Positions 1 to 64,000 of a stretch of DNA of 64,000 bases are shown piece by piece. A program made the translations under genes and the position numbers. The notes under the pieces are model-generated. The model was given only the letters and a program-made list of their open reading frames with translations. It did no database searches and had not been told where the DNA came from. Source of the DNA: Phycisphaerae bacterium (GTDB lineage Bacteria > Planctomycetota > Phycisphaerae > UBA1845 > UTPLA1); the NCBI GenBank assembly GCA_019636475.1, contig JAHBXN010000003.1:434001-498000 (forward strand), in the 5' to 3' direction. The first letter of the stretch is position 1; the number at the start of each line of letters is the position of its first letter.

Positions 1-39
1 TGGTTTAGTGTGTCACGGCGACCGACTTGAACACACCAG

Positions 40-71
40 CCCCGGAAACCACGAGTTTCCGGGGTTTTTTT
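40..71 (+). terminator. rho-independent terminator
   Basis: A perfect 9-bp stem (CCCCGGAAA / TTTCCGGGG) with a 7-nt loop is followed by seven T residues. It ends a + strand transcript whose gene lies before the window. It sits directly upstream of the MATE gene, so that gene probably has its own promoter. Confidence 0.9.
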
Positions 72-134
72 GTTTGATAGAAAATGAGAGCCAAGGCGGC
101 CGGTCGCCGCCCACAGCACCAGAGTCATTCCCTA

Positions 135-1643
135 ATGCAAGCTGCATCAACATCCAACGCACCGTTACTCGAGCCGACCCACAGTCGATCCGTGCTGGTC
201 GCCGACATCCGCACGCTGCTGACACTCGCGATGCCGATCATTGGAATCACATTGTCACGCATGCTCATGGGCTTCGCGGACTTCTACCAGGTCTCGTTCC
301 TCGGCACCGAGGCCACTGCCGCCATCAGTCCGGCCACGCTCTTTGTCTTCATGGCTCTGTGCCTCGGCATGGGCGTCGTTACCAGCGTTCAGACCTTTGC
401 CTCTCAAGCGCTGGGTCGAGGTGAACCCCGCGAAGCGAGTGGCTATGCGTGGCAGACGATGTATATCGCCGTGTTCACGATCCCCATCGCATTCGCCATG
501 ACCCTGATTTCCGATGCGGTCTGGGCGGGAATCGACGCGCCAGCGGCGGTCCGCGCCATGGAGGCCGACTATTGCCGCGTCGCATTCTGGTCCGTGCCTT
601 TCGGCGTGGCCTGCGCCGGCCTCGAAGGTTTTTTCAACGGCGTTCAGAAGCCGGGGGTGGCCCTGAAGGCCATCATCGCCGCTCTGATCACGAACGTGGT
701 CGGGAACTACCTGCTCATCTTCGGGAAGTGCGGCTTTCCCGAACTGGGCATTACCGGGGCGGCGATTGCGACCATTTTCGGTTGGGTCGTTCGGCTCGTT
801 GTACTCGGGTGGGTGTTCTTTTCTGCAGAATTCCGGGACCGGTTTGGAACACGAGCGAACCGCGGACTCGACGGAAATCGGCTGTTATCCACGCTGAAAA
901 TAGGCGGACCGACTGCGATTCAGTGGGTTCTGGACGTGGGGGCGTGGTTCCTGTTCCTTGCCGTCATCATGCAGGGCTTTGGCACCGCGACGCTGGCAGC
1001 ATCCAACGTGGGCATCCAGTTCATGCATGTTGCGTTCATGCCGGCCATCGGCGTAGGCGTGGCATTGTGTACACTGGTGGGCCACGCAATCGGTGAAGGC
1101 AAGCCGGACGTCGCGATGCGAAAGACGAAGGCCGCATTGATCGTTACCGGCTCTTACATGGGGTTCATCGGCCTGTTCTTTCTGCTGATTCCCCGATTGC
1201 TGATGTCATTGGTGTCGGACGATCAGGCAGTGATCGACGCGGGGGTCGGGATACTGATCTGGGCCGCGCTGTTCCAGGTCTCCGACGCGTTGTGCATCGT
1301 CTATATCAACGCGCTTCGGGGTGCGGGCGATACGAAATGGCCCGCGGTGGTACTTGTTCTTCTTTGCTGGACCGTATTCATGGGCGGGGGCTACGGCATG
1401 GTCCGATTCGTCCCGCAAATGGGCTTACACGGTCCGTGGATGATCTGTACGCTCTACATTACGATTCTGGGCGTTGTTCTCTGGCGGCGATTTGCTCACG
1501 GAGCGTGGCGGCAGATCAGGCTGTTTGAGGCGAAGCCGGAAGCCTCTGGCGCCGTGGCTGCGTCGATCGAAGGTTCGAATTCCGAGGGAGGACTCGCCGC
1601 GATCGACGATCCCTTCGCGGGGAACATCGGAGTCCATTCGTGA
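135..1643 (+). CDS. MATE family efflux transporter
   Basis: Integral inner-membrane exporter of the MATE family, which extrudes drugs or metabolites using a cation gradient. From the start used here it is 502 residues with about twelve hydrophobic segments in two similar halves: the first half opens with TLAMPIIGITLSRMLMGF and the second begins near ARIGGPTAIQWVL-type sequence (KIGGPTAIQWVLDV). A short hydrophilic tail of about 40 residues follows the last helix. An in-frame ATG at 84 would add 17 basic/Gln-rich residues and lies only 12 nt after the terminator T-run; neither start has a clear SD, so the start is uncertain. Its last codons overlap the acetyltransferase start by 4 nt. The substrate cannot be inferred. 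Confidence 0.9.
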   Translation: MQAASTSNAPLLEPTHSRSVLVADIRTLLTLAMPIIGITLSRMLMGFADFYQVSFLGTEATAAISPATLFVFMALCLGMGVVTSVQTFASQALGRGEPREASGYAWQTMYIAVFTIPIAFAMTLISDAVWAGIDAPAAVRAMEADYCRVAFWSVPFGVACAGLEGFFNGVQKPGVALKAIIAALITNVVGNYLLIFGKCGFPELGITGAAIATIFGWVVRLVVLGWVFFSAEFRDRFGTRANRGLDGNRLLSTLKIGGPTAIQWVLDVGAWFLFLAVIMQGFGTATLAASNVGIQFMHVAFMPAIGVGVALCTLVGHAIGEGKPDVAMRKTKAALIVTGSYMGFIGLFFLLIPRLLMSLVSDDQAVIDAGVGILIWAALFQVSDALCIVYINALRGAGDTKWPAVVLVLLCWTVFMGGGYGMVRFVPQMGLHGPWMICTLYITILGVVLWRRFAHGAWRQIRLFEAKPEASGAVAASIEGSNSEGGLAAIDDPFAGNIGVHS

Positions 1644-2191
1644 ACCGACGACAGGTCATTCAAACGCCCCGGCTGTCACTCGTTTGCGGTGACGTCGAAA
1701 TGGCTCGCGCTGCCGCGGAAGGCGATCACGCCGCATTTGCCCTGGCGCTTGATGCTCATGTTCCGCCGGAGTGGCCGCCGGAGATCATGGCTGATGCTCA
1801 AGCACCGTTGGTCCGTCTGATCGACTCCGGAGGCAGTTCGATGAGCGGGCTGGCGTGGTATCTAGTTCTGCGCGAAAAGAAGTCGTTAATCGGCTTCGTC
1901 GGGTTCAAGGGCCCGCCGCGGGATGGCCGACTGGATATTGGATATGCAATCCTGGACGCGCACCACGGGAAGGGCTATGCAGCCGAAGCAGTTCGAGCCC
2001 TGACGCACTGGGCGTTTCTCGATCGCCGGGTCCAGCGAATCGTGGCGGAGACTCTTCCGCACCTGACGGCGTCGATTCGGGTTATCGAGAAGTGCGGCTA
2101 TTCGCTTGCTGCGGCCTCCACGATCGGACATGACGGCGAAGCATGCGTGGTTCAGTATGAGATGACGAGAGAGCGACTATTTGGAGCGTAG
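1640..2191 (+). CDS. GNAT family N-acetyltransferase (RimJ/RimL-like)
   Basis: Predicted cytoplasmic acetyl-CoA-dependent N-acetyltransferase of 183 residues. The acetyl-CoA binding segment is visible as HHGKGYAAEAVRALTHWAF near residues 112-130, preceded by the strand GRLDIGYAIL. The later T-ASIRVIEKCGY element is typical of RimJ/RimL-like GNATs. The start is GTG, overlapping the MATE stop as GTGA, which implies translational coupling. The substrate could be a protein N-terminus or a small molecule; nothing in the sequence decides this. ileS follows about 54 nt downstream on the same strand. Confidence 0.88.
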   Translation: MNRRQVIQTPRLSLVCGDVEMARAAAEGDHAAFALALDAHVPPEWPPEIMADAQAPLVRLIDSGGSSMSGLAWYLVLREKKSLIGFVGFKGPPRDGRLDIGYAILDAHHGKGYAAEAVRALTHWAFLDRRVQRIVAETLPHLTASIRVIEKCGYSLAAASTIGHDGEACVVQYEMTRERLFGA

Positions 2192-2245
2192 CATATCCAA
2201 CGTCGAATCGTGGTATCTATCACAAGGCGGAATCGAAGACTTCAA

Positions 2246-5200
2246 ATGTTCAAAGAACTCCCCTCCAGCATCGACTTTCCGGCGAATGAGAAGGACATCC
2301 TACGCTTTTGGGATGAGCACAGCATCTATCAGAAATCGCTCGACGCGCGGAAGGGTGGCAAGCCTTTCGTCTTCTTCGAAGGCCCCCCCACCGCCAACGG
2401 CCTGCCCCACCCCGGCCACTGCCTGACGCGGGCGATGAAGGACCTGTTCCCTCGCTACAAGACCATGACGGGGCATTACTGTCTTCGCAAGGGCGGCTGG
2501 GACACGCACGGTCTGCCTGTCGAGGTCGAGGTCTGCAAGGAACTTGGCATTCACAGCAAAGAGGAAATCGAGGCCTACGGGGTCGAGCCCTTTAATCGCA
2601 AGTGTCTTGAAAGCGTGTTTCGCTATACCAGGGAATGGGAAACTCTGACCCGCCGACTCGGCTTCTGGGTCAACCTGGAAGAGGCCTACGTCACCTATCA
2701 TAAGAGCTACGTTGAAAGCGTCTGGTGGAGCCTTAAGCAGCTCTTCGATGCCGGCCTGCTCTATCAGGGGCACAAAATCGTCTGGTGGTGGGCGCAAGGT
2801 GGCACGGCGCTGTCATCGGGCGAGGTCGGCCAGGGCTATCGCGAAGTCGATGATCCAAGCGTCTATGTCCGATTTCCCATCGTCATCGACGAGCATGCGA
2901 GGGCCGTACTTTCCGAATCGTCCTCCGGCCTCGGAGCGGAGAGGCTGAACGCATCGTTTCTGGTCTGGACGACGACGCCCTGGACGCTGCCGTCCAACAG
3001 CTTTGCAGCCGTCCACCGGGATTTTGACTACGCGGTGGTCCACGATGAGGAGACCGGCGAGCGTCTGATCTTCGCCTCGGCCTTGGTGGATCAGATCGCC
3101 AAGAAGGCCAAGAAGAAATGCTGGAAGGTTGAGCGGACCGTCAAGGGATCCGAACTGGTCGGGCTGAGCTATCGCCCGCCGTTCGACTATTACCGCAAAC
3201 GCCCCGCCAGCGACTTGATCCCGGGCGCTGAGGCCGGTGTGCCGCTCGGGGACTATCGTGCGGCCTTGACTGACAGCGCCGTCGGCGACGGTCGGACTCC
3301 GCAGCCGTACGTTCTCTGGCGCGTGGTTCATGCGGATTTCGTCACGCTTGATTCGGGGACCGGTCTTGTTCACGAGGCGCCGGCCTTCGGCGAAGTGGAC
3401 TTCGATCTGCTGCAGCAGGAGCGGAAACGCTTTCGGCAGCCGGACTCCATTCCCCTGCTCTGTGCCGTCGCGCCGAACGGCAAATTCACCGCAGATGCGC
3501 CTGCCTATGAAGGTCGCTGGGTCAAGGACTGCGACAAGGACATCATCCGTGAGTTGAAGGAGAAGAGGGCGTACAGTGCAGCGGTCGACATCGCGACGCT
3601 GCTGCACCAGGAGCAATATCGCCACGACTACCCCTTCTGCTGGCGAGCCGAACAGGACCCGCTCATTCAGTATCCTCGCAAGAGTTGGTTCATTCGCACA
3701 ACGCAGTTCAAAAACGACATGCTTGAGAACAACGAGCACATCAACTGGCTGCCCGACCATATCAAGGGCGGCCGTTTTGGGAAATTCCTCGAAAGCAACG
3801 TCGACTGGTCGCTCTCGCGCGAGCGATACTGGGGGACACCTCTGCCGATCTGGCAGTGCCGCGTCTGTGGCATGATGGAGGCCGTTGAGTCGTACGACGC
3901 GCTAATGTCCAAGCCCGGTGTTGCCGGACAGGAAGTCTGGGAACGCGCGAAGCGGGTTGAACCGACACTCTCCGATCATCTAAAGGTGCATAAGCCTTAC
4001 ATTGACGCGCTGACATACGCGTGCCCGGCTTGCGGCACCCGTGATTCTGACGAGGCGACCGAGCCGGCCCGCATGCACCGCGTGCCGGAAGTGATCGACT
4101 GCTGGTATGACTCGGGCGCGATGCCCTTTGCACAATGGGGATTCCCGCACGCGGCCGGCAGCGTGCAGCGACTCTGCGAGCAATTCCCCGCGGACTTCAT
4201 CTCGGAAGCGCTGGATCAGACGCGGGGATGGTTTTACTCATTGACGGCCATCAGCGTGCTCTTGTTTGGTCAGAATGGAGTCGCCCGCGGCACCCTCGCC
4301 AACATCGATCCGACAGCCGGCGCTGATGCCGTGCCGTATCCTCACCCGTTCCAGAACTGCATCGTCCTCGGCCTGCTGCTGGGCGAAGACGGCCTGAAGA
4401 TGTCGAAGAGCAAGAAGAACTACAAGGAGCCGACCTACATCTTCGATCACGAAGGCGCGGACGCCATGCGTTGGCTTTTCTTTTCAGGCCAGACGCCGTG
4501 GACCAGCATCCGGTTTCAGGAATCCGCTATCGCCGAAGGGCAACGTGAGTTCATCATTCGACTCTACAACTGCTACAGTTTCCTCGTGATTTACGCGAAC
4601 ATCGACAAGTGGACGCCGGCGGACCGACGCGCCGACGATGGCGCGGCCACGCTTAACCCGCTGGATCGCTGGATCCGCAGCGAACTCGCCAGTACGGCCA
4701 TTCGCGTCTATGACTGCATGGAATCCTACGACAACTTCAATGCGGCCCGCACACTCAGCGCATTCGTCGATGCGCTGTCGAACTGGTACGTCCGACGCAG
4801 TCGTGATCGATTCTGGAAAAGCGAAATGGATTCGGACAAGCGTGCTGCATATGAGACGCTGCACCACTGCCTGGTTTCGACGGCCAAGCTCATCGCCCCG
4901 TTCACACCATTCATCGCCGAGTCCATGTACCAGAACCTTGTGCGATCCCACGATCAGGCGGCGCCGATCAGCGTGCACCTGTGCGACTATCCGGTCACGG
5001 CAGATACGAGGGAGTCCGTCGAGAAGGTGGTTGATGTCCGCCTGAACGAGGAGATCGAATGGGTCCGACAGCTAGTGTCGTGCGGCCGCGCGGCACGCTC
5101 CGCGGCGAAGCTGCGTGTGCGTCAACCGCTCGGATCGATCGAATTGTTTCACCGCCAGGCCGAGGTGATCAGGCGTTATGAGGAGATCATCCGCGACGAG

Positions 5201-5788
5201 CTGAACGTGAAGCGTATCGAATTTGTCACGCATGCCGAGATCGACAAGTGCGTTCACTACGAGGTCAAGCCGAATTTTCAGATCATCGGACCCAAGCATG
5301 GACCGCTCGCGCCGAAGATCAAGGCCGCATTGGCAAAGCACCCGACGCCCTATGAGATCGTCCGGCAGATTGAAGCGGAAGGTTCATACCATATGAACAT
5401 CGACGGGCAGGATGTTGAACTGACGCCGGATGTTCTGTTCATCGAACTCCACGCACGGGACGGCTATGCAGCGGAGCGCATTCCCGGATGCGGCATCATC
5501 GTTCTCGACACGCATATCACGACAGAGCTGCGCGACGAGGGTTACGTCCGAGATCTGGTCAACCAGATTCAGCAGGCCCGCAAGGGCCTTGATCTGCGCT
5601 ATGAGCAGCGGATCCAACTGGCCATCGTCGGCGACGGGGAAGTCAGCCGCATCGTTCATGCGCACGCGGCGTATATCACCGCCGAGACGCTTGCGGACTC
5701 GATTGTGGATCAACGTCTTACAGGTGTCGAACCCGTGACAGTTGACCTCGACGGCCGCACTGCCGAGATTTACGTGAAGCCAGTTTAA
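2246..5788 (+). CDS. ileS: isoleucyl-tRNA synthetase
   Basis: Class I aminoacyl-tRNA synthetase charging tRNA-Ile. From this ATG it is 1180 residues, longer than the roughly 940-residue E. coli type and in the size range of the eukaryote-like/type 2 enzymes. The HIGH-equivalent is PHPGH at residues 54-58 after the FFEGPPTANGLP strand, and KMSKS is intact near residues 718-722. Between them lie the CP1 editing insertion (WTTTPWTLPSN, about residues 235-245; GTGLVHEAPAFGE about 371-383) and zinc-type Cys pairs (CRVCG, CPACG). The C-terminus has the anticodon-binding domain and an extra C-terminal extension. An upstream in-frame GTG at 2210 would add 12 residues, but the ATG fits the usual N-terminus. 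Confidence 0.97.
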   Translation: MFKELPSSIDFPANEKDILRFWDEHSIYQKSLDARKGGKPFVFFEGPPTANGLPHPGHCLTRAMKDLFPRYKTMTGHYCLRKGGWDTHGLPVEVEVCKELGIHSKEEIEAYGVEPFNRKCLESVFRYTREWETLTRRLGFWVNLEEAYVTYHKSYVESVWWSLKQLFDAGLLYQGHKIVWWWAQGGTALSSGEVGQGYREVDDPSVYVRFPIVIDEHARAVLSESSSGLGAERLNASFLVWTTTPWTLPSNSFAAVHRDFDYAVVHDEETGERLIFASALVDQIAKKAKKKCWKVERTVKGSELVGLSYRPPFDYYRKRPASDLIPGAEAGVPLGDYRAALTDSAVGDGRTPQPYVLWRVVHADFVTLDSGTGLVHEAPAFGEVDFDLLQQERKRFRQPDSIPLLCAVAPNGKFTADAPAYEGRWVKDCDKDIIRELKEKRAYSAAVDIATLLHQEQYRHDYPFCWRAEQDPLIQYPRKSWFIRTTQFKNDMLENNEHINWLPDHIKGGRFGKFLESNVDWSLSRERYWGTPLPIWQCRVCGMMEAVESYDALMSKPGVAGQEVWERAKRVEPTLSDHLKVHKPYIDALTYACPACGTRDSDEATEPARMHRVPEVIDCWYDSGAMPFAQWGFPHAAGSVQRLCEQFPADFISEALDQTRGWFYSLTAISVLLFGQNGVARGTLANIDPTAGADAVPYPHPFQNCIVLGLLLGEDGLKMSKSKKNYKEPTYIFDHEGADAMRWLFFSGQTPWTSIRFQESAIAEGQREFIIRLYNCYSFLVIYANIDKWTPADRRADDGAATLNPLDRWIRSELASTAIRVYDCMESYDNFNAARTLSAFVDALSNWYVRRSRDRFWKSEMDSDKRAAYETLHHCLVSTAKLIAPFTPFIAESMYQNLVRSHDQAAPISVHLCDYPVTADTRESVEKVVDVRLNEEIEWVRQLVSCGRAARSAAKLRVRQPLGSIELFHRQAEVIRRYEEIIRDELNVKRIEFVTHAEIDKCVHYEVKPNFQIIGPKHGPLAPKIKAALAKHPTPYEIVRQIEAEGSYHMNIDGQDVELTPDVLFIELHARDGYAAERIPGCGIIVLDTHITTELRDEGYVRDLVNQIQQARKGLDLRYEQRIQLAIVGDGEVSRIVHAHAAYITAETLADSIVDQRLTGVEPVTVDLDGRTAEIYVKPV

Positions 5789-5918
5789 GTGTTGAACCAC
5801 AGCGGGAGGCCTGTGCGTCGTCGGTGGCAACTTGGTCCATTCACAAGTTGCATCGTCGACGCCAGATTCCTGATGAGGATGATCCTAAGTAGACCTTCAA
5901 CCCCCACGAGAGCGCGGA

Positions 5919-6740
5919 ATGCCCAAATCGAAAAAAACCCCCAGACCACAGTACACTGCTCGAACGGCTGATAAGCAGATACTCTACCAAAATTCAGTGC
6001 AATCGCCCGAGGCAGAGGTTTCGTTTTGTAGGCGCGTTTACAAGAAACGATACGGCGTGGAACCAACGCATTTCCGGGAAGACTTCTGCGGAACCTTTCT
6101 GATCAGTTGTGACTGGGTCAAGCGTGGATCGGGCAACCACGCATGGGGCATCGATCTGTGCAGCGACACGATCGACTGGGGTCGCAGGAACAATCTGGTC
6201 AGGCTGAAACCCGGACAGCGGGAGCGCGTCCATCTGCTCAACCGGAATGTGCTGGATGTGGTCGATCCGAAGATGCATGTCATCGGCGCGTTCAATTTCA
6301 GCTACTTCATCTTCAAAAAGCGCGACGAACTCGTTTCCTATTTCTCAAGAGTTCGAAAGTCGCTCCACAGAAACGGGCTGTTTGTCACTGATGCTTATGG
6401 CGGTTTCGACGCACAGAAGCCGATGCAGGAAAGGCGAAAGTGCGGCGGCTTCACCTATGTATGGGATCAGGCACTCTATGATCCGATTACCGATGATACG
6501 CTGTGCCATATTCATTTCGAATTTCCCGACGGCACGAAGTTGCGCAAGGCATTTACCTACGATTGGCGATTGTGGACGCTCGGCGGAATACGTGATGCCA
6601 TGCTCAGCGCGGGTTTTCGTGAGACTGAAGTCTACTGGGAAGGTACATTGGAGAACGGAGAAGGGGACGGAGTTTTCCGCAAGACGATTAAGACTCAGAA
6701 CTGCGCGGCATGGACGGCCTATGTGCTCGGTTATCCGTGA
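5919..6740 (+). CDS. class I SAM-dependent methyltransferase
   Basis: A 273-residue predicted cytoplasmic methyltransferase. A Rossmann-type SAM pocket is suggested by FREDFCGTFLISCDW (about residues 48-62), followed by the acidic strand AWGIDLCSDTIDWG (about 74-87) and the later strand VIGAFNFSYFIFKKR. The motif I glycine run is reduced to CGT. The middle holds aromatic and charged segments (GGFTYVWDQALYDP) probably forming the substrate side. It stands alone with about 115-130 nt gaps on both sides. The substrate is unknown; the family includes small-molecule and protein methyltransferases. Confidence 0.75.
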   Translation: MPKSKKTPRPQYTARTADKQILYQNSVQSPEAEVSFCRRVYKKRYGVEPTHFREDFCGTFLISCDWVKRGSGNHAWGIDLCSDTIDWGRRNNLVRLKPGQRERVHLLNRNVLDVVDPKMHVIGAFNFSYFIFKKRDELVSYFSRVRKSLHRNGLFVTDAYGGFDAQKPMQERRKCGGFTYVWDQALYDPITDDTLCHIHFEFPDGTKLRKAFTYDWRLWTLGGIRDAMLSAGFRETEVYWEGTLENGEGDGVFRKTIKTQNCAAWTAYVLGYP

Positions 6741-6856
6741 AGATGCGTTCGACATGATGACTCAGGGCGCCGACGATAGCCCGCGATGTATCATCGGCGC
6801 GTGAGCGGGAATGCGATCGTGTTGCACACGCTGCAATCGCCACCCATAATGATTTC

Positions 6857-7747
6857 ATGGGTGACGCAGACGTGAAATTCGCCGAGGGCGCGGCACAAGC
6901 GTCCAAGCCAACAAGGCGCCAGCGCGTGATCAAGTTCGCAAAACGACTCGCGGTTCTTTATTTATGCTGGTGCCTTCTGCTCATCGTGGGTCAGCGATGG
7001 CTGGTTTTCCCGGATTTCGCATCGCCTGAGCCGAGCGTCGAAGAGAAGTATGACAACTCCACGGTGGTGCTCAATCGCGACCTTGGCGACGGCGATCAGG
7101 TCGTAGCCTGGTTTGTTCCATGCCCTGCCGCGAGAAAAGGAATCGCCTCGCCACTCGTGGTTTATTTTCATGGCAACGCTGAAATCATTGATAGCCAAAG
7201 ATTTGCGATCGAGCTTTACCGAGCGATAGGATGCTCCGTCCTGCTGCCGGAGTATCGCGGCTACGGACGGTCGGCCGGTCAGCCCAGCGAGGCGGCCATC
7301 GTCGACGATGCAGTCTTTTTCGTGAATGAGGCACTCAAGCGTCCGGAAGTTGATCCGAAGCGGGTTGTTTATCACGGACGTTCGCTGGGAGGCGGTGTCG
7401 CGGTTCAGACTGCCGCTCGCTTAAAGCCTCGTGCGTTGATCCTCGGCTCGACGTTTACCAGCCTTCGTCCATTCGCAAGACGCTATCTGGCACCGGCTTT
7501 TCTTTTGCGCAGTCCTTTTGACACTGACCAAGTACTTCCCATGTTTGATATTCCAATTCTGATTCATCACGGCACACGGGATAATATTGTTCCGGTCTGG
7601 CACGGCCGAGAGCTTCAGAGGATTGGCAGAGACGTCACGTACATCGAGTACGACTGCATGCACAACGATTTCCCGGGCGACGCGAACCTGGACCGCTACC
7701 CTCGCGAGATTGAGAAATTTCTCCAAAAGAACGGCATTATCCCATGA
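6857..7747 (+). CDS. membrane-anchored alpha/beta hydrolase (BEM46/ABHD-like)
   Basis: A serine hydrolase of 296 residues with an N-terminal cytoplasmic stretch and one transmembrane segment at about residues 33-46 (VLYLCWCLLLIVGQ). The fold motifs are VVYFHGNAE (oxyanion strand), EYRGYGRSAG and the nucleophile elbow HGRSLGGG. The probable triad is Ser176, Asp242 in HGTRDNIVP and His269 in CMHNDFPG. The family includes esterases and acyl hydrolases acting at membranes; the substrate is unknown. The stop overlaps the purN start as ATGA. A paralogue lies on the opposite strand just beyond purN. Confidence 0.88.
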   Translation: MGDADVKFAEGAAQASKPTRRQRVIKFAKRLAVLYLCWCLLLIVGQRWLVFPDFASPEPSVEEKYDNSTVVLNRDLGDGDQVVAWFVPCPAARKGIASPLVVYFHGNAEIIDSQRFAIELYRAIGCSVLLPEYRGYGRSAGQPSEAAIVDDAVFFVNEALKRPEVDPKRVVYHGRSLGGGVAVQTAARLKPRALILGSTFTSLRPFARRYLAPAFLLRSPFDTDQVLPMFDIPILIHHGTRDNIVPVWHGRELQRIGRDVTYIEYDCMHNDFPGDANLDRYPREIEKFLQKNGIIP

Positions 7748-8397
7748 GCCGTCGTCAGCGAAGAAACGATTTGCGGCGCGGTCCCTTTCGGATCGCCGTG
7801 TTGATTTCCGGCAGCGGCACGGGCCTGCAGAACCTGATTGATCGTATCCGCGACGGAAGGCTTGCCGGCGTTGAAATACCGGTTGTGGTTTCATCGCGCT
7901 CAGATGTCGAAGGCGTGGCCCGCGCGGAGACGGCGGACCTGCCGGTCGATGTCATTCGGGTGAAGGACCACCCAGATATTGCCACGTTTTCCAATCATCT
8001 GACCTTGACGTTGGACGTGTATGACGTCGATCTGGTTGTGCAGGCCGGCTGGTTGTGCTATTGGATGGTGCCGGGGCGCTGGCTGGGGAAGGTAATCAAT
8101 ATTCATCCGTCCCTGCTGCCAAAATTTGGCGGCAAAGGATTTTATGGCCGGGCGGTTCATGAAGCGGTCCTGTCCGCCCACGAATCCGAATCCGGCTGCA
8201 CGGTCCATTGGGTGAACAATGAATATGACGCCGGCGAAATCATCGCCCAGACGCGTTGCGCCGTCTCGCCCGACGATACGCCGGAAACGCTCGCTTCAAG
8301 GGTGTGTAAACTGGAGCATGAACTTCTGCCGCGAGTGATCGCTGACATCCGGGACGGAAAGGTGCCGCGTCCGCGTCAGCGCCGCGACCCGACCTAG
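7744..8397 (+). CDS. purN: phosphoribosylglycinamide formyltransferase
   Basis: GAR transformylase of de novo purine synthesis, transferring a formyl group from 10-formyl-tetrahydrofolate to GAR. The 217-residue protein begins with a basic leader and then the Rossmann motif RIAVLISGSGTGLQNLI. The catalytic trio is in place: Asn119 and His121 in NIHPSLLPKF and Asp162 in YDAGEIIAQ. The ESGCTVHWV segment, which packs the active site, is also present. The start overlaps the preceding hydrolase by 4 nt (ATGA). No other purine genes are adjacent. Confidence 0.96.
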   Translation: MSRRQRRNDLRRGPFRIAVLISGSGTGLQNLIDRIRDGRLAGVEIPVVVSSRSDVEGVARAETADLPVDVIRVKDHPDIATFSNHLTLTLDVYDVDLVVQAGWLCYWMVPGRWLGKVINIHPSLLPKFGGKGFYGRAVHEAVLSAHESESGCTVHWVNNEYDAGEIIAQTRCAVSPDDTPETLASRVCKLEHELLPRVIADIRDGKVPRPRQRRDPT

Positions 8398-8408
8398 CGG
8401 CTTCGGAC

Positions 8409-9296
8409 CTAATCACCGGCCAAAGCCTCTTCAAAGAAACGCAGGACTCGACCGCGCGCCTCCTCGAAGCGGTCCAGCCACACCTGGTAGTGGTCCATGC
8501 CTTCGGCGATCCACAATTGCTTCGGCTCGGCGGCCGCCTCGAACAGCTCCCGCGCCATGCGCGCCGGTACGACGCGGTCCGCCGCCCCATGCATGATGAA
8601 GATCGGCGTCGGTGCAATGGCGGCGACATCATCGAGCGGATCGTGCTCGCCGCTGAGCACCAGTGGATACCACCAGCCGACAACCAGCGTCAGCGGGTGG
8701 GCCAGTACGTGATGCCTGGCGATATCTCGATAGCGCGTGAATGCACCGTCCACAACAAGTCCGCGTACGCGGCCCGGGTGACGAGCCGCGGTCACGATGG
8801 CCACGGCGCCACCGAGCGACTGACCCATCAGAAAAAGTCGTTCCGAATTCACTTCCGGGCGAGAAACCGCATAATCGATCGCCGCCTCGGCATCAAACAC
8901 GGTCCCATTCCGCGTGACGGTACCGCTGCTTCGGCCATAGCCGCGATAGTCAAATACGAGCAGATGATATCCGGCGTCGGGCAGCCATCGCATGAATTCG
9001 AAATGACCGGTGATGTTGGCGGCGTTTCCGTGAAGATGCACGACGGTGCCTCGCGCGGGGCCACCACGAGCGGGTAGAAACCATCCGTGGAGCCGAACGC
9101 CGTCCGCCGCATCGAAGAAGACATCTTCGTATGCAAGATCGTGATCGGCCGGTGTGCCGCGAATTCTGGCATCGGGATAATAAAAGAGACGGTCACAGCC
9201 CCACATGGCGGTAATTCCCATCGCAAATAAAAGAAAACAGCCCGACGCATGAATGCATCGGGCTGTGATCGATGTACGAAGGTGCTGCCGCAACAT
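8409..9296 (-). CDS. alpha/beta hydrolase, probably exported or lipid-anchored
   Basis: Serine hydrolase of 295 residues from the start used. It resembles the one before purN: VVHLHGNAANITGH, DYRGYGRSSG and the elbow MGQSLGGA. The probable triad is Ser160, Asp240 (HGAADRVVP) and His269 (GMDHYQVW). The first 34 residues form a basic n-region, a hydrophobic stretch and a Cys (AMWGC), like a non-canonical lipoprotein signal. An open frame continues upstream into rpsI; the ATG at 9296 is the first after the rpsI stop. An alternative ATG at 9221 lies just after the T-run of the rpsI terminator. Neither has a good SD. With the upstream start, the terminator hairpin falls inside the signal-peptide codons. 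Confidence 0.85.
   Translation of the reverse strand: MLRQHLRTSITARCIHASGCFLLFAMGITAMWGCDRLFYYPDARIRGTPADHDLAYEDVFFDAADGVRLHGWFLPARGGPARGTVVHLHGNAANITGHFEFMRWLPDAGYHLLVFDYRGYGRSSGTVTRNGTVFDAEAAIDYAVSRPEVNSERLFLMGQSLGGAVAIVTAARHPGRVRGLVVDGAFTRYRDIARHHVLAHPLTLVVGWWYPLVLSGEHDPLDDVAAIAPTPIFIMHGAADRVVPARMARELFEAAAEPKQLWIAEGMDHYQVWLDRFEEARGRVLRFFEEALAGD
9226..9265 (-). terminator. rho-independent terminator of rplM-rpsI
   Basis: Read on the - strand, an 8-bp stem (CAGCCCGA / TCGGGCTG) with an inner 4-bp GCAT/ATGC stem is followed by TTTTCTTTTATT. It starts 45 nt after the rpsI stop. It lies within the 5' end of the open frame of the next hydrolase gene. Confidence 0.8.
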
Positions 9297-9309
9297 ACAC
9301 TGCAGACAA

Positions 9310-9783
9310 TCAGCGCTTGGAAAACTGGAAGCGCTTGCGGGCGCCCGGGCGTCCCGGCTTCTTGCGTTCGACTTCGCGCGGGTCGCGAGTGAGAAATCGG
9401 CCGTCCCGCAGCGAAGCGACAAATTCCGGATTGACCTTCAGGAGCGCTCGGGCAACACCAAGCATCACCGCGCCGGCCTGACCAGTTCCGCCGCCGCCGT
9501 GCACATTGGCGAATACGTCGTACTTGCCGAATGTCTTCGTCGCCTTCAGCGGTGCGACGATGTCCGCACGATCGCGAACAGAGAAGAAGAAGCCTTCAAT
9601 CGGCTTGTCATTGATCACAAACTTGCCATCGCCCGGTCGGATCCGAACGCGGGCCACCGCCGTCTTGCGGCGACCGGTGCCCCAGAAATAGCCGTTCTTC
9701 ATGACGCCAGCGGCCGGCTTTTCCGCCACGGCCGTCGCGCTTTCGCCGCCCGTCACATTCATTCCCGTCGCTTGGTCAGACAC
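9310..9783 (-). CDS. rpsI: 30S ribosomal protein S9
   Basis: Component of the small ribosomal subunit whose C-terminal tail reaches the P-site tRNA. Family motifs are GRRKTAVARVRIRPG, GGGTGQAGAVMLGVARALL and the basic tail RPGARKRFQFSKR. The start chosen is the GTG at 9783 because AGGAG lies 10 nt upstream; this gives 157 residues with a roughly 25-residue low-complexity Ala/Gly-rich N-terminal extension before the S9 core. The open frame runs further upstream to 9852 but without an SD. It is cotranscribed with rplM, the conserved bacterial pair, and is followed by a terminator. Confidence 0.96.
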   Translation of the reverse strand: MSDQATGMNVTGGESATAVAEKPAAGVMKNGYFWGTGRRKTAVARVRIRPGDGKFVINDKPIEGFFFSVRDRADIVAPLKATKTFGKYDVFANVHGGGGTGQAGAVMLGVARALLKVNPEFVASLRDGRFLTRDPREVERKKPGRPGARKRFQFSKR

Positions 9784-9883
9784 TTCGTGAAACTCCTGCA
9801 AGGATCTATTTATCCGAGACTCCGCTTTCGTGACTGGCCAAGCAGAGAGCATCGGCCCACCCCGCGCGTGAGTCGATTACCTG

Positions 9884-10336
9884 TTATTCGCCGTCATACA
9901 CCAGCGGTTCGCACTTCTGTGCGGCATGCGGATGCTCCGGACCGGCATATACCTTCAACTTCGTGAGCAGCCGACGCCCCATCGCATTCTTGGGCAACAT
10001 GCGTCGCACAGCCCACCACAGAATCCTCTCGGGATGCTTCGCCATCATGCTCTTGTACGGCGTGACGTTCAGACCGTCGGAGTAGTATGTATAGTTCACA
10101 TACTTGTACTCCTCGTCCTTGCGGCCGGTCACGCGGATCTTCTCCGCGTTGGTGACCACCACAAAATCGCCCGTATCGACATGGGCGGTATAGGTCGGCT
10201 TGTGCTTGCCCATCAAGACGACGGCGATGCGCGCCGCGAGGCGACCGAGCACCTTTCCGTCGGCGTCGACGGAGTACCATTTTCTCTCAACTTCGTTGGG
10301 CTTCGCGAGATAGCACTTCTGCGTGACAAAGGACAT
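9884..10336 (-). CDS. rplM: 50S ribosomal protein L13
   Basis: Early-assembly protein of the large ribosomal subunit, 150 residues. It shows the family elements KWYSVDADGKVLGRLA, LMGKHKPTYTAHVDTGDFVV, the HPERILWWAVRRMLP region and PEHPHAAQKCEPL. The ATG at 10336 is preceded by GGAAG at suitable spacing. Upstream in-frame codons up to 10414 lie inside the promoter and are not coding. rpsI follows about 100 nt downstream. The promoter at 10387-10414 gives a 5' leader of about 45 nt. Confidence 0.97.
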   Translation of the reverse strand: MSFVTQKCYLAKPNEVERKWYSVDADGKVLGRLAARIAVVLMGKHKPTYTAHVDTGDFVVVTNAEKIRVTGRKDEEYKYVNYTYYSDGLNVTPYKSMMAKHPERILWWAVRRMLPKNAMGRRLLTKLKVYAGPEHPHAAQKCEPLVYDGE

Positions 10337-10386
10337 GTTCAACTTCCAGCTAATCCACGGTTCGCAAACACTTACCAGAATCCCGC

Positions 10387-10414
10387 AGTATAGCCGGCTG
10401 CATCCCTGCGTCAA
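10387..10414 (-). promoter_or_regulatory. sigma-70-type promoter of rplM-rpsI
   Basis: On the - strand TTGACG (10414-10409) is separated by 16 nt from TATACT (10392-10387), a near-consensus housekeeping promoter. The predicted transcript start near 10380 lies about 44 nt before the rplM ATG. The rest of the stretch from 10415 to 10638 shows no gene. Confidence 0.8.
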
Positions 10415-10638
10415 GGCCCGCCCGCACCCTGCCCAAGGCAGATGGAACCGTCCCCGTCACCCCTGCATTGTTTATCCGGGACGGCCCGTTCCCGTCCGCA
10501 CGCCCAAGGCGACCAGTCCCTGATCCCGTCCAGAGCGCCCCGCGGGTGGATCAACGCCCTCCCCATCTCCCTGTCCGGACTGATATGCAACCCCCGGTGA
10601 ACTCCCGGCGCCAAATCAACCGCCGACCCTGCCTAAAC

Positions 10639-11154
10639 TCACGTCAAAACCCGTCTTAACGCATCCCGGCGGTATTGAAAAATCCGCCGAAGGTCCGGGG
10701 CCACGAAGAGTTGGTTTACCAATCGGCCGCCCGGCACCCGATAGGTCACCCGATCGCGAACGATGGTTCCACCCTCGGCCGCCTGAAACGTGTGCTCATG
10801 GCGCCACAGGCGGTACGGCCCCTTGCGCTGTTCGTCCACAAATCGGAACGGGGGTTCCCATGCCGTGATTTCCGAACGCCACCGCATGGGAAGGCCGCGA
10901 ACCTTCAAGCGGTAATCGATCAACGTTCCCTCAGCCATTGGGATAGGTCGCGGAGTCAGCACTTCGAATCGCAGAAACGGCGGTGTGATCTGCTCGAGAT
11001 TAAAAGCGTCGCCGAAGAAGTCAAAAACCCGATCGATCGCTTGGGGTACGTGAAGCTCGGCATCCAGTACAAAAGCGCCGACCGGGTCGGCGGCGTTTCT
11101 GATCGTGACCTCGTCCGACACGCTGATCAGCGTCGGCGATTTCTGATACGGCAT
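10639..11154 (-). CDS. SRPBCC family protein
   Basis: A 171-residue predicted helix-grip-fold (START/polyketide-cyclase-like) protein that should bind a hydrophobic ligand. Family signs are the opening strand FVLDAELHVPQAIDRVFDFF, the ITPPFLRFEVLTP segment, the hydrophobic strand IDYRLKVRGLPMRW and the end helix LRRIFQYRRDALRRVL. In many bacteria close relatives sit beside photolyase genes, as here: phrB is divergent, starting 342 nt away. The ATG at 11154 was chosen over an in-frame codon at 11211 because the family N-terminus fits better. The ligand is unknown. Confidence 0.8.
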   Translation of the reverse strand: MPYQKSPTLISVSDEVTIRNAADPVGAFVLDAELHVPQAIDRVFDFFGDAFNLEQITPPFLRFEVLTPRPIPMAEGTLIDYRLKVRGLPMRWRSEITAWEPPFRFVDEQRKGPYRLWRHEHTFQAAEGGTIVRDRVTYRVPGGRLVNQLFVAPDLRRIFQYRRDALRRVLT

Positions 11155-11495
11155 GTCGCATCTTACAGGTCGAGCTACCATCAATTTGAACTCCCTATCA
11201 GCGGGACCCACGTTTCAATCCGGCTTCGACACTATCTGATTCTCCATCTCACCATTGGAGAAAGCGGCCTATTGCCGGTGCCGGAGATGATAGCGCGCCG
11301 CGGGCGCGACGGCGGATTGAAACAGCCTCTCAATTCGGTCGAAAACACAGAAATCGAATGGGCAGAGCCGCAATCAGCTCATTGCCTTCTCCGGAATTCC
11401 GGCGAACCGACGCATTCGTCCCCGTCAGGCCCCGTGCCGACTATGATTCACCGAAATCGAAAATTGAGAGAACCCTGACGAGAGCTCCGTAAATC
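11155..11495. other. divergent intergenic region, SRPBCC/phrB
   Basis: No gene is supported here. A 7-bp inverted repeat (TTCTCCA / TGGAGAA, 9-nt loop) lies at 11240-11262 and could be an operator or RNA hairpin. It is not followed by a T-run. I could not identify convincing -35/-10 boxes. Confidence 0.4.
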
Positions 11496-12917
11496 ATGTC
11501 AACCGGCTTAATGTGGTTCCGCCGCGATCTGCGGTTGCGCGACAACACGGCATTGCATCACGCCCTCGCAGCGTGCGAAAAAGTCTATTGCGTTTTCTGT
11601 TTCGACCGCGAAATCCTGGACCGCATCGAAGACAAGTCGGACCGTCGCGTCGATTTCATCCATCAGTGTGTTTCGGAACTGGACACCGAATTGAGCAAAC
11701 TCGGTTCCAGTCTGATCGTTCGATACGCTCGCGCTTCCGAGGACATTCCGACACTTGCACGGACACTCAACGCGGATCGCGTCTATGCGAACCATGATTA
11801 TGAGCCACGCCGAATCTCCCGCGACCAGGCGGTGGGCATGGCGCTTCAGCGCGACGGCCGAGAGTTGCTCACCTACAAGGACCATGTCGTGTTTGAGCGG
11901 AACGAGATTATCAACCAGTCCGGTCTGCCATTCAGGGTCTATACACCCTACAAGAAGGCGTGGCGTTCGGCTCTTCGCGACGAGCACATCGCCGAACGGG
12001 ATTGTTCCCTGAAGAACGGGAAGTTCGCCAAACCTTTGCCGGCGTGGTCCCACGCATGGACTCTCGGCGATCTTGGGTTTTCCAAGTCCGATCTCACAGT
12101 TGCCGGCGGAATGTGCGCGGCCCGCGCGATGTTTGAGGAATTCCTGCAACGAATCGATCACTATCGCGACCTCCGCGACTTCCCGGCCGCCGATGGCGTT
12201 TCGCGACTGTCAGTGCATCTGCGTTTCGGAACGATCAGCATTCGTGAACTGGTCCGCGAGGCGATCAAACGCTCGTCCGCGGGTGCGGCGACCTGGGTTG
12301 ACGAACTGATATGGCGCGAATTTTACAACATGATCCTGCACTTCTTTCCGCACACTCAGTCGCATGCGTTTCAGACCGATCTTGACGATCTTCCCTGGAG
12401 ACGGGATCGCGAGCAATTCGGCGCATGGTGCGAAGGAAGAACGGGCTATCCGATTGTCGACGCTGCGATGCGCGAATTGAATGCGACGGGCTACATGCAC
12501 AATCGCGCGCGGATGATCGTTGCATCATTCCTTACAAAAGACCTGCTCATTGATTGGTGCTGGGGCGAACGCTATTTCGCTCGGAAACTGCTTGACTACG
12601 ATCTGTCACAGAATCTCGGCGGATGGCAATGGAGCGCGAGCATCGGCACGGACGCGCAGCCGTACTTTCGCGTATTCAACCCCGTTCTTCAATCGGAGCG
12701 ATTCGACCCGGCCGGCGTCTATATCCGCCGGTTCGTGCCGGAGTTGCGGCACTACCCGAATCACGCGATTCATGAGCCATGGAAAACACCGCCGATCTCG
12801 CAAGCGCAGTTCAAGTGTGTGATTGGCCGCGACTACCCGGAGCCGATTGTAGATCACGACGAATCGCGGCGTGCGGCCGTGGAGATGTTTCGGGTCGCGC
12901 GAAGCCGATCGACATAG
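11496..12917 (+). CDS. phrB: deoxyribodipyrimidine photolyase
   Basis: Light-dependent repair enzyme that splits cyclobutane pyrimidine dimers using reduced FAD. The 473-residue length matches class I CPD photolyases. The N-terminal antenna domain begins GLMWFRRDLRLRDNTAL. The C-terminal FAD domain has WVDELIWREFYNMIL, TGYMHNRARMIVASFL, WGERYFARKLLDYD and GGWQWSASIGTDAQPYFR, covering FAD- and lesion-binding positions of the family. The adjacent divergent SRPBCC gene is a common neighbour. An iron-sulfur (FeS-BCP) type is unlikely given these motifs; antenna chromophore identity cannot be read. Confidence 0.96.
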   Translation: MSTGLMWFRRDLRLRDNTALHHALAACEKVYCVFCFDREILDRIEDKSDRRVDFIHQCVSELDTELSKLGSSLIVRYARASEDIPTLARTLNADRVYANHDYEPRRISRDQAVGMALQRDGRELLTYKDHVVFERNEIINQSGLPFRVYTPYKKAWRSALRDEHIAERDCSLKNGKFAKPLPAWSHAWTLGDLGFSKSDLTVAGGMCAARAMFEEFLQRIDHYRDLRDFPAADGVSRLSVHLRFGTISIRELVREAIKRSSAGAATWVDELIWREFYNMILHFFPHTQSHAFQTDLDDLPWRRDREQFGAWCEGRTGYPIVDAAMRELNATGYMHNRARMIVASFLTKDLLIDWCWGERYFARKLLDYDLSQNLGGWQWSASIGTDAQPYFRVFNPVLQSERFDPAGVYIRRFVPELRHYPNHAIHEPWKTPPISQAQFKCVIGRDYPEPIVDHDESRRAAVEMFRVARSRST

Positions 12918-12996
12918 GTTTGGATGAGCGTTTGCGTTGACGTGTCGTGGTCTTACTCCGTGCTCACCAATCGGGCCATGGCGAATGTTCGGCCAT

Positions 12997-13030
12997 AAAA
13001 AAGCGACCGCACAGTTGGTTGTGCGGTCGC
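12997..13030 (-). terminator. rho-independent terminator of the PEP-CTERM gene
   Basis: On the - strand a GC-rich 11-bp stem (GCGACCGCACA with its complement) is followed by six T residues. It lies about 40 nt after the stop of the PEP-CTERM gene. It may also act as the distal end for phrB on the + strand, although no + strand T-run follows. Confidence 0.85.
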
Positions 13031-13070
13031 CATGCTGCCAAATTACGCGTGTTTGATACAGTCGAGAGGC

Positions 13071-13742
13071 TTATGACGGAAGGCGTCGTCGTCGCATGAC
13101 GAGTCCCCCGAATCCGATCGCCATCAATCCGAGGCTTGCCGGTTCAGGCACTTCATTGATGTAGAAATCATCCATGCCGAAACAATCGACATTGTTCATC
13201 ACGGTGAAGACAACGCGGTCGACGGCATCGAAGGCGCTTCCGAGCGCAACCTGCGTCGCGGGAAAACCCCAATCCTCCGATGGAAGCAGCACGGGAGCTC
13301 CCGTGGGCACGTTTCCCACGAATCCCTGGACATACGCCAACTCATTCCCGCTCGCCGGCCCTCCGCCCAGGTCCGTGTTTGATGTCAAAGTGAAGTAGTT
13401 GAGATCGAACGTACCGGGAAGAATCTGGGTAATCTCCATGGAGGTCACGGTTCCGAAATTCCCAGTGGCCCAGTGTGCATGAATCACGTCGTTTCCGACA
13501 CCGTAGTAGTTGCCAACGTTCGTCGAGAATCCCCCGGCCGAATTGGGCAGGAAATCAAACCGGTAGCCTCCCTCTTCGTAATAGTCGACATTATCCCAAA
13601 CCACCGTGTTGTTGGTGGTCTCCGTTGATGAATCCAGTCGCGTGACGGTTCCACCGGTGAAGGTGACCAAAGTCGCCTGCGCTTGAACGGCCATGGCCGC
13701 CACAACGATTGACGAAGTTATGAACTTTCCCACGCTCGACAT
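13071..13742 (-). CDS. PEP-CTERM sorting domain-containing secreted protein
   Basis: Exported protein of 223 residues. It has an N-terminal signal peptide (residues about 1-24, ending in AVQAQA) and a C-terminal PEP-CTERM tail: VPEPASLGLMAIGFGG followed by the basic RRRR cluster. PEP-CTERM proteins are cut by exosortase and are associated with exopolysaccharide-producing bacteria; an exopolysaccharide locus is present at 43-51 kb. The central region is rich in Gly, Asn, Thr and aromatic residues and probably forms a beta-sandwich; no enzyme motif is visible. The ATG is preceded by GGTGGG. Its function beyond a surface or matrix role is unknown. Confidence 0.88.
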   Translation of the reverse strand: MSSVGKFITSSIVVAAMAVQAQATLVTFTGGTVTRLDSSTETTNNTVVWDNVDYYEEGGYRFDFLPNSAGGFSTNVGNYYGVGNDVIHAHWATGNFGTVTSMEITQILPGTFDLNYFTLTSNTDLGGGPASGNELAYVQGFVGNVPTGAPVLLPSEDWGFPATQVALGSAFDAVDRVVFTVMNNVDCFGMDDFYINEVPEPASLGLMAIGFGGLVMRRRRLPS

Positions 13743-13878
13743 CTTCCCACCCTTTCGGAGGACGAGGCTTGTTGCGGGCAGAAACCGGCCAGAGTCCGAC
13801 TGGCATCGGAACCGCCGCTTGCAAGCTCTTAATCAGATAAACTGAGAACAACCCCATCCCGAACTACACTGATCCCAT

Positions 13879-13907
13879 AGCATATACACGGCGATTTTTT
13901 TCCGCAA
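13879..13907 (-). promoter_or_regulatory. candidate promoter of the PEP-CTERM gene
   Basis: On the - strand TTGCGG (13907-13902), a 17-nt spacer and TATGCT (13884-13879) form a plausible sigma-70 promoter about 135 nt upstream of the start. The surrounding stretch from 13743 to 14045 holds no gene. Confidence 0.5.
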
Positions 13908-14045
13908 TGGATTTTACGAATTCCTGGCATCTAGAAAACCAGAGCGCGTTCGCCGTGCCGCGCCGGAGCATTCGGCACGCTTCGGGTGGTGTCCGCGGGC
14001 ATCTCGCGGCCGGTCGCTTTGTCCGCGCCCGAAGGGGGCCGACGT

Positions 14046-17000
14046 CTATTCCGTCACGAAATGTCCTTCGCGTTTGCCGAGCCGCCAAAGGATTTCCTTG
14101 TACCAGCAGTAGCAGACGGGCAATACGAAGAGCGACAGGAGTTCGATCGACAAACCGCCGACTGCCGGCAGCGCGATCGGAATCATCATGTCCGCGCCAC
14201 GGCCGTCGCTGGTGAGGATCGGCATGAGTGAAAGCACGGTCGTGGCCGAGGTCATCAGACAGGGTCGCACTCGTCGATTGCCGGCAGAGATGATATTGGC
14301 GCGGATGTCGGCGATCCCGCGTACGGGGGTTCGCTGAAACGCCTGACCGAGATAGGTCGCGAGCACGACGCCGTCATCCGTCGTCACGCTGAACAGCGCG
14401 ATGAACCCGACCCAGACGGCCGCGCTGAGGTTGTATGTTCCGAAATGCAGCAGGTCTCGAACGTTGGTTTCGAAGACCTCGAAATTGCAAAACCACGGTT
14501 GGGCGACAAGCCAGAGTCCGATGAATCCGCCCGCCCAGGCGACAGGAATTCCAGTGAAGACGATCATCGAGACAAGCACCGAGCGAAATTCAAAGTATAG
14601 AAGGATAAAGAGCAGTCCGAGACTGATCGGCAGAATGACGCTCAGTTTCTTCTGGAAGCGCACCTGGTTTTCGTATGTCCCCGAAAAGCGATAGTGCACG
14701 CCTTCGGGCATGATGAGTCGCGGCAGATCGTCATCGACCGAAGCCATGATCCGCTCCTTCAGAGTGCGATCACAGGCCTCGACGACATCCACCTCGGCAT
14801 AGCCGGGCAACTTGTCGAACAGCACATAGGACACAAGGAAGCCGTCTTCGCTCTTGATCTCCTGCGGCCCGCGGACGTACTGAATTTCGGCGAGTTGAGA
14901 CAATGGCACCTGCGAGCCATCGGCTCCGGGAACGAGCACCCGCCCCATCGCCTCGATGTTGTCCCGAATCTCACGTTCGTAGCGCACGCGCACGGGGTAG
15001 CGCTCGCGGCCTTCCACCGTGGTTGTGGCGGTCATGCCGCCGAGTGCAATCTCGATGACATCCTGCGCGTCCCTGATTCTGACGCCATACCGCGCCGCCC
15101 TTTCGCGATCGATCTCGATCTCTAGAAACGGCTTACCGACGACTCGATCGGGAATGACGGTTGCGGGCGAAACACCCGGCACGGTCTTGATGATTTCCGC
15201 GATTTCGTAACCCGCTTGCTCGATGGCTTCAAGCGTGTGCCCAAAGACCTTGACGCCCATCGGAGCCCGCATGCCGGACTGAAGCATCACCAGCCTCGCC
15301 GCGATGGGCTGCAATTTCGGCGCACCAGTGACACCGGGAAAATCAGCGGCGTCCTGAATCTCTTTCCAGATGTCATCCGGCGACCTGATGTGGTCGCGCC
15401 ATTGGCGAATTGGTTTGCCGTTTTCGCCGATGATCATTTCGCCGGTGATCGGATCGAGTTTGTATTCCGACTTATAAAGGACGATCGTCTCGATCATCGA
15501 AATCGGGGCGGGATCGATAGCCGTCTCGGCGCGTCCGATCTTTCCGACGACGCTTTCGACTTCAGGGATCATGCGAATGGCCTTGTCTTGTGCGGACACG
15601 GCGTCGATCGTTGCACCGACCCCGGCATGCGGCATGAGCGTCGGCATGTACAGGAAAGAACCCTCGTCGAGAGGCGGCATGAATTCTCGACCAAGTCCGG
15701 GGAACTCATGAACCCCGGACACCCAGAACTTTGAATACAACGATCGCTGCCGGCCTGCCGCCTCCGTGCCGGGTCGCGGCATCCACGAAAACACCCGTCC
15801 GAATCCGAGCCAGACGACCAGTCCGAAGATCACAATCGTCGCGGGCACGCAGAGGAACGCCGCTTTATGATCGAGGAACAGCCGCAGAAAGTATGGATAC
15901 AAATCCACGAAAACCACCCGCACACTCGACCACGCTACGTTGATGCCGAGCACGACCACCAGATTACGGAACATGCCCGCCCCCGGCCCGAGCGGCTGCC
16001 AGTGTTCCGTCAGCAAAACAAGCACACCGCCAATGACCAGCAGGCCACCGACAGAGCGCACCCATTTCATCGCCGAGCGCGACGCGATTGAATCGATGAT
16101 TGAATAGGCGCCATAGGCGGCGACGGCCATACCCGCCCAGTGCCATCCCAGAGTCATCATTGTGATGCCGCCGACCACAAACAGACTCGGCAACATCCAT
16201 CGTCCCGGTCCACGCCCGCCTCCCAGCGGCGTGAATATCAGCTGCGCCATGGTCGGCAGAATGAAGATCGCGACAAGTAACGAGCCAAGAAGGGCAAAGG
16301 TCTTCGTATAGGCCAGAGGCTGAAACAGCTTGCCTTCCGGTCCTTCCAGGGCGAAGACAGGAAGGAATGCAATGATGGTCATCAGGATCGCAGTCGTGAT
16401 GGCCGATCCGATCTCGCTCGTCGCCTCGTAGACAATGTCCCGTATTGGAATACGACCTCCCTTCTCCTCGAGATGACGCACAATATTCTCGGAGAGAATG
16501 ATTCCCATGTCGTTCATGGTGCCGATTGCAATGGCAATGCCACCCAGGCTCATGAGATTCGAATCGACACCGAATGCCTTCATTAGAATGAAGCACATGG
16601 CAACGGTAAGCGGCAGCCCCAGCCCGATGACGGTGCAGCTTCGCAGATCGCGCAGGAACAGCATGACAACAAAAACGGTGACGAGCAGTTCCTCCCAGAG
16701 CGCGTCACGGAGCGTACCCAGCGTTTCGTTGATCAGATCAGTGCGATCGTAGAACGGCACGATCTTCACGGTGCTTGTTGTTCCGTCTGGAAGCGTCCGG
16801 GTCGGCAAAGCGCCGCTCTGTTCCAGTTCGGCGATTCGACGCTTCACGCTCTCAATAACCTTGAGCGGATTGGCGCCGTAACGCACGAGCACGACGCCGC
16901 CCACAGCCTCGACGCCCTCCTTATCCAGGACTCCGCGACGAAGGGCCGGGCCGATCTGCACACGTGCCACATTGCTGACATATATCGGCACACCGGCGGT

Positions 17001-17822
17001 CTGCCTGATCACGATCTCTTCGACATCCCTGGTGCTCTTGATGAAACCCTTGCCGCGGACGACATACTCGACGCCGTTCCATTCGATCGTACCCGCTCCC
17101 ACGTCGATATTTGCCTGCGCAACCGATTCAAACACTTCCTGAAGCCGAACGCTGTGCGCCCTCATCGCGTCGGGATCCACATCAATCTGATATTCGCGGA
17201 CATAGCCGCCGACGCTTGCGACCTCGCTGACACCGGGAACACCCTGAAGCGCGTAGCGAACCGTCCAGTCCTGAAGGCTCCTCAGTTCCATCAGGTCAAA
17301 ACCGCCTCGAGACCCCTCCAAGGTATACCAGAAAACCTGTCCCAATCCGGTTGCATCCGGTCCCAGCGAAGGCGTCACGCCGGCCGGTAATCGCTGCTGA
17401 GCCACGTTCAACTTCTCGAGAACACGGGAACGGCACCAGTAGAAGTCATGCTGATCGTCAAAAATGACATATACAACTGAAAACCCGAACATCGAGAACG
17501 CGCGAATCGACTTGAAACCCGCCGTGCCCTGAAGCGTCGTCGTCAACGGATATGTGATCTGATCCTCCACGTCCTCCGGAGACCGGCCGGGCCAGTCCGT
17601 GAAGATCACCTGCTGGTTCTCGCCCAGATCGGGAAATGCGTCGACGGGAATCGGATCGCGCGGAACGATCTCACTGGTGACATTGAACGGCATCACCCTC
17701 CAGCCCCAGAACAGCGTGAACGCGAGCAACAGCAGCACGACCAGCTTGTTATGCAGGCAATAGTGAATAACCCGATCAACAAGGCCCATCGAGCGCGGCA
17801 TGTTCGGCGATTCGTTTGTCAC
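14046..17822 (-). CDS. cusA: heavy-metal RND efflux permease (CusA/CzcA family)
   Basis: Inner-membrane proton-driven pump of a tripartite metal exporter. Length is 1258 residues against about 1045 for E. coli CusA. HME-RND signs are the N-terminal helix VIHYCLHNKLVVLLL, FTDWPGRSPEDVEDQITYPL, the TM4 region GIAIAIGTMNDMGIILSEN with the proton-relay Asp, and VMLQSGMRAPMGVKVFG in the Met-rich substrate region. Between the sixth and seventh core helices (about residues 535-670) is an insertion with three to four extra hydrophobic segments and a Trp/Gly-rich loop. The start is GTG overlapping the adaptor stop (GTGA). Copper/silver specificity is inferred from the adaptor; zinc/cobalt export cannot be excluded. 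Confidence 0.93.
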   Translation of the reverse strand: MTNESPNMPRSMGLVDRVIHYCLHNKLVVLLLLAFTLFWGWRVMPFNVTSEIVPRDPIPVDAFPDLGENQQVIFTDWPGRSPEDVEDQITYPLTTTLQGTAGFKSIRAFSMFGFSVVYVIFDDQHDFYWCRSRVLEKLNVAQQRLPAGVTPSLGPDATGLGQVFWYTLEGSRGGFDLMELRSLQDWTVRYALQGVPGVSEVASVGGYVREYQIDVDPDAMRAHSVRLQEVFESVAQANIDVGAGTIEWNGVEYVVRGKGFIKSTRDVEEIVIRQTAGVPIYVSNVARVQIGPALRRGVLDKEGVEAVGGVVLVRYGANPLKVIESVKRRIAELEQSGALPTRTLPDGTTSTVKIVPFYDRTDLINETLGTLRDALWEELLVTVFVVMLFLRDLRSCTVIGLGLPLTVAMCFILMKAFGVDSNLMSLGGIAIAIGTMNDMGIILSENIVRHLEEKGGRIPIRDIVYEATSEIGSAITTAILMTIIAFLPVFALEGPEGKLFQPLAYTKTFALLGSLLVAIFILPTMAQLIFTPLGGGRGPGRWMLPSLFVVGGITMMTLGWHWAGMAVAAYGAYSIIDSIASRSAMKWVRSVGGLLVIGGVLVLLTEHWQPLGPGAGMFRNLVVVLGINVAWSSVRVVFVDLYPYFLRLFLDHKAAFLCVPATIVIFGLVVWLGFGRVFSWMPRPGTEAAGRQRSLYSKFWVSGVHEFPGLGREFMPPLDEGSFLYMPTLMPHAGVGATIDAVSAQDKAIRMIPEVESVVGKIGRAETAIDPAPISMIETIVLYKSEYKLDPITGEMIIGENGKPIRQWRDHIRSPDDIWKEIQDAADFPGVTGAPKLQPIAARLVMLQSGMRAPMGVKVFGHTLEAIEQAGYEIAEIIKTVPGVSPATVIPDRVVGKPFLEIEIDRERAARYGVRIRDAQDVIEIALGGMTATTTVEGRERYPVRVRYEREIRDNIEAMGRVLVPGADGSQVPLSQLAEIQYVRGPQEIKSEDGFLVSYVLFDKLPGYAEVDVVEACDRTLKERIMASVDDDLPRLIMPEGVHYRFSGTYENQVRFQKKLSVILPISLGLLFILLYFEFRSVLVSMIVFTGIPVAWAGGFIGLWLVAQPWFCNFEVFETNVRDLLHFGTYNLSAAVWVGFIALFSVTTDDGVVLATYLGQAFQRTPVRGIADIRANIISAGNRRVRPCLMTSATTVLSLMPILTSDGRGADMMIPIALPAVGGLSIELLSLFVLPVCYCWYKEILWRLGKREGHFVTE

Positions 17823-19921
17823 TGCCGCTTCTCCCTTCCGTCTCCCCCGATCTCGCCCTGAATGACGCCGCAGCGGAGCATCCGCGACCCGAAGTATGCG
17901 TTGTTAATGGTCGTGTCAGCCTGAAACCACTGCGCGCCCTTGTCGTCGAACGCCATGGGACAGAAGGCCCGGTAGATCGGCGTCGCCCGTGAATGACCGA
18001 ACGTGCGGAGATACAATTCGATCGGCTCATTGACTTGGGGCAATCGCTCCCGAATTGCCGCGATTCCCGAATCGGCATCAAGTGTCGCGGCCTCGCCAAT
18101 TGCCTTCATCAGCTCAGAAAAACGTGCCGCATCGGCAGGAGGCAATCCGAGTGCCCCTGTCGATTCATTATCCGTTCCAACGGATTTCCAGGCTTTTTCG
18201 GCTGATCCGCTGATCGCCGAGAGCGCCGCTCTCGCCCTCGCCACATCGTCTGCGGCGAGCGACTTCACAAGTTCGAGATATCCATCAATCACCGGGGCGG
18301 CGACGGCATGATAGGCCGCACCAGCCACTGCGCGCGAAACAACCGCCTTCGATAGTGCCGTTGTCGAGGCACCTCGTCCCATTGAATCGCCGCCGCTGGA
18401 CCGGTTCCCAGCCTGCATCATGCTCGGCTTCGCATGAATCTGCATCGCCGAATCAATCTGGAGCGCGCCGCGCGTGACCACACGTTCGCCCTCGTTCAGC
18501 CCGGCCAATACCAGATACCAGTCACCCGCCCGCATCCCGAGCTGGACCTCGCGCCCCTCGAAGATCGGCCCGTCTTCCGTATCGTGCTCGACATAGACAA
18601 CGGCACGCTCGCCGGTATGCAGCACGCTCGTCACCGGGATTGAAAGCACCTTCACCGACCCGGCCTGTGACGCGGCATATCCCAGCGACTCCGCCAGCAC
18701 CAGCGCCATTCCGCACTGGTCGCACTTGCCCGGCCCGTCTCGGACAACCTCCAAATGCATGGGACAGACATATTTGCCGGCCAGTTCGTTTCCAAGCACA
18801 TTCCCGCCTTCCCCCAGCTCCACATGCACCTTGGCCCGCACGAACATCCCCGGGCGCAACGACATATCGTCATTCGACACGTTCACACGCACCCTGACCG
18901 TCCGAGTCGAATCGGTTAACACCGGATCGATGAAGGAAATCGGCTCTTTCATGGATCGTCCCGCGAATGCCTCTGCTTCGAATTCGACCATCTGTCCATG
19001 CCGCAGGTATTGCACGTCGGATTCGTATGCGTCCAGCATCACCCACACGCGCGTCACATCAACCACTGTGAAGAGTCGCGTTCCCGTCTCGACATACATC
19101 CCCTGATATCCGAGCTTCTCCAGCACCCAGCCGGTCACCGGCGCATCGATCCGCATGTGATCGGAGGCCTTGCCATCGCGTTCCAGTCGCTGAATTTCAT
19201 CGCTGGGAATGCCCCACAATTCCAGCTTTCGACGGGCGGCCTCAAGCACCGTGTCCGCGGGACGCGGCCCGGCAGGCAACTCGTCCGCTCCGCCCGCCGG
19301 CGACATGCGATCCCGGCCGCCGGCCTGTCTGACCCGGGCAAGCGCCAGCAGGTATTCCCGCTGCGCGACCAACAGTTCCGGACTGTACAATTCGGCGAGA
19401 TGGTCGCCCTTGCGAACCAGTATGCCGGTGTAATCGACGAACAACCGATCGATTCGCCCCGCTACATAACTGCTGAGATAGGTCGCGCGAGTTTCATCGA
19501 GCGCCACCTTGCCCACCAGGCGAATCTCGTGCGTCAGTTCCCGCGCTTCCGCGGCGGTCGTTTCCACGCGTGCCAGAACCCGCGCCCGTTCCGAAAGCGA
19601 CATGCGAGCGGCAGATGCATCGCCATCGTCGGACGTGACCGGCACCAGATCCATGAAGCAGATCGGACACTGACCGAACTGCGGAAGGCGAACGTTCGGA
19701 TGCATCGAACAGGTCCAGATCGTTGGCTTCGATCCATCTGCGACAGCCTCGCCCCCAGCGTGACTCGCGCCGTCCGTTGACGAACATCGTCCAACCATGA
19801 AAGCCGTGGCAAGCAGGATCATGAGCGCGAGGCTCACCACCAATTGATTGCGCCGAACGGAATAAAGCATCCCAATCGGCCAGGAGCGCGGCCGCTCCGC
19901 GTCTCGGTTATTCGCCGTCAT
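17819..19921 (-). CDS. cusB: RND efflux periplasmic adaptor with two heavy-metal-binding domains (CusB-like)
   Basis: Membrane-fusion protein linking pump and outer-membrane channel. It has 700 residues, against about 400 in E. coli CusB. A membrane anchor lies at about 25-45. A first heavy-metal-binding domain at about 69-95 has C71, MH, C85 and C88. The lipoyl/barrel-sandwich and alpha-hairpin follow at about 135-290. A second metal-binding domain at about 384-410 (C386, MH, C400, C403, M405) interrupts the beta-barrel region. The C-terminal 150 residues resemble DUF3347, a domain found with copper-handling adaptors. The start overlaps the cusC stop by 14 nt. The duplicated CxMH...CxxC-M modules support copper/silver as substrate. 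Confidence 0.92.
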   Translation of the reverse strand: MTANNRDAERPRSWPIGMLYSVRRNQLVVSLALMILLATAFMVGRCSSTDGASHAGGEAVADGSKPTIWTCSMHPNVRLPQFGQCPICFMDLVPVTSDDGDASAARMSLSERARVLARVETTAAEARELTHEIRLVGKVALDETRATYLSSYVAGRIDRLFVDYTGILVRKGDHLAELYSPELLVAQREYLLALARVRQAGGRDRMSPAGGADELPAGPRPADTVLEAARRKLELWGIPSDEIQRLERDGKASDHMRIDAPVTGWVLEKLGYQGMYVETGTRLFTVVDVTRVWVMLDAYESDVQYLRHGQMVEFEAEAFAGRSMKEPISFIDPVLTDSTRTVRVRVNVSNDDMSLRPGMFVRAKVHVELGEGGNVLGNELAGKYVCPMHLEVVRDGPGKCDQCGMALVLAESLGYAASQAGSVKVLSIPVTSVLHTGERAVVYVEHDTEDGPIFEGREVQLGMRAGDWYLVLAGLNEGERVVTRGALQIDSAMQIHAKPSMMQAGNRSSGGDSMGRGASTTALSKAVVSRAVAGAAYHAVAAPVIDGYLELVKSLAADDVARARAALSAISGSAEKAWKSVGTDNESTGALGLPPADAARFSELMKAIGEAATLDADSGIAAIRERLPQVNEPIELYLRTFGHSRATPIYRAFCPMAFDDKGAQWFQADTTINNAYFGSRMLRCGVIQGEIGGDGREKRQ

Positions 19922-21515
19922 CTGTCACCTCGTTGTCTTCAACACGATCGCCACCGTCCGCCACGTTTGAACGCTCCCCCTGATCCATTCGTGCAATGCC
20001 CATGGCGCCACCGACCGCACGCTCAAGCTCGGCCTCGATCAAGAGGCAATCTCGAAGAAACTCGAGCATCTTCTGGCGCGTGGCGATCGCATCCTCCTGG
20101 GTTCGCAGATAGATCGTCAGATCGGTCTGCCCCGAAATATAGGATTCCCGCGCGAGTTCCAGATTCCGCTCCACTTCCGGCATGATGACATCACGGAACA
20201 ACCGAAGCTGACCGTACGCATCGACCTGCCGAGCAAGCAACGTGCGGACGTCCTTGACGATTGACTGAAGCAGGTCATCGTAAGACGCCAGTCGCTGGCG
20301 ATACTCATGAATCGCTCGAGCGGTCTGCGCCTGGCCCCAATCGAAGATCGGCAATTCGAATTCGATCATCGGCCCAAGAGTGTAGGTAACGTCGCGTGTC
20401 GGCCGAGGCATCGGCGCGATCTGCGAGACAGGCGGCCCCATCTGCTGCATTCCTCGACCGCCGTTCATCCCATTCGACAGACCTCTGACAAAGCCGCTCG
20501 CCGCAGCATCCGATGCCCGCGCTCGCAGGCTCGCGCCGCGCGTCCGTCCACGGGGTGACCGTTCGAAGGTGAACCCCAACGCCAGGTCAGGCCATCCCTC
20601 CCGCCGCGCGAGCTTGACCTTGCTCAGCGCGCTTTCCGCCACCCACTCCGCGCTCTTCAGGTCCAGACGCTGATCGGATGCCAGCAGCACAAGTTCCACT
20701 TCGTCACGGGGCGGTGGCGAGCGATCGGCGATTTCCTGGAGAGGTCGCACCGCCCATGAGACCGGTGCATCGGCCGCCCCCATCAGGGCAAGCAGTTGGT
20801 ACTTCTTCTCCGCAAGTTCGGTCTGCATCGCGAGGCGCTCGGACTGCAATCGCTCCTCCCGAATGCGCGAAAGATTCACCTCGACCTGACTGGACTGCCC
20901 GGCCTGCGAGCGCGCCTGAATGATGCTGGTAGATTCCGACACGAGTTCGATATTCTCGCGAATCAACTCAATCGCCCGCTGGGCATACTGCACTTCCACA
21001 TATGCCGTCTTCGCCGCCTTCACGGTGTCGACCGCGCGATCCGCTGAGCGGAGCACTGCCTCCTGCAGTGCCGCGGACGCCACTTTCCTCCGGACCGGGA
21101 TCAACCAGAGATCTTGCAGCGGTTGCATCGGCAGCGCGCCGCCGCGGAGCATCACACGGCCGCCTCCTGACGGGAACATCATCATGAAGTTGAACACCGG
21201 ATTCGACATGAGACCCGCCTGCACCAGTTCCGCGTCGGCCTGCCCGATGAATTCGAGGTCCGCGCGCAGCGCACGATTGTTGCGCAACGCCGTCGCGATC
21301 ACGGTTTCCGGATCGAGCATTACCACTTGACGAAGACCATTCGCCGTCTCATCCCACGGCGATTCCCAATCCGGCACAATGCCGGTTCGCGATTCGACCC
21401 ATTCGGCAGCCTTCTGGTATTGCGACGTGGTGTCTGGACCCTGACATCCGGCCGCGGAACAGAAGCACACCACGCCTGTCATCACCGGCCGGAAATTCCG
21501 AAGTCTGGAATTCAT
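19908..21515 (-). CDS. cusC: TolC/CusC-like outer-membrane efflux lipoprotein
   Basis: Outer-membrane channel component of the efflux operon, 535 residues. A lipoprotein signal is visible, with Cys24 in the lipobox AAGC. The two long alpha-hairpin repeats of the OEP family follow, each rich in Ala, Glu, Arg and Gln, e.g. VEVNLSRIREERLQSERLA and ESYISGQTDLTIYLRTQED. Between them a Gly/Arg/Met-rich loop (about 330-380) is longer than usual. The ATG has GGGAG upstream. It is first of the three pump genes and overlaps the adaptor. Confidence 0.9.
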   Translation of the reverse strand: MNSRLRNFRPVMTGVVCFCSAAGCQGPDTTSQYQKAAEWVESRTGIVPDWESPWDETANGLRQVVMLDPETVIATALRNNRALRADLEFIGQADAELVQAGLMSNPVFNFMMMFPSGGGRVMLRGGALPMQPLQDLWLIPVRRKVASAALQEAVLRSADRAVDTVKAAKTAYVEVQYAQRAIELIRENIELVSESTSIIQARSQAGQSSQVEVNLSRIREERLQSERLAMQTELAEKKYQLLALMGAADAPVSWAVRPLQEIADRSPPPRDEVELVLLASDQRLDLKSAEWVAESALSKVKLARREGWPDLALGFTFERSPRGRTRGASLRARASDAAASGFVRGLSNGMNGGRGMQQMGPPVSQIAPMPRPTRDVTYTLGPMIEFELPIFDWGQAQTARAIHEYRQRLASYDDLLQSIVKDVRTLLARQVDAYGQLRLFRDVIMPEVERNLELARESYISGQTDLTIYLRTQEDAIATRQKMLEFLRDCLLIEAELERAVGGAMGIARMDQGERSNVADGGDRVEDNEVTDDGE

Positions 21516-21815
21516 TTCCGTTGCTCCCTCGATGCCAGATATCTCTCCGACTGTAATCGCCCTCTTCCCTGCGAAGGCTCGCCTTCAGACTTATGTCGAA
21601 TCCGACAGTCCACGCCTATTCCGGCGCATCGCACCGACCAGATGGCGCGGGTTACGTCGCACCAGCCACTCGAAACATTGGTCCGATTCATGCCGGAGCC
21701 GCTATCGGAAAATCGCGTCGGCGAATGCCGCGAGCGCGACCAACCGTGACGGACATGACCGCTCGCTCAGCAGACCTACGCGACGCGCGCGTTGTGGTCA
21801 CGGCAGCAATTGCAT
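21516..21815. other. gap between cusC and the Cys-rich gene
   Basis: About 300 nt with no supportable gene on either strand. The downstream side carries only the cusC SD. No terminator is visible, so the Cys-rich gene and cusC may share a transcript. Confidence 0.4.
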
Positions 21816-22229
21816 TCAAATTGTCAGGAGAAAGGTATGAAGAAAGGCGATCGACTCAGGCGGCGGTTGGCCCTGACATGGAGCCGTGCAATCACTCAGC
21901 GCCGACGGCGGCACTACCGCGCGAAGTGACGCATGGAAACTGGCGACATCGAGAATCCGGACGGAGGTCGTCGAGTTCACCGGCGGCGGAATGGACGGCG
22001 AATCGCACGTGCAGACATTGAATCGAGTTTCGCCCGGCCGGTCCGCCTGATCCGATCGCCGGTTCCGGCTGTCCGCACTGCCGGGCGCAGGCTTGCAACC
22101 GCAGGCACATGACACATTCGTCGCGCAGCAGCAGCATGCCGTGGCCGCCTCCATCTTGGCCGATCGAGAGATGGGTGTGTTCGGCAGGACCGACACAAGA
22201 GCCAGGAGATGGGCGATCAGAATTCGCAT
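21816..22229 (-). CDS. small secreted Cys-rich protein upstream of the efflux operon
   Basis: A 137-residue protein with a hydrophobic N-terminal signal (about 2-17). It has eleven Cys: CCCC at 32-35, C41, C43 and C45 (CACGC), C73 and C75 (CTC), C114 and C118. The clustering is metallothionein-like, and the position directly upstream of cusCBA in the same direction suggests periplasmic copper/silver capture or sensing. I do not recognise a named family. The start at 22229 lacks an SD. The region is Pro-rich after residue 80. An ORF arising by chance is possible but less likely given the signal peptide, Cys pattern and context. Confidence 0.6.
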   Translation of the reverse strand: MRILIAHLLALVSVLPNTPISRSAKMEAATACCCCATNVSCACGCKPAPGSADSRNRRSDQADRPGETRFNVCTCDSPSIPPPVNSTTSVRILDVASFHASLRAVVPPSALSDCTAPCQGQPPPESIAFLHTFLLTI

Positions 22230-22275
22230 CCCATTAGATTACCCAAATGACGGGCTGATTCAAAGGCTGAGATTG

Positions 22276-22295
22276 GTTCCATCCCGGCCCGGAAC
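22276..22295. promoter_or_regulatory. candidate operator upstream of the Cys-rich/efflux operon
   Basis: A perfect inverted repeat GTTCC-N10-GGAAC, partly extended by ATTG/CAAT on the flanks, lies 47 nt before the Cys-rich start. Its spacing fits a dimeric regulator such as a MerR- or ArsR-type metal sensor. No regulator gene is nearby. Confidence 0.35.
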
Positions 22296-22312
22296 GATCA
22301 ATTTCCGATGGG

Positions 22313-22340
22313 TTGACGCCGTGCAACCGCAGTGTATTCT
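22313..22340 (+). promoter_or_regulatory. sigma-70-type promoter of tRNA-Tyr
   Basis: TTGACG (22313-22318), a 16-nt spacer and TATTCT (22335-22340). The predicted start near 22347 leaves an 85-nt leader before the mature tRNA. Confidence 0.7.
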
Positions 22341-22431
22341 TTCGAGTCTGCTTAGTGCGGAATGCAACGCACCAACGCACCGCCGAATGTAAGAGGCTAA
22401 CCCCCATCGGCGAACGTATAAGAACTTGGCC

Positions 22432-22514
22432 GGGCGTGTGTCCGAGTGGCCAAAGGAGACGGGCTGTAAACCCGTTGGCTTACGCCTACGCTGGTTCGAA
22501 TCCAGCCGCGCCCA
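22432..22514 (+). tRNA. tRNA-Tyr (GTA)
   Basis: An 83-nt class II tRNA. The acceptor stem GGGCGTG (22432-22438) pairs with CGCGCCC (22507-22513), with one G-T wobble, and the discriminator is A22514. The anticodon stem is ACGGG/CCCGT with loop CTGTAAA, placing GTA at 22466-22468. A long variable arm (GGCTTACGCC) fits bacterial tRNA-Tyr. The T-loop TTCGAAT is present. The CCA end is not encoded. Confidence 0.96.
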
Positions 22515-22578
22515 TGAAAGAAATACACGAATTTCCGGTGTCCCCCGCCGCGCGTTCTGCGGCGACGCCCATTCTCGC

Positions 22579-23190
22579 ATGAGGATGAATCTCCCCAACC
22601 AGATTACGGTCGGCCGATTCTTCCTGGCGGTGATCGTCCTCATTCTGCTCGCCTCGTTTTCATGGGACCAGCGCGAATCGCAGCGATGGATGATTCATGC
22701 CGCATTCTGGCTGTTCATCGTCGCGGCGCTGTCCGACATCCTCGACGGGTATCTCGCCCGCCGGCAAAACCAGGTCACGGCTTTTGGCCGAATTCTCGAC
22801 CCCTTCGCCGACAAGATGCTGGTCCTTGGCTCGTACATTCTTCTTCTCGGCAGCGGTTTTCGAGACGCTTCCGGTGCCATCGTTACGGGCCTTTCCGCGT
22901 GGATGGTTGTGATTGTGGTGGCACGCGAGCTGCTCGTTTCAGGACTTCGCGGATTCAGCGAGGCCAAGGGCAAGGCGTTCGGCGCGAATTGGTGGGGCAA
23001 GATCAAAATGCTGCTACAGAGCATCTGTCTGGGTTGGATCCTGCAAAGCATGAGCGGCCTGCGCGATTGCGGAGCATTCGTCTCGGCCCGCCCCTATGCG
23101 ATCTACACGATGGTACTCTTCACGGCGCTCAGTGCCGTCAGCTATGTCCTTGCTTCGCGCGAAGCCCTGATGGAGCAGTCGCGTGACTGA
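22579..23190 (+). CDS. pgsA: CDP-diacylglycerol--glycerol-3-phosphate 3-phosphatidyltransferase
   Basis: Integral membrane enzyme making phosphatidylglycerol phosphate, the first committed step to PG and cardiolipin. The CDP-alcohol phosphotransferase signature DG-x2-AR-x8-G-x3-D-x3-D is exact at residues 56-78 (D56, G57, A60, R61, G70, D74, D78). The protein has 203 residues and about five to six hydrophobic segments, starting MRMNLPNQITVGRFF, typical of PgsA. The open frame extends upstream through the tRNA gene, but those codons are tRNA sequence. The stop overlaps the uppP start by 8 nt, so the two membrane-lipid genes are coupled. Confidence 0.95.
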   Translation: MRMNLPNQITVGRFFLAVIVLILLASFSWDQRESQRWMIHAAFWLFIVAALSDILDGYLARRQNQVTAFGRILDPFADKMLVLGSYILLLGSGFRDASGAIVTGLSAWMVVIVVARELLVSGLRGFSEAKGKAFGANWWGKIKMLLQSICLGWILQSMSGLRDCGAFVSARPYAIYTMVLFTALSAVSYVLASREALMEQSRD

Positions 23191-23989
23191 CCTGTTCAAG
23201 GCCGTAATTCTCGGCATCATCGAGGGCTTGACCGAGTTCGTTCCAGTGTCAAGTACGGGACACCTCGTGCTTGCCATGCCCTGGCTGGGCATCGACGAAA
23301 ACGCACCACCCTGGAAGGCGTTCCTGTATTTCATTCAAATTGGTGCGATCCTTGCCGTACTCATCTACTTCGCCAGGCCCCTCGTTCGCGAGCTGCTTTC
23401 AAAGCCGAGTCGCGGCTGGACGTCGCACATGATGACCAAGATTGTCATCGGCGTCATTCCCGGCGGTCTGGCGGGCGTGCTGCTGAATGACTACATGGAG
23501 AACCTTTTGGAGTGGGAGGCGCCGGTGGCGGTCGCGCTGATCGTCGGAGGCGTCGCGATGTGGGGCATCGAATCACGGTTCCGCCGGGAAGAGGGGCCGA
23601 CCGTGGAAACAATGACAATTCGCCAGGCGCTGTACGTCGGCCTCGCCCAGTGCGTCGCGATTGTCCCCGGCACCAGCCGATCCATGGCCACGATCATGGG
23701 CGGCTTGATCGTCGGGCTTCCGGCCGCCACGGCGGCGCAGTTTTCTTTCTATCTCGCGATCCCGATACTATTCGGAGCCGGGCTGCTCCGCGTCATCAAG
23801 CATCCGGAGGCGATCGTCGGCAATCATTTATATGTGATGCTCGTCGGGTTCTTCGTTTCATTCGTCGTGGCGTGGTTCGTGGTGGCGGGTTTCATGCGGT
23901 ATATCCAGCGACGGAGTCTGAAGCCGTTTGCGATTTATCGCATCCTGCTTGGAGTCGCGGTGCTGGCCGTGTGGCTGATCAGCGGCTGA
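23183..23989 (+). CDS. uppP: undecaprenyl-diphosphatase
   Basis: Membrane phosphatase (BacA family) recycling undecaprenyl pyrophosphate, the carrier for peptidoglycan and polysaccharides. Length is 268 residues with about eight hydrophobic segments. The two family motifs are present: EGLTEFVPVSSTGH at residues 14-27 and PGTSRS near 164-169. The start is GTG inside the end of pgsA. The protein could support the exopolysaccharide locus further downstream, but it is a general housekeeping enzyme. Confidence 0.95.
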   Translation: MTDLFKAVILGIIEGLTEFVPVSSTGHLVLAMPWLGIDENAPPWKAFLYFIQIGAILAVLIYFARPLVRELLSKPSRGWTSHMMTKIVIGVIPGGLAGVLLNDYMENLLEWEAPVAVALIVGGVAMWGIESRFRREEGPTVETMTIRQALYVGLAQCVAIVPGTSRSMATIMGGLIVGLPAATAAQFSFYLAIPILFGAGLLRVIKHPEAIVGNHLYVMLVGFFVSFVVAWFVVAGFMRYIQRRSLKPFAIYRILLGVAVLAVWLISG

Positions 23990-24254
23990 ACGCCTCCCCC
24001 TGCCGGCAGCACCCTCCAACCTGCAAGTCGCAGTGACCCAAATCCAGAAAAAATCCAGATTCGTCAGTCCGCGGGCGCCGCCTCGTACGTGCTAAATGCG
24101 GGTAGTGTGAAATTTTTACGCACGAAGACTAACCTTTGGGGTGAGGCGAGGTCTATGGATAGGTCCGATCCGCGGGGATCGGCCCTCCGTTCGATGCGAC
24201 GATCGGCACGCCGGAGGGTTCTCATTTCACAGTTCTGAACAAGGAGAAACGAAC

Positions 24255-24587
24255 ATGATCGCTGGCAAATGGAAACTGGCATTGGGAGTGGCGGCCGCCG
24301 TCCTCATGATGGCTGCTTTCAATCCCGCTGAGGCCCGGGCGGGAGATCATCACCGCCGAAGCCGCTCGTTCGGAGTGTATTACAACTCCGGGTATCGCGG
24401 TGACTGCGCGCCACGTGGCGGCTACTATCGCTCCGGCTACGTCAGTCGAAGCTACGGTGGCTTTGGTGGGTACTACGGCGGATACAGCTACCGGAGCTAC
24501 GGCTACAGCTCATGTGGGCCGCGATACTACGCACCTCGGCCGATTTGCGCGCCGCGGATCGTCTATTCGCGCCCCGGCTGCTGGTAA
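24255..24587 (+). CDS. small secreted Gly/Tyr-rich protein
   Basis: A 110-residue protein with a clear signal peptide (residues 1-29, ending PAEARA). The mature part is rich in Gly, Tyr, Arg and Ser with repeated YRSGY, GGYYGGY and YRSYGYSS elements, and four Cys near the end (CGPRYY, CAP, PGC). The ATG has a strong SD, AAGGAG. Low-complexity Gly/Tyr repeats recall structural or adhesive surface proteins; no enzyme family is recognised. It is monocistronic: a possible leader hairpin at 24184-24222 precedes it and a terminator follows. Confidence 0.75.
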   Translation: MIAGKWKLALGVAAAVLMMAAFNPAEARAGDHHRRSRSFGVYYNSGYRGDCAPRGGYYRSGYVSRSYGGFGGYYGGYSYRSYGYSSCGPRYYAPRPICAPRIVYSRPGCW

Positions 24588-24683
24588 TTCGACAACCTTC
24601 AATCAGAAGCGATCAGATCGACCTTTGTTGAAAATCGGCGCGTCCGATGACTTTCAGTCATCGGTAGCTCCGATAAAAAGACT

Positions 24684-24722
24684 GGGCGAGCCGCCGAGAC
24701 ATTCGACGGCTCGCCCTTCTTG
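24684..24722 (+). terminator. rho-independent terminator after the Gly/Tyr-rich gene
   Basis: A 10-bp perfect stem GGGCGAGCCG / CGGCTCGCCC with a 13-nt loop followed by TTCTT, about 100 nt after the stop. The T-tract is short. Confidence 0.65.
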
Positions 24723-24751
24723 CATTATGGCATGCAGCATTTGGTACATGA

Positions 24752-24786
24752 AACAGCCCCGCCGACACCATGCCGGAGGGGCTGTT
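24752..24786 (-). terminator. hairpin downstream of the 36-codon ORF
   Basis: A 9-bp perfect stem AACAGCCCC / GGGGCTGTT with an inner GCCG/CGGC pairing lies 24 nt after the stop of the tiny - strand ORF. The - strand T-run is short (TTTC). It probably ends that transcript. Confidence 0.5.
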
Positions 24787-24809
24787 CCAATTCGCAATTC
24801 ATGCCGCCT

Positions 24810-24920
24810 TTACAGGCCGAAGATCGCGAGAACCGCGTTAATCACTCCACTAACGACACCCCAGAGATCCCCAAAGATGCCCTGAAGTAACGCAATTAAG
24901 TCGCTGACTACCGGAATCAT
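24810..24920 (-). CDS. 36-residue hydrophobic peptide
   Basis: A tiny ORF, beginning MIPVVSDLIALLQGIF and ending VINAVLAIFGL. It has only two charged residues, both Asp, and would form one or two membrane-embedded or amphipathic helices. The SD GAGGAG lies 6-7 nt before the ATG, among the best in the window. A perfect 7-bp hairpin lies 35 nt upstream of the ATG and a 9-bp hairpin follows the stop. This organisation argues for a real gene, possibly a small membrane regulator, a peptide toxin of type I toxin-antitoxin type, or a secreted surfactant-like peptide. No family is recognised. Confidence 0.55.
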   Translation of the reverse strand: MIPVVSDLIALLQGIFGDLWGVVSGVINAVLAIFGL

Positions 24921-24955
24921 GCAAGTCTCCTCATTGAGCCCGGATCGCTGCAATG

Positions 24956-24974
24956 TTCCGACACATCGTCGGAA
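24956..24974 (-). promoter_or_regulatory. leader hairpin before the 36-residue ORF
   Basis: A perfect inverted repeat TTCCGAC-N5-GTCGGAA lies 35 nt before the ATG. There is no T-run, so it is more likely an operator or mRNA structure than a terminator. Confidence 0.4.
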
Positions 24975-25058
24975 GCACAAATAGGGTTAACGGCAAAAAT
25001 CATGCCAAAACCACAGTTGCGACTCCTATCGATGGCGAAGGCCTTATTATGGAAACCA

Positions 25059-25076
25059 ATGGGTATTTCTACCCAT
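25059..25076. repeat. 7-bp inverted repeat ATGGGTA/TACCCAT
   Basis: A perfect inverted repeat with a 4-nt spacer (TTTC) in an AT-richer stretch upstream of the tiny ORF and downstream of the glycosyltransferase gene. It could be an operator. Confidence 0.35.
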
Positions 25077-25156
25077 ACTACCGATACAAAATGACTGGTT
25101 AGCACCCAATCCACGGTCTCCTGGATCTGCAAACTCCAGAATTAACGATCCTTAAT

Positions 25157-26806
25157 CTATTTTTGACAGATGATTGAGTACTCCGGACCGATCGCAATCG
25201 TGGTCATGTTAGCCGTCATCTCGAGATCTGGAATCAGGTCATTCGCGATAACTGCGTAATAATACCCGATTAAGAGCCGGCTGATATTCTGATCGGGTCC
25301 AAAGTCAATAATCCGGACATTATTCCGCCGGGAGAGGTACTTCCCACCCAGAAAGGTCAGCTTCAGGTTATATCCATTCCGGCAGATACACGCGACGTCC
25401 CGGCTTTCCGGTAGCTCAAGAGCCAACTGACTGGCAAATCGTGTAGCGTCGCTCATCCGCTTGCACGACTTTTGTTCCATGACGGGCATGGATGCGACGA
25501 CCTGGGTCCATTCTGCAACGCAGAGAAGCAGGATTGCTGTCGCCGCACTTCGACCGACCCAGGCCCGTCGAGGCATGACCCGACTTAAGAGCGCAATTCC
25601 GAACCAGAGGATTACGCCCAGAATGATCGGCGTCAGCGGCACGAGCAATCGAACACCCTCGTCCCATGGCCAAAGTGAAAGCACCCCGAGTACTACCAGC
25701 AGGTACGCCTCGGTCGGACTTCGATACCGAAGCACCCGATACCCCGCCACCGCAATAACGATCAGCGCGACAAGGGCCGTGGTGATGCCGGCCCACGGCT
25801 TTTGAAATGCCCGCCAAAGAAGCTGATTGGGGATCACTGCACGTTTCAAATCGGCCAGTCGGTCGCCGCCGAATCGAATCAACCGCTGCCCCTGAAGCGT
25901 CAGACCGGTTGCAGTGGTCTGCTCCGCGGCGCGCGGTTGGAACCACATTCGACCGTAGCCATCCTGATCCGCGTATGCGCTCTGACGGATGTGCCACATT
26001 GCCGGCATCGACGACGCGGTGAGCAGAAAGATCAAAATCGCAATAAGTCGGTCCCGCTTTGGCAGCCTGAAGTTCGTCAATATCACGATCGCACCGATCG
26101 GCACGAGCGCCGCGCCGATCGTTCGCACCATCACGGCGACTCCCGCGAGCGCGCCACACACCGCGTGTGCGCGCCAGCGCGGCATCCGGGCTCGACCCAT
26201 TCGGTCTATGAGGATCAGCACGCCCAGTTCGATTGGCAGAAACACCATCTCGGACAGGCAAGTTGCGGCCTGAAGGAGCATCGGCCCATTCAATGAAACG
26301 AGCAAGCCAACCAGCGATGCCGCGCGCCGGCCGAGCATGGGCGTCAGCAGCACCGCTGACAGTACCGACGTCGCGATGAAACAGATCGCAAGCAGCAAAC
26401 GAATGGCTAACAAAGGTGGATCGCCAAAAAGGAGGAGCGGCGTCAGCAGAACCGGGAAACCCGGCGGCCGCATCAAGTAGGCATCGGGGAAACGCCCCGA
26501 TTCATAGAGAGATCGGGCCGATGTGAGGTAATCGAAGCTATCCGGTGTAAGTGAACACCATCCGCCAAGGGTCGGCCAGATTGTGACAACCGACAACAGC
26601 ATCGCCGGCAGCCATACAGGAATCCGATCGATCGTTGCGACGGCCGGCCGGAATGTGTCGCCGGCGGCTTCCGCGTGCCGCCCATTCGCGGCCGTGTGCC
26701 TCCTGGCGCCCGGCGTCGCGCCCTTTAGACTGATGACCGTCGCGTTTTCGTACAAATGAGCTCCGCATCCGGCGATCGTTTTCAGGCGACTTGAACGCTC
26801 GCCCAC
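25157..26806 (-). CDS. polytopic membrane glycosyltransferase (PMT/ArnT-like)
   Basis: A 549-residue protein with about ten hydrophobic segments. It has the hallmark early periplasmic loop of GT-C enzymes: LTPDSFDYLTSARSLYES (about residues 85-102) followed by MRPPGFPVLLTPL, where the acidic residue is expected to be catalytic. Such enzymes transfer sugars from polyprenyl-phosphate carriers outside the membrane. The C-terminal 90 residues are soluble, with Cys residues (CKRM, CICRNGY). The start is GTG and weakly supported; the first 45 residues are hydrophilic. Acceptor and sugar are unknown. It stands alone, divergent from the ATPase gene. Confidence 0.75.
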   Translation of the reverse strand: MGERSSRLKTIAGCGAHLYENATVISLKGATPGARRHTAANGRHAEAAGDTFRPAVATIDRIPVWLPAMLLSVVTIWPTLGGWCSLTPDSFDYLTSARSLYESGRFPDAYLMRPPGFPVLLTPLLLFGDPPLLAIRLLLAICFIATSVLSAVLLTPMLGRRAASLVGLLVSLNGPMLLQAATCLSEMVFLPIELGVLILIDRMGRARMPRWRAHAVCGALAGVAVMVRTIGAALVPIGAIVILTNFRLPKRDRLIAILIFLLTASSMPAMWHIRQSAYADQDGYGRMWFQPRAAEQTTATGLTLQGQRLIRFGGDRLADLKRAVIPNQLLWRAFQKPWAGITTALVALIVIAVAGYRVLRYRSPTEAYLLVVLGVLSLWPWDEGVRLLVPLTPIILGVILWFGIALLSRVMPRRAWVGRSAATAILLLCVAEWTQVVASMPVMEQKSCKRMSDATRFASQLALELPESRDVACICRNGYNLKLTFLGGKYLSRRNNVRIIDFGPDQNISRLLIGYYYAVIANDLIPDLEMTANMTTIAIGPEYSIICQK

Positions 26807-26957
26807 TCAGCCGCAGCCACCCTCATTCATCGGCAGACCAGCAGACCGTCTGATATGCCGACCCGGATGCTCTGCGTAATTTCCGGTCAGAGGACGGAGT
26901 CTAGCCCGTAATGGCGACTAGAATGATGCTCGAACATGGCAAGCGGAGAATTCATCG

Positions 26958-28367
26958 ATGATTGATCATGCCCGGATTCAGACTCTAGGCCAGCTCAAAG
27001 CGGCCGGCTGGAAATCAAAGTCTGTCAAGCAAGAACTGCATGACAACCTGCTCCGCCTGCTTGCCGCTCGCGAAGACTTGTTTCCCGGCATCATCGGCTA
27101 TTCGGACACGGTCATACCGGAGATCTGCATCGCCCTCCTCGCCAGGCACGACATGCTCTTTCTGGGTGAGAAAGGCCAAGCCAAAAGCCGCCTCATGCGC
27201 GGGCTGATCCGCCTGCTCGATCCATACATCCCCTATGTCGCTGGAAGCGAATTGCATGACGATCCGCTGCACCCGATGACCAGGCAAGCCAGGCGATTGA
27301 TCGCCGCAGAGGGTGACGCAACGCCGATTGCGTGGTGGCCTCGGGAGGAGCGATACGCCGAACGACTGGCGCCCGGCACGAAGTTCGCCGACCTGATCGG
27401 GGAAATCGATCCCTCCAAGCTTGCGGCCGGCACCAGCATGAGCGCTGAGGACGCGCTCCATTTCGGCCTGATCCCGCGAATGCACCGCGGCATCTTTGCG
27501 ATGAACGAGGTTCCCGAGCTGGACGAGCTCGTCCAGGTCGGCCTGTTCAATATCCTCGAAGAGCGCGATGTTCAGATTCGCGGCTACCCCGTCCGGTTTG
27601 ACATCGACGTGGTGATTCTTTTTTCCGCGAACCCATCAACCTACAACCGCAGCGGAAAGGTCATTCCCCAGTTGAAGGACCGCATCGGTTCGTTAATTCG
27701 AACGCACTATCCGCGCGAGCGAGAGATTGGAATCGCGATCATGGAGCAAGAGGCCGGGTTGGAGACCGATAAGGGGAACTTCCCGGTTCGCGTGCCGCTC
27801 TTCATGAAGGAAATCTGCGAGCAGGTCACCATCGAAGCCCGCAAGAGCGATTTTGTCGATGCACAATCCGGCGTGAGCGCCCGGCTGAGCATTTCCAACT
27901 ATCGAACCATGATCGCCAGTGCGCGGCGGCGCGCGGCCCTTCTTGGCGAGCCACTGGCCGTGCCGCGAATCTCCGATCTCGCACACATCGGTTCCTCGTC
28001 GCTTGGCAAATTGGAGCTAGACCTGATGAGCAGCCACCAGATGACGGAGTCACAGGTCATTGAGGCCGTGCAGGTCGCGGCGATTCGAAAGGTTTTCGAC
28101 GAGTATTGCGACGAACACGGAATCGAGGAGATTTCTTCAATCTTCGGCAAGGGCGTTTCGATCGAAGTGGGTGACCTGCTTCCTTCGAGCGCGTACGCCG
28201 AGCGACTCAAGCGGGTGCCGCCGGCGTGGGACAAGGCGTTCGAGGTCAACAATTCCAGCGATCCGGCGATGCGTGCGAGTTGCGTCGAATTTATTCTCGC
28301 CGGACTGTTTGCTCATGAAAAAATCTCGCGATCCGCACGACATGGCCGAGTGACGTTCGAGACCTGA
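26958..28367 (+). CDS. MoxR/magnesium-chelatase-I-type AAA+ ATPase
   Basis: A 469-residue cytoplasmic AAA+ protein. Its Walker A is atypical: [10 protein letters not shown] (about residues 74-83), giving GxxGxxKS. The segment [34 protein letters not shown] carries the Walker B-like and sensor elements of BchI/ChlI-like proteins; [16 protein letters not shown] follows as sensor 1. MoxR-type ATPases usually act with a VWA-domain partner, but none is adjacent here. A C-terminal acidic/alpha-helical domain (about 330-460) completes it. The function is probably chaperone-like remodelling; the target is unknown. Confidence 0.8.
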
Positions 28368-28753
28368 TTCCTCAAAACGGTCCCGATCAATGCACATGTT
28401 CGTTCGCGCCACGCCCTGCTGCGTACGCAGCCACCCCGCGGCCGCAGGGAATCGCTTTGAATTCTCCAAGGATCGCCAGCACCGCCGCTTCGGGTTGGCA
28501 GGTGGGCCTGCCGGAAGATTCCGACAAAGAATATCCTTTTCAGTCAGACAAATCGCCAAGGAAGATTGCCCGCCAGAATCCTGTCCGTGGCAGAACGGCA
28601 GGTAAACGGTGAGGGCCTTGCCCGCTGACGGCCGCCAAATTGCCGAATTTCTCCCCCACGCCCGCGAGAATTTCCCCCCATTTATGCCGATAAAAGTCCA
28701 GTGCACCACTTACGTCGACATTCACCGGATTCATAATCCTCGGGGAAATTTCT
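28368..28753. other. intergenic region upstream of the 1061-residue protein
   Basis: No gene is supported. It holds a 6-bp inverted repeat GGCAGG-TGGG-CCTGCC at 28497-28512. At 28686-28693 there is an exact match to GCCGATAA, the -10 element of flagellar sigma-28 promoters, 60 nt before the next start. The -35 position (about 28667) matches TAAA poorly. Confidence 0.35.
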
Positions 28754-31700
28754 ATGAACTGGCTCGCCGTCACGTTCACGCTCCTTTTGCTAAATCAAGA
28801 TCCCGTCGCGGCTGCTAAGCCGGCAGACGGAACGGAACAGAAAATAGTCAATTCCGCTGAGTCCGTGACGATTGAATTGCGCCCCGGTTCCAGCACTTCG
28901 ACCGAAAGCGCTCCACGTTTCACGGCACGGTTTGCGCCGGAAACGCTGGCTGCCATCCTTGAGCAAACCGACGCTCCCCTCCCCGTCCGTCTCGGCAATG
29001 AGCGTGCGGCGATGCACGCGGCCGTGGAGAAGGTCAACATGACCGCTCTGCTCGATGAAATGCTCCCTTATCTCACCACCAACTTCGCGGACAAGTTCGT
29101 CCCGGACCGCGATGTGATCATCCGGGTGGTTCCCGAATCGCGGCAAATCGCGGTGGACGCGGCGGACCTGTTCGCCAAGCCGTACATCGGCCCGCAACAT
29201 GAGGTGATCGGGTTTCTGGTACATGACGTCACCGAGGCTGAATATCGGGCCGCCGCGCTGCGGACGATTCATCGCGCCCGTCAGATTCTCGAAGGCGGCG
29301 ATCCGGGGATGGATCGCACGACTCCGGAATACTGGAAGTGGCTTGCGGATCAGGAACTGAATCAGATCCGCGACGCTCGCAGACGCGGAGACCTCGCCGA
29401 AGTTGAGAAAAAGGAGATTCGCCAGCGCATCGCCAAATCACTGGGGCTGGCGGACGGAGGCGACCCCGCTACCGCGCCGAACTGGCTCAAGGAATCGCGT
29501 CGTTTCAGTTACATCATTCGCAACGGCGAATTCATCGAGCGGCTTCGCCCGCTGGTTCAGCGCATCAACCGCGAAATGGAAATCGCCGGATTCGCCGCGC
29601 CGGCCGGTCTCGATCGTTCGGGCATCTACTTCGATCCGGACATCGGGGATGTCGACATCGTGCTGCCTCGGGACATGCTGATCGAGTTCCTTTCCGCCGC
29701 TGATGAGTTTGAACGGCGCATGGCCGAAGACGCGATCATCAGCATCGAAGCGGTGCGATTGACGGACCGCGAGATCGTCGAAGGAGCGATCGCGTCGCGC
29801 GTGTCCGCCCAGGTTCAGGGCGTACACGACGCCAAGCGATTCAAGCGCAGTTCGGTCTTCCGGGAACTTGGGTTGAATTCGCTGCTCGCGGTCGCAAATC
29901 AGCAGTTGACGGTGCAGACGCTATCGGGGGTCGCGGCCGGCACGCTTCCGGCCGGCACGCCACCGATCACAATCGCACCGCCGACCTTGCCGCCGATTCG
30001 AGTCGGCACGGAGGTGACGACGCTTGGGAGTACCTTCTCCGTCGGCGCCGACGACGTATTTTTTGACGGGCGCGAGCAGGTCACGGGTTTCAGTTATATC
30101 GGTCCCGACGGAATCGCACACACGCTGACCACTGAAGTCGTGGACAGCATGCGGGAGTTGTGGGAACGAATCGAACGAAACCTGATTGTCCACAAGATCA
30201 AGAAGACCGGCACACTCACGGAGTTTTCCGTTCCGGTCGGACCAAACACCCGCACCTATAAGGGCATCGCGGCGCTGATTTCCCAGGAGAATCAGCAGCT
30301 CATCGTGGCGACCGGCACCGGCGCAATTAGTGAAATAAAAGCGACGGCCGGTACATGGCTTGTCGTCGAGGACTTCGTCATCGCCCCCATCCCCGGATCG
30401 TCCACGACGCTGACGCGCGAGGAAAAAGAAGAGTTCCGCCTGAAGGTGCTGCTTACCATGTTTCTGCGCGATCCGTTTGTCTCGCCGGACATCAAGCGCG
30501 ATCTATTGAGCATGAGCTCGCGGACCGCATTGCAGGCACGGCTGGACGACCTGATCGAGGAGCGCGGCTCGAAGTTTCTGCGACCGAGCGATCCGCGTCG
30601 GACGTACGCCATCGTTTTCGCCGAACGCCTTCGCACGACGCTTGGCGACAAGGAATTCGAAAAGAAAGAGCAGAATTCCACAATTACGCTCACCTTCTTT
30701 TCGAGTCAGGGTAACATCGTCCAATCGCCCGGCACCACGCAGCTTGGCGATGCCAACGACCTGACATCATTCACGACGGTTCTCTCGCCCAACAATGTGA
30801 CGCCCATTTCGTCCTTCTTCACCAAGTCAGGCAACGGCCTCGAGGGCAGTTCCATCCTCACCGATATGGAGCGGGGCGAACGGCAAAACAGCGAAAAAAG
30901 CATGACCCACCTGCTCATTCGCTCGCGGTTTCCGACGCGTGAACGCGAGTTGTCCGATCGCGTAGAGGGCCGAAACCTCGGATATTACGAGCTGCCGCTG
31001 CAGAAACGGCCGTCGTCCGATGTGGACGTCCCCTTCCTGTCCAGCTCTGAGCATCCATGCGAGCGGCTCGCCAAGCTGCGATTCGGGCTGAGCTTCCCGG
31101 TTCTCGATCCCACGCGGGTCAAGCGGCCGTTCAACCGGGTAAACCCCAATCGTTTTCCCGGGGACATTTCTCCCAAAGCCTGGGAAACGGCCACGACGCG
31201 AATGCTGATGAACCGTCGAATGATCGCCGACGCGGGCGGCGCGCGCAAGGGCCTTCAGACGGACTTTGTCAGCCGATTCGTCACTGAAGTTCGATCGCTG
31301 CTGGAGTACGACGAAGACTTCTTTCCAGCGCCGAGCGTTTCTTTGCGAAACATGGGTCACTGGAACGACGCCGATCGGATCATCACTGCACTGAACAACA
31401 GTCCCAGTCGATTTGCGCTGGATCAGCTCGTGAAGATTGTCGACGAACTTGGCGCGGAACTGATTCCTGACGAGTATGCGAACCAGTACCTGGCCTACTC
31501 GCCATCGGTCGGCTGGTTCCAACGCCGCAGACTATATCCCCTCACCGAGGAAATGATCTGGCACATCCGTCGCGACGCAGCCATTCACTTTCTGCGATTT
31601 CGCGAGGCCTACGGCGATTCATTCCTTGAGGCCGTCTCGACCATCCTCAAACTTGGCACATATCGCTCGACCGACAATCATATCCTGACGACCGGCCCCC

Positions 31701-31939
31701 TCCGCGGCTATCGCGACCTGGTGCTGTTCGATCAGAGCGGCAGCATTCACTCCGACCCCGAACTCTACAAAGCCGCGTACGACAGCTTCCTTTTCCTGAA
31801 GGACGGCGGATATGTCGGACGGATGTTTGAGAAGTCGCGGGTCGAGTTGGAGGATTTGCCGAAATCACATCGTGCGCTGATGTTCAGAGGCGAAGAGATT
31901 CTCTCCACCGTCGAGTACGATGCACATTACCATCGTTAG
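28754..31939 (+). CDS. large exported protein of unknown function
   Basis: A 1061-residue protein with a signal peptide (about 1-21, ending PVAAA). No known domain is recognised. The N-terminal third is helical and charged (IRDARRRGDLAEVEKKEIRQ near 215). The middle (about 380-560) is Thr/Pro/Gly-rich and likely beta-rich, with TLPAGTPPITIAPPTLPPI. The last 250 residues are rich in aromatics and charge, ending HYHR. No transmembrane anchor is seen at the C-terminus, so it is probably periplasmic or secreted. It is monocistronic. Codon use looks like its neighbours. Confidence 0.8.
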   Translation: MNWLAVTFTLLLLNQDPVAAAKPADGTEQKIVNSAESVTIELRPGSSTSTESAPRFTARFAPETLAAILEQTDAPLPVRLGNERAAMHAAVEKVNMTALLDEMLPYLTTNFADKFVPDRDVIIRVVPESRQIAVDAADLFAKPYIGPQHEVIGFLVHDVTEAEYRAAALRTIHRARQILEGGDPGMDRTTPEYWKWLADQELNQIRDARRRGDLAEVEKKEIRQRIAKSLGLADGGDPATAPNWLKESRRFSYIIRNGEFIERLRPLVQRINREMEIAGFAAPAGLDRSGIYFDPDIGDVDIVLPRDMLIEFLSAADEFERRMAEDAIISIEAVRLTDREIVEGAIASRVSAQVQGVHDAKRFKRSSVFRELGLNSLLAVANQQLTVQTLSGVAAGTLPAGTPPITIAPPTLPPIRVGTEVTTLGSTFSVGADDVFFDGREQVTGFSYIGPDGIAHTLTTEVVDSMRELWERIERNLIVHKIKKTGTLTEFSVPVGPNTRTYKGIAALISQENQQLIVATGTGAISEIKATAGTWLVVEDFVIAPIPGSSTTLTREEKEEFRLKVLLTMFLRDPFVSPDIKRDLLSMSSRTALQARLDDLIEERGSKFLRPSDPRRTYAIVFAERLRTTLGDKEFEKKEQNSTITLTFFSSQGNIVQSPGTTQLGDANDLTSFTTVLSPNNVTPISSFFTKSGNGLEGSSILTDMERGERQNSEKSMTHLLIRSRFPTRERELSDRVEGRNLGYYELPLQKRPSSDVDVPFLSSSEHPCERLAKLRFGLSFPVLDPTRVKRPFNRVNPNRFPGDISPKAWETATTRMLMNRRMIADAGGARKGLQTDFVSRFVTEVRSLLEYDEDFFPAPSVSLRNMGHWNDADRIITALNNSPSRFALDQLVKIVDELGAELIPDEYANQYLAYSPSVGWFQRRRLYPLTEEMIWHIRRDAAIHFLRFREAYGDSFLEAVSTILKLGTYRSTDNHILTTGPLRGYRDLVLFDQSGSIHSDPELYKAAYDSFLFLKDGGYVGRMFEKSRVELEDLPKSHRALMFRGEEILSTVEYDAHYHR

Positions 31940-32059
31940 AAGTTGCGAAGAAGTCGTCTGCCGTGAGGCGGCTGACCACATCCTGAGTTGTTCACCACAG
32001 TGTCGTCGATTGAAAGATTGATCGGCGAAGGTTCAGGGACACCTGATGTAGGATTTGCT

Positions 32060-32084
32060 GGGACCGTCCAACTAAGTCGGTCCC
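32060..32084 (+). promoter_or_regulatory. leader hairpin before the 54-residue ORF
   Basis: A perfect inverted repeat GGGACCG-N11-CGGTCCC ends 18 nt before the ATG of the small ORF, just ahead of its SD (GGAGG). It could modulate ribosome access. Confidence 0.4.
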
Positions 32085-32102
32085 GATTCTGGAGGCTGAA
32101 AA

Positions 32103-32267
32103 ATGTTCTTGCCCGGATTTCTCCCCATCAACCTGCTGATCGATGGCCTGTTCGGCTCGGTACTGGGATTGCTGTTTATTCCGTCGCTGATCTCGTTTGG
32201 CGTGACATCGCTGATGAGCCTGTTTCAGATTTTCTTCCCGGCGGAGATGCCTGCCGTGACCGCCTGA
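32103..32267 (+). CDS. 54-residue hydrophobic protein
   Basis: A small ORF beginning MFLPGFLPINLLIDGLFG and ending AEMPAVTA. It is almost entirely hydrophobic, with only one Asp and one Glu, and would span the membrane once or twice (about residues 10-46). GGAGG lies about 8 nt upstream of the ATG. A perfect 7-bp hairpin lies directly before that. The resemblance in layout to the 36-residue ORF at 24.8 kb (hairpin, strong SD, tiny hydrophobic peptide) supports it. It converges with the pseudopilin gene 60 nt downstream. No family is recognised. Confidence 0.5.
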   Translation: MFLPGFLPINLLIDGLFGSVLGLLFIPSLISFGVTSLMSLFQIFFPAEMPAVTA

Positions 32268-32326
32268 GGCTCGGCAGCATCTTCCATATCGACGCGACGA
32301 GCGGCGAGTGTTTCGCTGACTGTGTG

Positions 32327-32791
32327 CTAGAACTGGCTTTCAAGCACACTCTTGGTCAGGGTATTGGCCCAGACCTCGCCGGTGTCGGGATTGTAGCACC
32401 AGCCGCCGTCAGAGCCGACGATTGTCCCGCTTGTCTCACCTGTCGCATCGACGACATTGTTCTTCGTTGCGCCGCCATCAAATGGATTGTCCGGCACACC
32501 GTCGCGCAGGATCGTTCCGGCCGTTTCCAGTTCGGTGATGGTTGGAAATCGCGCGACCGCCCCGCCGGCATCGGTGGTCGACCATGCGCGGAAATTCGCG
32601 ATGCCGGCGCGCATCGCGCCGACCGCGCCTTTGCATGTGGATTTCATGGCGTCAATCTTGTAATCCAGGAACATGGGCACCGCGACGACCGACAGAATCC
32701 CGATGATGACAATCACCGTCACCAGTTCAATCAGCGTGAACGCGTGATTGCGCGTCCACGCCGGCCTGTGATGTCCACCCGGTTGCTTCAT
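32327..32791 (-). CDS. type II secretion/type IV pseudopilin-like protein
   Basis: A 154-residue protein with the prepilin peptidase site and hydrophobic helix HAFTLIELVTVIVIIGIL (about residues 16-33); the Glu at +5 of the processed form is present. The C-terminal head has a GspG-like ending with a Cys and a beta-rich Gly/Asp segment (GGWCYNPDTGEVWANTL). It probably acts as a pseudopilin exported through a type II-like system. Its start overlaps the stop of the upstream gene by 4 nt (ATGA), so the two are translationally coupled. No secretion ATPase or secretin is in this window. Confidence 0.88.
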   Translation of the reverse strand: MKQPGGHHRPAWTRNHAFTLIELVTVIVIIGILSVVAVPMFLDYKIDAMKSTCKGAVGAMRAGIANFRAWSTTDAGGAVARFPTITELETAGTILRDGVPDNPFDGGATKNNVVDATGETSGTIVGSDGGWCYNPDTGEVWANTLTKSVLESQF

Positions 32792-33501
32792 CGGTTTGCA
32801 CCCTTCCTTGCTCGACGCGGCTCAGGCGATTTGACCAGAAACTCACCGGTCGAATTGCTCGGGTCTAGGTGCTCTCGGCTCCGTCGCATCGACCACGCCA
32901 TGCGATTCGGACAATCCCCGGGCGGCGGCGCGAGGCCGACGTCGATTAAGCGATCCCGCGCCCACGTCGCGCAATTGCGACCGCCGCGCCAATCTCCAAC
33001 TTGGTAAGGCATCCGGCTGTGTCGGCGGATCGAGCTTTCAAGCAGCCTCGCCGTGAGTGGGCAGACCCGATACGTCAGAACGTAATCGTAAGCGTGCGCA
33101 GAATCGTCGACCGCAATGCCTTGCGTTGGTGCCGAAAGCGGCCAGAGATAGTCCGACAGGCCGTGGTCATCGACATCCGTGCGGAAGCCAACACACGTCG
33201 CGCCGACGCACAGGAACGCGTGGCCGATGAAATTCACATCGTCCGTCTGCACTCGGAGTTCGACAGCCTCTAATTCGCAAGACGTGCATGATCGACCTGC
33301 GTCGTCGATAGCGATGCGATCATTGGGCATCGCCGCCGACTCAGTCGGCAAACCAACAAACCCGGACAGTTCATGGGCGGCAGCCGACGGTGGCGAGAAA
33401 ATGCCCAGAAAGCCCTGCCACGCGGCGTAAGACGAAAAAGGGAGGACCGCCACAGAGATAGTCAGCATCCGAAACAGTCGATGCGCCCTCGTTCGAGCCA
33501 T
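32788..33501 (-). CDS. exported protein, possible papain-like cysteine fold
   Basis: A 237-residue protein from the ATG at 33501, chosen because GGAG lies 7 nt upstream; a GTG at 33534 is in frame. The N-terminus is basic, then hydrophobic (MLTISVAVLPFSSYAA), consistent with export. I see a His94 strand (FIGHAFLCVG), then GFRTD, and a helix-starting Cys177 in GGRNCATWARDRL. His before Cys in this arrangement matches permuted NlpC/P60-like cysteine hydrolases, but this is inference. It overlaps the pseudopilin gene downstream (ATGA). Seven or more Cys could form disulfides. Confidence 0.6.
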   Translation of the reverse strand: MARTRAHRLFRMLTISVAVLPFSSYAAWQGFLGIFSPPSAAAHELSGFVGLPTESAAMPNDRIAIDDAGRSCTSCELEAVELRVQTDDVNFIGHAFLCVGATCVGFRTDVDDHGLSDYLWPLSAPTQGIAVDDSAHAYDYVLTYRVCPLTARLLESSIRRHSRMPYQVGDWRGGRNCATWARDRLIDVGLAPPPGDCPNRMAWSMRRSREHLDPSNSTGEFLVKSPEPRRARKGANR

Positions 33502-33883
33502 ACTTGCACTCCAGCCCCGTGCATCGCTAGCCACACGAATCCGCCTGGCGATTTCGTCTCGTGGAGGTTTGATCCGGTCCAGGGCCCTGCGATCATTCAG
33601 GGCCCTCGACCGAGAAATCGGATTAACGGCTATTCTGTATTAATTCGAACCCGCAGGTTCCCAGAATATCCGCCCGCACGGCATTGTTTTTGCCGGAGAA
33701 GATATTGAATCGCCGCAAGGCGTTCATGGCGGTGCGCACAGGCGAATGGCACTCGATGGTCAAGCGGGCTCCGGCGCTTTATTCTCATGCCGTTCCCGGC
33801 GGCCGATGTTGATCCGGCGTGCGGCTGGCATGGCGATTCTGAAAGGCACCGGAAGAATCACAAAAAAACCGAGGACCGCAAAA
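33502..33883. other. divergent intergenic region before fumC
   Basis: No gene is supported. A perfect 9-bp inverted repeat AGGGCCCTG-N8-CAGGGCCCT lies at 33581-33606. It lacks a T-run on either strand, so it is a candidate operator or structured RNA element for either divergent gene. Confidence 0.45.
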
Positions 33884-35299
33884 ATGGCGACTGAAACACG
33901 CATCGAAAAAGACTCCATGGGGCCGATGACCGTTCCTTCTTCCGCACTCTGGGGTGCTTCCACCCAGCGCGGCGTTGAGAATTTCCCGATTTCGGGCTAT
34001 CGCTTCGGTCGCCGCTACATTCGAGCGCTCGGCATCATCAAACAGGCCGCCGCTGAAGCGAACGGCAGGCTCGGGATCGTTCCGAAGGAGAAGGTCGATC
34101 TGATCGTCAAGGCCGCCCAGGAGGTGGTTGACGGCAAGCTGGACGAGCAGTTCGTACTGGATATTTTTCAGACGGGCTCGGGAACGTCGACGAACATGAA
34201 CGCGAATGAGGTGATTGCCAACCGCGCGATCCAAATGAGCGGCGGAGTCGTCGGTTCCAAAGACCCGATTCACCCGAACGACCACGTCAATCAGTGCCAA
34301 AGCTCAAATGACGTGATTCCGACGGCAATGCATGTCGCCGCGTGTGATGCCCTCAAATCCGAACTGATCCCGGCATTGACCGCGCTGGCAGCCCAGCTCG
34401 AAAGCAAGACCAAGGCGTTCGACCACATTGTCAAAATCGGACGGACGCATCTTCAGGATGCCACGCCAATTCGACTGGGGCAGGAATTCTCCGGCTACGC
34501 GGCTCAGGCAAGACTCAGCGTCGAACGGGCCCGACGCGCAATTCATGCACTGCGAGAGTTGCCGATCGGCGGTACGGCGGTCGGCACGGGCATCAACACG
34601 CATAAGGACTTCGCCCCGACAATCGTAAAGCTGATCTCCAGCAAAACAGGCATGGAGTTTGTGGAAGCGGCCAATCACTTCGAAGCGCAGCACGCGAAGG
34701 ACGGATTCATCGAAGCCTCCGGGCTTGTTCGGACGATCGCCGTCAGCCTCGCAAAAATCGCCAATGACATCCGCTGGCTGGCCTCGGGCCCGCGATGCGG
34801 CATTGGCGAAATTCGAATTCCGGAGACGCAGCCAGGCAGTTCGATCATGCCCGGAAAGGTGAATCCCGTGATGTGCGAAATGGTCCTCCAGGCCGTTGCG
34901 CAAGTGATTGGTGCGGACGCGGCGGTCAATTTTGCCGGCGCGACGATGGGTAATTTTGATCTGCACGTCGGAATGCCGGTGATGGCGCATAACTTCCTCG
35001 AGACGGTGCGAATCCTGTCCAAGGCCGTCACGGTGTTTACCGATCGTTGCGTCGCTGGCATCGAGGCCGACATTCAACGTGCGGAACAACTGGTCGAGCA
35101 AAGCCTCGCGATGTGTACGTCGCTCGCGCCGGTGATCGGCTATGACCGCGCTGCGGGGATCGCGAAGAAGGCGTACGCGACCGGCAAGACGGTCCGCCAG
35201 GTCGCGATGGAGGAAAATGTGGTGCCTGAGTCCAAACTCAAGGAACTGCTTGATCCCCGCGCGATGACCGAACCTGGTGCAAGTGGCAAGGGCGACTGA
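33884..35299 (+). CDS. fumC: class II fumarate hydratase
   Basis: Fumarase C of the TCA cycle, converting fumarate to malate; 471 residues, close to the usual 465. The signature GSSIMPGKVNP lies near residues 319-329, with the flexible loop Ser in place. Substrate-site motifs are also present: GSGTSTNMNANEV (about 102-114), QSSNDVIPTAMHV and GRTHLQDATP. The start at 33884 fits the family N-terminus; the open frame upstream to 33746 has no matching sequence. It converges with fliM. Confidence 0.97.
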   Translation: MATETRIEKDSMGPMTVPSSALWGASTQRGVENFPISGYRFGRRYIRALGIIKQAAAEANGRLGIVPKEKVDLIVKAAQEVVDGKLDEQFVLDIFQTGSGTSTNMNANEVIANRAIQMSGGVVGSKDPIHPNDHVNQCQSSNDVIPTAMHVAACDALKSELIPALTALAAQLESKTKAFDHIVKIGRTHLQDATPIRLGQEFSGYAAQARLSVERARRAIHALRELPIGGTAVGTGINTHKDFAPTIVKLISSKTGMEFVEAANHFEAQHAKDGFIEASGLVRTIAVSLAKIANDIRWLASGPRCGIGEIRIPETQPGSSIMPGKVNPVMCEMVLQAVAQVIGADAAVNFAGATMGNFDLHVGMPVMAHNFLETVRILSKAVTVFTDRCVAGIEADIQRAEQLVEQSLAMCTSLAPVIGYDRAAGIAKKAYATGKTVRQVAMEENVVPESKLKELLDPRAMTEPGASGKGD

Positions 35300-35390
35300 C
35301 TCCGGCCGGCGCCGGTCTCGCGATCTGACTGGGCCGGACCGGTCGCCGCGCGTGACCAGAACATTTCAGATGCTATGCGGGTTCGGCGGG

Positions 35391-36401
35391 TTATAGATTC
35401 TCGTCGGGCATTGCTCGGCGCGTGAGCTGCAATGCGCGATGCCCTCGGAGCTTTCCGATGCGGCCGGCGTATTTATTCCGACCTTCGACCTGGAGAATAA
35501 AATCCCGCGAAGCGAGCTTCTCGAGTTTTAGGATATCGCCGGGCGCAAGCGAAATGAGTTCCTGCACGGTGAGTTCGGTCGCACCGAGGTAGGCTCGGGC
35601 TTCGACACGGGCCTTTTTCAGGTTGTGTGCGACATGGTCTTCCTGAGCTTTGCTGCCAACCCTGTGTGAATAGGCCAGCCAGCTTTGAGCGCCGAGCTTC
35701 CCGACAACCGGCTCGATCACGTTGAAGGGAATGCAGATACTCATCGTGCCCGCCCTCGCCCCGATTTTTATTTCGAATCCAACCACCACCACCACTTCAT
35801 TCGGAGCGACAATCTGCACGAGATGCGGATTGCTCTCGGTGCCGGTGACTGCAAACGTCACCTTGATCAGGTCGGTCCACGCCTCCGCCAGATTCGCGAG
35901 GGCCCGATTGATGATGCGGCTCATCAGCCGCATCTCGATCGCCGTGAGCGGTCGCTGCGGTATAAAAATCTCGGTGTTCGTGCCGCCGAGTAGGCGGTCG
36001 ACGATCGGAAAGACGATCAGTGGGCTCAGTTCCAGGCAGAGCTGGCCGTCCAGGGGGTCGGCGGAAAGCAAAGTGAAACAGGTCGGACTGGGGAGTGAGT
36101 GAATAAATTCGCTGTAGGTGAGCTGCTCGGTCGTCGAGACGCGGGTTTCGACGATGGTCCTTAGAAAACCGGACAGCGACGCGCCGAAATTGCGTGCGAA
36201 CGCCTCATGTATTGATTGAAGCGATCGCATCTGATCCTTGCTGACGCGCTCCGGACGCTTGAAATCGTAGAGCGCGACGTCCCGCGTCGTACTGGCAGCC
36301 GGCTGACGGGCGCTGACGACGCCCGTTTCGGCATCCACATCGCCTTCACCAACGGCATTGAGTAACGCATCGACTTCACTTTGATCGAGAATGTCGGCCA
36401 T
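35391..36401 (-). CDS. fliM: flagellar motor switch protein FliM
   Basis: Cytoplasmic C-ring protein that binds phospho-CheY and sets rotation direction. Length is 336 residues. The N-terminal CheY-binding peptide is ILDQSEVDALLNAVGEG (residues 4-20). The middle domain has QMRSLQSIHEAFARNF and the family Gly-rich segment PFNVIEPVVGKL; the C-terminal SpoA domain includes LGATELTVQELISLAPGDIL. No other flagellar gene is adjacent. A full chemotaxis operon lies about 16 kb away in the same window. A weak sigma-28-like site precedes it. Confidence 0.96.
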   Translation of the reverse strand: MADILDQSEVDALLNAVGEGDVDAETGVVSARQPAASTTRDVALYDFKRPERVSKDQMRSLQSIHEAFARNFGASLSGFLRTIVETRVSTTEQLTYSEFIHSLPSPTCFTLLSADPLDGQLCLELSPLIVFPIVDRLLGGTNTEIFIPQRPLTAIEMRLMSRIINRALANLAEAWTDLIKVTFAVTGTESNPHLVQIVAPNEVVVVVGFEIKIGARAGTMSICIPFNVIEPVVGKLGAQSWLAYSHRVGSKAQEDHVAHNLKKARVEARAYLGATELTVQELISLAPGDILKLEKLASRDFILQVEGRNKYAGRIGKLRGHRALQLTRRAMPDENL

Positions 36402-36466
36402 GCGATCCTTCGCGGCGCCTCAAAACCGCGCACAAATTGCGCGTCCTTAGCGCCAAGCGTGCCTGT

Positions 36467-36474
36467 TTATCGGA
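36467..36474 (-). promoter_or_regulatory. sigma-28-like -10 element before fliM
   Basis: On the - strand TCCGATAA differs by one base from the flagellar sigma-28 -10 consensus GCCGATAA. It lies 66 nt before the fliM start. The -35 region (AAGG/TCAA) matches poorly. Confidence 0.3.
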
Positions 36475-36682
36475 CAAGCCGTAAGTCGCCCTTGAATCGC
36501 CGCTTAGGATGGCTCTGATTCGTCTCCGTCCCAATCGGAATTGGCCCTTCAACTTTGGGTGTCCGGCCGAAAATAATCAATTGACTCGCTCCAATATCTG
36601 ATTGGGAATTTGAACGGTCGGTTTAATTTATGTCGCTGCCGGCGGGAGAAAAATCGACGACAGCAAATCGGGAGGCCGAATC

Positions 36683-37318
36683 ATGTACCAGGATGGATCA
36701 ACCATGGTGGTTAACAAGCGATTGTCGTTTCTCTCCGTGACGGTACTGAGCCTGTCGGCAATCCTGATCACGCTCATCGTCTCGGCGACCGGCCTTGCGG
36801 TGTATGGGCTGCGCGTTGTGGATAAGCGTGTGGATTCCGTCGCCGACGTGCTGGTGGAGGCGGTTCGGCAGCTTCCGGAATTCCAGAAGTCGCTTCCCCC
36901 CGCGCTGGCCGACACGCTCAACGATTCTCGACAACCGGCGTACGCAAGCAAGCTTGAGGTTTCCGTAAAGCTGCTCAATTCCGACTCACGCAGCGGCAAT
37001 CAGAACGCGGTAGCCGAAGTGAAAAATCTCGGCGAATCGGTCGTCTCGCTTCTGAGCCTCCGATTGGTCGGATTGAATGAAGGCGACGAACCCATCCTCG
37101 AGCGAAATACCTGGGCCGCCACGCCGCTACAGTTGGAAGGAGAATGGCGCGGCCCCATCATGCCACACGAGACGCGACAGATTCCGATCCGCCTTTATTC
37201 GCAGCGAAACCTGTCGAAAATCACCCATGAGATCACCGATATCCGCGTTTGGCGCGGTCCACAGCCGGATTCATCCCTGAGCCGGACTGCTCCAAGTTCC
37301 GTCTCCGACGCGTCTTGA
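36683..37318 (+). CDS. single-pass membrane protein of unknown function
   Basis: A 211-residue protein with an N-terminal transmembrane anchor (about residues 15-42, LSFLSVTVLSLSAILITLIVS and onward). A coiled, charged stretch follows (residues 46-80). A predicted beta-rich domain of about 100 residues is similar in outline to immunoglobulin-like extracellular domains (AVAEVKNLGESVVSLLSLRL). The SD GGGAGG is 6 nt before the ATG. I do not recognise a family. It is followed by the degenerate pseudopilin gene and another membrane protein on the same strand. Confidence 0.65.
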   Translation: MYQDGSTMVVNKRLSFLSVTVLSLSAILITLIVSATGLAVYGLRVVDKRVDSVADVLVEAVRQLPEFQKSLPPALADTLNDSRQPAYASKLEVSVKLLNSDSRSGNQNAVAEVKNLGESVVSLLSLRLVGLNEGDEPILERNTWAATPLQLEGEWRGPIMPHETRQIPIRLYSQRNLSKITHEITDIRVWRGPQPDSSLSRTAPSSVSDAS

Positions 37319-37434
37319 CGCGATCGGCGATCGGTGGATACTGTCCAAATTGCTCCCTGATGGCGGGAATCGGAGTCGTGAACCGAGTCAACGATTCCCG
37401 TTCAGTTAGTTCAGTGAAGCAACTCGGACGGAAC

Positions 37435-38037
37435 ATGCCCTTGGAGCAAGCCCCTTCCTTCTCTCGAAGAGCCGTCACCAAAATGGAGGTCGTTGCGCTC
37501 GTCTGGGTGCTCGGTCTGGCCGCCTATTGTCTGGTCCCGGCGGTGGTTCGCAGCCGGATTGAGGCAAATCGCGCAGCCTGCCTTTCGAATCTAACTTCGA
37601 TCGGGAAGGCGCTGTCATCCTACATGGAAAACAACGACGGACGCTGGCCGTTTGTCGCCAAGCTTCGGTCGGTGCGAGTCGGCGATCAGAGCCGCTGGAG
37701 CACGCTTCCCGCGGTTTTGTCGAAGGAACTGTCCGCTGATTCGCCGGTTTACCACTGCCCCGCAGACGCACGACGGAACTCGTCCGGCGGGAGTACACCG
37801 GGATTAAAGGGCAACTACTACTCAACGGAAGGCCTGAGCTATGAATGGTGGTGGGGAGAAGCTCGCGGAGGCCGCCGGATCGGCGAGGAGTCGATCTCGA
37901 AAGCCAGCGGCTTCGGATTCGGCCGTGCGGATCAACGCGTCTTATCGGATTTCGAGCCGTTCCACGACGGAGACGGCGGCGGCGCGATCAATTCACTTTA
38001 TGCCGATTTCGTCGCACGGTCGTCGCGCGGCGGTTGA
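37435..38037 (+). CDS. degenerate H-X9-DG pseudopilin-like protein
   Basis: A 200-residue protein with a pilin-like hydrophobic helix (about residues 19-40), a SNLTSIGKALSSYMENNDG segment typical of DUF1559/H-X9-DG pseudopilins and a C-terminal FHDGDGGGAINSLYADFV motif. The cleavage region is unusual: KMEVVALVWVLG in place of FTLIELLVV. Prepilin peptidase may still cut before Met, or the protein may have become a plain membrane anchor. The ATG at 37435 is the start used; an upstream frame to 37249 exists but overlaps the previous gene. It probably forms an operon with its neighbours. Confidence 0.7.
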   Translation: MPLEQAPSFSRRAVTKMEVVALVWVLGLAAYCLVPAVVRSRIEANRAACLSNLTSIGKALSSYMENNDGRWPFVAKLRSVRVGDQSRWSTLPAVLSKELSADSPVYHCPADARRNSSGGSTPGLKGNYYSTEGLSYEWWWGEARGGRRIGEESISKASGFGFGRADQRVLSDFEPFHDGDGGGAINSLYADFVARSSRGG

Positions 38038-38136
38038 CAGGCCCAAAGCCCGGCAAGACGTTCAGAGAGGGTGGAGGAGCCGGACGGGCGAGCGAGTCGC
38101 CGCCGGCTGTTCGAACCTGTTGGGAGTCTTTAGCAG

Positions 38137-38775
38137 ATGATGACAGAAGATGTGAAAGCGAATATCAAGCGTCACCGCCCTGCCGCGCTATTGGGTGGGC
38201 TGGCGGGACTTCTTCTCGTGGGCGGTTGGTTTGGATATGAAATTGTGATGACGCCCGCGCAACCAACAGTGGCGTCCGCTTCGACCTCGGAAATCATTTC
38301 ATTCATCATCAATCCGCGGGGACTGGGAAAGCTGGTGGATATCGAGCAAGCTCAATTTCTCGATCGATGGAAGGAACGAATCACCAAATCCGACGGCAAG
38401 GACGAGGTTCGTGATGCGCTTCGTTCTCTTACCGACGATGAACGCAAATCATTCACCGAGGTGATTTTCAAGCACTTAAAGCGTGTTTTCATGGATGAAG
38501 CGACCCAGTTTGCTTCACTTAAAACGCCCGCTGAAAAGAGTGAGTTTTGTCGCAAGCGTGTCGAGGAGTTCTCGTCGCAGCAGGCCTTCATGAAGGACCT
38601 CGCGGTGGTTTTCAAGGACGACTTTCCCGGGCCGGACAAGTTCCAGGAATGGGTCCTGCGCCATACCTCTCCAAGCGAAAGGCAGATCGGCGAGCCGTAT
38701 GTTGAAGCCCTCAAGCGCGTCGCCTCGCAAATCAAGAAAGAAGCGCGCGCGACGACCACCGCAGCCAATGGTTGA
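38137..38775 (+). CDS. membrane-anchored helical protein of unknown function
   Basis: A 212-residue protein with one N-terminal transmembrane segment (about residues 16-36, AALLGGLAGLLLVGGWFGYEI). A highly charged helical domain (residues 60-205) follows, rich in Lys, Glu, Asp and Phe. No family is recognised. It follows the pseudopilin-like gene by about 100 nt on the same strand and converges with the choice-of-anchor M gene. The pairing with two other envelope proteins suggests a shared surface role, but this is only positional. Confidence 0.65.
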   Translation: MMTEDVKANIKRHRPAALLGGLAGLLLVGGWFGYEIVMTPAQPTVASASTSEIISFIINPRGLGKLVDIEQAQFLDRWKERITKSDGKDEVRDALRSLTDDERKSFTEVIFKHLKRVFMDEATQFASLKTPAEKSEFCRKRVEEFSSQQAFMKDLAVVFKDDFPGPDKFQEWVLRHTSPSERQIGEPYVEALKRVASQIKKEARATTTAANG

Positions 38776-38813
38776 GTGCAGCCCGCTTGAGACGGATCGA
38801 ATGGGCTTCGCAG

Positions 38814-39740
38814 TCAGATCAGCAGATCAACAAACGCCTGAATATCAGCGCCGTCAATCGAGCCATCGGCGTTGACGTCGGCATTTTCGAGATTGCAATC
38901 CGAGTCGCCGCCAGACAAACCGTGCGGTGTCAGCAGCGCTTCGACAAATGCAGTCATATCGAGCAGATCGACCACGCAGTCGCACGCCACATCGCCTTTA
39001 ATCGGGATGACAAATGTCGAGAGCCGGAAATCCACCTCGTAGAGCCCGGCGGCAGTGAATCCCCAATTCATGTGGGCGTGTGATCCGGCTGCCAGATGAA
39101 TGGCGTCCTCCTCCGTGATGCCGCCATCGAAAGTCGAAACGAAGGCGCTGACCTGACCCGGGCCGGACGTCTGCCATACTGAGAACTGACCGCCGACAGG
39201 GCCTCGCACGGCCACGATTTCCATACGAATCCACTTGCCGGGAACATTCGCGCCGCCGCGCGGATCCTGCGGATTCCAGAGACAGATTCGGTCGCGATCG
39301 TCAAAAGACATTGACTCGGACGACATCCCCAGAAAAATGACACCGGCGGTCTGGCTCTGCGGCAGTATCCAGAACGTCTGATTCGGAACCGCGCCGATGA
39401 ATTCAAATCCGGCGGGAATCGAGGGCAGCGAATAGCGCGCCGGGGGGCCGCCGTAAATTAGCGCATCCTCCAACGAGATTTGTCCAGAACTCGGCGAGAC
39501 TTCGACACTCCAACTGCAAGCTTGATACGGCACATTCAGATCGGTGTGGCCGGTCGAGACGGCGACAGGATGATCGGGATTCGGCAGCGGCGTTTCAATT
39601 CCGAAGTAGACGGTTCTGACCGCACTCACGATGTAATCACAGTCCGGCTCGCCTGCGATCGCGATGCGGCCCGATGCCGCCGAGACGATGGTGAACGCCG
39701 CAAGAATTGCGGCACTGCGAAGCCTGTTTGGGCTGTCCAT
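38814..39740 (-). CDS. choice-of-anchor M domain protein with C-terminal dockerin
   Basis: A 308-residue exported protein; signal peptide about 1-28. The central region carries choice-of-anchor M (TIGR03769-like) features: the WILPQSQ segment, the VWQTSGPGQ segment, and the histidine motif HAHMNWGFTAAGLYEVDF near residues 220-240. A C-terminal dockerin type I module has two Ca-loop repeats, DVACDCVVDLLDM and DVNADGSIDGADI. Dockerins bind cohesins; none is seen nearby. The ATG has AAGGA upstream. In other bacteria this domain occurs in surface proteins near metal ABC transporters, so metal handling is a reasonable guess. It is paralogous to the next gene upstream. Confidence 0.82.
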   Translation of the reverse strand: MDSPNRLRSAAILAAFTIVSAASGRIAIAGEPDCDYIVSAVRTVYFGIETPLPNPDHPVAVSTGHTDLNVPYQACSWSVEVSPSSGQISLEDALIYGGPPARYSLPSIPAGFEFIGAVPNQTFWILPQSQTAGVIFLGMSSESMSFDDRDRICLWNPQDPRGGANVPGKWIRMEIVAVRGPVGGQFSVWQTSGPGQVSAFVSTFDGGITEEDAIHLAAGSHAHMNWGFTAAGLYEVDFRLSTFVIPIKGDVACDCVVDLLDMTAFVEALLTPHGLSGGDSDCNLENADVNADGSIDGADIQAFVDLLI

Positions 39741-39842
39741 ATTGAGATCCTTTTTTTCGCTTCGTCCCGCGCGGGGTGCGTTCTTCGCGACGCACGCTCG
39801 GGCCAAATACAGTCCTTCAATGGTGTGTTTTGTTCACGGCAC

Positions 39843-39860
39843 TGCAATTCGCGAATCGCA
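39843..39860 (-). promoter_or_regulatory. near-palindromic candidate operator
   Basis: TGCAATTCGCGAATCGCA is an 18-bp palindrome with one mismatched pair (ATTCGCGAAT core perfect), about 103 nt before the dockerin-bearing choice-of-anchor M start. A second 6-bp hairpin GTGCGT/ACGCAC lies at 39777-39796. A metal-sensing Fur/Zur-type regulator is possible, but no consensus match was seen. Confidence 0.4.
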
Positions 39861-39995
39861 ACTCACTTCTGAATGGGAAGCGGCATTTGAAGCGATCGAT
39901 CCCGCAGCGCACCCTCGCGCGCCAAGAGACCGCTCCTTTCCTATCACGTCTCGGCGCGCAAAGGCCGGAATGAATTCTGCGCCCGCCGATTCAGC

Positions 39996-40730
39996 TCACC
40001 TCACGCGGCGACGAAACACCGCCGTGATTGAAAGCATGAGGAGCACAGCGGTCGAAGGCTCCGGTATCACGTTGAAGTAGTAAGTTGCCGCTCCCATCAC
40101 CAAGCCGTCCGACACATGCAAGCCAGAGGCCTCCCACGTGATGGCCCAGAGGCCCGGCTCGCTGAAGCCGAAATTCACGTGAATGTGTCCGGCCGCATGC
40201 AGTGTCAGCACATCTCCAAGGTCAATCCCGTCCGCGCTCGACATAAAGAAATTCGGTTGTCCGAAAAGATCGGTCTGGAAAACTGAAAATGTACCGAGAC
40301 CGCTCGGTGACGTGACGCCGGTCAACCTCAGGTTGATCGAATCGCCGACGAACTCACCCGGCGCGATCTCCTCCGTGCCGATTCCCACGAAGGGAACGCC
40401 GACGACTTCGGTCTGTGGCAGCAACCAGAACGAGCTTCCCGCACCCACGCCGATCGGATTCCAACCCGAATCAACCGGCCGCGCGGTTAGCATCTGCTCT
40501 GGGACACGGATTCGGACACCGCCACTGTCGAATTCATCATCGATGTAGGTAACTCCGCCGATGACGGCGCCCTCGGAATGGATGTGCAGGTCCCATTCGC
40601 CGTCATGGTAGGCAATTCCGATGTCGCCGTGGCCGGAAGTCCACTCAGGCAGTCCGGCCTGAGCGACATGGGACCAGCTCGACAACGTTATGAGCACGGC
40701 CGGAACGGCCGACATGTGTTTTCGTTTCAT
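39996..40730 (-). CDS. choice-of-anchor M domain protein with PEP-CTERM tail
   Basis: A 244-residue exported protein with a signal peptide (about 1-24, ending HVAQA). It has the same core as its neighbour: HGDIGIAYHDGEWDLHIHSEG near residues 33-53, the LLPQTEV strand, and HIHVNFGFSEPGLWAI (about 178-193). The C-terminus has the PEP-CTERM signal IPEPSTAVLLML followed by RRRVR, giving exosortase sorting. The His-rich face (HGD...YHD...HIH) suggests metal binding. It is a - strand gene with AAGGG-like SD. The pairing of one dockerin and one PEP-CTERM paralogue is unusual. Confidence 0.85.
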   Translation of the reverse strand: MKRKHMSAVPAVLITLSSWSHVAQAGLPEWTSGHGDIGIAYHDGEWDLHIHSEGAVIGGVTYIDDEFDSGGVRIRVPEQMLTARPVDSGWNPIGVGAGSSFWLLPQTEVVGVPFVGIGTEEIAPGEFVGDSINLRLTGVTSPSGLGTFSVFQTDLFGQPNFFMSSADGIDLGDVLTLHAAGHIHVNFGFSEPGLWAITWEASGLHVSDGLVMGAATYYFNVIPEPSTAVLLMLSITAVFRRRVR

Positions 40731-40909
40731 GATTGAGCACCCTTATCAATTGTGACTCTCAATGTCAGCCGTCTTGCCGGCGGCGCCGGAGCGGAACGAC
40801 GCGGGGAGATTTGCAACCTCAGCGCAGCATTACGGCGGAAAGGCCGCGACGCATCAGCATCCCCTGACGGCCCGTACCTATTACGACCCGATGCCATTAT
40901 GGCGACAGT

Positions 40910-41617
40910 TCATCCGCCGAGCGGCCTCGCGAAGTCGATTCTCGCATCGGCCTTCTGCTTGAGCACGGTCGCGGCGATTGCCTCGACATGCGTATCGGCA
41001 AAGAGATAATTCGAAGACCCGCGTGTTCCATCCGGCGACGCAGCGCCAGATCGATAGCGATCCGGCTGGATGTCCTCCCGAATGTGACTCCAGGGATCTT
41101 CGGCGGCCTCGGCAAACCAACCACGCGAATGAGTGTGATCGGACGAGATGCTGACAGACAGGCTGTCCGCGGCGACGAACGTTGTGATCGTCGAGCTGGG
41201 ACTTCGCAGTCTGTGGAGATTCGTGAAGCTCTCGAGCGCGTTACCGAATGGATCAACATGTTGCACCGCGATGTACTCGTTGAGGATGAAGCTTGAACTG
41301 TCATTCGCGAGCCGCTCTGATCGGTGCGGATCCATCGGGCACAAGCGAATCTCATCAACGTTTCCCACATAGGGCCTGAGTGTGTAAATCCACGACCGAT
41401 TGAACGGGAGGCCGTGGGTCGTTTCGGGGAAGTACCCTTCGTTATCATCCGCATACATGTTGAGCGCCAAACCGATCTGCTCCATGTTTCGGGCGGCGGC
41501 CGTGCGATATCCTGCCACTCTTGCGGCACTGAGCGACGGCAAAAGGATCGCCAGCAAAATCGAGATGATGGCGATGACGACAAGCAATTCAATCAGAGTG
41601 AAACCTGTACGCTTCAT
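40910..41617 (-). CDS. H-X9-DG type pseudopilin
   Basis: A 235-residue protein with a textbook prepilin leader: MKRTG then [17 protein letters not shown]. The body is of the DUF1559/H-X9-DG type, with [23 protein letters not shown] and, at the end, [13 protein letters not shown]. It probably assembles into or traffics with a type II-like pseudopilus. Its position between the choice-of-anchor M genes and the His/Cys-rich gene, all on the - strand, suggests a common locus; about 180 nt separates it from the gene downstream. Confidence 0.88.
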
Positions 41618-41847
41618 TCGAGCGAACTTTCAATTTAGAGGGGTGATAGGTTATCCGGATCACTCGACGCGCGCCCGCCGTCATGGGCAGGCACGCAGCC
41701 ACGATTCAGTGATCCACGGTCAGCCGGTCCGCAAAGCGAAATTGTGACCCGATGAATGCTCGGGGACAGCGGCGGACTAAGGCCGGCAGGCGGCGAAGCG
41801 CATGAATGCACCTAGCCGGAAGCGCCGATTTATGGTGAGAATCCGTC

Positions 41848-42138
41848 TTACAATGTGGGAGGTGCCCGTGGACCGCTTGGCGATCCGCGGCCGCAACGCC
41901 GCGGCTTAATAACCGCCTGGGCCGGCCGAATGTCGCGATGTGCATCACGAGAAAGGAATACAACAAGCGAGGAGACAATCACCGCCGCGGTGGTGACCTT
42001 GATGAAATGACAGGTCTGACAATCGTCTGAACCGGCGGCGTGATGCGCGTCGTGGGCATCGTGCAATGCCGAAGTCGCACCGGACGTAACGGCCAGAAGC
42101 ACACCGGAAATGATAAATGTCAGCAGACGACGTGGCAT
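41848..42138 (-). CDS. small His/Cys-rich membrane protein
   Basis: A 96-residue protein with a signal or first transmembrane helix (about 5-24), then a His/Cys cluster: H26, H29, H32, H33, C40, C43 and H44 in HDAHDAHHAAGSDDCQTCH. A second hydrophobic segment (about 45-63) follows. A basic Pro-rich tail ends it. The cluster on the outer side of the membrane fits metal binding; it resembles DUF2946-type small proteins found in metal loci, but I cannot confirm the family. No SD is seen. It precedes the pseudopilin by about 230 nt. Confidence 0.6.
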   Translation of the reverse strand: MPRRLLTFIISGVLLAVTSGATSALHDAHDAHHAAGSDDCQTCHFIKVTTAAVIVSSLVVFLSRDAHRDIRPAQAVIKPRRCGRGSPSGPRAPPTL

Positions 42139-42301
42139 GGTTTTACGCCGAATCCGCGAGACCTCGATGAATTTATCGGGATCAGGCGAGACGCATTCTA
42201 TCCTGTCAAATTGTCGGAGTCAACCGACGCGTTCAGTGAATCCGGAAAATTCGCCGGATTGGCTGGTGCGATCACGCGACTGGCTGCTAGAGTTCGAAGC
42301 C

Positions 42302-43159
42302 ATGTTCGAGACAAATCCCGCCCTGCCATTCGTCCTGGACGCCGTCGGTGTGTTTCCACCCAGCCATGTACATGTGACAACCGTCGACGAGCCTCGGCCA
42401 ACGACTCCAGAGCTCGAGCGGCTCATTGCCGTTGAATGGGAAAGACGGATTCGCGAAGCGAAGGCGAACAACCGGCTTTTATTCAACGGTCCGATGCTTC
42501 GCTATGTGTCCCATGCGATGCGCCGTGAGGAAAGCGGCGAAGCGCATTTCGACCTGACCGTTGGTCCGACCTGTTATCGCGACTTTGTCGGTACCAACCT
42601 GTTCAACCATCACCGACTTCGCGAGTTCGGTTGGAGCCGCTTCTCCAATCCAATCGGAACGACGGCCACGATCATGACCGGCGACGATCTGATCTGCTAT
42701 GGCGTGCGTTCGTCGCGCGTTTCGTATCACGCGTCGCATGTGCATACTTTTGGTGGGAGCTTTGAGCAACGCGACCGCCGACCTGACGGCACGGTCGATC
42801 CGTTTGGAAGCCTGACCCGCGAAATCACCGAGGAACTGGGTTTGGCCTCGGACGAACTGCACGACCTGGTCTGCGTCGGCCTATTACGAGACCGTGAGAT
42901 TCATCAGCCAGAAATGCTCTTTGAAACCCGAGTGGCCTTGTCAGCCGAAGAACTGCGGACGCGCTGGGAATCGGCCGAGTCACGCGACGAACATGACGGT
43001 CTGGTAACTCTTCGGAACGCGCCGGAGGAGATTGTCCCGTTTATCCAGACCTGCGGACAGATTGCGCCGGTGGCGATCGGCGCATTGATGCTTCACGGCC
43101 GACTGTCATGGGGCCATGCGTGGTTCGACGAAGCGTCTCGTCGACTATGCGGACGATGA
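42302..43159 (+). CDS. NUDIX domain-containing protein
   Basis: A 285-residue predicted pyrophosphohydrolase-type protein. The core motif is seen as LTREITEELGL preceded by a stretched GGSFEQRDRRPDGTVDPFGS (about residues 158-188). This matches the REUxEExGU part of the Nudix box; the spacing of the initial Gly is unusual, with an insertion. Upstream, NGPMLRYVSHAM and HFDLTVGPTCYRDFVG form a N-terminal domain seen in eukaryote-like Nudix phosphoesterases. The start is uncertain: in-frame GTG at 42236 and ATG at 42167 or 42110 are possible, but 42110 overlaps the opposite-strand gene. Substrate is unknown. Confidence 0.75.
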   Translation: MFETNPALPFVLDAVGVFPPSHVHVTTVDEPRPTTPELERLIAVEWERRIREAKANNRLLFNGPMLRYVSHAMRREESGEAHFDLTVGPTCYRDFVGTNLFNHHRLREFGWSRFSNPIGTTATIMTGDDLICYGVRSSRVSYHASHVHTFGGSFEQRDRRPDGTVDPFGSLTREITEELGLASDELHDLVCVGLLRDREIHQPEMLFETRVALSAEELRTRWESAESRDEHDGLVTLRNAPEEIVPFIQTCGQIAPVAIGALMLHGRLSWGHAWFDEASRRLCGR

Positions 43160-43383
43160 GCCGAGGCCAAGTGAATCGGGACTCGCTCGACGATGGAAGT
43201 CAGACTGTCCGCGCGCATATCATCGATGCTGAACCTGCATCAATCATGACTTTGTGACGGCACGGTACGAGTTTCCTGCAACCGACCATCCGAGCATCGT
43301 CAATTGCAAAACAAACCGCCCTCCCGGCGCCCGCCGGCGCTTATGAACGCGCGTTCATTCAGCGGAAGACGGCCCGGATATCA

Positions 43384-45537
43384 ATGCAATCATTGAACTG
43401 GTACATTCGACGCCTTCAATCGATGACTCTCGCGGAGATGGTCTGGCGCGCGAGGGGACTGGCGCGCGGAGCAGCCGATCGCGCGATGTATCGACGCCGA
43501 ATGCAACCGCTATCGATCGATCATTTCTGCGACCCGGTGCCCGGAAACAGTCTGCCTTACGGCGACTCGCGCGCCGTGGTTCCGACCGATCGAACGCCGC
43601 GCGAGGCCGCCGATCAGTCGCCGGGAACACCTGATTCACCTCATGCGCTGCGTGCCGATCCTGCTGGGTTGATTGAACGGGCGGAGGCAATTCTTCGGGG
43701 AGAAATCCATCTGCTGGGGATGTCGCCGACGCAGATTGGTGAGCGAATCGACTGGAATCGGGAGTATCGATCGGGCAAGGCGACGCCGACGGTTTTCGCC
43801 GCGGCGATCGACTACCGCGATTTTTCCGTGACGGGAGATTGTAAATGGGTCTGGGAACTGAGCCGGCATCATCATCTTGTGGTTCTGGGGCGCGCCTACG
43901 CGGCCAGCGGCGACCGTCGCTATGCCCTGGCAGTGGCATCTCAGCTTAAAAGCTGGCTGGACCAGTGCCCTTTCGGTTGTGGAATGAACTGGCGCAGCCC
44001 GCTCGAACTGGCGATTCGGCTGATCAACTGGGTGTGGGCAATCGAGCTAATTCGACCGGCAGAGGTAATTGATGCGACGCTGGGGCGGCAAATCAGCGAA
44101 TCAGTTTATCGTCATCTCTGGGACGTCTCGCGGAAGTACTCGAGATTCTCATCGGCGAATAACCACCTGATCGGTGAAGCGGCAGGCGTATTTATCGGCG
44201 CGAGTTATTTCTCATGGCTCCGTGGCGCGGCGACGTGGCGCTCCGAGGCGCGGCAAATTCTGATTGGCGAAATGGCCAGTCAGACGCATGAGGACGGTGG
44301 CCATCGAGAACAGGCAACCGGTTATCAACTCTTCGTGATGCAATTCTTCACGCTGGCAGGCGTCGTGGGACGACGTACCGACGGAGCCTTTCCCGCGTCA
44401 TACTGGAATCGGCTGGAGCGGATGTACGAGTTCATCGGATCATTACTTGAAGGTGGACCGATGCCACTCTGGGGAGATTGCGACGACGGCTATGTGCTCG
44501 ATCTGGGTGAGGATCGCCATGATCCGAGGGAGTGGCTCGCGGTCGGGGCATCGATTTTCGATCGCGCCGATCTGGCAAGTGCGGCCGATCGCGCGACAGG
44601 CACCGTGAAAACTCTCCTTGGAGAATCCGCTGCGACGAGTGTGATTCGGATGGCCGAGTCTCATTCGAAAAGCGCCCAATCAAAGGCATTCACTCGAACC
44701 GGCATCTACCTGCTTCAACGCACACGGGATACAGCCGGGCCGGCATTGAGTCTCACATTTGATGCGGGGGAACTGGGCTTCGGGACCATCGCGGCCCACG
44801 GCCATGCCGATGCCCTGTCGTTCACGCTTCGCATCAATGGCGCCAATTTCGTGGTGGATCCCGGAACATTCGACTACTTCACGCATCCGGACTGGCGCAA
44901 CCACTTCCGCGGCACAGCGGCCCATAACACAATTGAGATCGACGGCCAGAATCAGTCCGAACTTCTTGGATCGTTTCTCTGGGGCCGGCGAGCGACGACG
45001 AAACTGATCGATTGGTCGTCTGACAATTTGCGGACTGGCGTGGCGGCGGAGCACGACGGATACTGTCGATTGATGCATCCGGCGATCCATCGCCGAAGCG
45101 TTCGGCTCGACACTGAGAGTGCGTCGATTGAACTCGTTGACGAGATTATCGGGAACGACAGGCACCGGGTTCGTCAGTATTTTCATTTCGCGCCGGAGTG
45201 CCGGGTCTTCACAGTGAATCCGCACCTGATTCGCCTTGTTCGGCCCGAGGGTGAGTTGGATATCGCGCTTGATCCGGCGACGAGCGTTTCCCTGTTTGTG
45301 GGCGACCCACGCACAAAGCTTGGATTCGTGAGCCGGCGTTATCACGATCGTGCCGTGTCCACAACGCTGGTCGCCGGCTGCGAGAGCAATCGAGGCGTCC
45401 GCATAACAACGCGAATGTGGGCATACTGCCCGAATAGAGGACGATCAAGGATTTCCGACGGAGATCCCGAATACAATCGACATTACGGCTTTGAAGGAAT
45501 TCAGGAACGATCGGCCTCGACGAAAATCACGCCGTGA
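43384..45537 (+). CDS. heparinase II/III family polysaccharide lyase-like protein
   Basis: A 717-residue protein with an alpha/alpha toroid and C-terminal beta-sandwich typical of heparinase II/III and alginate lyases. Characteristic elements are SANNHLIGEAAGVFIGA (about 258-274), HEDGGHREQATGYQLFVMQF (about 303-322), HGHADALSFTLRI (about 476-488), VDPGTFDYF and AAHNTIEIDGQNQSE. The catalytic Tyr and His positions appear retained. No obvious signal peptide is present. Such proteins are frequent in bacterial exopolysaccharide clusters, where they may trim or depolymerise the product. It heads the locus. Confidence 0.88.
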   Translation: MQSLNWYIRRLQSMTLAEMVWRARGLARGAADRAMYRRRMQPLSIDHFCDPVPGNSLPYGDSRAVVPTDRTPREAADQSPGTPDSPHALRADPAGLIERAEAILRGEIHLLGMSPTQIGERIDWNREYRSGKATPTVFAAAIDYRDFSVTGDCKWVWELSRHHHLVVLGRAYAASGDRRYALAVASQLKSWLDQCPFGCGMNWRSPLELAIRLINWVWAIELIRPAEVIDATLGRQISESVYRHLWDVSRKYSRFSSANNHLIGEAAGVFIGASYFSWLRGAATWRSEARQILIGEMASQTHEDGGHREQATGYQLFVMQFFTLAGVVGRRTDGAFPASYWNRLERMYEFIGSLLEGGPMPLWGDCDDGYVLDLGEDRHDPREWLAVGASIFDRADLASAADRATGTVKTLLGESAATSVIRMAESHSKSAQSKAFTRTGIYLLQRTRDTAGPALSLTFDAGELGFGTIAAHGHADALSFTLRINGANFVVDPGTFDYFTHPDWRNHFRGTAAHNTIEIDGQNQSELLGSFLWGRRATTKLIDWSSDNLRTGVAAEHDGYCRLMHPAIHRRSVRLDTESASIELVDEIIGNDRHRVRQYFHFAPECRVFTVNPHLIRLVRPEGELDIALDPATSVSLFVGDPRTKLGFVSRRYHDRAVSTTLVAGCESNRGVRITTRMWAYCPNRGRSRISDGDPEYNRHYGFEGIQERSASTKITP

Positions 45538-45594
45538 GTCATGCGATGATCGCGGCAGATCAGGCCGCGACGCGGGGGATCCTGGGGGAGAAGC

Positions 45595-46626
45595 ATGTCG
45601 TTCGGTGTACACGCCATCATCCTGGCGGGCGCCCACCAATGGCGTCCGTCGGTCTTCGAGCGTTGGCTCCCGCGCACGCTGGTTCCGATCGCCAATCGCC
45701 CGCTGATTGATTATCCGCTGTCGTGGCTGCGTTCAGCAGAACTCATGCACGTGCGAATCTGCGCGAACAGCGATACGCACTTCCTGAAGCAGCGATTGGG
45801 GCACGGCGCTTCGCACGAGATCGGAATCAGCTTCTACGAGGACCACCTGCCACGCGGCCCCGCCGGTTGCGCGGCCGATGCGGCGCGCGATATGGACGCC
45901 GACACGTTTGTCCTTGTGGATGGGACGATCATTCCACAATCAATTCATCTGCCGTCCGTTCTGGAGGATCATGCGTCCGCCGGCGCGGCTTTTACGATTG
46001 TCGCACATCAGACTCAGCAATCCACGAGGATGAGGCCGGCGCTTGTGCCGACAGGCGTCTATATCTGTTCACGCCGGGCGCTGCGGTTCATTTCAACAAC
46101 GGGCTATCAGGACATCAAGGAAATGCTGCTTCCGCGCCTGCACGATGCGGGAGAAGCGATCGCGGTCCATACGGTGGACTCGATCGCGCCCCGTGTGAGC
46201 GGCGCGGCAACAAGCTTTGGAGCGACGGCGTTCGTGCTCTCCATGATGCTGGAATCACCGAATGAGATTAGCTGCTATGAGCGCCGGTCCGACGCACTCG
46301 TTCATGACACGGCGCGGATTGGCGACGGGGTTCACATGCTGGGCCCTGTCCTCATCGGAGCCGACACGGTGGTTGAGGATGGCGCGATGATCGTCGGCCC
46401 CACATCGATCGGCGAAGGATGTCGCATCAAGCGAGAATCCAAAATCTGCCGCAGCATTTTGTGGAACGCAGCGGCAGTCGGTGAATCGGCGTATGTGGAT
46501 CATTCGATACTGACCTTCGGCTCGATTGTTCCCGCAGAGGCCAACATCACGCGCCAAATACATTATCGATCGAGATCAGCCGGCAATCTAATCCGGCGTG
46601 CATTCAGGCCTTCACGCATCGGCTGA
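45595..46626 (+). CDS. sugar nucleotidyltransferase-like protein with left-handed beta-helix
   Basis: A 343-residue protein. The N-terminal half looks like an NDP-sugar nucleotidyltransferase (HAIILAGAHQW, LVPIANRPLIDYPLSWL), but the usual GGxGTRLxPLTxxxPK signature is altered to GAHQWRPS and no PK Lys, so catalysis is doubtful. The C-terminal half has hexapeptide repeats (DTARIGDGVHMLGPVLIG, VVEDGAMIVGPTSIG) of the left-handed beta-helix acyltransferase/nucleotidyltransferase type. GGGGGAG precedes the ATG. It sits between the lyase and the BY-kinase. It may be a regulatory or scaffolding homologue rather than an enzyme. Confidence 0.78.
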   Translation: MSFGVHAIILAGAHQWRPSVFERWLPRTLVPIANRPLIDYPLSWLRSAELMHVRICANSDTHFLKQRLGHGASHEIGISFYEDHLPRGPAGCAADAARDMDADTFVLVDGTIIPQSIHLPSVLEDHASAGAAFTIVAHQTQQSTRMRPALVPTGVYICSRRALRFISTTGYQDIKEMLLPRLHDAGEAIAVHTVDSIAPRVSGAATSFGATAFVLSMMLESPNEISCYERRSDALVHDTARIGDGVHMLGPVLIGADTVVEDGAMIVGPTSIGEGCRIKRESKICRSILWNAAAVGESAYVDHSILTFGSIVPAEANITRQIHYRSRSAGNLIRRAFRPSRIG

Positions 46627-46707
46627 GGCGTTGGCCCGGCTTTCGAAAGCGCAGTCCGACGCGTCGGCGTTATTTCAGAATTCGGGTCATGATGAGGGGA
46701 TCCATTG

Positions 46708-48999
46708 ATGGTGTCGAATTCAACCCAGCCTCAGGAGCAGGACAATGGTCGAAACGCCCACAACCGCATTGAAACCGGTACTTCGCACGGACCCGGATTT
46801 CGACGGACCGGCGAACTGAAACCAATCAGTGCAGTGGCGGAAAACGACCTCTTCCAGCAGCCCGTCGCTGACGGCCACTCCGACGACTGGCTCGCGGGAC
46901 TGCACACGCTCTTGCGCTGGAAGGGCACGATCCTGAGTGTCTTTATCGTGGCGGCAATCGCGTCGCTGGCGATTATCCGGACCTCTATCGAACCGCAGTA
47001 CGGATCGACTGCCGTGATTCGAATCGCGTCCAACATTCCGCGCGTGCTTTACAAGACCGAAGACAATGGGACGGTTCCACTGTTTCAATCCTACTTGAAC
47101 ACGCAAGTCTCAGTGATGCAAAGCCATGAGGTTCTTTCTCGCGTCATTGAGCGCGATGACGTGAAGGCAACGCACTGGTACCAGTCCGCCGTCGAGGGTG
47201 GTGCAAGTCCGACCCGGCTGATCGATCGCCTGAGCCGGCAATTGGCCGTGACGGTGCGCCGAGGTACCGAATTGGTCGATATGACGATCGAGACGGACGA
47301 CCCGGACGAGTCGGCGGTGCTCGTCAATGCGGCCGCTGAATCATATTGCCGATACTGGGACGCGTTGCAGATCGAAAATGAACATCGCCGCCTTTCTGCA
47401 CTTCGCAAGCAGCTGGATGATGTGCAGTCAGACATCAACACGCTGTTCGAGAAAAAGCACTCCCTGTCAGCGCGCATGGGCACTGAACTGCACCAGGAAG
47501 TCCGCACGCGCCTGTTGACAGAGCTGAATTCCAGGAAGGCGGCGCTTTCGCTGCTTCGACAGGAGCGCCGGGTTCGAGCCATGGACGCGGCCGGCTCGAA
47601 CGTCAGCGCATCGGAGGCGGTGCCGGCCACGGCGGACTCGGCGCGGTTGGTGATTCAGGATGTGCTTGACGATATTCGACTGGACCGGGTTCCTCCTGAG
47701 GTCCAGGCGGATGCATCGTGGCTTCGCCACCAGGAGGAATTTGTCAGTGCCAAGAAGCGCCTCGATTTGATGCGCCGTCAGTTTGGTGAATCTCATCCGG
47801 CTTTGCAGTCCGCGATGGCTGATTTGGAACAGGCAAGACGGATGCTGCGGCTTACTGAGCAACGCATGGGATTGACCGCGTTGGATTCGACCGAAACCAC
47901 GGGTTCGCCTGATCACCGCGAAGAAGTGCTTTCGAATTCCATCGCGGAGCTTGAGGCCCAACTGGCGTCAAGCGAGGCGCTTGCCCAGGAGATTGCGCGC
48001 ACCGAGGAACAGTACGACGAAAGCAAAGCGATGCGGAAGGAGTTGATGGATCGACTGAATGCGCTGGAGACGGAGAGCAACGCGCCGGCGCGAGTCAGTA
48101 TCCAATCAGCCGGAGTTGTTCGCGCGCAGCCATCGACGGACCGACGAATGCTGCTGTCCGCTTGCGCGCTTCTGGCGTCGGGACTCCTCGCGTTGGGCGT
48201 CGGCTATGTGCGCGGGCGGATTGATCCGAAGATCCATGAATTGAGTGACATCCAGTCCGACGCGACGATGGGAACTCCATTCCTCGGCCAGTTGCCTCAT
48301 GCCCGCGACGTATTGAATCTGGGAGATGACACACTGCTCGGCCAGGCTGTGAATGAGAACATCCGCATCATTCGAACGATGCTCCTGCATCGACTCGGCG
48401 GGCACGGTGGCGCGGTGGCTGTGACCAGCCCCGAGGCGAATTCCGGAAAGACGACGATCGCCGTGATGCTTGCGCGAAGTCTGGCAGTGATCGGCCGACG
48501 CGTCCTTCTGGTTGACGTGGACCTGATCCATCCTTCCGTGACCCGGCACTTCGATGCAGCCCGCGGGCCGGGCCTTCGCTGTGTGCTGACCAATCGTGCT
48601 CGCGACGATGAGGCGATTATTTCAACGGATATCGCCGGCCTCGATGTGCTGCCCGTCGGAAAGCGCGTCGGCTCGGACGATAACGACGTTCTCGCGCAGG
48701 GCGGTTTCTCAGCAAGTTTGCAGCGATGGCGTTCGGCCTATGACATCGTACTGCTAGATAGTCCGCCTGTGCTCTCGATGGCAAACGCGCGCATTGCGGC
48801 CGCCAATTCAGATGGCGCGATCATGGTACTTCGTTCCTCCGGCTCCAATCGCGATGATGCGTTGGAAGCTTATGCGGGATTGTCTGCGGCCGGCGCAAGG
48901 TTGCTCGGTTCGGTGCTGGTCGGCGTTCACGGCGGGTCAGCGTATTACCCATACAATTACTGCCGTCAATATCTGGAAACCGAGGTGCTCCTGGCATGA
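46708..48999 (+). CDS. polysaccharide co-polymerase/tyrosine autokinase (Wzz-BY-kinase)
   Basis: A 763-residue protein controlling chain length and assembly in Wzx/Wzy-type export. The N-terminal Wzz domain has a transmembrane segment at about 74-94 and a second at about 480-502 (LLSACALLASGLLALGVGYV), with a long coiled-coil between them. The C-terminal BY-kinase has Walker A EANSGKTT (about 575-582), Walker A' LLVDVDLIHP (about 602) and Walker B VLLDSPPVL. The C-terminus YYPYNYCRQYLETE holds Tyr residues that could be autophosphorylated, though it is short. The ATG at 46708 follows GAGGGG; a TTG at 46705 is also in frame. Confidence 0.92.
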   Translation: MVSNSTQPQEQDNGRNAHNRIETGTSHGPGFRRTGELKPISAVAENDLFQQPVADGHSDDWLAGLHTLLRWKGTILSVFIVAAIASLAIIRTSIEPQYGSTAVIRIASNIPRVLYKTEDNGTVPLFQSYLNTQVSVMQSHEVLSRVIERDDVKATHWYQSAVEGGASPTRLIDRLSRQLAVTVRRGTELVDMTIETDDPDESAVLVNAAAESYCRYWDALQIENEHRRLSALRKQLDDVQSDINTLFEKKHSLSARMGTELHQEVRTRLLTELNSRKAALSLLRQERRVRAMDAAGSNVSASEAVPATADSARLVIQDVLDDIRLDRVPPEVQADASWLRHQEEFVSAKKRLDLMRRQFGESHPALQSAMADLEQARRMLRLTEQRMGLTALDSTETTGSPDHREEVLSNSIAELEAQLASSEALAQEIARTEEQYDESKAMRKELMDRLNALETESNAPARVSIQSAGVVRAQPSTDRRMLLSACALLASGLLALGVGYVRGRIDPKIHELSDIQSDATMGTPFLGQLPHARDVLNLGDDTLLGQAVNENIRIIRTMLLHRLGGHGGAVAVTSPEANSGKTTIAVMLARSLAVIGRRVLLVDVDLIHPSVTRHFDAARGPGLRCVLTNRARDDEAIISTDIAGLDVLPVGKRVGSDDNDVLAQGGFSASLQRWRSAYDIVLLDSPPVLSMANARIAAANSDGAIMVLRSSGSNRDDALEAYAGLSAAGARLLGSVLVGVHGGSAYYPYNYCRQYLETEVLLA

Positions 49000-49116
49000 G
49001 GGCGTTTCCTGGATTGATTCGAGGAGCCAAACGCACGCCACGTCGCCGCGCTGCCCGGTGAAATTCGAATTCGAATCGCAGGCGCGGCAACGATCAGAAA
49101 TCCAAGGAGTCCGGCA

Positions 49117-51036
49117 TTGCTGACTGTCACGATTATCACCGAGTCTCGACAGCCCGAAGCGGGCCCTGGCCGCGGGTCTGCGCAATCCATTCTGTCCCTT
49201 CCGCTCGGCACTGGCACCGTACTGAGCCGCCTTTGCGAACAGGTGACGCGGATAGGCTCACGAGATGTCTGGATCGTGAGTGATTCGTCTTCCGGCCTTT
49301 CAGAAATTGATCTTGAATCCGTCGAGTCGAAAACCGGCGTCAGCATTCGTCTGATGGGCCGCTATGAAGTTCCGCGCAGCCTGTTGTCACTCGAACCCTC
49401 TGACATGCTCCTCTTCATCGAGCCAAGCCACTGGCCGGCATGCGGCCATAATCTCACAGCGATCAGGAAGGAGGTCACGGGGTTGCCCGGTGCGATCCAT
49501 TCCGTCGCGGTCGGTGCGGATCGAACCGACGCCTGCGAACGCGTCCTGTTCGACCACGCAGGACGCGTTCATCGAATTCGACGTCTGTACGCGGGCGTCA
49601 CACAGACTCTCCGCTTGCGCGGCGTGGTCACCCACTCCATTCTTCCAGTGGCCGCGATGGAAGGCATCGAATTCACGTCGGTCAGCGATCTGCCTTCTCG
49701 ACTGGCGGCAGCCGGAGTCGTCGCGCGCGATTTCGCTGTTGAAACCGATATCTTCGACCTGCGATTGCCGCGTGAGTATCTCGGCGTCTGTGAGGCGGAA
49801 ACCTCTCGACTGATCGCCGGTCCTGTGCCTGCGGATTACTCACGCCTTCAGCCGGGAGTGATCGTCGGACGAGGCGCCATCGTGGATCCCAGCGCCACCC
49901 TTCACGGCCCGGTCATCATCCAAGGCGGATGCATGATCGAAAATAATGTCACAATCATCGGGCCGGCGGTGATCGGCGCGGGTGCACGACTCGCCCCCGG
50001 CGTGCATGTCGTCCAGGCAGTCGTTTGCCAGCAGGCTCAACTGGCGACCGGTTCAACCGCCCGACATTGCATCGTCGTCAACGAATTGCGGCATGACGGC
50101 CACGATCAAGACTCCCAACACTTCAACGCTTGCGGGTGGACCGCCGACGAAATTGAACGCGCGAACGCGGACGAATGGAGTGGCGATGGCCGGATGTTTG
50201 CGGGAAACGCGATGCAGACTCCGGAATCCGATTTCGACGATATGCCGACTGATGCCGTCGCGCCTGAGCTTTCCGAGACGGCCACGATCGGTCCCGTGGC
50301 TCATGCGTGTAAGCGCGCCGTGGACATTCTGCTTACGCTTGTCGCACTGCTGCTTGCCCTGCCGGTGATGCTGGTGGCGGCCGTGCTCGTAAAGCTGGAT
50401 TCACGCGGACCGCTCATGTTCATCCATTATCGCGAAGGCCGATTCGGGCACCCTTTTCCCTGCCTGAAATTTCGAACCATGACAGCAGACGCACATGAAC
50501 TTCAGCGCAAGCTGGCAAGCCAGAACATGCTTGACGGACCGCATTTCAAGATCACGAACGACCCCCGCGTGACGAGAATCGGCCGGGTCCTCCGGAAGTA
50601 CAACATCGATGAGCTACCACAGCTATTCAATGTGCTGGCTGGGCATATGAGCCTGGTGGGGCCCCGTCCCTCGCCATTTCGAGAAAACCAGTATTGCGTG
50701 CCTTGGCGACGCGCCCGATTGTCGGTGCGGCCGGGCGTCACGGGAATCTGGCAGATCTGTCGCTCTGGACGCCATGAAGGCGACTTCCAGCAGTGGATTT
50801 ATTACGACATGATCTATGTGCGTCGGATGACGCCGTGGCTCGATCTCAAGATCCTTGCGGCGACGGCCTATGCCCTTCTCACTTCGAACGAAGTGCCCGT
50901 CTCCTGGCTGGTTGCATCTCAGCACGCCGCGAGACAGAGGCCGATCGACACTTACCAGAACGATTCAGTTTTCGATCCGGATGAGCGGCCCGCCAGCCTC
51001 GAACCCGCCGAGGCGCTCCACTCCGCTGGAGTCTGA
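49117..51036 (+). CDS. nucleotidyltransferase-like/hexapeptide/sugar transferase fusion
   Basis: A 639-residue three-part protein. Residues about 1-200 resemble the preceding nucleotidyltransferase-like protein but with the catalytic loop lost. About 235-330 is a left-handed beta-helix (VDPSATLHGPVIIQGG, VTIIGPAVIGAGARL). After a linker, about 395-610 is a bacterial sugar transferase (polyprenyl phosphoglycosyltransferase) that loads the first sugar-phosphate onto undecaprenyl phosphate: membrane helix, KFRTMTADAHELQ, DELPQLFNVLAGHMSLVGPRP and RPGVTGIWQICRSGRHE. The start is TTG with AAGGAG 7 nt upstream. It follows the BY-kinase and probably starts exopolysaccharide synthesis. Confidence 0.9.
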   Translation: MLTVTIITESRQPEAGPGRGSAQSILSLPLGTGTVLSRLCEQVTRIGSRDVWIVSDSSSGLSEIDLESVESKTGVSIRLMGRYEVPRSLLSLEPSDMLLFIEPSHWPACGHNLTAIRKEVTGLPGAIHSVAVGADRTDACERVLFDHAGRVHRIRRLYAGVTQTLRLRGVVTHSILPVAAMEGIEFTSVSDLPSRLAAAGVVARDFAVETDIFDLRLPREYLGVCEAETSRLIAGPVPADYSRLQPGVIVGRGAIVDPSATLHGPVIIQGGCMIENNVTIIGPAVIGAGARLAPGVHVVQAVVCQQAQLATGSTARHCIVVNELRHDGHDQDSQHFNACGWTADEIERANADEWSGDGRMFAGNAMQTPESDFDDMPTDAVAPELSETATIGPVAHACKRAVDILLTLVALLLALPVMLVAAVLVKLDSRGPLMFIHYREGRFGHPFPCLKFRTMTADAHELQRKLASQNMLDGPHFKITNDPRVTRIGRVLRKYNIDELPQLFNVLAGHMSLVGPRPSPFRENQYCVPWRRARLSVRPGVTGIWQICRSGRHEGDFQQWIYYDMIYVRRMTPWLDLKILAATAYALLTSNEVPVSWLVASQHAARQRPIDTYQNDSVFDPDERPASLEPAEALHSAGV

Positions 51037-51190
51037 AGTCGCCCAATCCCGGGGCACCGGCTTTGCGATCGCCTCACCGACGGCCCGCTTCCCCGGCGAA
51101 CTTCCGGAAAATGCGGGGTCGAGCGTCGTCCGGTTCGACAATTTCGACAACTCCTGCCGCAATCGCTCAGTCCCTTGCCGATACTACCTT

Positions 51191-52510
51191 ATGTCCCATC
51201 CGGCTTTCGTCGGACTGGGGTGCCGACTAGGATATCGAGCGAACAAAATGTGCAGCAGCGCCAGCGACATCGTACCTCAATCAGCCTTGTCCTATGCCCG
51301 CGCGGGCCGCACGGAAAGCTATTCACTTCCGCGCGTGGTGTCGATTTCGGTCCTGACCTTTGGCTGCATGGTGCCCGTCACGATGCTCGTGGCAGGATTG
51401 AAGGAACTTGTCGGAGACCGCTTCGACGCGCATCCCTTCTGGTCTCACGCATTCATGTCGATCAACATGATCGGTGCGATCCTTGCTGGCCCGATCATCG
51501 GACTGCTGGCGGACAGCCGGTATCCAAGACGAGTGATTGCGACGCTAGCCCTCGGAACAGACGCAATCCTTCTCTCGTTGCTGTCATTCGCGCCAAACCT
51601 AACGATCTTCATGATCCTTCGCTTCGTCGAAGGGGCTGCTCACATCCTCGCGTTGAGCACGCTCATGGCACTGGCTTCGCGCTGGAGTGGGCCGCAGCGC
51701 CGCGGCCAGATGATGGGGATCGTCGGAGCATTCATGATGTTCGGGACCGCGTGCGGAACCCGATTGGGTGGCGTGGTGTGGATGCACCTGCACGAGTATA
51801 CCTTCCACGTCGCTGCAATGATCTCCGCAACAATGGGATTTCTCGCATTCCTGATTGTCGCGGAGCCGCCGCGCGAACCGACCGATGTGAGGCGAACCGG
51901 ACTATGCGGACTGATTCGCGAACAGCCCCGCTTGCTCGTCGCCTATCTGTACGCGTTCATCGATCGATTCTGCGTGGGTGTGGTCATCACCACGTTCGGC
52001 CTATTCCTGGCGGACGTCCACGGAATGGATCCGTCGGAGCGCAGCCGAACGCTGGTCAGATTTCTTCTGCCGTTTGCGGCGCTCGTCTATCCTGCGGGAT
52101 GGCTCGTGGATCGCCTCGGCCGGGTGTGGACGATTTCGCTTGGCTCAATCGGATTTGGTATCCTTTTTTCGATGTATGGACTGGCCAGCCCGGCACAGCT
52201 TTCCGTGTTGATGATTCTATCGGGTGTATTGAGTGCCGTGATGTTTGCACCGAACCTGACGCTCTGTGCGGATCTCGCTCCGGCGCATCAGCGCGGATCA
52301 GCGTTCACCGGATTCAACGTCGCGGGTTCGCTCGGCTTTATCTTCGGCCCGTTGTCAGCCGGCACGATCTACTCGGTTGCCGCAAGTCTGACGACCCCGG
52401 CGGCGGCCTATGAAAGCACATTCTTTTTCACCGGCTCACTCGAAGTGCTTTGCGGACTTGTCACGTTGCCGCTGCTGTTGCGTTTGAAGCGTCAGGGAGT
52501 CACACGGTAG
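51191..52510 (+). CDS. MFS transporter
   Basis: A 439-residue major facilitator protein with about twelve hydrophobic segments. Family signs are GPIIGLLADSRYPRRVIA (motif A-like loop after helix 2) and YPAGWLVDRLGRVW in the second half. The N-terminal 35 residues are hydrophilic. Starts at 51191 or 51248 (ATG) are both possible. It lies at the end of the exopolysaccharide locus, which has no other flippase-type gene here, but its substrate could be unrelated to the polymer. Confidence 0.85.
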   Translation: MSHPAFVGLGCRLGYRANKMCSSASDIVPQSALSYARAGRTESYSLPRVVSISVLTFGCMVPVTMLVAGLKELVGDRFDAHPFWSHAFMSINMIGAILAGPIIGLLADSRYPRRVIATLALGTDAILLSLLSFAPNLTIFMILRFVEGAAHILALSTLMALASRWSGPQRRGQMMGIVGAFMMFGTACGTRLGGVVWMHLHEYTFHVAAMISATMGFLAFLIVAEPPREPTDVRRTGLCGLIREQPRLLVAYLYAFIDRFCVGVVITTFGLFLADVHGMDPSERSRTLVRFLLPFAALVYPAGWLVDRLGRVWTISLGSIGFGILFSMYGLASPAQLSVLMILSGVLSAVMFAPNLTLCADLAPAHQRGSAFTGFNVAGSLGFIFGPLSAGTIYSVAASLTTPAAAYESTFFFTGSLEVLCGLVTLPLLLRLKRQGVTR

Positions 52511-52598
52511 ATCGGAGAGCGAAAACGGCGTCTCGCGTCATCCGCATTTCGCCGACCTGATCGGTCAGCTCCTGCGATCAATACGAGTCTTTGAAGAC

Positions 52599-53660
52599 TC
52601 ATCGCGCCAAACAGCTTACCCGTGCGGTGATCTCGCGAATGGCTGCAATCATGCCGTGCGGAATTTGTGGTAGCGGCAGCACATGATCGATGCAGCCAGT
52701 TTCGAATGCCGCCTTGGGCATGCCGAAAACGACGCTTGTTTCCTTGTCTTGTGCGATCGTGTGCGCGCCGACTCCCTTCAGGAGGCGCACTCCGACTGAT
52801 CCGTCGCAGCCCATTCCAGTCATGACCACTCCGACAGCGTGATCCGCGACCGTCGCAGCGACCGATTCAAAAAGAACATCGACCGAGGGACGAAAACCGG
52901 ACACCTTGGGTCCGTCGTCAAGCGTCGCGACGAGCCTGCTCCCCTGTCGCTTGATTCGCAGGTGCCGATCTCCTGGCGCGATCAGTGCGCAGCCGCATCG
53001 CAGTTCATCACCTTCAGCCGCCTCTTTCACATTCAGCTTGCTGCCCTCGGACAATCGCTGCGCGAAGGGTCCCGTGAATCCGGCGGGCATATGTTGTGTG
53101 ATCACCAGGGGCGGAAACTCCTTCGGCAACGCGGGGATCATTTCGTGCAATGTCGCCGGACCGCCCGCACTGATCCCAATTGCAACCACGAGATCGCTCG
53201 GATAGCCCGCGACAGCCGGCGCGCCGACGATCGGATCACATTTCCGCCCGAGGCACGTACGATTGCTTGAGGCTGCCGAATTCACGGCGTCGATGACGCG
53301 CTGCCGGAATGATTCCAGCGTCGCGGACTTGTCTCCGAGCGGCTTGGCGACACACTCCACCGCACCGATACGTAGCGCATCAATCGTGGCTCTCGCTCCG
53401 GCCTGAGTCTTTGTGGAGACCATGACGACCGGCAACGGCGACTCAGCCATGATTCGCCGGAGCAGTTCAATGCCGTCCATTCCCGGCATTTCGACATCAA
53501 GAGTCACGACGTGCGGTTTGAGGTTTTTGATCTTCTCGTAGCCGTCGAGGCCGTTCATTGCCGTGCCGACAACTTCGATGTTGTCTGCATCGGTGAGCGC
53601 GCTTTTCAGCATGCTTCTCATGAACACGGAATCGTCAATGATAAGCACACGAGTGGACAT
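52599..53660 (-). CDS. cheB: chemotaxis protein-glutamate methylesterase CheB
   Basis: Response-regulator-controlled esterase removing methyl groups from chemoreceptors and deamidating Gln. From the ATG at 53660 it has 353 residues. The receiver domain shows acidic D9-D10, phospho-acceptor D55 (VVTLDVEMPG) and K106. The catalytic triad is S164 (GISAGGP), H190 (TQHMPAGF) and D286 (TGMGCDG). A short linker joins the domains. It is the last gene of the chemotaxis operon. The inverted repeat GAGTCTT/AAGACTC at 52585-52600 overlaps its stop but lacks a T-run. Confidence 0.97.
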   Translation of the reverse strand: MSTRVLIIDDSVFMRSMLKSALTDADNIEVVGTAMNGLDGYEKIKNLKPHVVTLDVEMPGMDGIELLRRIMAESPLPVVMVSTKTQAGARATIDALRIGAVECVAKPLGDKSATLESFRQRVIDAVNSAASSNRTCLGRKCDPIVGAPAVAGYPSDLVVAIGISAGGPATLHEMIPALPKEFPPLVITQHMPAGFTGPFAQRLSEGSKLNVKEAAEGDELRCGCALIAPGDRHLRIKRQGSRLVATLDDGPKVSGFRPSVDVLFESVAATVADHAVGVVMTGMGCDGSVGVRLLKGVGAHTIAQDKETSVVFGMPKAAFETGCIDHVLPLPQIPHGMIAAIREITARVSCLAR

Positions 53661-53777
53661 GTCTGCCTGGCGGCCCGGAGGACGTAAAGGTTCTCTGCTC
53701 AGCGAGACGGGATGCTCGATCCTCACTCAACGGATTTCGTGCGTGTCATGTCGGCGAACTGAGTCGTTTCTTACGGG

Positions 53778-54143
53778 TCAGCCGGCGATCACGCGCGAAA
53801 TTGCTTCCTGCACGCGATCTTTTTCAAATGGCTTTACAACATAATCGGCAGCGCCGTGCTTCAGCGCCTCCATCAGGGGCTGACGCTGGTCGATCGCCGA
53901 GATGATTACAACCTTGGCGGCCGGGTCGCTCGCCCGAATCTCCTTCAGCGCTTCGAGTCCGCCCTTCCTCGGCATGATCAGATCAAGAGTCACAAGATCG
54001 GGCTTGCTCGCAGCGTACTTCTCGCAGGCATCCTGACCATCCACTGCTTCGGCGACGATCTCGCAGCCGATCTCCGTGAGAATGCCTTTGATCATGTGCC
54101 GCATGAACGCTGCGTCATCCACAACCAGTACTTTCGTTGGCAC
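53778..54143 (-). CDS. cheY: chemotaxis response regulator CheY
   Basis: Single-domain receiver that carries the signal from CheA to the flagellar switch (FliM). From the GTG start it has 121 residues. Conserved residues are D9, D10, phospho-acceptor D54 (LVTLDLIMP), S82 in place of Thr/Ser, and K104 (VVKPFEK). The GTG at 54143 is preferred since GGGAGG lies 8 nt upstream; the ATG at 54158 is within that SD. It lies between cheD and cheB. fliM in the same window provides a likely target. Confidence 0.94.
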   Translation of the reverse strand: MPTKVLVVDDAAFMRHMIKGILTEIGCEIVAEAVDGQDACEKYAASKPDLVTLDLIMPRKGGLEALKEIRASDPAAKVVIISAIDQRQPLMEALKHGAADYVVKPFEKDRVQEAISRVIAG

Positions 54144-54169
54144 CGAGTATCCTCCCAACGGCTTGAGAT

Positions 54170-54646
54170 TCAGATGATCTCAGGCTCCGAACCGATGATC
54201 TGCACCTCAACCCGGCCGGTTGCCGGATCCAGTAGCATCTTCCGTCCTCTCGTCCCGCCGACCGCTTCCGCCGCCAGCCGAATGGAATGCCGCGAGAGCC
54301 GTTCCTTGACCGCGCGGATATTTTTTTCGCCGATGCCGTTGTCGACCTGGCTTCCGAACATAGATGCCCCACCGCTGATCTTCGCAACGAGCCGGCGTTT
54401 GTCACATCCGAAGCTGACGGCTTCGTCGAGCAGCCAATCAACGGCCGTATCTGCAAATTTGCCCCGATCGCCATGCCCGAGAAGCGAAGAAGGCAGCAGC
54501 ACATGTGCCATGCCGCCGACTCTGGCAACGGGATCATAAACCGCAATCCCGACGCAGGAGCCGAGAACCGTTCGGACTGTTTCCGGCGCGGCGACGACCT
54601 TCAATCCTGCGATACCGATGGAATGGACCACGCTCTCGACCCTCAA
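54170..54646 (-). CDS. cheD: chemoreceptor glutamine deamidase CheD
   Basis: Adaptation enzyme deamidating receptor Gln residues; often forms a complex with CheC. The protein has 158 residues with catalytic Cys31 in VLGSCVGI and His48 in the MAHVLLP segment; the GGASMF element is also present. It lies directly after the double CheC gene, a pairing known to have functional meaning because CheC can regulate CheD. Spacing to the next gene is only 26 nt. Confidence 0.95.
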   Translation of the reverse strand: MRVESVVHSIGIAGLKVVAAPETVRTVLGSCVGIAVYDPVARVGGMAHVLLPSSLLGHGDRGKFADTAVDWLLDEAVSFGCDKRRLVAKISGGASMFGSQVDNGIGEKNIRAVKERLSRHSIRLAAEAVGGTRGRKMLLDPATGRVEVQIIGSEPEII

Positions 54647-54674
54647 CCATCAATCGGACAATTCTGCCAACACC

Positions 54675-55871
54675 TCAACTTAATGACATTTCAATCAATC
54701 GAAGCGATGACGGCGTCGGCAGCAGATAGAACTCCCAGTCCAGCCACCGACCATCCACTGTGAAGGACGTCCGGGCCAAGAAAACCTCGTCGCTGACCTG
54801 TGCCTGTTCGACAATAACGGACTGCATGATCGGACCCAGCATGTCCTCATAGATCTGTGGTGGCTGCGGCTCGCTCGAAATCTCCAGCCATTTGGCCCAG
54901 CTATTAATGAACGAACTGCTGATGATATTGCCGGTTTCCTGAAGGCAGGAACGTCCCATCTCATCCAGCGTGCACGTCGTCCCCGGCGGCTGATGCATCA
55001 GAATATCGACGAGTTCGGAGGCTGTGGTGCGGGACATCACCATGAGCGAGTGACCGTGCAATTGGCTCGATAGCTCAAGATGCAGCGCGACCACGCTATC
55101 GGAGGCTCGATCCGGATCATATATCCGGCTCAGCGGGATGCGTTCAAAACCTTCAGTCGTCAGCTTGACTCCGCGGTGCAGCCACTTTGACATGGCCCGC
55201 GACGCGTCGAACGCTCCGTTGATTGCGATCGTGTGGAGCGCATTCTTGCGAAGTTCCTCTTCCGAGGAGCGACTCCGCATGATCTTCATCGACTCCGCCG
55301 ATGGAAGGAACAGAAAGTACCACTCCATCTGACGTCCGTCCAGCTCAAACTCGGTTGTGGATACGAGCGCTTCATCACCGTTTGTGGCCTGGCCGATCAG
55401 AAGTGGTTCAATTACCGCGCATGCCAGATCGTGGACGACGGTGGGCGCGGCTGGAATGCAGCCGATACGCAGCCAGTTCGCAATGCAATTGGTAAACGAG
55501 CTTCCGACGATGTTACCGGTTTCCTGGATGCAGGATGCCTCAAGCTCGCCGATGGCTTTTGACGTTCCCTCGGAGGCGCCGATCATTAAATCGACAAGCC
55601 GAAGTGCTGCCATCTCTGGAAACACCAGCAAGACATCGCCCGTCAAATCACCCTCAAGGCGCAGATGCGCAGCCACGACCGCTGCATCGGGCGAACCGGC
55701 GCAGCCGGCGACATCGGCGATCGGCATCGTCGCGAAGCCGTCTGAAGTCAGGCGGACGCCGCGTTTGAACCACTTCGACAGGGCTCGCGATGCGTTGTAT
55801 GCGCTGTTGATTGCGACGGTTCGCAGGGCGTCAGCGATTTCGGCTTGTTTCGATTCAAGCGCAACCGGCAT
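54675..55871 (-). CDS. tandem double CheC-type CheY phosphatase
   Basis: A 398-residue protein made of two similar halves of about 200 residues; both begin with a LHTIAIN-type helix and RGVxLT strand. Each half has one full CheC site of S-x3-E-x2-N-x22-P: S113-E117-N120-P143 and S308-E312-N315-P338. CheC normally has two such sites in one chain of about 200 residues, so here one site per half suggests an internal duplication. It should dephosphorylate CheY-P and bind CheD. The start overlaps the end of cheA by 17 nt. Confidence 0.88.
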   Translation of the reverse strand: MPVALESKQAEIADALRTVAINSAYNASRALSKWFKRGVRLTSDGFATMPIADVAGCAGSPDAAVVAAHLRLEGDLTGDVLLVFPEMAALRLVDLMIGASEGTSKAIGELEASCIQETGNIVGSSFTNCIANWLRIGCIPAAPTVVHDLACAVIEPLLIGQATNGDEALVSTTEFELDGRQMEWYFLFLPSAESMKIMRSRSSEEELRKNALHTIAINGAFDASRAMSKWLHRGVKLTTEGFERIPLSRIYDPDRASDSVVALHLELSSQLHGHSLMVMSRTTASELVDILMHQPPGTTCTLDEMGRSCLQETGNIISSSFINSWAKWLEISSEPQPPQIYEDMLGPIMQSVIVEQAQVSDEVFLARTSFTVDGRWLDWEFYLLPTPSSLRLIEMSLS

Positions 55872-58800
55872 GTTCGAGCTCCTGTTTCCGACTTAGAGAT
55901 TGGGACCCGGACGAGGCAACGATCGGAGCGACGCCCGCTTCCGGTTGTCCTGCCGCCGCTAAAGCCGGCATGTGGGCACTTCGCGTCACGACCGACCCGT
56001 CCTCGCTCCACTCTCGATCCGGATTTTCGCCGGACTTGGAGACAAACATCGTCATCAGCGAGGCTGCATCGAGAATCAGTGAGACCGTGCCATCGCCCAT
56101 GATCGATGCGCCCGTGACACCCGCGATGTTTCGGAAGTTTTCGGCGATGCTCTTGATCACCACGTCTTCCTGACCGATTAATTCGTCCACGACAAGGCCG
56201 ATGGATTCGCCCTGCGACTTGATGATGACAAGCGTGATCTGCGGCTCACGACGGGCGACTGTCCGCATTTCGTTCGAGCCGACGCTGAATACTTCTTCGA
56301 ACAGCGCAACCGGGATCACACGATCGCGTACACGCACCACGCGCTTTCGCTGGATCGACTGAAGCGACGATCTCGACACGGTAATGATCTCGGCCACGGA
56401 ATCGAGCGGAATTGAATAAACGAACTCGCCGATCCGCGCGATCAATGCCGTCACGATGGCCAGCGTCAGCGGCAGCTTGATGGTGAATATGGTGCCCTGA
56501 CCTTCGACCGTGTCGACCTCGACGGTACCGTTGATTGAGTCCAGCTTGCTGAGCACGATGTCCATGCCCATGCCACGGCCGCTCAGATCGGTGACCTTCT
56601 CCGCGGTCGAGAAGCCCGGCTTGAAAATATACTGTATGAGTTCCTTGTCCGGCATTCGCTCAACGTCAGATGCGGTCGCCAGGCCGCGTTCAAGAACCTT
56701 GCGCCGTATCCGATCAACATTGATCCCGCGACCGTCGTCCTTGATCTCAATGCAGATGTGCCGACCGCGATGGTAGGCATCGAGCGTCACCGTGGCGACC
56801 TCGGGCTTGCCGGCGCTGATTCGGTCTGCCGGCAGTTCGATGCCGTGATCGACGCTGTTTCGAATCATGTGGGTCAGCGGATCGCCCAGTTCATCGATCA
56901 TTCGCTTGTCGAGTTCGGTGGATTCACCGCGAATCACGAGTTCGACGTTCTTTCCGGTCGACTTTGCGATGTCGCGAACGACTCGCTTAAACCGTTGAAA
57001 GAGCGGACCGACCGACACCATCCGGGTTTCCATGATGCGCTTCTGCATGCCGTCGGACACGCGCGTCAAGGCGTGGAGCGCTTCCGAGAAGTCGTTCATG
57101 GCCGTCCGGCCTTCGTGCATTCGCTGAATCGCGCTTCGCACCTGATCAAAATCGAGTGACACGTGAAGCAGTCCCTCGCGAATTTCGTCCAGCGTGCGGG
57201 CGTCGCGCGGTGTTGCCTTCGCCTGTCCGAGACCGGCCTCCAACTGCCCGAGTCGATCTCCGATGTCATCGATGAGGTAGTTCAGATTCTGCCCCTGGAA
57301 GATTGGATCCAGTCGCCCGTGAATCTGTGAGAGCCGTGCGCGATTGATGACAAGCTCCCCACCCAGGTTCATCAGTTGATCCAGGCGCTCAAGGTCTACC
57401 CGAATCGTCTCACCCACTTTGGCAGGCGTCTTGACGCCGCCTGTTTCCGTCGGCGGCTTCGCGGACGAATCTTCACCGGCGCCTGTCGCCCTCGCCGTCG
57501 CGCCGGTTGCGCGGGCGACGGGCCGGTTCGAATTTACCAGGTCCGGCGAGGCCGCACTGACCGGCGCGGTGGATTTCGTCTCAGCCTGCGGAACAGCACT
57601 CTTCTGATTGTCGGCCGATTCCTGACAGGATTGTGCACCTTGCGACTGAACCTCACCTTCGCGAACGACTGTCACGGACTGAGCGTGATAGGCTTCGATG
57701 CATCGCTTGAGCTCTTGAGACGGCATGGACGTGCGGACGGTAAACGTGATGCGATCCAGAGTCTGGGTGCCGTCAAGGCTCTCTACATCAGGCGAGGTCG
57801 CAAGCACATCTCCGACTTCTCGCAGCTTGTTATGAATCAGGTACGACTGAATCTCGCTCTCGACAAAATCGCTTGGAAACACCACGGTGACGACGGCGGT
57901 GAACTCATCGCCAGTCGCATCGTCTTGGATTTCTCCTACCGTAGGCTCGACGATTTCCGGTGAGCAGGCTCTGTCAACATCTCCTGACGGCGTTACGATG
58001 TCGTCGCCGGCTGCCGACGCCGACTCGGCCGTTGGCAACTGGTCGCACATCTGGATTTCAGCGCACGTCGCGTCGGGCTCGCATGACCGTTCAAGCCAAC
58101 GATCAAATACTCCCACGGTGCCATCGACCGTCAGTTCCGAGAAACAGTCCTGCTTCATCAACAGGATGTCTGCGCGGACTCGATCAACCGCGCCGAAGAC
58201 CGCCTGCATCAGCGGTTCGTCCAGGATCAAGGCGCCCTTGCGAACCTGGTCCAGCACCGACTCCATATCATGAGTCAGATGGTACAGCGCCATGCAACCG
58301 GCAGCGCCGGCCGCGCCCTTGATGTTGTGAGCGCATCGAAAGACGTCGTTGATCGCGTCGAGATCTCCACTCGACGTCTCAAGTGTCAAGAGGCGCTCGT
58401 TCAACTCATCGAGCGTCTCAAGCGTCGTTTCGATGAACAGCTGCGCCAATTCAGAATTTTCGAAGACCATGCTTCCTGCGCTGATTGCTTCCGTCGGCAG
58501 AGCGGCCGGGGTCGATGCCATGACAGGCGTCGATCGCGTCGGGGCGGCACGCTTGCCCGCGGACTCGACAGTCCCGATCCGGGCAGCGGAGGTTGAGGCG
58601 GACTGCGGCTCAGGATCGACCAATGCATCGGACGCGATACGAGGCTTGGAATCGACGGGAGAGTTGAGGATTGCATCGAGACGGCTGAGCGAAACTTCAA
58701 TCGCAACCGGCACCGACCCGGAATCAGAGAGTTCCTTGATGAGCGCCTTGAGCGTGTCGAATACACCGAAGAGTGTCTCAATCGTAACCGAATCCAGTTC

Positions 58801-59085
58801 GCGTTTGGCCATGCGAACATGATCGAAGAGCGTTTCCATTCGATGGGTCAGCTCTCGAATCTTGTCGAAGCCCATCGCTGCCGCCAGTCCCTTGAGGCTG
58901 TGGGCGGCACGAAACATTTCGTTCATTCGCGCCTGATCCGAGGGCTCGCTCATTGAGATGTGACTGGTCTTGGTTTTCTCCTCGAATTCGAGGAGGCCCG
59001 CGTCCAGCATCTCGAGGTATTCCGGCGCTTCGTCGAGAAACCCGGCCATCAACTCATCTGATATTTCGGGGACGTAGTCGCTCAC
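55855..59085 (-). CDS. cheA: chemotaxis histidine kinase CheA
   Basis: A 1076-residue hybrid-length kinase from the GTG at 59085 that overlaps the cheR stop (GTGA). It has two HPt domains: His62 (AAHSLKG) and His253 (CAHNIKG). A long acidic and Pro/Ala-rich linker follows, then the dimerisation helix (LERLDQLMNLGGELVI), the ATP domain with N-box HMIRNSVDHGIE, G1 DDGRGINVDRI and G2 GRGMGMDIV, and a C-terminal CheW-like domain. Extra HPt modules may allow more than one phosphate acceptor. The frame extends upstream to 59142 inside cheR but that is not used. Confidence 0.95.
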   Translation of the reverse strand: MSDYVPEISDELMAGFLDEAPEYLEMLDAGLLEFEEKTKTSHISMSEPSDQARMNEMFRAAHSLKGLAAAMGFDKIRELTHRMETLFDHVRMAKRELDSVTIETLFGVFDTLKALIKELSDSGSVPVAIEVSLSRLDAILNSPVDSKPRIASDALVDPEPQSASTSAARIGTVESAGKRAAPTRSTPVMASTPAALPTEAISAGSMVFENSELAQLFIETTLETLDELNERLLTLETSSGDLDAINDVFRCAHNIKGAAGAAGCMALYHLTHDMESVLDQVRKGALILDEPLMQAVFGAVDRVRADILLMKQDCFSELTVDGTVGVFDRWLERSCEPDATCAEIQMCDQLPTAESASAAGDDIVTPSGDVDRACSPEIVEPTVGEIQDDATGDEFTAVVTVVFPSDFVESEIQSYLIHNKLREVGDVLATSPDVESLDGTQTLDRITFTVRTSMPSQELKRCIEAYHAQSVTVVREGEVQSQGAQSCQESADNQKSAVPQAETKSTAPVSAASPDLVNSNRPVARATGATARATGAGEDSSAKPPTETGGVKTPAKVGETIRVDLERLDQLMNLGGELVINRARLSQIHGRLDPIFQGQNLNYLIDDIGDRLGQLEAGLGQAKATPRDARTLDEIREGLLHVSLDFDQVRSAIQRMHEGRTAMNDFSEALHALTRVSDGMQKRIMETRMVSVGPLFQRFKRVVRDIAKSTGKNVELVIRGESTELDKRMIDELGDPLTHMIRNSVDHGIELPADRISAGKPEVATVTLDAYHRGRHICIEIKDDGRGINVDRIRRKVLERGLATASDVERMPDKELIQYIFKPGFSTAEKVTDLSGRGMGMDIVLSKLDSINGTVEVDTVEGQGTIFTIKLPLTLAIVTALIARIGEFVYSIPLDSVAEIITVSRSSLQSIQRKRVVRVRDRVIPVALFEEVFSVGSNEMRTVARREPQITLVIIKSQGESIGLVVDELIGQEDVVIKSIAENFRNIAGVTGASIMGDGTVSLILDAASLMTMFVSKSGENPDREWSEDGSVVTRSAHMPALAAAGQPEAGVAPIVASSGSQSLSRKQELEHAGCA

Positions 59086-60035
59086 GCGTTCACCAGATTC
59101 ATTCTCGTTTGTGCGCCGGACTGGCCGGCGGCCGGTCGCCAATAGGTGCCGGGCCGCAGGTAATCCAGCGTCATGTATTGGTTGAGTTCCGGAATGGTCC
59201 GTATGGGATCGACGTCACCAATGATCAGGTAGCCTCCAGGGGCCACCGCGTCGATTACATTGCGAAGCACGGTTTTCTTCATTTCAAGATCGAAGTACAT
59301 CAGCACGTTGCGCAGGAAGACAAGATCGAACCTGGCGCCGGGAAAACGATCTCGCAGGTTGTGAAACTGAAATTTGACGAGGCTCTTGAGCTCGTCGCGC
59401 ACCTGATATCCGCCGGATGTTCGATCAAACCACCTTTTCACCCGGTCCGGTGTCGTGCGCGAAACCGCGTAGTCGGTGTACAGACCTTCCCGCGCCTGAT
59501 CGAGCACGTTTTTGCTGATATCGCTGCCGATGATGCTGATTCGCCATGAATCGAAATCCGGCAGATTTTCGCGAAACATGATCGCGGTCGTGTACGCTTC
59601 GGCCCCGGTGCTGCTGGCCGCGCTCCATACTCGAATGGAACGCTCTCCCTCCGATTTTTGCCGGACGAAGGACGGGATCAATTCATCCTTCATGCTTCGC
59701 CACAGCGCATCATTGCGAAAGAAGTAGGTTTCGTTTGTCGTGACCGCGGAGAGGAAGTGGGCCTCCTCCTGTTCGAAACCCTTGCGCGACTGAATCAGTC
59801 GGAAGTAGTCGTCGAAGGACTCCAGGTTCAGCGCTCGAAGGCGCTTCCGGAGACGATTGCTCAACAGACTGAGCTTGCTCTCTTCAAGATGGATTCCGGT
59901 GTGACCATAGATCACTTTCGCGAACCGCTTGAATTCTTCTTCTGTCAACTTCACGAGGTCCACTTGGATTCTCACCTCTGCCGGATATTTCTTCGCCGAC
60001 AACGGTTGCTCGGGCGCATCCGGTCGCCGCCGCAT
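59082..60035 (-). CDS. cheR: chemotaxis protein methyltransferase CheR
   Basis: SAM-dependent methylation of receptor Glu residues. Length is 317 residues. N-terminal helical domain (YGHTGIHLEESKLSLLSNRLRKRL-type region) and the catalytic domain with FLSAVTTNETYFFRN, RVWSAASSTGAEAYTTAI and DLVFLRNVLMYFD. The VWSAASSTGAEAYT motif is the Cys-to-Ala variant of the typical CSTGEE SAM motif. The stop overlaps cheA. Upstream 55 nt separate it from the receptor gene. Confidence 0.95.
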   Translation of the reverse strand: MRRRPDAPEQPLSAKKYPAEVRIQVDLVKLTEEEFKRFAKVIYGHTGIHLEESKLSLLSNRLRKRLRALNLESFDDYFRLIQSRKGFEQEEAHFLSAVTTNETYFFRNDALWRSMKDELIPSFVRQKSEGERSIRVWSAASSTGAEAYTTAIMFRENLPDFDSWRISIIGSDISKNVLDQAREGLYTDYAVSRTTPDRVKRWFDRTSGGYQVRDELKSLVKFQFHNLRDRFPGARFDLVFLRNVLMYFDLEMKKTVLRNVIDAVAPGGYLIIGDVDPIRTIPELNQYMTLDYLRPGTYWRPAAGQSGAQTRMNLVNA

Positions 60036-60090
60036 TCAGTACGACGGCGACCGGTGCGGGATTCCGTTCAGTCAATTACCAACTCTTGCC

Positions 60091-62328
60091 TTACCGCGCG
60101 CCGGCCGGCGCGGGCTGACGAACGCCCTTGACCTTGGAAGAGTTGGTGGACGGACCCGGCGCGGGCTTTTTCGAACCGGTCGTCGAACCGACATTGAATG
60201 CGCCAACCAGTTCCTTCAATTGCAGGGCCTGTCCGGACAATTCCTCGGACGAGCCCGCCATTTCCTCGGCGGCGGACGCATTGTTTTCTGTCACCGACGC
60301 AACGTTCTCAATGGCAACCTTCACTTCGTTGGCGGTCGACGCTTGCTCGCCCGTGGCATTGGCAATCTGAGCGATGCCGTTGGCTGTCTCGGCGACACCT
60401 TCAATGATCTTCTTGAGCGCCTCGCCGGTCTGTTCGCTGAGCGACGCGCCCTCTTTCACGCGCTGAGTCGATTCCTTGATGAGTGTCGTGATTTCCTTTG
60501 CGGCCTGACTCGACCGTTCCGCCAGCTTTCGCACTTCATCGGCAACGACCGCAAAACCCAGGCCATGCTCGCCGGCGCGGGCAGCTTCGATTGCCGCGTT
60601 GAGAGCAAGGAGGTTGGTCTGTGCGGCAATCTCGCTGATGACACCGATGATCTCTGCAATCTGCTCGGCGGACTTGTCGATCAGCTTCATGGCCTCGATG
60701 TTTTTCTGAACCGCCGCGCCCCCGTCTTCCGCACGCGTGCTCGTCTGCTTTGCGACGTCGTTGGCGTTTTTCGCGTTATCGGCGACGGTCTGGATCATCT
60801 TGTTCAGCGCCTGGATCGATGCTGACATCTGCTCAACATTCGCCGACTGGGTCTGCGCTCCATCGGACAACGAGGTCGAGCCTTCGGCCACGACACGAGC
60901 GCCTTCCGTGAATTGCTCCGCTGATTCGGCGATCTGAACGATGATGTCGCGCAGTGAGCTGATCATGCGCTGCAGGCCTTCACCGAGCTGGCCGACCGGA
61001 TCCTCGCCGGAGACGGTGATCTCGGTGGTCAGATCGCCGGCAGCCGCCGACTGAACGCTGGTGAGGAGTTCGTCGACTTTCGCCCGCAGTTCCATGGCAT
61101 TTCGTTCGTTCTCCTCAGTCAGGCGCTTCTGCTCGGCTTCCATTGCCAATTTGGCTGTGATGTTCTCCCATGTGACCATGGGGCCAAGGTAATCGCCGTT
61201 TGCGTTGTAAATCGCGCTCACAAGCAGATCGAGTTTCTGTTCGCCGAGAGAAATTACTGCGCGATGAGGGAAAGCCTTGGGATTGGACAGGATGTTTCGC
61301 TGATGCGCGGGATTCTTGTGGAAGACGTCGACGTTCGCTCCGACGATCTTGTCAATCGGAATCGGCAGCAGGTGCTTGATCGGCTCGAGCGCCTTGACCG
61401 TCGCCGGATTAACATAGGTGATGGTGAGATCCTTGTCGGCCAGCATGATATTAATCGGCGCGTTGGTAATCATCGCGGCCATCTTCTGGGCCTCGAATTC
61501 CGACAGCTTCTTGGAGGTCACGTCCATCGCATACTTCACGACTTTGCAGACCTTGCCGTTCTGGTCGAAGATGGGGTTGTAGGATGCCTGGATCCATACG
61601 ACCTTGCCGCCCTTGCCGAGGCGCTTGAAATCGCCTGAGAAATACTTGCCACGAGCAAGCGTCGGCCAGAACTCGGCATACTCCGCGCTGCCGGCATAAG
61701 TCGGCTCAACGAACATCCGGTGGTGCTTGCCCTTGATCTCGTCCAGCGAGTATCCGAGCGTCTTCAGGAAATTCTCATTGGCGGTAATAATTGTGCCATC
61801 GAGTTCGAATTCGATGATGGCCTGCGTCAGATCCAGGGCTTTCATCTGACTCGAGTAATCGTTGAACTTCTCCTTGAGTCCGAAATCCTCCGTGGCGTCT
61901 TCCCAGGTCACGACGTAGCCGGCAACCTCGCCGGATTCATCGCGGAACACGTTGGTCTCGAGCGATAGCGTGGTGGCGCCCAGCTTGACGTCGGTCTTGA
62001 CGGGAAAACCGCGGGGATTCGAGAGCTGCTTCTGGTATTCTCTGGCTCGGTCGCCGTGCAGGCGATCGAGTGAGGCGCCGATGATCTCGGTCACAGACAA
62101 ACCGAGTTCCTTCTCGAAGGTTTCTTCGATGCTGCGGAACGAGGATTCCGACCGCTCGTTCATGTAGATCAGCTTTCGATCGGCGTCGGCCACGAGCACA
62201 TTGGCGCCGAGGCCGTCCACCACCGCTTGAATGCGCGTGAAGGCGGTCGACATGTCGCCGCATCCCGTCACGAAACCTGAAAACCGATTCTTGATCCCGC
62301 CCGTTGTCTTGCTCTTATCAGATGCCAT
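60091..62328 (-). CDS. soluble methyl-accepting chemotaxis protein with three PAS domains
   Basis: A 745-residue receptor from the ATG at 62328. No transmembrane segment is visible, so it is probably cytoplasmic. Three PAS-like domains lie in about residues 25-145, 160-285 and 290-405, followed by a HAMP-like linker ([17 protein letters not shown]) and the MCP signalling hairpin with the tip [21 protein letters not shown] domains often bind haem or flavin and sense redox or oxygen. The C-terminal tail is Pro/Ser-rich with no NWETF pentapeptide. It is the only receptor in the operon. Confidence 0.92.
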
Positions 62329-62411
62329 GTTGACGCCTCGTTTATTCGTGCCCGTGTTGAACAATCGACTATTCATGAACAACCCGACCGAGTCGGGCTG
62401 AAACCCGCCTG

Positions 62412-62993
62412 TTACTGACCCGCTTTGCCGGCCGCCTTATCAATCTGAGCATCGTCTTCGCGCGTCAGGATCGCGTGAATGTCGAGAAGAATCAGCAGCT
62501 TGGATTCGAACTTGATTAATCCCTTGATGTAAGCGTGATCGATGCCCGCAATACTCGACGGAGCCGGCTCGAGCTGCTCCGCCCCGATCCGCAGCACCTC
62601 GTTGACGGCATCGACGACGATCCCCATCGTCTTGTCTCCGACGTTGACCACGATGATTCGGGTGTGTTCATCGGATTGACCGCGCGGCAGACCGAATCGG
62701 GTCCGAAGGTCTACGATCGGAATCACGTGACCGCGCAGATTGATGAGCCCGCGAATATAGTCCGGCACCTCGGGCATCTTGGTGATGTGGCCGAGCAGGA
62801 TGATCTCCTGCACGCGCATGATGTCCACCCCGTACTCTTCGTTGCCAATCCTGAAACCGACGATCTGCGTGGTTCCTGCCCCGTTCCCATTGGAGGCGTT
62901 CGCGGACGAGCCGGAAATCGCCGCATCCGTCGGTCCGATGGATTTGTCTGATTGAGGTACTTTCTGCTTCGGTTCGGCCAGTGCGGTTGACAT
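62412..62993 (-). CDS. cheW: chemotaxis coupling protein CheW
   Basis: Scaffold joining receptors to CheA. From the ATG at 62993 the protein has 193 residues. An extra N-terminal tail of about 40 residues (Ser/Asn/Gly-rich) precedes the CheW core: [41 protein letters not shown] and [20 protein letters not shown] lies upstream of the ATG. It is first in the operon. A six-base inverted repeat (GACTCA/TGAGTC) lies 150 nt upstream. Confidence 0.95.
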
Positions 62994-63569
62994 GCTGACG
63001 GCTCCTGCGATGAACGCCAACGAATCACTTCCGGGCCGATCCAGTGTCGATCGACCACGGCTGTTCATCGCTTCATCGTTTCACGGACCGCCGCGCTTTA
63101 TAACGAAACATGGAATAGTTCATTATTTGGCGATTGCGGATTTAGACTCAGTGCGTTGAGTCAATCGTTGTTGATTCAAGTCCAATGAAACAGGAATCGG
63201 GACCAGGTAATTTCTGCCGCCCAGACGACACGCGTCCGTCGTTTGCCAAGAATCGGACCGCCCGTCGCGCCGGTGCGGCAAAGTAAGAACATCGTCGAAG
63301 CTCAAGCGTGCCTATCAAGCGGCGTCCCGCGATCAATTCCGCCCTGCGACAGTCGGATAACATCGCGTGCTTGAGCCCATATCGCCTTGATCCCCCACCC
63401 AAGCTGTCGTCCGATTTGATTAGCCTGAGGCACATCGACTCAAGCCATCGATTTCCCGGCTGGAATTCCGCCGTTCGCCGTTGCGCTTGCTTTCAGCGCG
63501 GGCCGCATCAGAATAGGGAAATATCCTCTGATTACAGAGGCGTCATGAACGCTTGTCAGGAGCACAAAG
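62994..63569. other. divergent intergenic region, che operon/ompH-like gene
   Basis: About 575 nt without a supportable gene; it should hold promoters for both sides. The perfect inverted repeat GACTCA-GTGCGT-TGAGTC at 63145-63162 is a candidate operator. I found no convincing sigma-70, sigma-28 or sigma-54 promoter. Confidence 0.4.
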
Positions 63570-64000
63570 ATGTCGAAATCGAATTCCACGGCCTTGTTTG
63601 TGGTGATCGTCTTGACCGGGGTGTCCGCATGGGCCGCCCAAACCCTTGGCGGACCGGAGGATCAGCCATCTGCCGCAACAACCGCCGGTCCGGTCGCGAT
63701 CGTTGACTTCGTTCGCATCTTTAACGAATGCGAGCAGATCCGAGACCTGAACGAAGTCCTTCGAAAACAGGAGGTAGACGTTCAGACCGAGGCCAAAACA
63801 CGGCAAAAGGTCATCGAGGATAAGCAAATAGAGTTAAGCGCCTTCCAGCCCGGCACGCCAGACTTTCATCAGCGGCGCCGGGACCTGATCCGGCTCGGCA
63901 CGGAGGCGAATGTCTGGCTGAAAGTGAAAGAGCAGGACCTCGAAGCCCAGAAGTTCGATTGGACAAAAATCGTGTATGAAAAGGCGTCGAAAATCGTCGG
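63570..64000 (+). CDS. OmpH/Skp-family periplasmic chaperone (partial)
   Basis: The ATG at 63570 has CAGGAG 8 nt upstream. The visible 143 residues have a signal peptide (MSKSNSTALFVVIVLTGVSA, cleavage near AWA-AQ), then the OmpH-type start VAIVDFVRIFNE and a long charged helix of coiled-coil type (LNEVLRKQEVDVQTEAKTRQ region). Skp-like chaperones hold unfolded outer-membrane proteins in the periplasm. The gene runs past the window end. Low sequence conservation of the family keeps the assignment moderate. Confidence 0.72.
   Translation, partial: MSKSNSTALFVVIVLTGVSAWAAQTLGGPEDQPSAATTAGPVAIVDFVRIFNECEQIRDLNEVLRKQEVDVQTEAKTRQKVIEDKQIELSAFQPGTPDFHQRRRDLIRLGTEANVWLKVKEQDLEAQKFDWTKIVYEKASKIV

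What the first reader, a model, noticed from the sequence alone, without database searches (positions are those of the whole stretch)
24810..24974. Hidden 36-residue hydrophobic peptide gene with strong SD and flanking hairpins
The peptide is almost wholly hydrophobic. It has GAGGAG at ideal spacing, a perfect 7-bp hairpin 35 nt upstream and a 9-bp hairpin 24 nt after its stop. In a genome where many starts lack an SD, this is notable. It could be a type I toxin, a small membrane regulator or a secreted amphipathic peptide.
Basis: partly seen in the sequence, partly recalled or inferred. Interest (0 to 1): 0.55.

Follow-up and report, generated by a model that had tools for sequence, protein, structure and literature searches.

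The report
Hidden switch-controlled small peptide gene
A 36-residue peptide gene that matched none of the protein-family libraries searched appears to be a real gene, conserved in a group of planctomycete bacteria, with its own dedicated on-switch; its product looks like a long half-oily helix that probably works in or on membranes.

Summary
In detail: a 36-codon ORF (24920-24810, minus strand), GAGGAG six bases before ATG, a perfect 7-bp hairpin upstream, a 9-bp hairpin downstream. It is very likely a real gene: relatives ('A', 34-39 aa) occur in 11 of 17 genomes of its family, 9 of them by the same membrane-protein gene, with pN/pS below 1 in every pair tested. Longer relatives ('B', 37-47 aa) occur elsewhere in the order. 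No match of note in Pfam, NCBIfam, PHROGs, PADLOC or PDB sequences.

The 29 aligned peptides (1152 residues) hold no Lys, no Cys and 3 Arg, are anionic, and are predicted as one long amphipathic helix. Best reading: an activator-dependent sigma-54 gene for a membrane-acting helix; a type I toxin is unlikely. Membrane action is inferred; the activator was not identified.

The parts
24810..24920 (-). 36-codon ORF for an anionic amphipathic-helix peptide (A type)
   Evidence: homologues; pN/pS; helix model
24927..24932 (-). Shine-Dalgarno GAGGAG, 6 nt before ATG
   Evidence: a GGAG core before the ATG in the 10 other A members
24936..24941 (-). GGGCTC box between leader hairpin and SD, in G000, G001, G012A, G015A and G008 (GGGCC in G007), absent in the other 5 A members; role unknown
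24956..24974 (-). Conserved leader stem-loop near the predicted 5' end of the transcript (about +8)
   Evidence: (covarying pairs, shuffle test)
24993..25007 (-). sigma-54 promoter TGGCATG-N5-TGC (-24/-12); +1 near 24981 (inferred)
25060..25075 (-). Palindrome TGGGTA-GAAA-TACCCA, putative activator site, starting 68 bp upstream of the -24 element
   Evidence: (mean 0.03 in shuffles of the window)
24752..24786 (-). 3' hairpin after the stop (9 bp, loop 17, short T run)
24684..24716 (-). Terminator-like stem (14 pairs) followed by AGTCTTTTTA; likely end of the transcript (inferred)
25157..26806 (-). 549-aa protein, hydrophobic and glycosyltransferase-like by eye only (no Pfam or NCBIfam family over cut-off); syntenic upstream neighbour with the peptide's own promoter between them

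Best explanation
This is a genuine small-protein gene switched on by sigma-54 RNA polymerase. An unidentified enhancer-binding activator (AAA+ EBP) binds the palindrome TGGGNA-N4-TNCCCA, which starts 68-111 bp upstream of the -24 element, and opens the -24/-12 promoter. The short mRNA has a stem-loop near its 5' end (probably stabilising it), carries a strong SD and ends at an intrinsic terminator. Its 36-residue product has no recognisable signal peptide (judged by eye) and no Lys; it folds into one long anionic amphipathic helix that binds or self-assembles in a membrane, with the F/L/I/V/W face in lipid and the G/S/N/D/E face for packing or water. Shown by sequence: ORF, conservation, promoter and palindrome motifs, leader hairpin. 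Predicted: helix. Inferred: transcript start and end, 5' protection, activator binding, membrane action. Rough confidence: real protein gene 0.95, sigma-54/EBP control 0.9, membrane-acting helix 0.6; pore versus surface action is not decided.
For: Homologues: with profile A1 the nine seed rows score E 6e-17 to 6e-10 (by construction), and G002 and G007, not in the seed, were found at 1.5e-8 and 0.006. Synteny with the 549-aa gene's homologue in 9 of 11 A genomes, in G008 with one gene between; in G007 the peptide lies by the 889-aa gene that flanks this locus in G013. pN/pS 0.00-0.61 in 14 of 14 pairs chosen; G014/G005 differ by one synonymous base in 105 coding bases but by many in the flanks. 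sigma-54 score 12.3-20.0 of 20.0 in 11 of 11 A, at least 12 in 0 of 19 B and in 1 of 316 control upstream regions after removing 7 that overlap A promoters (2 of 324 before). Palindrome with at most 1 mismatch: 9 of 11 A, 0 of 19 B, 3 of 316 controls; score of 12 or more with at most 2 mismatches: 10 of 11 A, 0 of 316 controls. Spacing 78-80 bp in 9 of 11, 68 in the window (about one turn less), 111 in G007 (about three turns more). Strict composite pattern: 5 hits in 17 genomes, 4 at this gene; reversed control 0. Leader hairpin with compensatory changes, combined shuffle p 1.5e-6. rpoN over cut-off in 17 of 17 genomes; EBP-type matches in 17 of 17. Peptides: Lys 0, Cys 0, Arg 3, Asp 56, Glu 27 of 1152 residues in 29 members; helix models pLDDT 91.5 and 90.3; B columns split into hydrophobic and small/polar with a 100-degree period, p 0.003.
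Against: No expression, proteomic or functional data. Six of 17 family genomes lack A (G004 and G010 are only 75% and 87% complete); four of these six (G006, G009, G010, G011) have the neighbour gene without a peptide found beside it. The A/B split is mine, and G007 was put in A after its promoter was seen; without it the promoter count is 10 of 10. The activator was not found: no EBP group follows the A distribution. The palindrome consensus was drawn from these same sequences; G015A has 2 mismatches and G016 3, and the strict composite pattern catches only 4 of 11 A genes. G001's leader stem has an A-C mismatch and its perfect-stem shuffle test fails (p 0.66). In G012 the upstream ORF reads on through the promoter region. 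B members lack the sigma-54 promoter. TGGCAYG-N5-TGC alone is not enriched in the genome (24 sites against 20 for the reversed pattern); in the window it occurs twice, once inside another ORF (8 of 100 shuffles reach 2). One composite hit drives another gene, in G009. pN/pS of distant pairs is near synonymous saturation. Helix predictions are easily obtained for such peptides and do not show membrane action.
Confidence: 0.6

Rival explanations
1. PorA/PorH-like pore: the helices oligomerise into a water-filled, probably cation-selective channel, with small and acidic residues at interfaces and lumen. A specific form of the best explanation.
For: Size (34-47 aa) and a single amphipathic helix with Gly/Ser/Asn and acidic residues on one face. 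Papers on 37- and 40-aa alpha-helical pore formers describe a heptameric repeat (PorACur), and Gly-rich contacts with charged residues toward the lumen (a model for PorACj) (passages).
Against: No match to such a family in Pfam or among PDB chains. PorA belongs to the mycolate envelope of Actinobacteria, which Planctomycetota lack (established knowledge). No oligomer was modelled.
Confidence: 0.2
2. Curvature or packing-defect binder: the helix lies flat on membranes (like an ALPS motif or SpoVM) and marks or shapes strongly curved membrane, plausible in planctomycetes with invaginated membranes (recalled).
For: Bulky F/L/W hydrophobic face and a G/S/T/N-rich, Lys-free polar face along most of the B peptides; the ALPS features are recalled, not from a call. 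SpoVM as a small curvature-dependent protein: start of abstract in a listing only.
Against: No localisation data; net charge -1 to -4, where SpoVM is cationic (recalled). Nothing in the neighbourhoods seen points to membrane traffic.
Confidence: 0.2
3. Type I toxin of a toxin-antitoxin pair, or a secreted membrane-lytic peptide (PSM-like) induced by sigma-54.
For: Small hydrophobic peptide from a structured leader with a strong SD; such peptides are often membrane-active (recalled).
Against: No sigma-70-like site on either strand in 24600-25200 (weak); the hairpin does not cover the SD; no Rfam match at this gene and no Pfam toxin; synteny in 9 of 11; no Lys and 3 Arg in 1152 residues, unlike the toxins and PSMs recalled.
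Confidence: 0.07
4. Not a protein: a sigma-54-dependent small RNA whose ORF is incidental.
For: Conserved stem-loop near the 5' end and a terminator-like stem.
Against: Protein-level conservation with pN/pS below 1 in 14 of 14 pairs; related B peptides exist without this promoter; an SD before every A gene.
Confidence: 0.03

Closest known systems
PorA channel peptides of Corynebacterium (PorACur 37 aa, PorACj 40 aa)
   Same: Very short alpha-helical amphipathic peptides; heptameric repeat (PorACur), Gly-rich contacts in a model of PorACj (PMC3792995 and PMC5944148, passages); no classical signal peptide (recalled)
   Different: No detectable similarity; different phylum and envelope; PorACj has four Lys, the 29 peptides here have none
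PEP-CTERM genes regulated by PrsK/PrsR (Haft et al. 2006, PMC1569441)
   Same: Mostly single-gene units with an activator motif, a spacer of about 63 nt, a sigma-54 motif, then on average 71 nt to the start codon (section 7 read whole)
   Different: Their activator motif ends in TTTACA and was reported only in Proteobacteria; here it is TGGGNA-N4-TNCCCA. No EBP passes the PrsR model's cut-off (0 of 17 genomes)
SpoVM and ALPS-type amphipathic helices
   Same: Short helix expected to lie on membranes (SpoVM: start of abstract; ALPS recalled)
   Different: Anionic, no Lys; at this sensitivity found almost only in one order of Planctomycetota
Type I toxins and phenol-soluble modulins (recalled)
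   Same: Small hydrophobic or amphipathic peptide from a short structured mRNA
   Different: No antisense element seen, anionic, syntenic gene behind a sigma-54 promoter

Membership tests
sigma-54-dependent gene | -24/-12 element TGGCACG-N4-TTGC at a suitable distance from the start | tested here: met
   11 of 11 A members score 12.3-20.0 of 20.0; 1 of 316 controls reaches 12
sigma-54-dependent gene | upstream activator site | tested here: met
   conserved palindrome with 0-1 mismatch in 9 of 11, 2 in one, 3 in one; 3 of 316 controls have at most 1. Binding itself not tested
sigma-54-dependent gene | rpoN and EBPs in the genome | tested here: met
   17 of 17 genomes
sigma-54-dependent gene | transcription lost without rpoN or the activator | not testable with these tools
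   needs a culture and RNA; the cognate EBP was not identified
PEP-CTERM/PrsR regulon | activator motif ending TTTACA and PrsR over the family cut-off | tested here: not met
   different palindrome; 0 of 17 genomes over the cut-off; motif text
PorA/PorH channel | sequence similarity to PorA/PorH | tested here: not met
   no hit to such a family in Pfam for 29 members or in PDB sequences; not compared directly with PorA letters
PorA/PorH channel | short amphipathic helix with a regular repeat | tested here: met
   (prediction and sequence pattern)
PorA/PorH channel | pore formation in bilayers | not testable with these tools
   experiment needed
Type I toxin-antitoxin | antisense RNA gene overlapping or next to the toxin mRNA | tested here: inconclusive
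   0 sigma-70-like sites on either strand in 24600-25200; shuffles mean 0.6
Type I toxin-antitoxin | member of a described toxin or antitoxin-RNA family | tested here: not met
   no Pfam, no Rfam match at this gene, no PADLOC
Type I toxin-antitoxin | toxic when over-expressed | not testable with these tools
   experiment needed

The most novel reading that the evidence does not exclude
A previously undescribed planctomycete small-protein family of Lys-free, Cys-free anionic amphipathic helices, one branch of which has its own near-dedicated sigma-54/enhancer circuit, lets the cell rapidly coat, shape or permeabilise its unusual internal or outer membranes on an environmental signal.
Probability: 0.3. 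Interest if true: 0.75.

Novelty: new variant of a known kind. Interest (0 to 1): 0.6.

Why it matters
A gene easily missed for its size shows the apparatus of tight regulation (activator site, sigma-54 promoter, leader stem-loop, strong SD, terminator) conserved across genera, and belongs to a peptide family with no match in Pfam or NCBIfam. The strict palindrome-plus-promoter pattern occurs five times in 17 genomes, four times at this tiny gene, which makes two questions testable: what signal the activator reads, and what a small anionic helix does to planctomycete membranes. It also shows how promoter and leader conservation can support small genes that protein search alone can hardly see: single-sequence search gave E 0.04 for the best homologue.

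Tried and rejected
Single-sequence search with the window peptide over 61 genomes: 16 matches, one of them the window itself; the other 15 have E 0.04 or more. The G012 hit was followed and proved to be the syntenic peptide. The G041 hit (34-codon open frame) was looked at and showed no suitable ORF. The other 13 lie in open frames of 175-1271 aa and were not used.

Upstream TTG start (56 aa, 24980): rejected, because it would lie at about +2 of the predicted transcript with no room for an SD.

PrsR as the activator: rejected on motif text and family cut-off. EBP grouping: 99 of the 134 matches, from 13 of 17 genomes (G001, G005, G014, G015 left out to save calls), formed seven groups of 9-16 and eleven of one or two; none follows A presence. 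Inconclusive.

Leader elsewhere: model R1 (sequence only) over 17 genomes gave the 11 A leaders, its own training set, at E 9e-12 to 3e-6; the next hit, G012:C20 at 0.0017, lies near a cobalamin riboswitch and showed no obvious ORF by eye. Only 150 candidates per genome were scored, so misses are possible. The composite hit in G009 is not among the hits that R1 listed.

Weak profile hits in the class search: three outside the order (G117, G281, G390, E 7e-4 to 0.0098); G117 lies in a longer Leu-rich frame, G390 showed no start, G281 was not inspected. In the order, G049 (E 0.00998) lies in a 326-aa frame and I do not take it for a member, though the tally counts it. G036, G003, G015 and G002 gave further likely B-type members that are not in A4. 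The G009 50-aa candidate (L050) and L087 were left out of A4; L031 was left out because its protein is identical to L029.

A first genome-contig scan with the single 549-aa protein found no relative; the second, with alignment A2, gave five named MAG contigs. Comparing folds was not tried: a lone helix says little. The metagenome and viral collections were not scanned.

Full report
WHAT IS THERE. A terminator-like stem of 14 pairs with a T run follows at 24716-24684. The genome is a 4.4-Mb draft. Five relatives of the neighbouring gene lie on contigs labelled Planctomycetota, Phycisphaerae or Phycisphaerales MAGs.

IT IS VERY LIKELY A REAL, CONSERVED GENE. Single-sequence search gave one informative hit, E 0.04 in G012, which proved to be a 37-aa ORF with its own SD directly downstream of a homologue of the window's 549-aa gene. 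That gene looks like a membrane glycosyltransferase by eye only; Pfam and NCBIfam give it no family over cut-off. Looking beside its homologues in other family members gave further peptides with ATG and SD. Profile A1 (9 rows) then matched its nine seed rows and two further A-type members, in G002 and G007, so 11 of the 17 genomes of the family have one. Nine of the 11 lie at the 549-aa gene's homologue (in G008 with one gene between); G002 does not, and G007 lies beside the 889-aa gene that flanks this locus in G013. Of the six genomes without A, four have the neighbour gene without a peptide found beside it. Nei-Gojobori pN/pS is below 1 in all 14 pairs tested (0.00-0.61), though distant pairs are near saturation. 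G014 and G005 differ by one synonymous base in 105 coding bases, against many differences in the flanks. G013 and G002 keep promoter, hairpin, SD, peptide and terminator where the sequence further upstream has diverged.

THE FAMILY. Profiles A3 and A4 find a second branch, B: 37-47 aa in the 19 members used, mostly ATG (GTG in L080 and L081) with an SD-like stretch. The A/B split is mine; G007 was placed in A after its promoter was seen. In the order, 28 of 114 genomes have a match at E 0.01 or better with A3, which includes its own rows. In the class sample it is 32 of 397 with A4, 29 of them in the order. In the phylum sample only the window's own genome matches at E 0.001 or better, 1 of 392, which also serves as a negative control. 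The 29 members of A4 show no match of note: best E-values 0.021 in Pfam (six members touch one Pfam family, best 0.07), 0.091 in NCBIfam, 0.041 in PHROGs, none in PADLOC and 0.73 in PDB sequences. In 5 of the 8 family genomes with a B-type hit it lies just downstream of genes of one cluster, two of which were scanned and are redoxin/AhpC-TSA; elsewhere its neighbours vary.

THE SWITCH. All 11 A genes have a -24/-12 sigma-54 promoter whose -12 end lies 67-88 nt before the ATG, scoring 12.3-20.0 of 20.0; none of 19 B genes reaches 12. Among other genes in the fetched loci 2 of 324 upstream regions reach 12, and 1 of 316 after removing 7 that overlap A promoters. Upstream of the -24 element lies the palindrome TGGGNA-N4-TNCCCA: 0 mismatches in five A genes, 1 in four, 2 in one, 3 in one. 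It starts 78-80 bp before the -24 element in nine, 68 in the window and 111 in G007, that is about one turn less and three turns more. The consensus was drawn from these sequences; as a control, 3 of 316 other regions have at most 1 mismatch, none combines 2 or fewer with a sigma-54 score of 12, and 0 of 19 B genes have at most 1. The strict composite pattern occurs five times in 17 genomes, four of them at this gene (so it catches 4 of 11 A genes), with no hit for the reversed pattern. The fifth, in G009, precedes a secreted-looking protein that I take for FecR-like by eye (Pfam gave no match), beside alginate-export, O-antigen-ligase and GT87 genes; it too has a leader hairpin by eye. In the window's genome 24 sites fit TGGCAYG-N5-TGC, hardly more than the reversed pattern (20), and only the peptide's has a perfect palindrome within 250 bp; the next best have 1 and 2 mismatches at other distances. 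rpoN is over cut-off in 17 of 17 genomes and EBP-type matches occur in 17 of 17. Which EBP acts here is unknown. It is not the PrsR system of Haft et al., whose activator motif ends in TTTACA (section read whole) and whose PrsR model is over its cut-off in 0 of 17 genomes.

THE LEADER HAIRPIN. In the window it starts 18 nt after the -12 TGC; in the other A genes 12-21 nt after it, that is at about +1 to +10, taking +1 about 12 nt downstream of the -12 element (recalled convention). In ten of the 11 the stem is perfect (G-U allowed), 6-9 bp with a loop of 4-6; G001 has an A-C mismatch. In my hand alignment of the arms, pairs change on both sides at stem positions 1, 2, 3, 6 and 7, while positions 4 and 5 are constant C-G and G-C. 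Dinucleotide-shuffle p values are 0.014-0.118 for ten leaders and 0.66 for G001; combined p 1.5e-6, with related pairs counted as independent. Five members share GGGCTC before the SD, and G007 has GGGCC. Rfam has no match at this gene in the window or in the four homologous loci scanned. A stem-loop at the 5' end commonly protects mRNA from decay (recalled); that role is inferred here.

THE PEPTIDE. The 29 peptides hold 1152 residues: no Lys, no Cys, 3 Arg, 56 Asp, 27 Glu; all are net negative. AlphaFold2 gives one helix, residues 3-33 for the window peptide (pLDDT 91.5, alignment of 9) and 2-40 for a B member (pLDDT 90.3, single sequence). In B the columns split almost completely into hydrophobic and small/polar, with F11, F16, F18, F27 and L30 invariant in 19 of 19 and a 100-degree period (p 0.003 against shuffled columns). 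That is an amphipathic helix over nearly the whole length, longer than a simple membrane span needs (inference).

HOW IT MOST LIKELY WORKS. A signal activates an EBP; the EBP binds the palindrome and opens the sigma-54 promoter; a short mRNA with a stem-loop near its 5' end gives a burst of an amphipathic helix that acts at a membrane. Whether it makes pores (as the 37-40 aa PorA peptides do; passages of PMC3792995 and PMC5944148), senses or shapes curvature, or regulates a membrane partner cannot be told from sequence. A type I toxin is unlikely, for the reasons given under the rivals.

NOVELTY. I found no description of this family or circuit. Paper searches for Planctomycetes with sigma54 and promoter (14 papers, all listed), small proteins with Planctomycet and hydrophobic (13, all listed), and Phycisphaer, small protein, sigma54 in twos (84, 8 listed) showed none in their titles and abstract beginnings; only an open-licence library was searched. 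The 2025 sigma-54 survey (PMC12316311, passages) discusses Planctomycetota, but the passages seen mention no such gene. The text of the GMSC catalogue paper (PMC11364881, term search and passages) does not name Planctomycetota; whether its data hold members was not tested.

Noticed in passing
L182 / L205 (G009:C4:18180-18277, minus): The same palindrome plus sigma-54 arrangement, with a leader hairpin by eye, precedes a secreted-looking (FecR-like by eye) protein beside alginate-export, O-antigen-ligase and GT87 genes, which hints that the activator's regulon touches surface polysaccharide.
   Followed up: partly
L223:582-769: Cobalamin riboswitch (Rfam RF00174, 104.6 bits) close to a weak leader-model hit without an obvious ORF in G012.
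   Followed up: partly
window 24141-24587, plus strand: Convergent ORF that holds a small Gly/Tyr/Arg-rich protein with what looks like a signal peptide (true start probably downstream of the listed GTG); no Pfam family over cut-off and no NCBIfam match.
   Followed up: no
window 28754-31939, plus strand: 1061-aa ORF with no Pfam match, downstream of an AAA protein that matches the Mg-chelatase family (26958-28367).
   Followed up: no
L119, L122, L126, L129, L134: In 5 of the 8 family genomes with a B-type hit, the peptide lies just downstream, on the same strand, of genes of one cluster; two of them were scanned and are redoxin/AhpC-TSA.
   Followed up: partly
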